NCBI GenBank assembly: GCA_964017065.1
Contig: OZ024787.1
Span: forward strand, 14,250,453 to 14,314,452
DNA length: 64,000 bases
Reading direction: 5' to 3'
DNA from: Haliclona indistincta
Taxonomy: Eukaryota > Porifera > Demospongiae > Haplosclerida > Chalinidae
Part shown: in pieces, positions 1 to 64,000 of the stretch
Position numbering within the stretch: position 1 is the stretch's first letter
Layout of the letters: each line of letters starts with the position of its first letter
Notes under the pieces: model-generated
Told to the model about the DNA's origin: nothing
Databases searched by the model: none
What the model saw: only the letters and a program-made list of their open reading frames with translations
Position numbers and translations under genes: made by a program

Positions 1-2
1 CT

Positions 3-977
3 ATGGTGCTCAACATCACTGGTGTGGATAATCAACTCTACTATGATGTCAACGTTGCTTTGAATGTCTGTCTCTTCATATTCCTATCTCTACTACCATT
101 CCTGCTGTGTGTCTTGGTTATACTGGCACTGGTTCTTGCTAAGACTATCAATATCAAGATTCGAGTGCTTCTCATCAATATATTTGCAGTCGAGGTAGTA
201 TGCTGGACCTTTTATGGCATATTTTATTTGGCCTGGATAGTACGCCTGAACTACAATGAAACCATTTCATGTAAGCTGATACATGTAGGTTATTTAATAG
301 TTTGCGTTCAAAAATGCTCTTCTGGAAATTTGTATGCGATCAATATCTTCCTCTTCATAAAGTACGGAGAGAAGAAGCTAAAATGGAGTGTAATAATACC
401 ATACATTGTGCTATCATGGATTATGATACTGATATTATCAATACTGGTTGTGTCCTTTTTACCGCCAGATTCGGTGCGCAACCACAATGGATTATGTTTC
501 TGGCGCATAGAATCATCACTCATAATCACAATATCACTTGTGCTGGTCATTCCACTTTCGTTAATCTTCTTGATCATTCAGATTGTTATGGTAATAGTCA
601 CGTTTGTGTATATCAAGAAACACACACTTGAAGGAAATGTTCAAATCAAGAAGGCAGTCGCTAAAGTACTCGTGTATATCGTCATTGCATCAACTACCGT
701 CTTTGTTGGCTCAAATATACCAATTGTCAGTTTCTTCATATGGCGAACGATCCCTGGATCTGTTACTGTGAACGGGACTGCTAGAAGCCACATTGATTCA
801 CTTATTATTTGTGCTCACGGCATAGCTACTCCACTAGTAGCCATAGCACTACTCAAGCCAGTTCGTGATGCAATAAGGACTATGCCCAAGAACCTAGTCT
901 GCAAGAAAGACATCAGGATCCATCCAGAAGTGGATAGCAACAACACTCAAACCACAGAAGCATGGGCACATAGCTAG
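3..977 (+). CDS. Divergent seven-transmembrane receptor-like protein, copy 1 (intact)
   Basis: An uninterrupted 324-residue ORF with seven hydrophobic segments at about residues 24-47, 52-80, 93-118, 129-152, 172-202, 220-250 and 268-288, so it is probably a plasma-membrane 7TM protein. The short N-terminus has an N-glycosylation site (NIT, residue 5). A Cys at the start of TM3 (about 90) and one in extracellular loop 2 (about 166) could form the usual GPCR disulphide. There is no DRY motif after TM3 and no NPxxY in TM7; TM7 ends with TPLVAIALLKPVRDAI, which only resembles the class A pattern. The start is the ATG two bases into the window and matches the starts of copies 2 and 3. It is the first and only intact member of a tandem array of four. 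Ligand and coupling are unknown; the 7TM call is firm, the GPCR call is inference. Confidence 0.75.
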   Translation: MVLNITGVDNQLYYDVNVALNVCLFIFLSLLPFLLCVLVILALVLAKTINIKIRVLLINIFAVEVVCWTFYGIFYLAWIVRLNYNETISCKLIHVGYLIVCVQKCSSGNLYAINIFLFIKYGEKKLKWSVIIPYIVLSWIMILILSILVVSFLPPDSVRNHNGLCFWRIESSLIITISLVLVIPLSLIFLIIQIVMVIVTFVYIKKHTLEGNVQIKKAVAKVLVYIVIASTTVFVGSNIPIVSFFIWRTIPGSVTVNGTARSHIDSLIICAHGIATPLVAIALLKPVRDAIRTMPKNLVCKKDIRIHPEVDSNNTQTTEAWAHS

Positions 978-1398
978 AAGCTAAAGGGTTAATACAAGTA
1001 ATGGAAATATCAATAATTTATTAGAACACAACATGTTAGAACTGAACAAGGCTTATGAATTGAACTACACAACAGTGGTACCCCAGCCTGTTGGTTAGTG
1101 GTGGTATGATCACAAACCATTACTTGTACAAACACTGATTACGTTATAACTATACATGTAGAAATGAAAAATAATTTTTAATGCATGTATCATGAAACTC
1201 ATTTAAAAAGACAATCTTGTGAAGCTAATAAACAACTTTAAGACTGCAATCCGCGAATGTACGTTATGATAGCAATGAAACATATCTTTTTGAAGCAGTG
1301 TAAACACACTTACACCTAATGCACTAATTACAATGATAGCCACACAACAGCATAGCTAAGTACGTCACTTGCAGCAGATCTGTAGCAGCAGTGTAGCT
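978..1398. other. Spacer between 7TM copies 1 and 2
   Basis: No ORF of note. The last ~60 bases (about 1335-1398) match the sequence directly upstream of copies 3 and 4 (the catagctaagtacgtcacttg block and cagcagtgtagct next to the ATG), so they are a duplicated 5' flank and probably hold the core promoter and 5' UTR. Nothing else recognised. Confidence 0.5.
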
Positions 1399-1815
1399 AT
1401 GGACCTCAACATTACTGGAGTGGATAATCAACTCTACTATGATGTTAATGTTGCTTTGAATGTCTGTTTCTTCATATTCCTATCTCTACTACCACTCCTG
1501 CTGTGTGTCTTGGTTATACTGGCACTGGTTCTTGCTAAGACTATCAATATCAAGATTCGAGTGCTTCTCATCAATGTATTTGCAGTCGAGGTGCTTGGCT
1601 GGATCTGTTATGCCACCTTCTGCCTGGGCTGGTTAGTACGATAGCATATCTTGTGGCTGGTGTTCAAAAGGGCACTTGTGGAACTCTCTACGCAATCAAT
1701 ATCTTCCTCTTCATAAAGTACGGAGAGAAGAAGCTAAAATGGAGTGTAATAATACCATACATTGTGCTATCATGGCTGATAATATCGATAATATCAATAT
1801 CTATAATATAATATC
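1399..1815 (+). pseudogene. 7TM receptor-like protein, copy 2 (broken)
   Basis: Starts with an ATG matching copies 1 and 3 and is nearly identical to copy 3 through TM1 and TM2. Relative to copy 3, about 40 bases are missing after position 1640 (end of TM2 to start of TM3); this shifts the frame and gives a stop at once. Homology continues in another frame to about 1800 (TM4) and then stops at an unrelated insertion read on the opposite strand. TM5 to the C-terminus are missing. Dead gene, or at most a 2-TM peptide. Confidence 0.8.
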
Positions 1816-1819
1816 AATA

Positions 1820-2716
1820 TCAAACACCACTGGTGCCGGGAACTGTCGGGATGCTATCAGGGTAATCAATTAGAGCATGAGAGAGAGCCGGGTTGGCTGG
1901 AGGGTGTTTTGCTTTCAGTGCATCAGACACTAGGATTGGTCCCTGCTCACCAACCTCCACTGTGTCCCCAGAACGTAGGATGCCAGCCTTCCCATTCCGC
2001 GAAAGAAGATCAATTGCTGCAGAGATCTTGCCCTGGAACATCAGCGAGGCAAATGATCGAGCAGCTTTCTCTTGCTGGGAGTCAGTAGAATGGGCAGGTT
2101 TGGGGAGACGCAGTTGCAGAGCGCGACCTTCAGAGAGTAGCGAGAGCAGATCAACACTCGTCCAAGAATCAAGACGCCGTTGTAAAATGGCAATATGGTC
2201 CTTATCCTTTGAGGAACAGAAGGGTTTTTGCAGAAGGAGTAGGGGCATCACAAGACAGGCTTTCATGGCGATTGATTCCAAGGCAGAGCCACCAGCGTAG
2301 GCCCTGAAGAGCCTACTGAGTTCCAGGACAAATTTTTTACCAGCATTTCCCAGGGGAACTGGGAATAAATTTCTTTTCCAATGCATAACTTCTTCAAATG
2401 CTTCCTCCAACTTCTGCATGAACAGGGAGGTCTCACACTCACCCCAAGAGAACAAGGGAGCGGCCAAAGGCAATGGAGGCGGCAGACAGACTGGGTCAGG
2501 TAGTAACTCGACATTGGTAGACGAGGGCAAAGGCACCAGTGACGGCGTCGGGGGCAGGTCTTGGGTGTCCTGGGACTGGGAGCAGGAAAGCTGGGCGCTC
2601 ACGTTCGAGCAGTTTCCACTCAGAGACGGTCGACAGTCGATACAAGGCTTTTGGTCCCTAACGCAGAAACAGTTCTTGCAACTTCCAGAACAGCATCGAC
2701 AGCAGCGAGGCGCCAT
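1820..2716 (-). CDS. Cys-rich (CXC-like) ORF within an insertion in 7TM copy 2
   Basis: A 298-residue intronless ORF starting at an ATG. Residues 3-36 are a dense cysteine cluster (CCRCCSGSCKNCFC, then PCIDC and a further Cys), resembling the CXC/tesmin type of metal-binding module or the small cysteine heads on first ORFs of some invertebrate mobile elements. A Pro-rich linker follows (about 48-95), then a helical region (about 97-200) and a tail without recognised domain. GC content is clearly higher than in the 7TM genes around it. It lies antisense inside copy 2 and stops where copy 2 homology breaks off, so it arrived by insertion. I do not recognise the family with certainty; part of a retroelement is the best guess. 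Confidence 0.5.
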   Translation of the reverse strand: MAPRCCRCCSGSCKNCFCVRDQKPCIDCRPSLSGNCSNVSAQLSCSQSQDTQDLPPTPSLVPLPSSTNVELLPDPVCLPPPLPLAAPLFSWGECETSLFMQKLEEAFEEVMHWKRNLFPVPLGNAGKKFVLELSRLFRAYAGGSALESIAMKACLVMPLLLLQKPFCSSKDKDHIAILQRRLDSWTSVDLLSLLSEGRALQLRLPKPAHSTDSQQEKAARSFASLMFQGKISAAIDLLSRNGKAGILRSGDTVEVGEQGPILVSDALKAKHPPANPALSHALIDYPDSIPTVPGTSGV

Positions 2717-2744
2717 GCTTGGGGGCGTGGTCCAATGAATAATG

Positions 2745-2925
2745 AATAATTTGTGTGCAAATTATGACAACAAAATAGAAATATTTTTGACTGCTAGATA
2801 CAATTCAACAATTCTTTGAAAAAGTGATTCACACACTTACACTTCAAGTACTAATGAAGAAAACCTTAAAGAATGCATAGCTACGTAAGTATGTCACTTG
2901 CAGCAATAGCAGCAGCAGTGTAGCT
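2745..2925 (+). promoter_or_regulatory. Duplicated upstream region of 7TM copies
   Basis: About 180 bases before the ATG of copy 3 recur before copy 4 (about 4064-4287): the tract tttgtgtgcaaatta, then gactgctagatacaattcaa, then a stretch ending cagcaatagcagcag just before the start. Conservation into non-coding DNA shows that the duplication unit included the promoter/5' UTR. No TATA box could be assigned with confidence. Confidence 0.45.
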
Positions 2926-3792
2926 ATGGTGCTCAACATTACTGGAGTGGATAATCAACTCTACTATGATGTCAATGTTGCTTTGAATGCCTGTTTCTTC
3001 ATATTGCTATCTCTACTACCATTCCTGCTGTGTGTCTTGGTTATACTGGCACTGGTTCTTGCTAAGACTATTAATATCAAGATTCGAGTGCTTCTCACCA
3101 ATGTATTTGCAGTCGAGGTACTTGGCTGGATCTGCTATGCCACCTTCTGCCTGGGCTGGATAGTACGATTGAACTACAACGAAATAATTTCATGTAAGCT
3201 GTTCTATATAGCATATCTTGCGGCTGGTGTTGAAAAGGGCACTTGTGGAACTCTCTACGCAATCAATATCTTCCTCTTCATAAAGTACGGAGAGAAGAAG
3301 CTAAAATGGAGTGTAATAATACCATGCATTGTGCTATCATGGCTGATAATATCGATAATATCAATAATCGTTGTGTTAGTTTTACCGCCTGATTCGATAC
3401 GTTACAGCTTTGGATCATGTTACTTGCGCATAGCATCGTCTCCCTTAATCCCAACAACACTTGTTCTACTGATTGCACAGTCATTTGTCTTCATGATCGT
3501 TCAGATCGTTATGGCGATAGTCACGTGTGTGTATATCAAGAAACACACACTTGAAGGAAATGTTCAAATCAAGAAGGCAGTCGCTAAAGTACTCGCGTAC
3601 CTCATCATTGTTTCAATCAATACCTTTATCAGCACCATCATACCAGCTATGAGTTACTTCGTAGGGCAGCTATTCCCAGGATCTACTACTGTGATGACTG
3701 CTAGAGGCTACTTTGATTCACTTATCACTAGTGTAGCAGGAACAGCTACTCCATGCACTAATAGCCATAGCGCTACTCAAGCCAGTTCGTGA
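2926..3792 (+). pseudogene. 7TM receptor-like protein, copy 3 (frameshifted near C-terminus)
   Basis: A 288-residue ORF that aligns with copy 1 from the ATG through TM6 without a break. Near 3750, within TM7, four extra bases (tgca) relative to copy 1 shift the frame, so the last part of TM7 and the cytoplasmic tail are replaced by a short Ser-rich sequence ending at 3792. The original tail is still readable in the other frame to about 3880. It could still be translated as a receptor lacking the end of TM7; called a pseudogene, but a recent and mild one. Confidence 0.7.
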
Positions 3793-4287
3793 TGCAATAA
3801 AGACAATGCTATTCTTTAAGAAAGACAACAGGATCCATCCAGCAGTGAACAGCAATGATATTGAACTAACACAAGCATAGCTACATATATCTATCACACA
3901 AACCACAATAATGTGTTTACAACACATGTACATTTGGCTTGGACTAGCTGTTGTAAATTTAGCATATAAGAAGAACACATGCGAGACTAGTTCACAAACA
4001 GCACATAACTAAAACACTACTATACATGTTGTACCAAATCACTCTTGTGATAGCTGACTTAATGACTAATTTTGTGTGCAAATTACGATGAAAAAATACA
4101 AATATTTTGACTGCTAGATACAATTCAACAATTCTTTGAAAAAGTGTAAAAATATTTTTACACACTTACATTTGGTCACTGTCCTGCACTATTGTGTAAA
4201 CATGCTTAAAGAAAAAAAGTACTAATGAAGACAGCCTTAAAGAATGCATAGCTAAGTACGTCACTTGCAGCAATAGCAGCAGTGTGC

Positions 4288-4890
4288 CTCAACATCACTG
4301 GAGTGCATGGATACAAACTCTACATGATACCAACTACTAGGGCTGAGCGATACGATCGATAGCGAGTAAATGGTCACGATTACGATACTATCACGATATT
4401 TCAATAAGCAAAACAAACAAGGTCTATATACTACTGTAGCAAGTCTAATAACTGTACTACTGAAGGTTTTCAGCTAAAAACACCAACATATTTACTGAAG
4501 ATGGTAAGAGAGATGTCAAAAGTTCCCTGGTAGTAGCCATTGACAACACTGGTTGTAGTATTATAAACCACCAAACAGCTGCAGTTAATGCTTGCATGCA
4601 CTTTGTATAGATAATTTATAGCTGCCTATGCGTGTGCTATGAATAATTATCGCGATTGTACTCAAAAAACAATCATGTTCATGATAGTAAGATAATATCG
4701 TGATAATCGTACTATCGATTATATCGCCCTGCCCTACCAACTACCACGTTCTCTGCACTATCATTCATTTTCTGAATTGTTCAGATTGTTATGGCAATAA
4801 TCACGTTGTGTATATCAAGAAACACACACTTGAAGGAAATGTTCAAATCAAGAAGGCGGTCGCTAAAGTACTCGTGTATACCACCTTTGC
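4288..4890 (+). pseudogene. 7TM receptor-like protein, copy 4 (remnant split by a MITE)
   Basis: Only two pieces remain. About 4288-4337 matches the first codons after the lost ATG. About 4745-4885 matches the end of TM5, intracellular loop 3 (IKKHTLEGNVQIKKAVAK) and the start of TM6. TM1 to most of TM5 are deleted and a 399-bp inverted-repeat element sits between the pieces. Non-functional. Confidence 0.75.
4338..4736. mobile_element. hAT-type MITE in 7TM copy 4
   Basis: Imperfect terminal inverted repeats begin TAGGGCTGAGCGATA on the left and end TATCGCCCTGCCCTA on the right, and the TIRs extend about 24 bases. The flanks carry an exact 8-bp duplication CCAACTAC at 4330-4337 and 4737-4744. 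TAGGG ends plus an 8-bp target duplication are typical of hAT-superfamily non-autonomous elements. The interior is AT-rich, non-coding and itself partly palindromic. Confidence 0.85.
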
Positions 4891-5179
4891 ATGATAATAC
4901 TGTTGCACCCATAACTGCTGTTGTGACGTATAGCAACCACAGACTGAAGATGAAGATACATGTATAATAATGTATTTGTTGTATACATGTCTAGTGCACA
5001 ATTGTGTATTAGAGTTGAATAATATTGTTGAAAGCAGCATGAGTTTGTTACAAGCTATTGTGCTTAACCAGTTACAAATGAACGTGAATGCGCTTCTGTT
5101 TGGTTTGTAACCTACATGCAACTAAGCATCATCACACCACCTAATTACATTTAACAATCAGGTAGGAAGGTATAAAGAC

Positions 5180-21592
<16,413 letters not shown>

Positions 21593-22095
21593 GATGTCAG
21601 CTGCAAGCCCAGCTACTATAAATAGTCTGTAAAAGAGACAATAAACATGCTGGAATCATTATAAGCCAAGCAGCAAACAATTGATCATTGACTTACAGCA
21701 ACACTGAGCTCTTGTTTACAGCTGATTGGAGTAATACAGTCACAGAAGCTTAGAACAAACTTTGGTTATAAGTCCATCAATAGCTTTTAGCTGGATATAG
21801 CGAACCAGCAGCTAGCCGTGCAATGCTGGTCATCAACCAGTGTTGTTGTGTAATAAAGCATCATGTGGCATCAGTGATGAATATGCCTTCATACATTGCC
21901 TGATCCCTCTTCACCTCATGAAACCTGTTAACAACTTCCTTAGCAGCTAGTTAATAATACCAACCAAAAACTCATGAATAATAAATATTAACACCAAATT
22001 CCACCAATGAATAAAAATTTATCTGTCATAAATAATTATTTGTAAAAATTTGTTCTGTAGTCATATTTATGATATCCTACTGATGATGTCATGCT
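21593..22095. other. Intergenic gap: promoter side of the fibrocystin-L-like gene, 3' side of the HECT gene
   Basis: Both flanking genes run leftward, so this 500-bp AT-rich gap must hold the start region of one and the 3' end of the other. No ORF or clear motif. On the minus strand just upstream of the ATG is an AT-rich region, but no convincing TATA element. Confidence 0.4.
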
Positions 22096-22828
22096 CTAGT
22101 ATGCATGGAATCCCTGACCCATCTGCAGTGCTATCCTCAACTTGCTCTCAAGCTGTTGGGCTGATGAGTAGGTCGGCAAGAAGAGAATATTGAAACAGGT
22201 AGTAGCATAGGGCAGGTGGGTGGAGTCTGAGAGGAGATAAAAATCAATGTAAAAAGACAAAATGCAACTGCTTTCTACTGACTCACCTAATGGTGCTTTG
22301 GCGATCTTTAATTTCCAGTTTTGAGTATCGCTAGAAGGTACTGTACCGGATCCAGTACAGAACTGAAGGAACTGGCGCCACTCATCCTGTGAGAAAGATG
22401 AGTGAGTGAGTGAGTGAGTGAGTGAGTGAGTGAGTGAGTGAGTGAGTGAGTGAGTCAGTGGGTGCATGAGTGAGTGAGTGAGTGAGTGAGTGAGTGAGTG
22501 AGTGAGTGAGTGAGTGAGTGAGTGAGTGAGTGGGTGGGTGGGTGAGTGAGTGGGTGGGTGAGTGAGTGAGTGAGTGCATGAGTGAGTGAGTGAGTGAGTG
22601 ACCTTACCTGAGTAAATTTCTCCAATACTGTCCAGAGCCACACTATCTCAGTTGAGTTCTTAGTATACCCACTGTACACAGCCTTTTGTCTTATGTAGCT
22701 CAAGTTAATCTTTGTCACTCCTGAAAGAATCTCTTCGAGCTCGCTAGCAGTGAAATTTGCCAGTTGACGTGGTTGGATAAGATGATGGACTCCCTTCAAT
22801 ATCGCCTTGAGCTGAGGATCAATGCAGC

Positions 22829-22869
<41 letters not shown>

Positions 22870-25800
22870 TGGGTGAGTGGGTGAGTGGGTGGGTGGGTGA
22901 GTGAGCGAGTGAGTGAGTGAGTGAGTGAGTGAGTGGTACCTATTAGGTAAAATCGAGCTACTTTATGTACATATCTCCTCTTGTTCTCAAGTGTCACTCT
23001 TTTCTCAGTTCCTCCCTCCTCTAGTTCGACTGTTCTCACTGCTCCAAACTGGGCTAGCTGAGCAGTATAGTGAGCAGTGAGGTCGTCTAACTGATCCTGA
23101 TCATCACACTCCAGCACATGATTGAGGCTCCTGCACACAGTGAAAAAATGAGTGACTTTTGCAGTTTTGTAAAATCACAAAACCACAAATATTTTGAAAC
23201 AGTAGCCCTCAACCTGATGCTATGTCCATACCTTGCGAGTGTGGTGTTCTCCTTCATAAGGTCTCCAAGGACATTCTGAAGTCTGTTGTACTCGTCTTCG
23301 TCTCCTGTTAGATACTTGTAGACAGCTGGAGTGAGTCTGACTGTCATGGAGCATCCTGTGATGAAGAGATACAGTAACACTAGCTGTGAATAGATACTCC
23401 GTCTATCGTCTTGCAATGCTGAAGTGAAAAGTGCAGTGTCACCTTCATGCACTAATGTGTTCAGTCTCTGATCATCCTCCATCGTGTGAATAAAGACAAC
23501 AGTAACTACAGAGACTGAACACATTAGTGCATGAAGGTGACACTCTACACTTTTCAAGATAAGGCAGTCGATTATCATTATTACTTTTTCACTTCAGCAT
23601 TATGCATTGAGTTACACACCACCTATTCTCAATTCCTCATTACTCACTGCTGCTGATGATCTTTGCAATGATCTTTCCAAAGTATTCAAAGTAGAACAAG
23701 TGCTCAGGATTGATGGATGAGATGGGGTTGGGTCTATAGCGACCATCTTCAACAGACTCGAATAAAGCATAGTTAGGATTCACCATCTCTTGTGTCAGTA
23801 GCAGGAAGAACTCCCTGAGAAAGAGACAGCAATAATCAGTCTGCCCCACAGAGGGTCACTGGTAGAGCCAGGACACCTGTGCACTAAGCAGTGTCTAGCT
23901 GCCTCACAGAGGGTCACTGGTAGAGCCAGGACACCTGTGCACTAAGCAGTGTCTAACTGCCTCACAGAGGGTCACTGGTAGAGCCAGGACACCTGCGCAC
24001 TAAGCAGTGTTTAGCTGCCTCACAGAGGGTCACTGGTAGAGCCAGGACACCTGTGCACTAAGCAGTGTCTAGCTGCCTCACAGAGGGTCACTGGTAGAGC
24101 CAGGACACCTGCGCACTAAGCAGTGTTTAGCTGCCTCACAGAGGGTCACTGGTAGAGCCAGGACACCTGTGCACTAAGCAGTGTCTAGCTGCCTCACAGA
24201 GGGTCAATGGTAGAGCCAGGACACCTGTGCACTAAGCAGTGTCTAGCTGCCTCACAGAGGGTCAATGGTAGAGCCAGGACACCTGTGCACTAAGCCGTGT
24301 CTAGCTGCCTCACAGAGGGTCAATGGTAGAGCCAGGACACCTGTGCACTAAGCCGTGTCTAGTTGCCTCACAGAGGGTCACTGGTAGAGCCAGGACACCT
24401 GTGCACTAAGCTATAATGTGGGTGAACCACTAGTGGTCAGTGAGACATAAGCTATCCAAACTCCTCCCACTCACCAACTATAGCCCCACCCAGGCACTCG
24501 GTATAAGCCCACCCACTCACCAACTACAGCCCCACCCACCCAGGCACTCAGTATAAGCCCACCCACTCACCTGGTCACTCCTCCAGCATCTATTCCCAGT
24601 TCATTCTGAAACCTCACTCTGAGAGCACGATTGAAGTAGTGAGGATGAATAGCACTCACAGCGCTATCCAGCAATGAATCACGATCAATATTGACTGTAG
24701 GTGACACGTCTTGCTCATGCTGATCTGTTAAGTCGCTACGCAGCTTAGCAAATCTCTCTTTGAATGGTATTCTGAGATGTGGCTTTATCTTCAAAAGAAC
24801 AAGAGGTAGAGGTGACCCTTGTACGTGCTGACCGGCTACCATGACGTTAAGATGAGACAGCTCGGGATCCTCCAGTGTGAACGATATCAACACTTGACCT
24901 GATTTTAACCTAATTTCACACGGCAGAGACTGACCGGAAGGGCCTGTGACAGCAGCACTGATCAGGGAGTGATTGAACTGATGGATCGGGTTGAAGAAGC
25001 TATCGTACGCCAGCAGAGGACACGAGTTCTCCTTGAGCAGTTGGGTAGAGAGCGAGGAGCCCTTTATACCAAGCACATAGTGGGCAGGGTCAGGTTGAGG
25101 ACACACCTCCATACGAGCTATTGTCTTGTTTTCGTCATTAACATTGAATAGTAGCAAATGAGTCCCAGCATGATACAGTGTACATGAGCTCAGCACGATC
25201 TCACGCTTACCGACCGCCATACGCATCATCTGGCACTGAACTGTCTCTCTCTCGTTGCTGGTCTCGAGGCTTGTCATAGACTGTGCGGACACCTGGTGTA
25301 CATGGTGACCACCATTAGGTATGAGGAGCTTGAGGGTGGTCTCAATACGCGCTGTCGTCAAGTCAATCAAATTACCATAGTCGTCTCGAGGTACGAGAAA
25401 GAATTGAAACGGCTTACCAGCGATCAACTTGAGCAAGGGAACTAGAGAGAAGAGAGAGAGAGGGAGGGTGGTGAGAGAGAGAGAAAAGGAGGAAGCAAGG
25501 GAGGGAGGGAGGGAGAGAAGAAAAAGGAAAACATTACGGGTACTCCTCAAAATTTGTATTATATTATGACGAACAATAAAGTGAGTGTTAGAGACTAACC
25601 TTCAGTGGGGTATCTGTTAGAGAATAGTGTTACTCTCTTGGGCGGGTTGGCTCTCACAACGCTGTATATCGGAGAGGGAGTGGTGCTGGAACGAAACAAG
25701 CAGGGACGAGGAAGGCAGGTAGTCTCGCCCTGCCAGCACATTTTCAACAAGGTGTGACATTTGATGCAGAATACAGCAATCTTTAGCGGAACAGTTCGGT

Positions 25801-28800
25801 TAAAGAAAATCTTGATTAGTGTCAGATAGCGATTGATTGGAAATGCTGCTGCTGTAAGTCTAGACCGAGAGATTGATCTGTGACTAGCGTCTCCTTTCTT
25901 GAAACCTACAAACAAGGCTACATTGGAATCGCACAATTCGTTGATCAAAGGCTTCACCACGATCCACTTATGCTTCTTTTCCTCTGACATGCACCTAGTA
26001 TAGTGCCAACCAGAGGGTGTGGTCTTCCACCAACAGCACTGGTTGTTATGGTGACCAGCAATAGCTACTATCGGGTCAGGCATGTTAGCCTGTTCATGAG
26101 TAAGCTTAGAAACAGACGAAGCATATTTGACAGACTGAATAGTGATTGGTGACCCACGAATAGGATGATCACATGCGGTGGCCGATATCTTGGCAAACTT
26201 AGCCTTCCCTATGGAGTCTAAATAATACTTACTATGTAACAACTGTTGTGAAGATTCAATTTTGAAGAGACTTCCGACTTCGCTTCCAGAAAACGGCTCA
26301 TCGAGAATATTTAGCAATTGGAATTGCATACTACATCTTGGGATTTGATTGGAATCGGAGGCTAGATCAGCTGGGCTCATGGTGCTCAGCAGAGCACAGG
26401 GTAGATGAGAGAGAGAATGGAGAGATACTCCTTGTGTCTCAAATAGGAGGTGTAGAAGCTGAGGAGATTGGAACATGGTGTCATGCAAGAGCTCCCAGAG
26501 AGAAAGGATCATGGATGGTGGTTGAGTAGAGCGATCCACGTGAGACGATTCATTAGCTGAGCTGAGGATCACTCGAAGAGAGGAGTACGCTGGGCATGGA
26601 TGCAGGTTAGCATACCTAACCAAGCATTCTTGCTGCTTGACAAGATTGGTCACAGCTTTAGCAAAGAGAGGGTATAGCTTGAGGAAGAAGATATGATCTG
26701 TAGTGACTCGGTGTAGAGGAGTAACCACTCCATCTTTGTTCTCTAGTAAAACATCTACACCTGATTCAGAGCCTGTTTGGTGCGCCCACATGTCGGAAAA
26801 GAATTGTTGAGTTTGAGATGATAGTAGCTTAGTTTCTGCTGCTAGAAGACACAGGGAGAGTTCCGAGAATATGTCTGTGTGTGAGGGAGGTGAGCAGACT
26901 TCATGATGAGCCAGCGTGACTCTGAAGTGAATCACATTGCGTTCCTCCTCTTCAACTAATTCAACACTAACTTGCTCATTATACCCGAGAGTGAGCTCGA
27001 TATGAACTGCATTGAAGAGGTTGATCGGAGTGAGCCAAGTAAACAAGGTCTGGTACAGGTTCCTAAACCAGTGTGGGATCAGGCCTGATTCCGAGTAAAG
27101 AGCCACTGGTCTACCAGCCAGGTCCACTGCACTCTGAATGTCTTTAATCACCATGGCAACACACGGAAGTACACAAGAGAGAGATTGGTGAGATAGCTGA
27201 AAGAAGTCATCTGAAAAGTCTACCTTGGTGGGAATCTTCCTTGAACGAGCCCACCGCCTCATCTGATTGGACTGCATCAACAACTGGTCAGGCACACTGA
27301 TAGCATAGGTGTAGGGTACTATATTATATTCTGGCTCCAGAGGTTCATGATTATGAACATAAGGTAAAGAGAACTCCTTTGATGCTGAGCAGTAAGACAC
27401 TACTAGTACAGCAGACTGGTCATCAAGCTGAGAGTATGGATGGCTAGGTGACTGAACGCAAGTGACTGAGAGAGTGTGCACTGCAGAGCAGCTGGGATAT
27501 ATGTCCGCTAATGTAAGAGAGCCAGACTTGGAGAATGGAACCAAATGACCAAGAACTGAAGAGATGACGAAGGCATGGAATCCAATAGGTACTAGTATAG
27601 GAATATCAGAATCAGGAATTGAGTTTCTGAATGAATTCCAGTCGATCCTGAGCTCAATGGCTTCCCCGTTGTCAAAGTCTACAGGAATAGATTCAACCGT
27701 CCACTCTTCTTCGTTTAATCGCAATTGTTGATACTCAAATTGGTGCTTTCCGAAGTTGTGAGTGAGCCAAACGTCAGCTAGTAACAATCGCGAGTCTCCT
27801 GACGGCTGGGCAAAGTGTCTCACAATGCTTCCCCAGTCATAGAACAATATCATCATCAATAGCTGAGAGAAAGTACTCTCCATTTCACTCTCTTCGTCTT
27901 CCTCATTGTCCTCGTCCTCTATGCTATTCATGTTATCAATAGTTCGTTGTAAGACCTCGATGTTCTGTGGGAAGTGGTTCAATATAAGACACACTATTTC
28001 AAGATGACCATGTCCGATGGCACTCATACAACCTTGAACAGAAATGCTGTTTATTTCATCAAGCTCGTCAGGTACAAAGCATTTCTTGAGCATAAATTCG
28101 ACAACTTGTTCTCTTCCCAAGGTGCAAGCTGTAATGAAAGATAGCCCGAATAGCAGATTGGCATTAGTGTACCCGTCAGATCTCAACTTTTCAACATACT
28201 CTATGAACTCGTCAGAATAACCTTTAGATAGGTAGAATGTTGCTTGACTTAAGTATTCTGTGAAAGAGCGTGTGTTTGATTGTGAGCTGCTACTGTAGAC
28301 AGTAAGACGATCGTACAGGCGGTGTGCAGCAAGCGCTTTAAACTCTAGACTGGTTACACAATTTCGAATGCTTGGAACTGTTGGAAACAATTGGTCAGTT
28401 CTTAGTAAGTTATTCGATGACAGTGTCTCATTGCTGACCATTAGCTCATTGAACCACCCCATATGAAGCAGTTCCTCTTCTTTCATGAATTTGTTCTTAA
28501 ATCTCCCAAATTTGAATGAGATATTGACAGGCAAAGGGGACAAAGCTGCCTGGCGATCTTGCTCAATACCAAGCTCTGCGCAGAATAGGGACACTAACTG
28601 TGGATGACCAAGATATGCTGCAGTCATCAAAGGTGTAAGGTTATGAGAGCTGCTCGCACGACAGAAATCTGGTGCATTTTCACCTAGTATTCCTAGAATA
28701 TGCGCTGCCACTGGTTGAGACACTCCATTTTCTGCAGCAAAGTGAAGAACATTTCTCTTAGACTGTGAATCTAAAAGCATCATATAAGAGGGACCAGTTT

Positions 28801-31800
28801 GTGTCAGTAACTGCAGAGACATGAGATTGTTACTCTTTATACAAGCCTCCAAAACATGCACAGAGATACTCTCAGCAATCAAGCTTGCATTAAACAGTGC
28901 CTTCAGAAACATCTCTAAGATGACCGGGTAGTTGCAAGCTAGCTGAAGTACTCTGCAGGATAGCACTGTCTGCAAAATATGGAGAATACAACCAGCATTG
29001 GCACTCCAGACCGACAGAAATGCTTCAACAACTGACTCGTTGCCGATAGCAACTGACTGCAAGAATGTGTTCACTCTGGGACCAACCTGTTTGAAACTAC
29101 TTGTCACAACAGGTTTCAGAGAAGATGAGACAACACTTGACTCTTCCGTTGCTTTGTCTAGCAAGTGCTTGAGCCAGCCAGCACTCAGACATTCAATAAA
29201 GAAACTGCTATGATCCCAGTCACTCCTCCATTGCAAAGAAGACACAGACGAATGTTTAGCTAAACTGAAGAAAGAACTAGAGTTTGCTATCTTTGGGAAT
29301 ACATCAAGATCTGATAACCTACCAACCATACCATTGAGTAAAGAACAGTGGAATGGTGTCGTACCATGCACTGAATTGAAGAACAGTGCCTGGTCAGATA
29401 CACACATAGCATCAAGAAGACGCACTAATCCATGACGGCAACACCAGTAGACAGCATGCAGGAAGATAGGATGGTCAGCTAGCTGAGCCATATCGGACAG
29501 AGAGAGCTGTCCAAGCGCGCAGAGACCAGTACCTTCATGAGCACCCTGGGCAGCACCTTGCAACACGGTACCCCAGAACAGCACATTACGATCGATATCA
29601 GTGGCACGCACTGTCACTTCAGCTAAAATAGTAAAAAGCCATTCTACAATTTCCAATCTATCCCGTGAGCCAGCCAATAGCACAAGAGACCAGTATTTGC
29701 TGCGAAGGATTGTCGGCCATGACATATCTAACCACTGCAGTACTTCCAAGTTACCTACTCTGACAGCCATGTTAACAGCATCAGTCACTTTCTCTTGCAT
29801 TTGTTTGACTGCCATTAGCTGCTGGAGAATGCTCAGTGATCGATGTTTGCAGCACAAGAAGATGATGTTCTCACAGTCAATCGTCTCACTTTGTAATCCA
29901 GTAAGATACTCAATACCTAGCTCACATGAGGTGAGATACTGTAGCACTTGAGTAGCAATGGCTTCTTCTTGAGCCTTTATAGCATAGAACAATGAAACAA
30001 TACAAGATCGTACAAATCTAATTTGAGAAACTTCATCAGAGGTGATGACACGAGCCATTTCATCTGAGGTAGAAGATTTCCAAAATTTGAGCTGTTCTAA
30101 GAGTTGTGGTGTAAACATGGCAGACAAGATGGTCCAGTATCCTTTCTGAGCAGCAACAGCAGGATGCTTGAGAGGGGTCAGTGCAACCAGGGGCACTACC
30201 ACGCTAGTCAGTAGCTCTTGTGAAGGATGTAGTGAAGCTGGACGGACAAGAGACATGATATAGTCGCTGCTGAATGGTGGAGAGGTGGAGTCCAGGTTTG
30301 CAACAAGATACTGAAGGAATCGAGAGATAAAGGGCTCAACGATTGATAGGTCGTGAATAAGAGCCAACAAGGTAAGGTACAGAGACGATGGCTTCAAGAC
30401 ATCTTCACTAGTGTTATCAAGAAGAACACTTATCAACTCCTGAGACTGGTAAGCATGTTGAGACAAGTTGCTAAATAACACACCATCTAATGGGCACAGA
30501 CTATGGTCATGGATTATAGCTAGCTGTTCTGAGCGAAGGGTCCAGTCCCCTTTGTACAGATAGTAGTTAGGAAGATGAGAGAAGACACGGGTAGGCAAGC
30601 AGGTCTTCTTCGGGTTGTTGAGAGCTAAGTAGACCAGTGCACCGAGTATAGCTGGAGGAGATCCACTATCAGCACCTTTAGCAAGCAGCAGCTTCACAAG
30701 CTCAAGATGGCCGCCAATAGCAGCGTAGTAGAGAGGCGATTTATCACTTACTGTGTGAAGCAGACGAACATCGTGATCTATTAATAGTCGGACCATATCT
30801 GTATAACCCCACATACAGAGGAAGCAGAACAATGTAGGCAGAGAGTGATAATGCTGAATACAGACTTTGAAGAGACAAGCTAAAGACTGGATAGTACTGA
30901 CTAGTGAGAGAGAAGAACCAGTACAAAGAACCATGTTTAGAAATGAGAGGGTGACTAACAAATGCTGCTCGTCATTTTCTGAAGAAGTTAGCATTCGACA
31001 AATCAGTCCCAAGTAGCTATCGATGAGCAGTTGAGCTAAGACAGTAGCTTCCTCAGAATCAGCAAAACAGGACAGATACAACACGCGTGCACCATGTCGG
31101 CAGAGGACTAGAGAGTCTCGATAGACCTTCTGGGTCTCGAGAAGCCATATAACAAAACCATAGTGACCTAGAGATAGCATAGTAGGCAGATAACTCAATA
31201 ACACTTCGACAGTGTCTTCATCGATTGGAAACACCATGTTGTCGTGCTCAATAAGATTAAGATAGTCAGCTAAACTCGAGTGATGTTCTCGCACTGCTAA
31301 AGCTAGGGCAGGATATGTGTACTCAGCTGATTCCGTATCATGCGAGTTGGATCTTGAGGCGAACCAAGAACCGCCGTGCCTTAAAAGCAATGCAACCATG
31401 GCTACGCTAGCTCCACCCACTATTGCAGTCCACATAGGAGAGGCAAATGTAGATGCATCTCTGTTAAGGGAAACATCAAACCTAAACGAAAAGGTAACAT
31501 CAAACTCTGAGAACTTCAGTATAAATTCATAAATACGCTTGTGATAGTAGGTACGTGTGAAAGTTTATAAATTTTTTGCACGTGAATTTTCACGTTTTTG
31601 CCAAATGACAAGTTTTTTCGGTAAACATTTTGTTGCTCCAATATACTATGGGGAATTTTCACGCTTTGAGGAATCTAAGTGAAATTTTTTATGTACGAAA
31701 TTTTCTGTTTAGCGTTGCAATCCGGGCTTAATTCTCAAGACTTTCTGAATCCCAGCAACAGTTGAGAGCAAACTAACTTAATAACTGGTTTACTGCCTAT

Positions 31801-34800
31801 TATCGGCACGTGGAATATTATATCACTGAAACAGAAAATACACACAACAATTCCCACAAATGGGACTCAAATGGCGGCATAAGGCAAGAGTTCATTATGC
31901 AACAGTCAATATGCTCGTTAGACGTCAAAGATAATAAATGAGGTATAGTCAAAAGTATTGATACCTGGTCAATATCTCTTCCACAATCATTAACTGATCT
32001 TGTTCTGAGCTTAGATCAACAGAATCTAGTGAGAAATGGAAATATTGATATGTCGGACGAATGAACCGATAAGAAATATGAGCAATATTAAGTGCAACAA
32101 TAATTACGCTGAAAACTTGGTGATACACATCCAGTCTAAATGTACAAGACACTATCACTGTCAATTTAGCTGTTGCAGCTCCATCTTGGGATAATGAATA
32201 TGGCAATACAATACACAGAGGCTTTTCAATTTTCGAGCGACAGATCGACATGCTTCAAAATTAATGATAAAGTAAGATCTTGCCCACAAGAAATTTTGCA
32301 CAAAGCATTTGTAAGAACAGTCTTCCTACAGCGTCAATGCTGATTTTCCACTATCGTGACCGTAAATTTGCTCTATATGTTGTGGGCAAGACGCCACTGA
32401 TCACGGAAGTGTTTAAAGCATGTCAATCTGTTGCTTGACTATCGAGAAAATAGCCACAAAGCCAGTGTACTATTCTGCCATACTCTTATGGAGAGATCAA
32501 GCTACAAAACTATTAACAACGTGACTGCCATCATAAATTTTCAACCCTGTACTGGGTTGATGATCAAGGCAACGAATATCATTACAGCACAAAAACAGAG
32601 TGCATTGTCCAAACAGTATACATTGGTAATGACACAGAATCACTATGTGATGATATTCACGACTAAATGTTTGCAACCAAGGGCTCAGATAACATGGTAC
32701 AGGATTTTGCAGGTCACTTGTCGCGATGAAAACGACAAATCGACGAGGCCACGCCCACTTATCCAGCACCACAGAAAGTTGGCGAAAAGAAACGCTTTTA
32801 GAATCATGTATGGCATAGCGCCTTGCCGTTATTTTTTCTCAAATCACCAGGTATAGTCTATGCTTTGACTGCAACTGTCAAAGTTCACCCAGCAAAAGCA
32901 GCTAGCGTACACGATACTACAAGCGTTTCTTTTCGCCAACTTTCTGTGGTGCTGGATAAGTGGGCGTGGCCTCGTCGATTTGTCGTTTTCACCGCGACAA
33001 GTGACCTGCAAAACCCTGTAATTGCTATAACTACACAAGACTAGAAGAAGTACTATAGAGCTATGTGATGTATGAAGACATATGACTTACAGCTAGTGTC
33101 CAGTAATCTAGCCACACGCTCTTCTATGTACCAGTCGGGCCTGTAGAAACAACAGGAATTATTATAGATAATCTTGTTACGAAAGTGTGAGTGTGCACTG
33201 TGAAGAACAGAGAGAATTTCTTACCATTTCTTGAGAGGAGACGTGTCAGACTTGAAGTGATAATCGAGCGCGCTTGATCGTGCAAGACAGTGAACTAGGA
33301 GAGAAAATAACAATTATTATTATGGCACAATACAATCGTGACTCTTTTCAATCAATATAAGGTAGACTCACCTGTTATAACATGTAGCAGAGCAGCACAT
33401 TCAAAATCGATCATGCTTGTCATAAAATCACTAGCCATCACACTCATGATCTCGTCTTCCCAGCTTGAGTCGTACAAGAAGCTCCTGTAGTCAGTTCCAC
33501 CGAGCAGTGAAGCAACCGAGCGTCCGTGTGAGTCTTTCCATGCTAACACCATCCTGCGATTGCTGCATTGAGAGAGAATGCACTCAACTACCTCAACATT
33601 GCCTTGGGTTAGAGCCAGGTGTAATGGATAATACGACTCGACTGGCGGTTTCAGACAAAAAGGCTTTTTACTCTTGACAGAAGAAATTGAAGCAGTCGGA
33701 CAAGATGCACTATAGGAGACCATTAAATCTACCCAATTAGCAGGAAATGCTTGCGACAGCTGCTGAAGAAGTTGCCGGTCGATCCACCCTACAGCAAGAT
33801 TGAGCACCTTTAACCAGTTCTCTTCGAAAACACATGTAAAGTCGGAATCAAGTAGAGCTAGCACAGTTTGCTCATGTTGGTTCATGACTGCTAGCTCAAG
33901 AGGAGAGAAACCGTCCTTCGAGCGTCTCATGAGAGTGGTAGCTGTAGAGCAGGAACTTGCAGCGGCATCGAGGAGAGAGAGTACGACGTCATGATGCCCT
34001 TGCCTAGCTGCGTGATGGAGGGCAGTCCTACCACTGTTGTCAGCGAAACCTAACTCGGCCCCATTATTGAGAAGGATGCCGACGATCTCGACCAGACCCA
34101 TACTGGCGGCTAGCAGGAGAGGAGTGATCTGCAACTCTCTATCAACACACGCTACCTCAGCTCCTTGTTGGATAGCATAGCTCACAAGATGAGGAGTATT
34201 GGTGTATACACTATTGAACAGTAGTTGTGTTGCTTCTTCTTGCGAGAGACATGGAATCAGCATTTGATAAGAAGATGGAAATATCTGATCAAAGCGCAGA
34301 CGCTGGAGTAAGCTAGCAACACTGTGGCCACACTTGTCAGGAAGTGTTAGACAAGAGTCTTCTAGACATTGATCGCGATGACTGTTGAGGATGTCAGAGA
34401 CGATGTCCCAGTGGTAGTAAGAGAGGGCAAGGTGCAGTGGAGTAGATCCTGAGGGGTCCTGTCTTGTTAGAGCCGCTTCAGGGGAAGAGCTCGACTTCAG
34501 CAAGAACAGAGCAAAGGCAGGGCGACCCAGCCTGCAAGCAAAGTGAAGAGGAGTAGACTTGTAGACTGGAGAGACAGTGTCTGGGTCAACGCTGTAGGAG
34601 AGGAGAGTCTCTAGGCATTCCATGTGACCACCAATGACAGCATAGTGTACAGGAGAGAGACCAATGCAGTCGCTTCCCTGCAAACAAGACCGCGACACAG
34701 TAACAACAGCCTGTAACAAAGGGAAATCCCCTTCCATGCAAGCATTGCACGCCACCGTGATTAGAAACGACTCGTACTGTTCTAGGCTCGCTCTGACCGT

Positions 34801-35097
34801 CTCTCGGCTCAATAGATATACTCCAAAGTCATAGAGGTTGCTCGAGACAACAAGGTCATCTTTGCTCCCAACAGCCTTCTCCAGAGAAGCCCCATTTTCT
34901 ATAAGCAACACCGCCGCCTCTCTCCTCCCATGCTGTAGAGCCACAAATAGCGCTGTTCTCTGGTGCTTGTCCTCATTGTCGACTCCACTGGTGTTGAGAA
35001 GCGTTACTAGACTTAATACGTTGTTCTGATAGGCAGCGATATGGAGTTTAGTCCAGCTAGACGGGAGCAACTCGTCTGGAAGAGAAAGGAACGCCAT
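22096..35097 (-). CDS. Ankyrin-repeat / filamin-repeat / HECT E3 ubiquitin ligase, 11 exons
   Basis: Exons (minus): 35097-33372, 33294-33225, 33140-33091, 31458-25600, 25441-24571, 23814-23648, 23355-23232, 23130-22940, 22828-22608, 22386-22287, 22226-22096. Every join is GT-AG and in frame; the total is 9,510 nt, giving 3,169 residues. The N-terminal ~600 residues are ankyrin repeats (TPLHFACRLGRPAFALFLL, TALHHAARQGHHDVVLSLL). The 5.86-kb exon continues with degenerate ankyrins (SPLYYAAIGGHLELVKLLL; TPLMTAAYLGHPQLVSLF), an acidic patch (EDEDNEEDEESE) and a long region without recognised domain. Two filamin-type segments follow (HPIRGSPITI; GQHVQGSPL), then a HECT domain. It would take ubiquitin from an E2 onto a Cys and pass it to substrates bound by the ankyrins. 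Filamin plus HECT recalls AREL1; the ankyrin extension is extra. The joins at exons 3/4 rest on reading frame alone. Confidence 0.85.
22396..22602. repeat. Intronic (GAGT)n microsatellite in the HECT gene
   Basis: About 205 bases of GAGT with GGGT, CAGT and gcat variants. A second such tract, (GA)n then GAGT, lies in the next intron at about 22832-22934. Same coding-strand orientation as in the neighbouring fibrocystin-L gene. Confidence 0.9.
23408..23605. repeat. Imperfect inverted duplication in a HECT intron
   Basis: The 23413-23470 sequence (containing gtgtcaccttcatgcacta) recurs inverted at about 23515-23560 (tagtgcatgaaggtgacac), and a further piece (cacttcagcatt) at about 23590. It would fold into a hairpin in the pre-mRNA between the exons 23814-23648 and 23355-23232. 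Confidence 0.65.
23847..24412. repeat. 58-bp minisatellite, about 9.7 copies
   Basis: Copies start at 23847, 23905, 23963, 24021, 24079, 24137, 24195, 24253, 24311 and 24369, exactly 58 bases apart. The unit begins cacagagggtcactggtaga and ends with the gctgcct block. Variants (gcg/gtg, tta/cta, caatgg/cactgg, gccgtg/gcagtg) form patterns shared between neighbouring copies, which suggests recent unequal crossover. It lies in the HECT intron between 24571 and 23814. Confidence 0.95.
31459..32699. other. Intron of the HECT gene; unassigned sequence
   Basis: About 1.2 kb at the left side of the largest intron. Short ORFs occur on both strands (about 31949-32251 minus, 32431-32700 plus) but none has a recognisable domain. 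An 11-bp inverted pair, cttgcccacaa at 32280 and ttgtgggcaag near 32380, hints at a degraded element. Nothing else supported. Confidence 0.35.
32700..33018. mobile_element. Foldback MITE with TA target duplication (Tc1/mariner type)
   Basis: Arms of 98 bases (32700-32797 and 32921-33018) are near-perfect inverted repeats starting CAGGRTTTTGCAGGTCACTT, flanked on both sides by TA (32698-32699, 33019-33020). The 123-base middle has no coding capacity. Long TIRs with TA duplication fit a Tc1/mariner-derived MITE. It sits in the HECT gene intron next to the small exon 33140-33091. Confidence 0.85.
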
Positions 35098-35332
35098 GCC
35101 GGAGCGAGAGAGATGAAAGGTGAGGTAGCCGGTACGTTAGCTATATATGTAGCTATCCGTTGGTTAACAAGGTGAGCGCTGTAGTAGTGAGGCACCATAT
35201 GAGCGTAGTAGAGACAGTTTACTACGAGAAGAATGACGAGACAAATCTGCTGTGATGGTATTTCAGCCACGCCTACATGTACACAGAAATTATTAAGTCT
35301 TAATTAATTTTTATTAATAACAATGAATACTA
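35098..35332. other. Gap between the HECT gene start and the G-alpha-like gene end
   Basis: Only 235 bases separate the ATG of the HECT gene from the stop of the next minus-strand gene. It must contain the HECT gene's 5' UTR/promoter and the other gene's 3' end; aataatttttattaataac-like AT-rich DNA near 35305-35330 may hold the polyadenylation signal. No other feature. Confidence 0.35.
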
Positions 35333-37155
35333 TTATAAAAGTCTGTATCTAACAAGATGCTGTCTCTGAGTGATGTCTCGTGTTGCCTTAAGCAATAGGT
35401 CAGTGATGCTAGTTTCCTGGTCGATGAAATGATGATAGAGGTACACGGTGCGATCACGGCTAGGCTGACAAGACTGAAAGAGATTAGCAATGAACGACTT
35501 GGCTGCATCACCATCTTGCTGTGCACCTGTGGTCACCCTAAATACACTGCTAGCATGCATTTGTCATTATTAATTACCTTGGTAAGCAGGAAAATATTCT
35601 CTGAGATCATGCGAGGAAAGTTTAGAAACGAAAGTGTCACAGTTCATGAAGAACACAATGATCGAAGCCTGCTGCTGGGCATGATTTAGAAGGTCCTTCA
35701 AAATCTCCAAACTTCTCTTTAACTGGTTGTCAGTTTTTTCTCCGAAATCACTCAGAACCTGCAATATAGGTGCCATGTGTCATCGAGGATAGAATAACAA
35801 TCATCACAAAGAGTTGTTTATATCATACTACTACCTCATGATATCGGTCTGGTTCAACTACTAACAGACATGTAGCCGCCTCAGCTAAAAGCCGATTGAT
35901 AACTCTCTTTGACAGCAGACCTACGGAAGCAGTTATCCTGAGTAGAGATGCATAGCTAATGAAATAGGTAAATGTGACATCTGGTAACAGTAACATACTT
36001 GAAAGCAACACGATTGACTAAAACAGAGTACTGTTTGACTCCACTCAGGTTGACATGGAAACATTGCAAGTCCTCTTCCGTAGGAGAGTAGCGGCCTGAA
36101 GTCACAAGCTCCAAGTTATCCATAAAACTATCCATAGACAAGATAATATAGTGAGTGCTATACTGGTTCACTCTCTCACTATCTCATTGTCTCTAGTCCA
36201 TGATTGAACTCAGCTAGTCGTGTGAAGCATTCCTGGACTCCCTCATCACTCCAGAATATTCCAAAGTCAATCATGTGTTGTTCACTAAATGTACATCTTG
36301 CTGCTCTCTTGTTTCTTAACAGAAGTTCTCCACACAGCTAAAATAACAATAATGTAAACAAAAGCTGATTATGTATTAAGGACATTATTTTGTTGAGCTA
36401 TTTAAGACTTAGGTAGACACAGCAAAAATTATTATAGTATAGCATAATATGCCGGCACAATGTAGTTCAACTCGCATAGGTGTGTATTGCTTGTATCGCA
36501 TAGGTTTGTAGTTCTGCATGCAGCCTACCATGAGAGCAAACTACGTCATTTTCGAGTATCAGATGTGTAAAATACTACAAACTCACCGATCATCCGAGCT
36601 AATCAGTGCGAGAATATGTGTTTCGCTCTTTAGCTCGGCAACTAAACTACCAAATATGGTAAGACATGTTTACAACCCACTTAGCAGTGTACACTGTTCA
36701 TGCAGAAAAAATACATGACCTGGTTAGACAGGCCCTAGTTGGTCGTGTCTACTCGAGACAGTGACATGACCTGCACATCCCAAAGGTTATGAACAGTTAG
36801 CTTACTTTGACATGCTGTGATGCAAAACAGAGTCTCAGCATGGGCATAGCAACCATCAAAAGCTCAACAAGAGAAAAGACAATGTAACTGATATATTTGC
36901 AGTGCAACACCTTTTGTTCAACAAGCATTCGTTCAACAAATAGATTTGTGCTATCACGAGTGCTCCCTGAAAGAACCATGATTATAACCACAACACAGTA
37001 CTGTTCTTACCAAAGAGCAAAATGTTTTTGTGGCTGGTTGCACTCTCCCAAAGTTTTTGTATCTTCAGCTGTCGATCAATTTTTCGACTTGTGCTATTCG
37101 CAGTCTTCCTCTCCTGATGCGCTTTCCAGCACTTTCTCACGTAAGACGACATCAT
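35333..37155 (-). CDS. G-alpha-like pseudo-GTPase, gene A (356 residues)
   Basis: Exons (minus): 37155-37011, 36966-36806, 36337-36180, 36127-35999, 35937-35835, 35758-35578, 35526-35333; total 1,071 nt, all GT-AG and in frame, 356 residues (canonical G-alpha is about 350-355). Family signs: an N-terminal helix with SRKIDRQLK (cf. ERSKxIDRxL); the helical-domain stretch FWSDEGVQECFTRLAEFN and YFMDNLELVTSGRYSPTEEDL, matching the ADxGVQxC and YYLNDLxRI...YxPTxxD segments; SIIVFFMN and LREYFPAYQG (cf. SIILFLNKKD and FPEYxG). Nucleotide motifs are all replaced: P-loop FGSTRDST (no GK), switch I H179-V-N-L182-S-G where Arg and Thr are expected, switch II SVGLL for DVGGQ, N271-C-D-T for NKxD, and IDQE for TCAT. 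No Gly2 for myristoylation. It probably cannot bind GTP normally; role unknown, perhaps a decoy or scaffold for receptors or beta-gamma. Confidence 0.8.
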
Positions 37156-37174
37156 GATGATAGCTCTGAAGCCT

Positions 37175-37200
37175 TGTCCGGGGCGTGTCAACACTCAGCC
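37175..37200 (-). promoter_or_regulatory. Motif shared upstream of both G-alpha-like genes
   Basis: The plus-strand text gggcgtgtcaacactca lies about 25-40 bases upstream of the gene A start. Gene C has gggcgtgtcaatattca at about 62369-62386, 70-85 bases upstream of its start. The surrounding sequence is not otherwise conserved, so it may be a core promoter element. On the coding strand it reads as a GACACGCCC box. Confidence 0.4.
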
Positions 37201-38128
37201 ACGCAGTATGACGCAACTTGACGTACTCCGGTATCGTTACTAGCAACCAAGCATGCTACAGTATCAAGTAGTTTACCATTAAAACTTTGATTCACAAAAG
37301 TTGACAAGTTAATTAAGTAACCAGGGGCAACTAAAATTTGACACAGTGATCATGATACAGTAACGCGTCACTGCAGCCGCGAGGTGTCCCCATAAAATTG
37401 TGTTTCCAGTACATGTATAAGAGATTACCCTCAGTGATCAACAAATTAATTTTGTGGTCACCTGTTCACCTAATTTGTATTACATCAAAGAAAATGGTTC
37501 ATATATTTTGCAAGAACATGCCCATGATTAATAAGTCGTGATGATTCAAACAGACAGTTAGTAAGTATTTGAGCGTCATGATTAACAAATGCGAGGATGG
37601 AAAAATATTCTGTAACTAGGTGAACAGCAGGAATTGAAGAGGCGAGTGATGAATGATCTGGCTGCAGCAACATCTTGCTGTACATGCATGTGCACCTGTA
37701 CAAGATAAGCAGAATTATACACTGCTAGCAAGACACTTATTACTCACCTTGGTAAGCTGGGAAATAAATTATACTCTCTCAGATTGAATTGAGGCAAATT
37801 AGCAGTAAACTTATCCGAATTCATAAAAATACTATAAACACAAGAAAAAGAGTTCTGTTTCCTGATGCGTAACTAGACTGAGAAAATTCGCAACTTGACA
37901 TTAATTTTTGCTGATTATATCTGTTTTGTCTCCTGCCTCACTCAGTACCTGCAGTGTATGCAGTATGACAATTGTGCATTGTATACTAGTACATTCATGG
38001 AATGGCAGGGGCGAGCCTGAGCAGTGATATAACTATGGATATGTGAAATCGTCTTCGTGTAAACGGGGCCTTAGCCTTGTTAGTGTATAAAATAATAATT
38101 GCTATAATGTTAATATTTAACAGCGCTA

Positions 38129-38461
38129 ATGGGTTTGTTGATGGTGAATAGAATCAGTGCAGATATGGTGCACTTTCTCCAACTATCTCTTGATGAGTGT
38201 GTTCCTTGCCTAGGCGTCATGGGAACAATGTACCTGGAAGATGTGATGAATAGGGTTCCTCGGTCTCCTCACTCACTGCAGGCTCTACTGCTATCACACA
38301 CAAGCTCATTAGACGTACCTAAGTTACTGTTTGCTCTGTTGCAGCTACTGCTTTCCGCTGGCGTCTCCGGTAGGCCCTTTGATATTCCTTTTGTCGCTCC
38401 AGTCAGTGATTGGAACAATAATATTGGATATTATTGTTGTCTGCGAATATCAAAACAATAA
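38129..38461 (+). CDS. Possible terminal exon of unknown protein inside pseudogene B
   Basis: A 110-codon ORF preceded by a good acceptor (taatatttaacag at about 38108-38120) and ending ISKQ-stop, where the stop overlaps an AATAAA signal. The peptide (DMVHFLQLSLDECVPCLG; SSLDVPKLLFALLQLLLSAG) is leucine-rich and looks like real helical protein, but I do not recognise it. It could be a captured 3' exon carried in by the block that interrupts the G-alpha relic, or chance. Confidence 0.3.
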   Translation: MGLLMVNRISADMVHFLQLSLDECVPCLGVMGTMYLEDVMNRVPRSPHSLQALLLSHTSSLDVPKLLFALLQLLLSAGVSGRPFDIPFVAPVSDWNNNIGYYCCLRISKQ

Positions 38462-38604
38462 ATTAATGATCATTATTCAATATAATGTACCACGAGCGCA
38501 TAATTACGCATAGTGCACATACACAAGCATGTTATACCACATAATTATAAAGTATCACAGAGATAGAGTATAACAACATAGAGTTAGAGTGTCACTGGGT
38601 CACA

Positions 38605-38710
38605 AAATACTCCTCAGTCCTCAGTCTCCTCGCTCATCAGAATCATCAGTATCGGCATCACTAGCTTTGTCTCTGATCACCTTCTGTACCATATCCACAT
38701 CCCACATTAA
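38605..38710 (-). pseudogene. Possible exon relic with acidic C-terminus
   Basis: The minus strand reads WDVDMVQKVIRDKASDADTDD then SDERGD-stop. Acidic tails of this kind close many nuclear/cytosolic proteins, but there is no acceptor AG at its start and no partner exon nearby. Weak. Confidence 0.2.
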
Positions 38711-39769
38711 AATGGTTGTCAACAATAAATTAATGTGATAAAAATAATGTCATTTAATGTAATGCCATTAATTTATTCCCAATCACTGGCTCCAGTCGTC
38801 CGCTTTCACGTTGATCGGGTGAATTTCTGGTAACGGCCTTGTCGTGTAAAAGTTGTTGCTTTGCAGGTGTCTCTGATCTCTGTTGTTGTTGTCGTCCCTG
38901 AGTCATCTTCATCATTGCCAGAATGCCAGGTAATATCAGCTTGTTTGAAACCAAGCGCCAATTATAATGTGCGCACGTGCTAAAAAGGGCGTTTCCTAGT
39001 TCTCGGGAACATTGAAAAGGACAAACGCTACCCCGTGACAGATAGATACATTCCCCGCCGCGTGGGCCATTGTGCCAATCAATGTGGGGCTCGCTCAGGC
39101 TCGCCCCAAATATACACATTGCGCACATACTTTGCGCACAAAATAGTGCCTTGTAACTCTTTTCAACAGCAGGTCTGTGGCTACAGAAGTTATCTTGTAG
39201 TCAGTGATCGAGCCATTACATTATGCTTGGGGAGTGCTGCAAATCCTCTTCTGTGGGAGATTAATGTCTTGAAGTCACAAGATCCAAGTTGTCCAGAAAA
39301 CTATACAGTCAATAGACAAGACAAATAGTAATCCCATACTGGTTCACTCTCACTATCCAGTGGCGTAGGAATAAATTGTGCAATCAAGTTCGAGCTACAT
39401 GTATTAACGTTTTATGTTGATATTGCACTTACCACCAGCTGATTCTTTGCCATCTTTCAGAACTAGAGCAGACAGACAGAACAAACAAAAACGCACGATT
39501 GCTGTATGTTTCGTGGCTCCGCCCAAAGAGGCATATTAAGTTATTTCCACGGGAAATACAGAATATTTCAAAGGATTTCCAGTGATACTTCCATTTCATT
39601 AGAAAAAACAAAACAAATTGATACAAATTATACCTTTCAGAGAGAGAAAAATAGGAAGGGGTGAGAGTTGTGAGTCAACCTCACCGGGAAACTATACAGG
39701 GTGTGCATGTCACCCTTAATTTTATTTTGTGCTATACTAGCCTACAGAAACCAGTGAGTCTTGTGGTTG

Positions 39770-39935
39770 CCGTAATACAAGTCAGTTACACCATGCCTAC
39801 CTCGTAGTATAATTTATCATGAATACACTCAGCAATAATCACTGCTATGCCCTAGGGATTATGGTTATTGTTTCGTGTATTAGTAATAAACCATGAGGTA
39901 GGCATGCAAGGTGTAACTAATACTTATTCAGTGGT
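39770..39935. repeat. Inverted-repeat (MITE-like) hairpin
   Basis: catgcctacctcgtagtata on the left pairs with accatgaggtaggcatg on the right, and the outer parts (cagttacacc / ggtgtaact) also pair with a small offset. The arms are about 35-40 bases and imperfect. No coding content; target duplication unclear. Confidence 0.6.
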
Positions 39936-40309
39936 GTAGCTGAGATCAAAATGATAACTGGGCATACGTTATTTTTGCAGCTAGCAGACTAGAATTTGTC
40001 TTATCTATAGTTAGTGAAACAGATTTGTGAAATCTCATTATTTTTAGTTAGCCACACGCATGTGGTATTATGAATACTGAAAATCAATAATACCAGTACA
40101 GTAATTAACTTGATGTCTGGGTAGTTATGCCACTGTTTAACCTACTTACTGCAACAAGCCCCTTAAGTCATCTTATCATAGCGGCTTGGAAGCTGGAAAA
40201 TATGTAAGTACCAATATAGAGTAATAAATGTGGAGCACGGCTGATTCTCACCCCACATCTTTTCTACCTCCAGCAGTGGTATATGAGTCTTCCGCCTTCT
40301 GCACGAGTA

Positions 40310-40426
40310 CTGTAGATTTCACGTTTGTTCGAACAGCGAAATGTGGAATTTTGGGACGTCGTATCATAGTTATAGTGCGTAACGACGGAAAAATCCTCGC
40401 TGTTCGAACAAACGTGAAATCAACAG
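40310..40426. mobile_element. 117-bp MITE with TA target duplication
   Basis: Inverted ends of about 29 bases: CTGTAGATTTCACGTTTGTT... on the left and ...AACAAACGTGAAATCAACAG on the right, flanked by TA at 40308-40309 and 40427-40428. Too short to code; Tc1/mariner-like by its target duplication. Confidence 0.8.
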
Positions 40427-40871
40427 TATAGCTCACTTAAAATGCGTGCGCGCGGAGCATGAAAGGCACGTAATGCACGATGATCCACACACAAATTTTC
40501 ACGCTCAAGCTAAATTTGACAGAATAGCAATTGCAGTAACCAAGAGGCATAATATAATTACGCTAGCTATAACAGTATACGTACGTTCACAACTTCACAC
40601 AAAGAGTTCACATGTAGAAACAAACGGCTTAATTACACGAAACAGCGAGTTCACATAATTGTTTGAGACCTTCATCATTAAAGAGATGGACATGTTCTCT
40701 ATCAGATCTGAGTGGGTAGTTGAATGATTAGTGCTTCAAGCACGAGGAGGATGCATGCATGATAGATAGATGCTGTATGCGCATGCGTGCACGCATGCAT
40801 GAATACCGCCAGCCGCACCCAGCAACTAGACTTGACGCGCTGCTCGCTCGATACTGAGTCTCTATGTAATC

Positions 40872-40964
40872 ATGGCCGCTATTGCAGAGCATGATTGCAT
40901 TGAAATGGAGTCGCCGCCCAAGCCTGCCGTAAAATTACTGAAGAAACCACAGTTTATACCACAG
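40872..40964 (+). CDS. Orphan first coding exon (31 codons)
   Basis: An ATG in a good context opens MAAIAEHDCIEMESPPKPA, and the exon ends FIPQ directly before a GTAATT donor. The peptide composition (acidic start, Pro/Lys linker) is typical of a real N-terminus. No second exon could be recognised before the transposon-rich region, so the gene is either cut off by rearrangement or has a very long first intron. Product unknown. Confidence 0.4.
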
Positions 40965-41890
40965 GTAATTAATTCATAGTATGGCATGTATACCACCGAC
41001 TGAGTGCGGGAAATATAATCGCGACATGTATCTGAAATCATCCTTATAATTCCAGCACTTAAATATTTCACTTTGGGGCGTCTGCTGACGGAAAGCCGCT
41101 CTCAGTAATAGTATGAGTAAGTGCTAGTTTTTCAAAAAACGGCGTTCAACAGTTTGCTGCAATGTTCTTGGGAGCGCGTCCTAAACTGAATTATGGCATC
41201 CTGTTTCTTCGATCTCGGTCAGCTGATCTGTAAAATGGCCCGTCCGTAGACCCATTGTTTAAGTGCTAGGGTCACGTATTACGTACCGATTGTAAGTCAC
41301 CAGTATAGCGAAACGAAAATCGGCAGTATACTGAGGTCACACCAGCAGCACAACAGATATATTGGTGAGAAGAAACGCTTGTAGTGTCGCTTCGGCCGAA
41401 CTATGCCTATTACAATCGAAGCACAGACTGTACTCGGTTGATAGTCCGGCAAGGTGCGCTACCACTTTGACGGTGGTATGCGGCTCCAGTCCAGCGAATT
41501 CACGTACCCCACAAAAAGTAGCTATAAAAGCTCACAGTGAAACATGGGTAACCCGGTCACCCTTCATAGGTGCACTGAAGCTCTATGAAACTGTGGGGGG
41601 AAATTCAACGAACGAAACAAACTGAAAATTTTTGCTAATTAGTATTCATAAGATGCGTGAATGGTGCCATTTTTGGCATTGTGTTAGAGTTCTATAGTTT
41701 TATATGCTGGTGAATCGCATATTTTAACCTTATGCCACAGGACCGAGAGCAAGTTAGTACCTGAGTAGTCTGATTATTGTGGGGGACATTGCTCTCAATG
41801 ATTATAATATTATTGCGAGCAGCATACGCCGCGCCCTGCCCCGGTTCCTACAGCTATGTCATCGGGCCAAGTCTTGTCTCGCTGGCCCGA
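40965..41890. other. No recognisable feature
   Basis: About 0.9 kb between the orphan exon and the first dispersed-repeat motif. ORFs at 41362-41625 and 41779-42114 lack any domain signature and have shadow ORFs on the other strand. Nothing supported. Confidence 0.4.
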
Positions 41891-42193
41891 CCCTAGCCTC
41901 GTACCCAGGCCTATTGAGGAGAAGAGATAAGGCCATGTATCTACTGCTTGCGCATGCGTGGGTAGCGGTGGAATTCCACCGCCACCGGTTATCATCGTAC
42001 ACGTTTGCAGTACGTGATGAATATTCATCGGTTTTATTAGCTGTTCGTAAAGCTCTCCTGTTTACTCTGATGACTGTTATTGTATCGTCTTTTCTTGAAG
42101 CTCTAGCACAATAGCAGAACGCAAAAATCACGTGATTTGTTAGAGCCTAATCTAAGCGCGCGTACAGAATTACTATAAAGGCTTGTTTGTAGC

Positions 42194-42480
42194 ATGGTAA
42201 GTTCAGCAGCTCCTAGTGGCTCAACGGTTTGGTATGGCGGCTTGTTATGCAGACGTTCGGGGTTCGATTCTCACTGTATGCTTATTTTTTTAACAGAGAA
42301 CTTATGTCTTTTACTAGTTGTGACACTTTCGACGATCCTTACGAGGCCAGAGGCCCTGTTTAGAACGATCCTTCCGACGATTCCTAGGCTTACTAAGGGC
42401 CGAAGGCCCGGTTAGGACGCCCCTCTCGACGATCCTTAGGTTTATCAAGGGCGGAAGGCCCGGCTTAAGACCCCCTCCCG
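42194..42480 (+). mobile_element. tRNA-derived SINE-like element with repeated tail (copy 1)
   Basis: 42213-42270 has a tRNA-like head with an A-box-like tgtgg/tggctcaacggtt segment and a perfect B box (ggttcgattct). The stems do not close into a functional tRNA. The tail has diverged repeats of cgacgatcctta plus gggc(c/g)gaaggcccgg at about 42330-42465. The same cgacgatcctta tail follows the head at 46322, which defines a family. Confidence 0.55.
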
Positions 42481-42602
42481 ACTTTGTGCAGTTAGAAGAA
42501 GGTTTGGGGGGGTTAGTGTTAAGTAGCCAGGCTGACCTTACCCTGCTAGAAACAAGTAATTCTGAACGCGTAGTTAAGAAGCTAGTTGCACGTGACTTCC
42601 AT

Positions 42603-42905
42603 CAGGAGCGCATATAAACAAGGGAGCATGTAACTCTGAACACTACCCCATATAACAGCGAAATCCTAATATGGCGGACTTGCTATTTTTAGTTACTTCC
42701 ATATAAAGTATAAATGTGACGTTTGCGGATGTAATAACTAGTTCACGCCCATTATTAATAATATACCGGATGGAGGCGCGGTTGAAATTATAGACCTTAT
42801 ATGGATTATAGTTCTTATATGGAAACTATTATTTTTAGAACAGCAGCCATGTTAGGATTTCGCCGTTTACAGAGTTACATGCTCCCTTGTTTATATGCGC
42901 TCCTG
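42603..42905. mobile_element. 303-bp inverted-repeat element with CTTCCAT target duplication
   Basis: The left arm begins CAGGAGCGCATATAAACAAG and the right arm ends with its complement; inverted similarity extends about 100 bases with gaps. Flanked by CTTCCAT at 42596-42602 and 42906-42912. A 7-8-bp duplication points to a hAT-like or related cut-and-paste MITE. Confidence 0.75.
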
Positions 42906-43077
42906 CTTCCATACTTCAACTTTTTCATACTTCAAATCGTCCGCGCTTGCGCGGGTGAATGCAAAGCATGGCGAATGCAAAGCCATGAATGCAAAACATG
43001 GCCGGCGCGGACGCTGCTTCAGGGAGCTGAGCTTGACGACCTGGTCTTCGGATATCGTAGTTCTTGCGTCTTCAACT

Positions 43078-43660
43078 AAGACTCCTTTGTCCAGTGGAAG
43101 TACTACGCTGTCATTTTGGCATAGCTGACATGTGTGTAACAACTCAGACTGACCTCTACCTTGGAGTGGCATACGGATGGGATATCCCGGCTTGGTGGCC
43201 GCTAGATGCGTCCACGTGGATGTTAGGAATCATACCCTACTCGGTCTTCCTATCATACATGGTGAGATGGGTAGCCTCCTTGGGACGTATTGCCGACAGT
43301 CGCCTGCTGAAACTTCTCACCTAGCGTCTCAGTTCCAGGTTGCTGTGTCTGTCGTCGTTTGTTTGAACCAAGACTCATTTGTCCAGTGGAAGTACAACGC
43401 TGTCATTTTGGCTCAGCTGACGTTTGTAACAACTCAGACTGACCTCTACCTTGGAGTGGCACACAGATGGGATATCCCGGCTGGTGGCCGCTAGATGCGT
43501 CCACGTGGATTTTAGGAATCATACCCTGTTCGGTCTTCCTATCATACATGGTGAGATGGGTAGCCTCCTTGGGACGTATTGCCGACAGTCACCTGCTGAA
43601 CTTCTCACCTAGCGTCTCAGTTCAGGGTTGCTGTGTCTGTCGTCGTTTGTTTGTTCTTCT
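43078..43660. repeat. Tandem duplication, about 290-bp unit, two copies
   Basis: gacctctaccttggagtggc occurs at 43151 and again at 43441, and the blocks 43080-43370 and 43373-43660 align almost without gaps. Both copies have a short open frame (GYPGLVAARCVHVDVRNH and variants), but small indels put it in different frames, so coding is doubtful. Confidence 0.85.
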
Positions 43661-44962
43661 GTATGTGTAATGTGTCTCTTGTGTGCGTCGTGAAGGACGG
43701 ATTCAATGGCGGACTTTGATCTCTTTCTCCATGGGGTTTCTCGATAAAGACAAGGCTCCGCTCTTCCTTCCTCCCCCTCGTACTCGGGGTGTTTCTCTTG
43801 TAGGCAGCGATCGGGAGGACAACCTTGGATGGGAGACAAGCATTAAGGCAAAAGTTCTCCGTTTGGCCAGTTGGAGTCTCTTCCTGCTTCAAGAAAATAC
43901 CTGAACTAATATTTGTATTGTTTGTCCACCAAATTGTTTATTTTGTGCATGCATGGTTATACCCTCTGGGTCTCTGCCTAATATGAACCTTTGAACCTTT
44001 GATGCAAGGCGCTTATTTCTTCTCATCACTAGCGCCTGGGTACGAGGCTAGGTTAAACCGTAATTTTTCTATGCCAGGCTCGAGAGGCTCTGCACCTTTG
44101 AACACAAGGTTTACGTGGAGACACTCCCTTTTAAAAATGTCTCCATGGTGTAAATTGTAGTAGGAAGGGTGCCGCCGAAGTTTTAAAGGTAAAAACCTCT
44201 TTTGCAAATTGACTAAGTTTGACCTTTCTAAGGGATTAAATTTATGATCTCTAAATTAGGTGGAGTCAATTACGACGCTTAACGGTCATTATGCGGTTGT
44301 GAATATCGGCACACGGTTGTGAATATCATTTCACGCTTTGTAGTATGCTGTATTTCGTGTGTACGTGCTGGTAAAGCACAAAACAGTATAAAACCCGAGC
44401 ATGAAGCATTGGAGTACGTTTATACAGCGCCAAGATCGTCACGTACTCGTGGCCAACACTGTATAAACGTAGATTTTTTGGAATTGCGTACTCAACAGCC
44501 AAGATAAGTTGCGTAAGTAGTGTTTTTCGCTGCTGTACTGCAAAAAAGCTCTCCGTTACTGGATTCCTCGTGTCGAGATAGCTACAAAGACGTGCAACCT
44601 GGCATGCTCTGATAAAAAATTTTCAGACGAGTAGGCGTGGTTCTGTCGCGCCTCTAGCGGTCCTTCCCAATAAGCTGTCTTGCTAAAACTTCAGTGGCGT
44701 AACTACGGCAGGCAGGGGGCAGTTGCCCCTCGCTTTTGAAGAACCGGAAGATATTAATAACAGAACTTAGCTTCTAGAAGTTCTGACCTAGAGAGTGAGT
44801 CTAGTACACACTCAGCAGTACAGCGTACGTTGCGCGCCATCTTTTGTATGGGCTTTTAGCGAATCAAAGTGTCAAATGACGTCATATCGTGAATATTAAT
44901 AATAATGAATTGCATTTGGTGCCACGCGCTTCGAGCGCGCATATTTTCCTTTGGGTTTTGTT

Positions 44963-46182
44963 TAGTCTAGCAGCTAACCCTCCCGCCTACTGATAATTGG
45001 ATGGACGGCGGAGAGGGTCTAGCAAACATTGCCATTCATAGTTTTCAACAGACCTTTTTACCCAGAGAGCTAAAGAATGCAATAATCAGATAATTGACGT
45101 GACGTCACGACTGGAGTACATTCTTCCGCCATTTTGTTACGTTAATACATTGTGGCAATGGGAAAATCAGCGTTTTGCGTAACTGTGTAACTCTGCAACG
45201 CGGCCGAATATTCTAATTCTACTGATATCCATGGAAAGGTGAAAACTTGCTCTACACAACCCAGAAGAAAACGAGCAGCAAACTCATCCAGACGCCTAGT
45301 TGCAATGCTGGCAAACAAGTAGGTGGCGGTCGTAATAATGGCTGTTTGCTAGCACGCACAGCTGATATCACAGTCATTGCCGTTTGTTAACTAGTGTGTT
45401 GTCATGGTTGGATAGTATTCGATTAGAATGGACGACGATGAGGACTACAAGTTCGATAACATGTCCTCTTCAGGATAGGTTAACCACACCTTTGCCGATT
45501 ACACGCACTGCCGTGTTTCAGTCGTCGTCCATTCTATTGAAATACTATCCACCCATGACAGCACACTGGTTAACAAACGGCAATGACTGTGATATCAGCT
45601 GTGCGTGCTAGCAAACAGCCATTATTACGACCGCCACCTACTTGTTTGCCAGCATTGTAACTCGGCGTCTGGATGAGTTTGCTGCTCGTTTTCTTCTGGG
45701 TTGTGTAGAGCAAGTTTTCAACTTTCCATGGATATCAGTAGAATTAGAATATTCGGCCGCGTTGCAGAGTTACACAGCTACGCAAAACGCTGTTTTTTCC
45801 ATTGCCACAATGTATTACGTAACAAAATGGCGGAAGAATGTACTCCAGCCGTGACGTCACGTATAATTATTGATTACCGCAACATTCCAGCTCTCAGGGT
45901 AAAAAGGTCTACTGACCAATCAGATTCGTAATGAATATCATTTTCTCCCAGGAAGAAAACTATATTCATTCTTCGTGGCTTTGTTATTATTATGAATATG
46001 ATTAAACATGGCAGCTGAACTAGAAGCAGTGTATACACACGCGGTTGGAGGCAACGCCCAGCTAATCGTAACGCGGTTTACTTCATTATTATTCATTAAA
46101 AATCAATGAATGGCAATGTTTGCTAGACCCTCTCCGCCGTCCATCCAATTATCAGTAGGCGGGAGGGTTAGCTGCTAGACTA
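44963..46182. mobile_element. 1.22-kb foldback element with 9-bp target duplication (Mutator-like)
   Basis: Two arms of roughly 480 and 660 bases (44963-45444 and 45522-46182) are inverted repeats of each other, beginning TAGTCTAGCAGCTAACCCTC. The right arm carries about 160 extra bases. The loop is about 75 bases. The flanks are an exact 9-bp duplication GGTTTTGTT (44954-44962 and 46183-46191). Very long TIRs with a 9-bp duplication are typical of TIR-type Mutator-like elements. No transposase. Confidence 0.85.
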
Positions 46183-46321
46183 GGTTTTGTTATGTTCACA
46201 ACACTCGATGCCCCCTTTCACGTGAATTGTAAGGAAACGCCCACACAAGCGCGCAACACATGACCCGCCCGTACACGCGAAATACATTTGTTTAAATACA
46301 AGGAATTAATGCAGTTTCGGT

Positions 46322-46515
46322 GTGGTTCGGTTCGTGGTTAGGAGGCTAATGCAATGGGTTAGGAGGTCGGTAGTTCGAGTCTCTCCTAGGTAGTCTTTTT
46401 TATTTTTCCCCCAACCAATTCTTAACTTCCCTGCCGAACTCCTTGGTGTTAGAATGCCGGGAACGACGATCCTTAGTGTTAGAACGCCGGGAACAACGAT
46501 CCTTAGTGTTAAAAC
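46322..46515 (+). mobile_element. tRNA-derived SINE-like element (copy 2), split by a LINE
   Basis: The head at 46322-46400 has an A-box-like cgtggttaggagg and a B box (agttcgagtct) followed by a T-run. The tail consists of about 31-base repeats (gccgggaacgacgatcctta + gtgttagaac), which break off at 46515 and resume at 47848. Not a functional tRNA: the acceptor and T stems do not pair. Confidence 0.55.
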
Positions 46516-47814
46516 CTCATCACCTCATCCGTCGTTCGATCTCATCAACATCTATCAGTCTTAGACAGAGTCTATACTTTTCCCTAGTTAGGAGCAAGCT
46601 TTCATATTGTTCTCAGTTATGGAGACCCCGACTTCTAAAAGACATTATTTGTCTTGAACGTGTTCAACGCAGAGCAACTAAGTTTGTGTTAAGGTGGCGG
46701 GTTACAAAATTTATGAATATTAATGAGAAAAACTGTTTTCGCTTGGAACTCTGACAGAAATAAGCAATCAGCACAAAAGTCGCTATAAGACATCGTAGTA
46801 AGTGCCCTCGCATAACCAATGACTCTTGAGGAAATAAGCAAAGAGCTGAGTCGACACAATCCTAGGTAACACAGCAGCTATTTTTCCCACAAGATTACGC
46901 GACGTGTAGCGTTAGCTAGTCTACGAAAAATGGTTTATATTCGAGCAAATACAACCTTTGAGTGAATGATGGAGTGTCTTCTCGCTATCTTTCTTGAATC
47001 AAGATTTTATTGTCGCTAAAAGGAAAGAGTGCGCCAGTGACCTGCGTTTGAGGCATCAGCGTTGCTTCTACAATAGCAAATTTTCGAAAAAGGCCCCACC
47101 ATTCACTCCGAATGTTACTTATGTACATGTAGATACTAGTCAGTGAACGCAGCTCTCGACACAGCTTCCAAAATCTTGTGGGAAAAATCCGAGTTCATTT
47201 CTGCCATTGCCGTGTATTGTTTCTCAGCGAGCTCCACCCTTTTGTCGTGAATATCATTATTTGCACCACTTGATGATGTCATTATCACGGTATACTAAAC
47301 GCGTGGGCGAAAGGTAACCTGCCACCTTAAACAACTACACTATTGATTACAAGAGTAGACTAATCTCTCTTAAACTTCTTCCTCTAATGTACTGGCTAGA
47401 AATCCAAGATGTTCTTTTCCTACTCAAGCATATGAAACTCCCTGCAGATAACTTTAACATTTATGACCACGTGTCATTCGTTTCATCATGCACTCGTGCA
47501 TCAACTAGGAAAGATCTAAAACAAAACTTTAGCCGCTGCTCTACAACAAGTCACTTCTACTTTAACCGAGTTGTTAAACTTTGGAACAAGCTTCCTATTG
47601 TCCTCTCTGAGTCATATACTAAAATAAACATGAAATTTGTGTCTTTCTATGGGATCACTTCATAACGAACTTTAATCCTGACATTCCATGCTCCTACCAC
47701 TTTTTATGCCCTTGTTCTTCCTGCTCTCCTTTCTCTTAATGGAACTTATTTATACTAGGCTTCACTATATGTGTTGTCCTTCAACAATCACTCTATTAAT
47801 TGTTTGTTGTAAAG

Positions 47815-47847
<33 letters not shown>
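46516..47847 (+). mobile_element. 5'-truncated non-LTR retrotransposon (LINE), itself interrupted
   Basis: Encodes the C-terminal end of a LINE reverse transcriptase: a block with YFSLVRSKLSYCSQLWRP and ICLERVQRRATKFVL before the interruption, and LISLKLLPLMYWLEIQD plus NRVVKLWNKLPIVL after it, ending in a stop at 47663-47665. A 3' UTR and an (AAT)n tail (47817-47847) follow. Flanked by AAAAC on both sides (46511-46515, 47848-47852), a short target duplication. Landed in the tail of the SINE-like element. Truncated, so inactive. Confidence 0.8.
46693..47326. mobile_element. 634-bp TTAA-flanked MITE inside the LINE (piggyBac type)
   Basis: Ends GGTGGCGGGTTAC (46693-46705) and GTAACCTGCCACC (47314-47326), inverted with one mismatch, flanked by TTAA at 46689-46692 and 47327-47330. 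Removing the element with one TTAA copy leaves the reverse transcriptase frame open across the junction, which fits the precise TTAA chemistry of piggyBac-like transposases. No coding capacity. Confidence 0.85.
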
Positions 47848-47851
<4 letters not shown>

Positions 47852-47985
47852 CGCCGGGAACGACGATCCTTAGTGTTAGAACGCCGAGAACAACGATCCT
47901 TAGTGTTAGAACGCCGGGAACGACGATCCTTAGTGTTAAAACGCCGGGAAAGATCATCCTTAGTGTTAAAACGCCCGCTAGCGAA
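47848..47985 (+). repeat. Continuation of the SINE tail tandem repeat
   Basis: Four further copies of the ~31-base unit (aacgccgggaacgacgatcc + ttagtgttag), ending about 47985. Together with 46440-46515 this is one array split by the LINE insertion. Confidence 0.8.
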
Positions 47986-48356
47986 TACTGGGCGCCGTTA
48001 GGCGAAGTTTTTAGGGTCTTGGGTTTAGGCTGGTTGGAATATCACGTGATTTGTCTCGTAGGGGACATGAAGTGTTGTGAAAATAACAAGACCCATTTTC
48101 CTTTCCTGTGGCTTGCCCCATCCGCTCCGTCAATCCTAGTTACGTCCCTGAACTTGGTATACAAGCAGTCGTGTTTTTATGCAGCTAGCGATGCATTCGT
48201 AGCTGCTTTACAACTGGAAATCTGGCGCACAATAACTGCGCAGCCTAATGAGTGTAGGTTATATCTCACGTTAGCGGGATATATGACCCACGGGAAATGG
48301 GGCTTCCGAGACTTTACGAGAGCGCTAGCCCTTTCCCGAGGGAAATAACGGGTCAT

Positions 48357-48641
48357 ACGTCCCGCCAACATGTGATATAACTTACTTGTGCCATGCTTAA
48401 AGGCTGTTCTTGGACACGTGGACGCGGAGGGAAATTCGACCCGTTGTATCCCTCAAATAGCGCCATCTGATTGGTCAGAATAGTCTTAGTATGGTATTAT
48501 GCCATACTAAGAGCATTCTGACCAATCATAATGCGCTATTTGAGGGATATAACGGGTCGTATTCCCCCCCGCGTCCACGTGTCCAAGAACAGCCTTTAAG
48601 CATGGCACAAGTAAGTTATATCACATGTTGGCGGGACGTCA
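48357..48641. repeat. Near-perfect 285-bp palindrome
   Basis: Arms of about 137 bases meet at the tatggtattatgccata centre (about 48498). Both arms carry cgtcccgccaacatgtgata (or its complement), ccacgtgtcc and the gagggatataacgggtc block. A third, diverged half-copy lies at 50060-50205. A region of this kind would extrude a cruciform. Confidence 0.85.
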
Positions 48642-49539
48642 CGGTACGACGGTACGGGCTCAAATGCGGACCGGACCGGACCGCGCGGACCAGCTCACGT
48701 GATCATTGGCCAGCGGCGCGCGGCAAAGTTTGCGCCTAGCCGTGCTGCTACTGGCCTACTGCGTGCTGAGGACCATGGTGACATCACAGTTTCAATAAGT
48801 GTATGCACTAATAATTATTATTAACAATCATTGATGTCAGCTTCTGAAGTTAGATATTCAACAAGCCAGGTACTGTAGCAGTCAGTGCTGTTGTAACGCA
48901 AGGCAGCAGTATAGCAACACTAAGTAACAGTGTTATAGCACAAAGCAACAGTACTGAGATCATGCCAAAGATCATCTCTGGTCTTAACAGTGCAGCAGCT
49001 ACACTGAGCTCACTATCTGTTGCAGTCCACACTCACACTCTAAGCTCATGTGCAGCCTGACGGTGGACAACTTTCTGCATGACCATTCACGTTGCAGGCT
49101 TGCTATTATTGGTGATGGCAACTGCCTGTTTTGACGTTTCTATTTCATCTTGGTGCATGTATGAACAGAAGAAAATCACCAATCTGTAAGAGCATTCATT
49201 GTTCATGGATCAGTGTTATTGAGAAGAACCCCAGACCTTTCGTTCCATTGTGCCACTCATCTACTGTAGTGAAACGTGTTGACAGAATGAAGAAAAACTA
49301 CACTTGGGGAACAGATGTTGAGATCTGCTGAATTAAGTGTCTGCACTCCTGTGTTACTTATTTGACTTATGCTTACTTGACACACAAAAGGAACAAAGAC
49401 AGATAACCAAAGAAATGTAAACAGTAAAGTCAATGGAAATAATAATAAAAAAGCACCAAAGATGCAGATGCCTCGATGCAGTAGCATGTATGCTAGCATG
49501 CAATTAGCAGATGTATAATTACGACAGCACGCATGCATG

Positions 49540-49772
49540 CAGTAGATCTATGGAAGCATCGAAACAGTATCATGGAAGCATGTAAGCAGCAGAACTATGG
49601 AACCATGCAAACAGCAGAACCATCATGGTAGCATGCAAGCAGCAGAACCATGGAAGCATGCAAACAGCAGAACCATCATGGTAGCATGCAAGCAGCAGAA
49701 CTAAGCATGCAAAAACAGCAGAACTATGGAAGCATGCAAACAGCAGAACTATGGAAGCATGCAAGCAGCAGA
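49540..49772. repeat. Short-unit minisatellite (gcatgcaa/gcagcagaac)
   Basis: Repeats of about 24-34 bases built from ggaagcatgcaaacagcaga and accatcatggta, roughly eight units with indels. Situated between the inner inverted pair of the foldback complex. Confidence 0.8.
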
Positions 49773-50446
49773 TCACGAACTGCCATCACGTGACGTGTCG
49801 TCCGCTCTGCAATACGACCGGCTCAGCTCACGAGCAGGCTGTCCAACGGCCAATGATCACGTGAGCTGGTCCGCGCGGTCCGGTCCGCATTTGAGCCCGT
49901 ACCGGTACGACTCGTTATTTCCCTCGGGAAAGGGCTAGCGCTCTCGTAAAGTCTCGGAAGCACCCTCGGCGCTTCCTCGACTTCACTTGAGCGCGCCATT
50001 TCCCGCGAGATATAACGGGTCATATATCCCGCTAACGCGGGATATGACCTACACTTATACCATACTAAGACTATTCTGACCAATCAGATTGCGCTATTTG
50101 AGGGATATAACGGGTCATATTTCCCTCCGCGTCACGTGCCCAAGATCAGAACAGCCTTTAGCATGGTACAAGTAAGTTATATCACATGTTGGCGGGACGT
50201 ACGACCCGTTATATCCCTCGGGAAAGGGCTAGCGCTCTCGTGAAGTCTCGAAAGCGCCTCGGGCTTCGCCCTCGGCGCTTCCTCGACTTCACTTGAGCGC
50301 GCCCTTTCCCGCGGGATATAACGGGTCATATTTCCCGCTAACGCGGGATATAACCTACACATAATGACCGAGTACCCTTAAAACACATCATTATTATTGT
50401 TTATTAACCTGTTGTTCATTTTTATACTATTTAGTCTGAGGATACA

Positions 50447-53400
50447 ATGAGAAATGGAAGAAGACAGAAAGTCATGGTATGCATGCACTATAATTATTAT
50501 TAATTTTGATGTTACAATAACTTTACAATGAAAGGAATGGATGGTGGCTCATTATCCTACGTTTGCTGAAGAGATCAAAGCTACAGAAACTGTTGATTCT
50601 TTTCATCTTGCTGAGGAGAACAAAAAAGAATTTCCACATCATGATGTAAGATATAATTATAATACATGAGTAGCGATGTGCGTGGGCATGGTCATGCGGC
50701 CGGAAATGTCTCCACCTTTTTCAATTCAAAAAGGGGAAATTGTCTTGCGCAGCGTCTGAGTGCCGTTTCAGTGGCTAAAAACCACCCAAAGATACGCTGA
50801 TTCCAACTAATTATGAAATTTAAGCGGACAATTCTTGGAAACAATGCTGTTTTGCTATGATCAATCAGTGCTAGATCAAAAAACAGAGCACTGAATTTGG
50901 TGTTCAAAAAATTGTTTTCATAGTCAAACAATTTGCAATGTTAGTTAAACTTGGAGAATGCCTCTGACAAGCACTTACAAAGATATTAGTGACAGTTTAC
51001 GTAAGTGCAAACGTGCTCCAAAGTCGCGCACAGCTGGAGTGTCATGCTAACTGGCCTGTTCGCCATGTACTGTAACAGCCAAATAGCTGGTCGAGCGTCC
51101 GTTATAGCCATTGTCGTGAATCTGACTGGCCCTAGTTTGCTTCAATAAGTATGCCGAACAGGTCAGTGTACCCCAGGCTGTCGTGTCATACTCAAGATTA
51201 CTGTTTTGCAAATATGCTACGAAGTGCGCAACAGCGCCGCTGTAACCAGGAAGCCGGCTTTGTAGTGTAAATTAGTGGAGAACAAAAATTAATCACACAG
51301 TAACCGCCACAAAACCCGTTGTAACTCAGCCATTTTAGCACCGATTATAACGAAATTTAGATTTTTGTGCTGATAATGAAGGTTAGCAAAAGACACCTGA
51401 AACAACTAGTAATTGATTCAGACAGTTAATACTTTTTAGTGCACATCGCTAACATGAGTAATAATTGCGCGCGCGTAGCACTGGGCTACGTCACCAGCCA
51501 CGCCTCCCTTGGTGGGCAGAAGAGTGAAAAATGTAAGGCAAATCGACTTTGAGTGATTATATTTCATCTCTAGAGCCACAACCGAAACAGAGGTATTCAG
51601 AGAATCTTGCCTTTGTTCCGACCGAGCCATTTTTGACACAATTGGTGCAATCATGCACACAGCAACTCGTAACCACGCGGGTTAGGTCTGTATTGTACAG
51701 GCTCTTGCACCACGAAGAAAAAAGCGGAAGCAGTCTTTAACGAGTGGATGTTTAATACACTTGAGTAGCAGTGAATTTGATTGGTCAGCAACTAATTCCG
51801 CTTTTAGCTTCGTGATGCAAGGTCTCTGCAAAGTCCGGTAGAACTGACAGCTTGCCCACCAAACTATAGGCGTAACATATATTATGTGAAATACGTACCG
51901 CCCAATTTGCCCAATTTATATGCTAATAAATACTTTTGTAACCATGTATTAAAAGTGGTGCACCACCACATGTGTAAGTAATTCATAATTATACATAATT
52001 TTTATAGGTTCTCAAAGTTACGAATGTGATAGCTAGCAAGTTATTGAGCTGTCATAAATCACCGAAAAGGCAGGAATACTTCAAGTCCATGTTTATGTGT
52101 GTGACTCCTGAATCACTGACACCATTAGCAGTTTCCATGTATCAAAAGTTTGAGAAGACGTGTCATAAGAACTTGAATCTGGTGTTTGAATATGAAGATG
52201 AGAAGAAGCTAGGTATATTCAATTGCTCACTATTAGGGAAATGTGTCCCTACTAGGAATGAACCACAGCTACAACACAATGTATTCAGTTTAAATGCTGA
52301 TATTTCACCTAGCGGTGAATTTGTACATCCAAAGACATTTAGATCTGGGCTGTTATTTCTCTGGCGTTGCCCCATGCATCCTCACAACTTAGCCATAAGA
52401 TTGCTCGAAAGTGTTACTAAAGTGACGAACCTGGAAACAGGGAAAATCGAATTTTGTCTCTTTACTTCCTCCCTCCCTCCCTCTCGACCTCCCTCCCCTC
52501 CCTCGACCCCTCTCTCCCCTCCTCCCCAAAACATATGAAAACTCAATGGGGGAAAAGAAAAAAGGACAAAACAAGAAAATTTAGAAGATTTCTAATGAAA
52601 TCAGTAGGTAGGGATGGTAGATTAGCAATGAGGAAATCTGCCATTGGTCAACAATGTAAAGCAACAAGGAGATACTAGATAACTTGGAATGGTAACATGA
52701 CTGAATGGCTAATGAACCATGCATCCCTACATCAGTGGCTGTACATGAACTTCATGGCAGGCTAATGGTCAAAGTCTGTACAGCAGCCACTGATGTAGGG
52801 ATGCTTGGTCTATTAGCCAGTCAACCATGTTAACATTCCGTGTTACCTAGTACTTTCTTGTTGCTTTACATTGTGGACCAGTGGCAGATTTCCTCATTGC
52901 TAATCTGCATCCCTACATCCTTTTGATTTCATTAGAAATCTTTTTTTTAATTATACCAACGTTACGTATAAGAATGACTTAATATTAATTTGGACAGGTT
53001 ACACAACTTTGCATTTGCCTGTTTGTGAGAGGACTGCTGAGTGATGATGCTAAAGAGATGTGTAGAAATAGCAAGCATAAGGTGCATATTAATTTTTAGA
53101 ACTAAAGTGTCTCAGGAACGATGACCTCATTCGATAATTTCAGGAAGTTAAAACACTAGTAGATGAAATGGCGAAGAAACAAGTCAAAGTAAGTATTATG
53201 TATAAATTATAAATTTAGGTAACCATTTGAAAACTTTCCAAGGATGTTCCCGAGCAATTGCTTGCAGCTTGTAAAAGAGCTGAAGAGTTGGAAAACTCAT
53301 TTTATTGTGCATATCGAGGTTGGAGAGAAATTCCACAAACTGATGTAAGCCAATTATTCCATTATAATTGTTATAATACGAGTATATGTGCAGGCTGAAT

Positions 53401-56400
53401 GCATTACTGAAGCAATGATTGGTGAAGACTTTATGGGAACTGATGAGGAGTGGGAAAAATTTTTGGAATCATTGAGTTTTCCATTAAAGTATCACGAATT
53501 AGTTCCACTGGCAGTTAAAATGTTTGAGAAGTACCAGAACTTATGTAGAGACAATCTTGAGTTGTTAATATGTCAAGGCTGGAACGTAAGTGAATGGAGC
53601 TTTGATGATTTCTAGTGATATTTGAAACTAAAATTATTACAGACAAAATTTCTTGTAAGGGTGTTACTCAGACGAGGCCTAATGACCAAAGAAGAAATTG
53701 ATGATAACTTCCAGGTTAAAGGTTAAATTTTTAGACAATTACATGAATATCTGACTCCTGCACAGAATCTTAAATTGTTGGTTGATGAAAGAGGGACTAA
53801 ACAAGAACTAGTAAACATCTTTGTTCTGTTGCTTACAAAATAATGTATTATTTATTAATAATTATTTTAGAAAAGTAGATTCGAGCAACATGATTTGAGT
53901 GAATTCTTTGATACAATATGGGACTCTGATGAGATGCCAACTAGCTGTGCTTACGATATACTGAATTACCACCAATGTGAACTGCCTTATGATGATGTAA
54001 GTGCACACAAATTAAACCTGCAGTATGTAATGCTAGTATACATAGCATGTACCTTGATTACATTGTTCAGGCAGATGCAATCTCTAACCTGATGGTACCA
54101 TCTTTGAACAAAGATGAACAGCATAGAAAAGTTTATCTGAGAACAATAAACAAGCTCTCACATCAAAAAGATGTCTGGATGATGATGGGTCATGATGACG
54201 GTATTATCAAAATTTTATTTCAGCTGTCATGATGTCACACGTTGCATACCTACAGTGAAATTAATAATAAATGCTCCTGAAAACGATTCTATAATTGGAG
54301 AGTATATCAATGTTACTGCCATCATGTGTCATCGATATATGGACCGGTTCCCAGCTGAAAGGTATACCGAGTTAGAAGAATGCTTTGACCTTCAGTACAT
54401 GGTCAGTATAGGTATGATTATATAAAGTCAACATGAGCAATCTTGTTTTATAATAGTACCTATACATCGTGAAGATATTATGGGAGTGGAATGTGCTCAG
54501 TGAGGTAGCTGTCAGTTTTCATGTCCAATCTATTTTGTGTGAACAAAGAGATGAGTTCACCATTTCCCATGGCCTTATACCTCTCCTGGAGTCTTTGGTA
54601 TAAATAATACGATGTTATCTGTACTAAAATGATACTATAACAGCCCACCACAGTGTACATACCTGCATTTGTCAGTTCTGAAGCTAGTAATTTCTCAGAG
54701 AGTATTTGGATTCAGTCACCTCATGATTTTGATAAAAGCTTCATGAAACTTCTCATTAATGGGGCTATAAAGAGAGAAGAGCAGCCTCATCGAGATATAC
54801 ATGAAGCACAATATCAAGTTTTGGTAAAAGCTATTGGAAATCAAAAATCAAATGCCATGAAGGTATAGATTAAGCACAACTATGTCAATATAGAGCTGTC
54901 AATGTATATTGTTGGTATCTGCTTGTATAGGTTGAGCTCATACTGAATGTACTACCTCAAATATCAAACCGAGATTATTACCTGTTGAATGACTCAGTTC
55001 CACCTATATATCTATTAGCTGCTCGCAGAGGTCTAAAGTTTGCCAATGTTGCTTTCAGACTTTTAGAAATTCTTGAGACATATTTTGACCGTTCTGATCG
55101 ATCAATTGACGACTATGCGAGTACAAGAGTTAAAAAACTGATACAAGATGAGGATGAGAAAACTGATGACTGTACAGTAAGTTAATAGCAATAATTATGT
55201 ATTACTGTAAACCATAAATTTTTTTTATTTTAGGTGAGGAATATTATTCATAAAAAATTGATGATTGAGTGTGAGACAACTACATTCAGTGATACTGAAA
55301 AAGCAGACTTTATGAAATGGTGCTCGAGTTATAAAGGCAATGGTAGTCGTTCACTCACTGCAATTATGCTATGGAGATGTTATTCTCACCTTCTGACATT
55401 GGTTGATGTGGTAAGATGACTTTGTTCATCGAGTATGCTAGTTCATGTTCTACCTATTGTTATATAGCTATCTGATTCAGTAAGTGAAGAGGTTCCATTT
55501 GCTTTACTTAAAGAATGCAGCATTAACCTCGACACTGAGACTGAACAAGTCAAAAATTTTCTCCATGTTGCTGCTGAAAAGGGTTACACCAAAGTAGTTG
55601 ACCTAGCACTGAAAAGAGATTATACCAAGCTGTTAAAATGCACCAATGATAATGAGAAAGGAGAGCTACCAGTGCAAGCTGCCTTGCGTAAAAAAGAATA
55701 TGGCATCGCAGCCGTGATGCTACAAGCAATGAATGCCTGCTAGTTAGTGTATACAATGTGTATGTCTTTTAATCACCATACATGTATACTGCAGCACACT
55801 GTGTCTTACTGAATCCAGTGAATATGGTGATACCACTTCTAATCCAGATACCTCTTGTCCAAGGGTCAATTTTAGACTTCTATTGCGGCAACTGACCGTA
55901 GAAAACCCAACAGGGAATACGCAAAAATCTCTGTGTCGAAGATTATTTGATAAGTCTGTTTCATGTATAAAGGAGAAAGGCCTTGCCAAAAATGAAGATG
56001 TGAGCTAATGATTAATAATGCTTTCTAATAATTAATTCTTATAAACTACCAGTCCAGTTATAATAATATTATACTTCATCTTTAACAGGTTCAGAAGTGT
56101 GTAATGTCTATTTTAGACTCTACAGTGGATCACAGAGAGTGCTTGTATCATCATGAAGTGTTCGAGGTTGATGATAAAGGAAACTCACCTGACAGCTTAA
56201 ATTTTAATTGTTCCTCTGAGCATAGCATTGAATTGATAATGAGACAAAAGAAGCATTGTCAGGTAAGTACTCAAAACAAATTAAACAATGTGACACTAAC
56301 AACAATTAATATGACACTATATCAAGGATATCATTGATCATGAAAGTTTTCAATCCCTTGTCAAAAGTAAATGGAATTTCTATGGTCGGATTTTATTTTG

Positions 56401-58264
56401 GTAAGTATACACAATTATTTCTCTAGTAGTATAAAATTGTCTACATGATATTTTCTACATAATTATTATAGGATTAAATTTGTGACATATTTGGTCTTCC
56501 TGGTATTTCTCACAACAGCACTTTCTCTTGGTGCTGCCAGAGCCGGCGGTCCATCTGAGTATAACCAGCCAATTGATTGGTTCAGACTTTTCTGTGAGAT
56601 TGTGGTCTTGTTGCTGATAATAGCGGACATTCTAATTGAAATTAATCAATTTTAGTGAGGGAAACATGCATTATCGCTTTAATTATAGTATTTATTGTTG
56701 ATTTTATTTATAGCCATAGTGCACGTTACAGTTCATGGAGAGTGTATTTTAACGATTGGACTAACTGGCTTGATGATCTTGCCATTTTGACTACACTATT
56801 GGTTATACCATTTCGAATTACCAATCTTGACATACAGTGGGTGTTTGTGGCTCTGGCATACATTTTTCACTGTTTAAGAATATTCAAGTATGCTGTCATA
56901 TATACGTAAGTAAAGTCATGCATGAAGAAGATAATAATATTTTTAACTTGGGCTCTCTTGATTAGACCATTTGCTGTTTATGTGGAGACACTTATTCAAA
57001 TACTCAGAAGAGACATTTTACAGTTCTTGGCAGTATTCGCAGTTTTAACAGTTTCATTTGGCGGTGGGTTGTACTTTTCCCTACGAGCAGACACTTGCAG
57101 ACTAGCTGATCAAACGACAACTGATGAAGCTCAATTTAACTTCATTCCTGTGATCAACAGCAGTCTCTGTCTCTACCCAGATGAAACAAGGTAATGTGTA
57201 TGTATACAGGACAAAGTGCTTCAAAGTGTTGATGTACATACAGTCAAATATATCTATCATGGCTGACTGGACTTCGTCTGCTTATTGAGGGAAATGTGAT
57301 AGATCAGTACATATTTGGTGATAGAAAATTTTGGCGAGTTGCTTAATATCAGAATAATCATAATGTTTATTATTTGCCTTTCAGGTGGTTTAGTTTGATA
57401 ATCTACATGGCATTCCTGTTTTCGGTGACAGTTATTTTGCTCAACCTGCTCATTGCTCAGTCCAACAAGAGCTATGAAGAGATTACAAAGACTGCTAGAA
57501 TGTCAGTCACTCCTGAAAGAGCCAAGATTCTTGTTGAACAGTTGTCAACAGCATGGATACGATATTTTTGTGTGAGCAAGGCAATGAAGATTTTATTATA
57601 GCTCAGGATCTAATCTGGCTCGTTCCTTTTAGAATTGGCTATTGTTGGAAAGAGAAGAACGTAGAAGAAAAATGTTCATATCTGCATCAAAGCTGTATCA
57701 TAAAACAAAAAACCCATCATGCAAAAAAACCGATGATGGTATAGATTATACACTATTTATACTGCTGTTATAATTATTGCTGTATCATACATATGCAATG
57801 CAGAAAAAGTCAAAGATTTAGAAAAAATTCACAATCAGCTTTTATCATCATCTGAAGGTACATAATTATTTTATTTTAGCTTTTAAATAATAATCAATAA
57901 CTATTCAGAGCTTCGAGTGCAGGTGAGAGAGGTTAAGGCAGATATTGCAAACAGCACCAAGGAACAAGAAAATCTAAGAGAAGACATGAATAAGCAATTT
58001 AAAACCATCCAATTTGACTTGACTAGTCATGATCAGAGTAAAGTGGTTATGGAACTACGTAGTGAAGTGATAAGTCTAGCAACAGCTCTCCGTGAGCAGA
58101 CTGAGCTAGTTGTGGAGCAACGGAGACAGATGAAGGAATCATTGTAAGAATATCCAATAATACTATCATAAGATTATAGAGTAAAATGAATTATTGATGC
58201 TCTTTTTCATAGGATATCACTTCAAGAGGTGAAGGATATTCTCCAACAAGTGCTACAGAAATGA
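50447..58264 (+). CDS. Ankyrin-repeat TRP cation channel (TRPA/TRPV-like), about 25 exons
   Basis: Supported exons: 50447-50476, 50535-50645, 52008-52212, 52999-53082, 53144-53188, 53241-53344, 53394-53585, 53647-53714, 53766-53821, 53871-53997, 54072-54210, 54224-54402, 54458-54597, 54680-54862, 54932-55178, 55235-55411, 55470-55749, 55796-56000, 56090-56261, 56329-56401, 56472-56653, 56716-56906, 56967-57191, about 57244-57332, 57386-57570, 57634-57740, 57805-57857, 57909-58143, 58215-58264. The N-terminus has two copies of a helical module, then ankyrin repeats (FLHVAAEKGYTKVVDLAL; GELPVQAALRKKEYGIAAVML). The channel starts at SKWNFYGRILFW; S1 is FVTYLVFLVFLTTAL. S2-S4 include WLDDLAILTTLLVIPFRI. 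S5 is LQFLAVFAVLTVSFGGGLYF, the pore-helix exon SWLTGLRLLIEGNVIDQYIFG, and S6 IIYMAFLFSVTVILLNLLIAQ. A coiled-coil tail ends at LQQVLQK. A plasma-membrane cation channel is expected; gating stimulus unknown. Joins 52212/52999, 54210/54224 and the pore exon's 3' end are uncertain. Confidence 0.8.
52213..52985. mobile_element. Insertion-rich intron of the TRP gene with 360-bp inverted repeat
   Basis: About 52586-52943 is a foldback: agatttctaatgaaatca on the left pairs with tgatttcattagaaatct on the right, and both arms share agattagcaatgaggaaatc and gtaaagcaacaag. Left of it (52455-52540) is a CTCC-rich tract. 52212-52450 is open for about 80 codons in frame with the preceding exon, but it looks like repeat sequence and is not included in the gene. 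Confidence 0.6.
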
Positions 58265-58540
58265 AAACTTTGTGAAGACTCCTTTCTTTATAACATAGTT
58301 CCTTTGTAATCTAGTGCATGCCAAATAGTTGTATACTTAGCTATCATAATATATTATGTGCTACAAGTGTTTAGCTAGTATAAAGTGTACCAGAAAATAC
58401 ATATGATGTAGAGAATGTAATGATAGCTCTGTTGTACAAGTTGGCTGTGTATAGTATCTCTCGTGTGAACATTGTTTGTGTTAATTTATGTAAATGTGTA
58501 GAATGCTGAAAGTCTCACTTTTCTCTCTTAATATACCCCG

Positions 58541-58821
58541 TCAAGAGTTCATTACCTAAGAGTATGCAACCGTCAATATACCCCCTAGGACGGCGTTGGA
58601 CATTTTCTACGTCACAAGTTTACACAACCCAGCCAACCTCAGTCAGGCTCAGTGATGATAGCATTACCACAGAGTGATGATTATCATTACAGCTGTTGTG
58701 AATATCATTAGCATAGCAGCCCTAATGCTTTCTGCTGTATAAACTTGTGACGTAGAAAATGTCCAACGCCGTCCTAGGGGGTATATTGACGGTTGCATAC
58801 TCTTAGGTAATGTACTCTTGA
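58541..58821. mobile_element. 281-bp MITE with ~81-bp terminal inverted repeats
   Basis: The left arm begins TCAAGAGTTCATTACCTAAG and the right arm is its near-exact complement ending CTCTTGA; the inverted match is about 81 bases with only a few mismatches. CCCCG lies on both sides (58536-58540, 58822-58826). The middle 115 bases are unrelated to the arms. No ORF. Confidence 0.85.
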
Positions 58822-59043
58822 CCCCGTTTGTTTTGTAATCTTAGTTCTTACTCTTGTACATGTATTTTGCTGCTGTTGTGTTATTAATAATATTTTAGTT
58901 AACGTCTGCTCTTCTAAGATACTACAGTTGGCGACGAGGATAAACCGTGAAGAATGGCTGCAATTCATGTGAGTATTGGCCCCTTTGATAGTTCAGCAGA
59001 AGATTGGACATCTTACTCAGAGAGACGCAATATTTCATTGTAA
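58822..59043 (+). pseudogene. LTR-retrotransposon fragment: leader and gag start
   Basis: ttggcgacgaggataaacc (about 58928) resembles the leader/primer-binding region found before gag in invertebrate Ty3/gypsy elements. It is followed by an ATG at 58953 and 30 codons containing FDSSAEDWTSYSER, the usual opening of such Gag proteins, then a stop at 59043. Everything downstream is missing. Dead fragment. Confidence 0.6.
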
Positions 59044-59157
59044 TGACTCGTGATTGCAGACTGTACCCATAGTGGCTGTACCATGCATAATGATTGCATT
59101 ATTGCATACCCATTATAGTGACTGTAAGAATATTCAATTAGCTATCATTATAGATGA

Positions 59158-59420
59158 ATTATTGATGCTCTTTTCATCAGAAATCACTTCAAGAGGTAAA
59201 GGATAATGTCCAAAAAGTGCTACAGAAATGAGAACCATAGTGAAGGACTCCATTTTTCATAGTGCCTTGAAAATCTAGTGCATGCCAAAATAGTTGTATG
59301 CTTAGCTATATTATATGTGCTACATGTGCTTAGGTAGTATAAAGTGTACCAGAAAATGCATAATGATACGATTTAGAGAATGTTATGATAGCTCTGTTGT
59401 ACAAGTAGGCTGTATATATT
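59158..59420 (+). pseudogene. Duplicated last exon and 3' UTR of the TRP gene
   Basis: Aligns with 58195-58455: the terminal exon (SLQEVKD..., ending VLQK-stop) and about 200 bases of 3' UTR. The acceptor region is changed from cataggatatc to catcagaaatc, which still leaves an AG. Two residues differ. It could serve as an alternative last exon, but it is separated from the gene by two mobile elements; more likely a relic of a tandem duplication. Confidence 0.75.
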
Positions 59421-59776
59421 CATAAAATGTCTTTACATGCATTTGGCTTGGATTGATAAGAACTTTTATACACTCTTGATAACAGTGCACAGAAAATCAA
59501 CTCCAAAAGTAGCTATAATTATCTTGCGATGTTTCAAACACCATATTTTATTGCGTTAAAAAATGAAATGGTGATATAGCTGATATATATATACCCACCC
59601 TGCCTGCAATCACGGCTAGACTGACAGCTATAGGACTGGAAATGAACGCCGGACTGCAGCATGCATGGTCGTGGCACCATCTTGCTGTGCAGTCCATAAT
59701 GTTCCCAAGCTACTGAGATAGACAGCAGTCCGATCAATAAAATATTTTTTATGATCACCTGTTCAAAATTAATTTT

Positions 59777-62299
59777 TTATAGAAGTTCATATTTTGCAAG
59801 AAGCTGTCCTGAATTAATATCCCGTGCTGATCCAAACAGACAGTTGGGAAGAATTTGAGAGTCTTGGTCAACAAAATGATGATGGAAGAATACTCGGTGA
59901 CTAGGCAAACAGCAGGACTGGAAGAGACCAGCGATGAATGATCTAGCTGCAGCGATATCCTGCTGTGCACCTGTACAAGATAAATAGAATTATATACACT
60001 GCTAGGAAGACCCTTATTACTCACCTTGATAAGTAGGGAAATAATCTCTCAGATTGTATTCAGACAGATTAGCTGCAAACTTATCCGAATTCATAAAAAA
60101 TACAATGAATCCGGTATAAGATTTACATCGCACACTGATCAGTCCTTTAAAAATAGCAAGACTCTTGTCAAGTTGATTATCCGTTTTATCTCCTACCTCA
60201 CTTAGTACCTGCATGTACAGCAAGATGTATGTTAATCTAAACAATGCTCATGTACTTCAATATATCGATCTACTGGGCAAATGAATGCAACTGTCTCGTC
60301 AGCAAAATAGTGCCTTGTACTTCTTTTCAACAGCAGGTCTGAGTTTACAGCAGTTATCCTGCAGTGAGTGCATTATAATGTATGCTTACATGCGAATCTA
60401 TTTGATAAACATACTTGAAAGCAACATTATTGATTAAAACAGAGTACTGTTTGACACCGCTCAATGTGAAATGGGGGCGCTGCAAGTCCTCTTCTGTGGG
60501 AGAGTAGTGGCTTGAAGTCACAAGCTCCAAGTTATCCAGAAAACTACATAGACAGACTATTAGTAGTAGTGCTATACTGGTTCACTCTCACTATCTCATT
60601 GTCTCTAGTCCAGGATTGAACTCAGCTAGTCGTGTGAAGCATTCCTGTACTCCCACATCACTCCAGAATATACCAATATCACTTCTTTGTCGTCCATTGA
60701 TATTATGTCGTGCCTCTCTCTCTGTCTTCGACAATATTTGCCCACATAGCTAAATAAGATGGGTATAGTACACATGCGTTAGGTAACGGATCATACATAC
60801 ACTTATTGAACTATAGTAAAGACATACAGAAGTAGCATTTTATCAATCTGAAAATGAACCTGCAGCTGTTATTAATTCATCCCTACCATATCATTGCTGA
60901 GCGGCAATTAAAAATTAATTGTGGTGTTGCAACATGATTGCAGACCGAACCCATTCCAATACGATAAAATACGTCCGGTGAACCATGTGGATATTTTAAT
61001 CCTATGCGAGAAATGGCACTGCACTGAATGATTGCTGACACAATGTGATCCTCTATGCTACTTTGAAATAATTTTATTAGAAGTACAAGTACATAAAGCT
61101 TGATAAACCAGCCACCTTAACACAAACCATAATAGTGTTGTAGCCCAGGCGACCGTAAGATTAAAGGCGCCGCTCGGTGGTTATACAGGTATACCATGGG
61201 CAATACAAGTATTTTCAGGAAGTGACGTCACATAGCAACACCGTAGCAACAATTGAGATGGCTTTGTCGATAATCGTACACTGCCGTCGTTCAGCAACGC
61301 ACTGTCATTCACCTCTGGTGACTTCTATAGAGGCTCTACTACCTTGAGCGCTTCATTGAGGAACCATAAGAACACTATTCTCAAGCTGGCAGTACACAAT
61401 ATAACCTCGGGGGTTAATTTTATCCGCCCTCGTTCGCTTCGCGGCATCGTGTAGTAAAATCCTTGCGTACTACCATGAGATAACCTATACTTATGTAATC
61501 AGGAAGCCTGTATACATTGTAAAGAGAGGGGAATTATTTTGTTTATTTAAGTACATAAAGTACCCACATGAAGACAAACTGTGTCATTTTCAAGCTGTTG
61601 ATGTGTAAGCCGCTACAATACCCAAGCTAGCTAGTGCGAGAATATGTTTCACTCTATAAAGACCGGTTTACAGTAAGACCGCACAGCACTATGTTGCGTC
61701 AATGCAACACAGATATAGAAATTTGTTCCATTTCTACATCACGCTGCAATACAATTTGAGTGAACAACGCAACGTAGCACAAGAGTCATATTATAAACCA
61801 GTATTTAGTTTCTTTAGCGAACTATGATATATGTAGGACATGTCTACTTAGCAATGTACACATACAAATGACACGACCTATAGTTTGGATTCTGCGTACC
61901 AACCATGCATTACATAACATTCTATACCTGCACATGACTGGAGGAGTAGGATAGCTTATGCATCGACATAGCCATCACAAGCATCTCTATCAATGAGAAT
62001 ACAGCTGCACAGACATACTTCGAGTAATCCTTTATATGTGTTGTCCTTTGTTCCGATGACACTTTTTTGATGAAACTGTCAGTACAATCACGAGTACTTC
62101 CTATTATAACAAGAAGCATGATCAGTCACCGAGTGATAGTTTTACCAAATAGCAAAATCTCCTTGTGTTTATTACTACGCGTCCAAAATCGTTGCATCTT
62201 CAGCTGACGATCAATGTCTTCGCTTCTTTTACGAGCAGCCTCACGAGCAGCCTTATTATCTTGATATGATCGCCAACGCTTCCTCAAGTAAGACGCCAT
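59777..62299 (-). CDS. G-alpha-like pseudo-GTPase, gene C (364 residues)
   Basis: Exons (minus): 62299-62146, 62100-61928, 60749-60592, 60543-60415, 60358-60256, 60208-60025, 59970-59777; total 1,095 nt, in frame, 364 residues. Exons 3, 4, 5 and 7 have exactly the lengths of gene A (158, 129, 103, 194). The N-terminus KAAREAARKRSEDIDRQLK is very close to the canonical G-alpha N-helix. FWSDVGVQECFTRLAEFNPG and FLDNLELVTSSHYSPTEEDL match gene A. The motif changes parallel gene A: FGSTRDCT for the P-loop, HFTLSG for RVKTTG, Leu at the catalytic Gln position, MNSDK for NKKD, HHFVDQ for HFTCAT. The C-terminus is KYELL. No Gly2 for myristoylation. Intact frame and conserved novel motifs argue that it is functional but not a normal GTPase. 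Confidence 0.8.
60750..61927. other. Large intron of G-alpha-like gene C
   Basis: About 1.2 kb where gene A has a 468-bp intron. Holds AT-rich sequence and a short GC-rich patch (about 61410-61450, cctcgggggtt and cgccctcgttcgcttcgcgg) of the kind found in dispersed repeats. No exon recognised. Confidence 0.45.
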
Positions 62300-64000
62300 G
62301 CATGTGGATCAGCTCTGCAAGGGACAGAGAGACCGCAGAGCTATAGAGCAATGTAAACATGCGGAAGTGGGCGTGTCAATATTCACTAGATTCACGGGGG
62401 CGGTGCTCGAATCATGATTCTCCTTGCACCCGGTTCGGAAACTTTTCCCCGATTGGTACCTAGGAAAATACGGGAACCCTCACGGCACGTGCGGTATTAG
62501 AGTTCTCGGCTATCAGTACAGTGGGCGGGTTGTCTGGTACCAGAGAAAGGTGGGGCAAAGCACGCAGATCTTCGTCTGGGACTACTTTAGTAAAGAAGGC
62601 TGCTGTTTATAGGAACCTAAAGGTTATTGAAATCCACTGAAGACGAGGTAGTAGTGCTGTCTAGCATTCTATTCTACCACGAGCAAAGTGGACCTGAGCC
62701 TTTTAAACTTCTGTGTGACAACGAAAAGGCGTTGTAACGAGGAGGAATCTCTGCTATAGAACCGGCTAAATGTGATAGCTTGTTCAAATTATTAGTAGAA
62801 GGTCCTGAGCACCTGCACATGATCTCTGAGCAGAACTGGTGAGTCTATCAATAGTCAGATTGTATTAGGAGTATTAAGAGTAGCACTAGTGTTGTTGGTT
62901 TTCCTGTAAATGAGAGTCTAGACCGCCCCTGCTAGCTATAGCTAGTACGCATTCAGCTGCTTCAATTGACAGTGAATTTTTCATGCTTGTCTTGTTAACG
63001 CATCCAAGGCTACCTGCATGAACAGCGCAATTGTAATCACAACTGAAAGGAAGTTTGTCTTGTACAAAATTTACCGAGCACTTTACATACATTCTGTAGT
63101 ACCAACAGGCACACACTAGCAGCCTCTGTTGAGCAATATTTAAAATTAGGTTACTGATGCATGATAATTAATTCAGGAGGATTAATGCAATGGAATGGGT
63201 AGAAAATATTTGAGCAAAACGTTTTGGTGTCTTCCTCTTAACGAAACACGTAACTCATGGGGTTCTGAAGAACCGCTCGGTCTCCTGAAAGGTCCACTTT
63301 CCTGAGCAAAAAGGTCCACTTTTCTAGTTTTCTTGGCAAAAGGGTCCACTTTGTTAGCCAAAATTGAAGCAGCTTGTTTTCTCGAAAGTATTGCAGTGAA
63401 AATAGCACATTTAGGTAGTCATTATGTGACTGTTCACGAGAATCATCATTAAAAATCAATTGACATGGCCATCATGATTTTTATTAAGACAACATTTTCA
63501 GCGGCGATCTGTACCATACGAGAAAGAACCCTCTCTGTAAATTCCTGGCTATGCAGGCCTTGTATAATGACGGTTTTGCATAATCTTTTAATGATAATTA
63601 TGGCCGTAATAGGCTGTTGTTTTTGTGCGTAGCGTTAGATTTTAAGTGTCGTAATGTTATTGAAATTATCACTTTCTCTCTCTCTCTCTCTTTCTCTCTC
63701 TCACTCAGGCTATTAATTTTGTGAAATCAGAAAGAGGACACTAAAACACCAAGAATGTTTGTCATAATGAGTTGCAACATGGTGTTTGATTTGATGGTGT
63801 TATGTCAACAGGTGCAACTGAAAAAGTGATGGTCTAGCAAGTCGTAACAAGAAGATAATAAAGGCTAACTTACTACATAAACTAAGTAGTTAGTAGTCCT
63901 AGTCACAAAACAATTAGTGTTTTGTTATGTATTTTCGTATCACAATAGTTTTATTATAACTATGAACACACTTGAAGTGCGTAACATACAATCATGGTCT
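62300..64000. other. Flank of gene C; no gene recognised
   Basis: 62300-62400 is the 5' flank of gene C. An open frame at 62424-62612 (with VWYQRKVGQSTQIFVWDYF) has no known signature. A (TC)n microsatellite is at 63673-63706. The rest is AT-rich with small shadow ORFs only. Confidence 0.4.

Follow-up and report, generated by a model that had tools for sequence, protein, structure and literature searches.

Two genes of Gαq descent predicted to encode G-alpha proteins with nearly all nucleotide-binding boxes replaced

Gα subunits are the textbook GTP-driven switch, and we know of no described animal Gα class that lacks GTP binding. The window analysed here, a stretch of DNA 64 kb in length, raises the question of what a Gα might do once the switch is gone, as gene A on its minus strand (37155–35333) reads as a full-length Gα in which the nucleotide-binding motifs are almost all replaced. 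An initial annotation had called the product a pseudo-GTPase of the heterotrimeric class, perhaps a decoy for receptors or βγ subunits, or a scaffold. Taken as a whole, the explanation that we favour on balance is that gene A and an intact paralog, gene C, encode working Gαq-derived pseudo-GTPases that would act as fixed-state competitors at receptors or Gβγ.

Gene A consists of seven exons with GT-AG borders throughout, which join in frame to 356 residues followed by a TAA stop. Exon 1 (37011–37155) encodes an N-terminal extension, the αN helix with its IDRQL motif, and β1, while exon 2 (36806–36966) encodes the former P-loop (GSTRDSTN), α1 and αA; both are given by the gene model and by spliced alignment. 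Exon 3 (36180–36337), which belongs to a segment sharing 82% DNA identity with gene C, carries the helical domain (FWSDEGVQECF), and exon 4 (35999–36127; gene model and DNA comparison) carries the end of that domain, the former switch I (HVNLSG) and β2–β3. The former DVGGQ box with switch II and β4 fall in exon 5 (35835–35937; gene model), and α3, β5, the former NKxD box (MNCD) and αG in exon 6 (35578–35758; gene model and profile alignment). Exon 7 (35333–35526) supplies α4, β6, the former TCAT box (IDQE), α5 and a C-terminal tail that ends in YRLL before the stop. The internal exon borders were found again by a spliced protein-to-DNA alignment with a canonical Gα, P0001, as its sole input, so the gene model is independent of the choices made in the initial annotation, and its seven exons joining in frame to 356 residues are confirmed. 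The aligner was written for this analysis, and exons that it proposed without homology (fragments; L059 alone and L063) were unreliable and were discarded.

An open frame of 594 aa with ankyrin repeats (33352–35136, minus strand) follows gene A in the same orientation, starting some 200 bp downstream of it, and another of 1989 aa, also with ankyrin repeats, occupies 25595–31564 (minus strand). An inverted repeat at 32698–33020, with 113-nt arms that are 96% complementary and spaced by 97 nt, is possibly a small mobile element. Elsewhere in the window, 8411–10375 (minus strand) encodes IPT/TIG and G8 domains in surroundings rich in THSL repeats, and its product is presumably fibrocystin-like. 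A 303-aa open frame at 2881–3792 (plus strand) has five hydrophobic segments by a crude threshold and no Pfam match; it may represent a portion of a seven-helix receptor.

Homology of the predicted gene A protein to Gα is far above chance. The Pfam G-alpha family (PF00503) matches it with an E value of 1.6e-32 and 113.4 bits (cut-off 48.8) over profile positions 2–331 of 333, and the one further Pfam family falls far under its own cut-off. Among PDB structures, Gαq chains match best (E 2.4e-30, residues 15–355), and a profile-profile comparison of an A and C alignment with a ten-row Gα alignment gave a probability of 99.9% (E 1.9e-37, 331 columns). The match is full-length, as had been proposed, but the description of it as nearly residue for residue needs qualifying: the α1/αA linker contains 12 empty and 4 inserted columns, and the N-terminus is extended.

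Loss of otherwise invariant residues is concentrated in the nucleotide pocket. The reference set comprised 12 rows of canonical Gα, namely P0001–P0003 and nine models from the genome studied here, with 84 positions at least 90% invariant; nucleotide-contact sites were taken from a general list for the family, and six alignment columns around TCAT were re-registered through the HF anchor. On this basis, gene A keeps 3/20 invariant sites in the pocket, 0/11 in switch II and 30/53 elsewhere, and gene C keeps 3/20, 1/11 and 31/53. Replacement in A affects 17/20 pocket columns against 23/53 elsewhere (Fisher p 0.0016; for C, p 0.0013), and with pocket and switch II set together against the remainder, p is 1.9e-5 for A and 3.5e-5 for C.

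Box by box, gene A reads GSTRDSTN at G1, where GK is lost, HVNLSG at G2 and IDQE at G5, and its G3 is destroyed whatever the register. G4 is MNCD in the ungapped register, with the Asn and Lys lost and the Asp kept. The initial claim that all five boxes are replaced, by FGSTRDST, HVNLSG, SVGLL, NCDT and IDQE, therefore nearly stands; the exception is G4, where NCDT is one residue off and the Asp persists. Replaced in both A and C are Lys46, Ser47, Arg178 (by His), Thr181 (by Leu), Asp200, Gln204, Asn269, Lys270 and TCAT. The two proteins carry identical replacements at K46T, R178H, T181L, D200A, N269M and K270N, and TCAT has become IDQE in A and VDQD in C. With Q204L in A, the reported changes of the catalytic Arg to His, the Mg-binding Thr to Leu and the catalytic Gln to Leu agree with the alignment used. 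The only pocket residues retained in both proteins are Gly40 and Asp272; since the latter is the G4 Asp, some weak or altered nucleotide binding is conceivable.

Alternative exons that would restore a box were rejected on a pattern scan of both loci. No G1–G5 pattern occurs in any minus-strand frame of 35150–37900, the gene A locus, so splicing inside it restores no box of those forms; the transcripts that the initial annotation had named as a challenge to its reading, with a GK-containing P-loop or NKxD regained, find no matching pattern there. At the gene C locus, three stray box-pattern matches occur, all of them outside the coding exons.

Gene C (59777–62299, minus strand) is an intact paralog of 364 aa that has lost the same boxes. 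Its seven exons (62299–62146, 62100–61928, 60749–60592, 60543–60415, 60358–60256, 60208–60025 and 59970–59777) have the same phases as those of A, its product matches Pfam G-alpha with an E value of 1.3e-39, and the A and C proteins are 56% identical. A third copy, B (37503–39299, minus strand), is nearer to C and is a pseudogene that carries a stop, has truncated exons and contains additional DNA between them. No further intact family member appears among the matches listed for the 144 Mb genome, counts being lower bounds, and besides the canonical Gα genes the other matches listed are one- or two-exon fragments on contigs C1, C4 and C6, again a lower bound. At one locus (L064, G000:C1:12807500-12813000) the 3′ portion of gene C exon 2 and its flank occur three times, with a DNA identity of 92–95% along some 170 bases, and at another (L052, around 3800–4150) a segment of an A/C exon 3 is included in tandem repeats of some 70 bp.

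Similarity between A and C is uneven. The segment that spans exons 3–4 and the intron between them (35992–36342 in A, 60408–60754 in C) is 82% identical in DNA, against 67–68% in the other matching stretches. Because the intron shares this elevated identity, gene conversion between the paralogs is probable here, and exons 3–4 were analysed apart. G1, G4 and G5, whose replacements are shared, fall beyond the converted segment, and the simplest account is that their loss predates the A/C duplication; G2 lies inside that segment, and its shared loss therefore says little about timing.

Selection was assessed by pairwise codon maximum likelihood between A and C. Outside exons 3–4 (258 codons), ω was 0.171 (dN 0.42, dS 2.46) with a likelihood ratio against ω=1 of 65.3, where ω is a pairwise average to which one lineage could contribute more than the other. 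Over all 353 codons ω was 0.287 (likelihood ratio 58.3); exons 5–7 gave 0.256 (dS 1.70, likelihood ratio 30.6), exons 1–2 gave 0.05 with dS saturated (8.2), and exons 3–4 gave 0.50 (dS 0.36) with a weak likelihood ratio of 4.1. When neutral evolution of gene A was simulated with substitutions only, the frames were still open in 49/2000 runs at 0.1 substitutions per site and in 0/2000 at 0.3, 0.6 or 1.2. An ω of 0.17 at a dS of 2.5 indicates that A and C are working genes rather than relics, with both copies evidently under purifying selection. At the level of sequence, both combine GTPase homology with lost catalytic and nucleotide motifs, and we consider it very probable that they are working, protein-coding pseudo-GTPase genes derived from Gαq. 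The pseudo-GTPase reading of gene A is in this respect well supported, the pocket having been lost in two paralogs under purifying selection.

Canonical, box-intact Gα genes of the Gi, Gq, Gs, G12 and Gv types are present in the same genome, where the class labels Gi, Gs, G12 and Gv were assigned in this analysis and the ends of the Gs1, Gv, G12 and Gq2 models are incomplete or only approximate. Among them, Gq3 (contig C4, 124.96–131.65 kb) resembles A and C: it has seven exons with the same phases, one of its introns falls at EYDQ|VL, it aligns with them from end to end, and it has a C-terminal Y(−4) and L(−2). It differs in keeping GTGEAGKST, TTG, DVGGQ, NKID and TCAT, all of which are lost in A and C, and in lacking their basic N-terminal extension and Gαs-like last 15 residues; A and C in turn have no N-terminal CC. 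Each of the six introns in A and C has a Gq3 counterpart in phase and place, the second lying two alignment columns off. A phase 0 intron after EYDQ/RYHE is common to A, C and Gq3 and absent from the Gi, Gs and Gv models, where an intron lies at reference position 240 instead, and the intron at 54 found only in Gi is absent from A and C. Gq1 and Gq2 have six exons, and the fifth intron of Gq1 lies elsewhere (238), which speaks against any plain rule by class. According to Lokits et al. 2018 (PMC5896119), preGNAQ has seven coding exons whose borders are conserved.

Trees and identities point the same way as the introns. A protein database search with Gq3 was considered for the best 120 of its 6779 matches, among which Gq3 is 60% identical to an Ephydatia muelleri protein and 59% to a fish Gq. 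A tree was built from 26 rows, of which 12 were hand-picked from those 120 and the others drawn from the reference alignment. In it, A and C form one clade that groups with 15 Gq rows against nine others at a support of 100/97; the branch leading to A/C is about 4.0 changes per site (3.22 + 0.80 on either side of the drawn root), a length at which long-branch effects are possible. Over the whole protein, A has 90 identities to Gq3 against 80 to Gs2, and C has 105 against 71. These comparisons indicate that A and C are of Gαq descent.

The C-terminal tail, the main receptor-selectivity element of a Gα, tells a different story from the remainder of the protein. In A, the final 15 residues agree with Gs2 at 11/15 positions and with Gq3 at 3/15, and in C the counts are 8/15 and 3/15, so that neither tail is of the Gαq type; A and C match one another at 8/15. 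The comparison was chosen after the resemblance had been noticed and relies on a single Gs model, Gs2 (Gs1 is cut at its end); with that selection in mind, the excess of Gs2 over Gq3 matches in the tail of A (+8) is the largest of 342 windows along the protein and is matched by no other, the excess in C (+5) is reached in 2/350, and outside the tail the excess is at most +3 in either. Shuffled tails equalled the Gs2 match in 0/100000 trials for A and 1/100000 for C. Both proteins have their C-terminus where canonical Gα do and carry Leu at −1, −2 and −7 and Tyr at −4, and their α5 regions are identical at 10/26 positions, without above-average conservation.

Descent from Gαs, which the tail had suggested, was rejected in favour of Gαq on the introns (11–12 in the Gs models against six in A and C), the tree and overall identity. 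Nor is there any sign that the tail was copied from Gs2 at the DNA level: 26/45 bases in A and 27/45 in C are identical to Gs2, and the residues that A shares with Gs2 use the same codon in 4/11 cases. At such low DNA identity recent copying is unlikely, and the Gαs-like tail looks like convergence or old descent instead.

At the N-terminal end, αN residues I19, D20 and L23 are retained in A and C, and IDRQLK is identical between them. Lost in both are W211, K210 and C214 of switch II, which we take to be the residues that normally grip Gβγ, so ordinary Gβγ binding would be weakened. The N-terminal net charge is +8 in A and +6 in C, against 0 in Gq3. Neither protein has the Gly2 of an N-terminal acylation site, and the only Cys near the N-terminus is Cys9 of A, with none in the first 34 residues of C. 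A and C also retain much of the helical domain and the β strands.

We infer a protein that would keep the two-domain Gα fold without GTP, its nucleotide site being filled by apolar or altered residues (T181L, N269M and D200A in both, Q204L in A). With the ligands for GTP exchange and hydrolysis missing, A and C would have no off/on cycle, and their most likely role would be that of a fixed-state mimic. The αN helix (IDRQL) and basic N-terminus would bring them to the membrane or to Gβ, their tail, being Gαs-like, would enter receptors, and competition with normal G proteins would then damp or insulate signalling. Such a nucleotide-free mimic, competing at receptors and/or Gβγ, is a mechanism that we put forward tentatively, the tail result having raised our estimate of it slightly. 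The earlier idea of a decoy or scaffold fits the kept IDRQL of αN and the Gαs-like tail, while the switch II contacts to Gβγ are lost.

Other roles can be envisaged for the same proteins. The old fold could have taken on an unrelated new function, for instance as a structural subunit, with neither receptor nor Gβγ contact. The very long A/C branch, about 4.0 changes per site, would be in keeping with this, and the abstract for CENP-M describes a pseudo-GTPase that acts as a structural part (PMC4080450); we nevertheless consider it unlikely, as the αN and tail residues are kept or Gαs-like. Somewhat more doubtful is a Gβγ sink or scaffold without a receptor role, in which the αN helix would hold Gβγ and the remainder would serve as a platform. 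Retention of I19, D20 and L23 in both proteins and the identical IDRQLK speak for such a sink, but the second Gβγ surface (switch II, with Trp211) is lost in A and C, and a Gαs-like C-terminus of canonical length would be needless for a pure sink.

A remodelled pocket that still binds guanine nucleotide or another ligand, through Gly40, the new P-loop LLFGSTRD and the G4 Asp, would be compatible with the fixed-state competitor reading, yet we hold it to be improbable. A and C are identical at 12/16 positions of β1 and the P-loop and at 8/12 of β5–G4, and Asp272 is retained; against this, Lys46, Ser47, Thr181, Asp200, Asn269, Lys270 and TCAT are all replaced, and pocket columns outside exons 3–4 are identical between A and C at 13/21 positions versus 103/209 elsewhere (p 0.36). 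As this excess is not significant, pocket conservation was rejected as proof of a new ligand, which is thereby left as only possible. Least credible, and very improbable, is that gene A is the decaying relic of a Gαq duplicate whose box losses are plain decay: the true relic B adjoins it and one- or two-exon family fragments are scattered on contigs C1, C4 and C6, but all seven exons are open, with their splice sites kept, in two diverged copies, near-invariant sites are kept at 30/53 outside the pocket and switch II versus 3/20 in the pocket, and pseudogene status of A was rejected on the ω of 0.17 (likelihood ratio 65.3) together with frames that stayed open in 0/2000 neutral simulations at a distance of at least 0.3 (though in 49/2000 at 0.1).

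Protein database searches with A (one match) and with the A and C alignment (three matches) returned only box-intact Gα, so proteins of the A/C type may be limited to this lineage, or unpredicted elsewhere. Three predicted proteins on ENA contigs (P0007, P0008 and P0010), which are 76–77% identical to Gq3, are possible INTERMEDIATES. Their boxes are partly broken: P0007 reads GTSEAGMTT and P0010 GTSEAAGMTT, and each of the three has DVTGQ and NETD; GK survives in P0008, two of the three retain TCAT, and the switch II Trp is retained. Among 123 Gα-like proteins the G3 and G4 patterns are missing only in these three, and the G5 pattern alone is missing in six others. They are still 61–62% identical to the canonical P0009. 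The tree places them next to A/C, apart from Gq3 and the rest, at a support of 89/77 that is not firm.

Seven residues are common to A and/or C and at least two of these three proteins and absent from eight other rows; 72Y and 301S are common to A/C and all three, and 155F and R178H to two of them. Three residues are common to A/C and Gq3 alone; the two counts, taken without polarity, are not symmetrical. The genome studied here contains no match to P0008 closer than Gq3. It is possible, though we think it unlikely, that Gαq-type subunits left the GTP cycle stepwise in an animal lineage, probably sponges, with P0007, P0008 and P0010 as partly broken forms and A/C as the end state. A and C would then be permanently nucleotide-free mimics that join a Gαs-like tail to a Gαq body, in which the pocket may have a new role; they would be a natural counterpart of the laboratory dominant-negative Gα, aimed at Gs-type receptors.

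The initial annotation also held that no metazoan Gα lacking all five boxes had been described. This is uncontradicted by the titles and abstract openings of the open-licence PMC papers listed, in which no animal Gα without boxes was recognised; the three partly broken database proteins nonetheless exist and temper the statement. Pseudo-GTPases are known elsewhere, and abstracts on p190RhoGAP domains, septins and CENP-M describe a GTPase fold without the motifs that serves binding or assembly (PMC5593906, PMC10731463, PMC4080450). Unlike A and C, none of these is a heterotrimeric Gα, as far as the abstracts show. Deviating motifs are reported in some Dictyostelium and Naegleria Gα by PMC8584482, which also reports nucleotide-independent action for the Gα-derived XLGs of plants. 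Plant XLG1–3 are the nearest analogue, being Gα-derived and independent of nucleotide as proposed here for A and C. XLGs differ in their plant origin and in the large, Cys-rich part at their N-terminus, whereas A and C are Gαq-derived and of standard Gα length, gene A at only 356 aa having no such part. If the proposed reading is correct, A and C, in which the switch is lost and yet selection persists, would, together with their partly broken relatives, allow a test of which Gα functions need no nucleotide, and they would show whether animals evolved nucleotide-independent Gα separately from the XLGs of plants.
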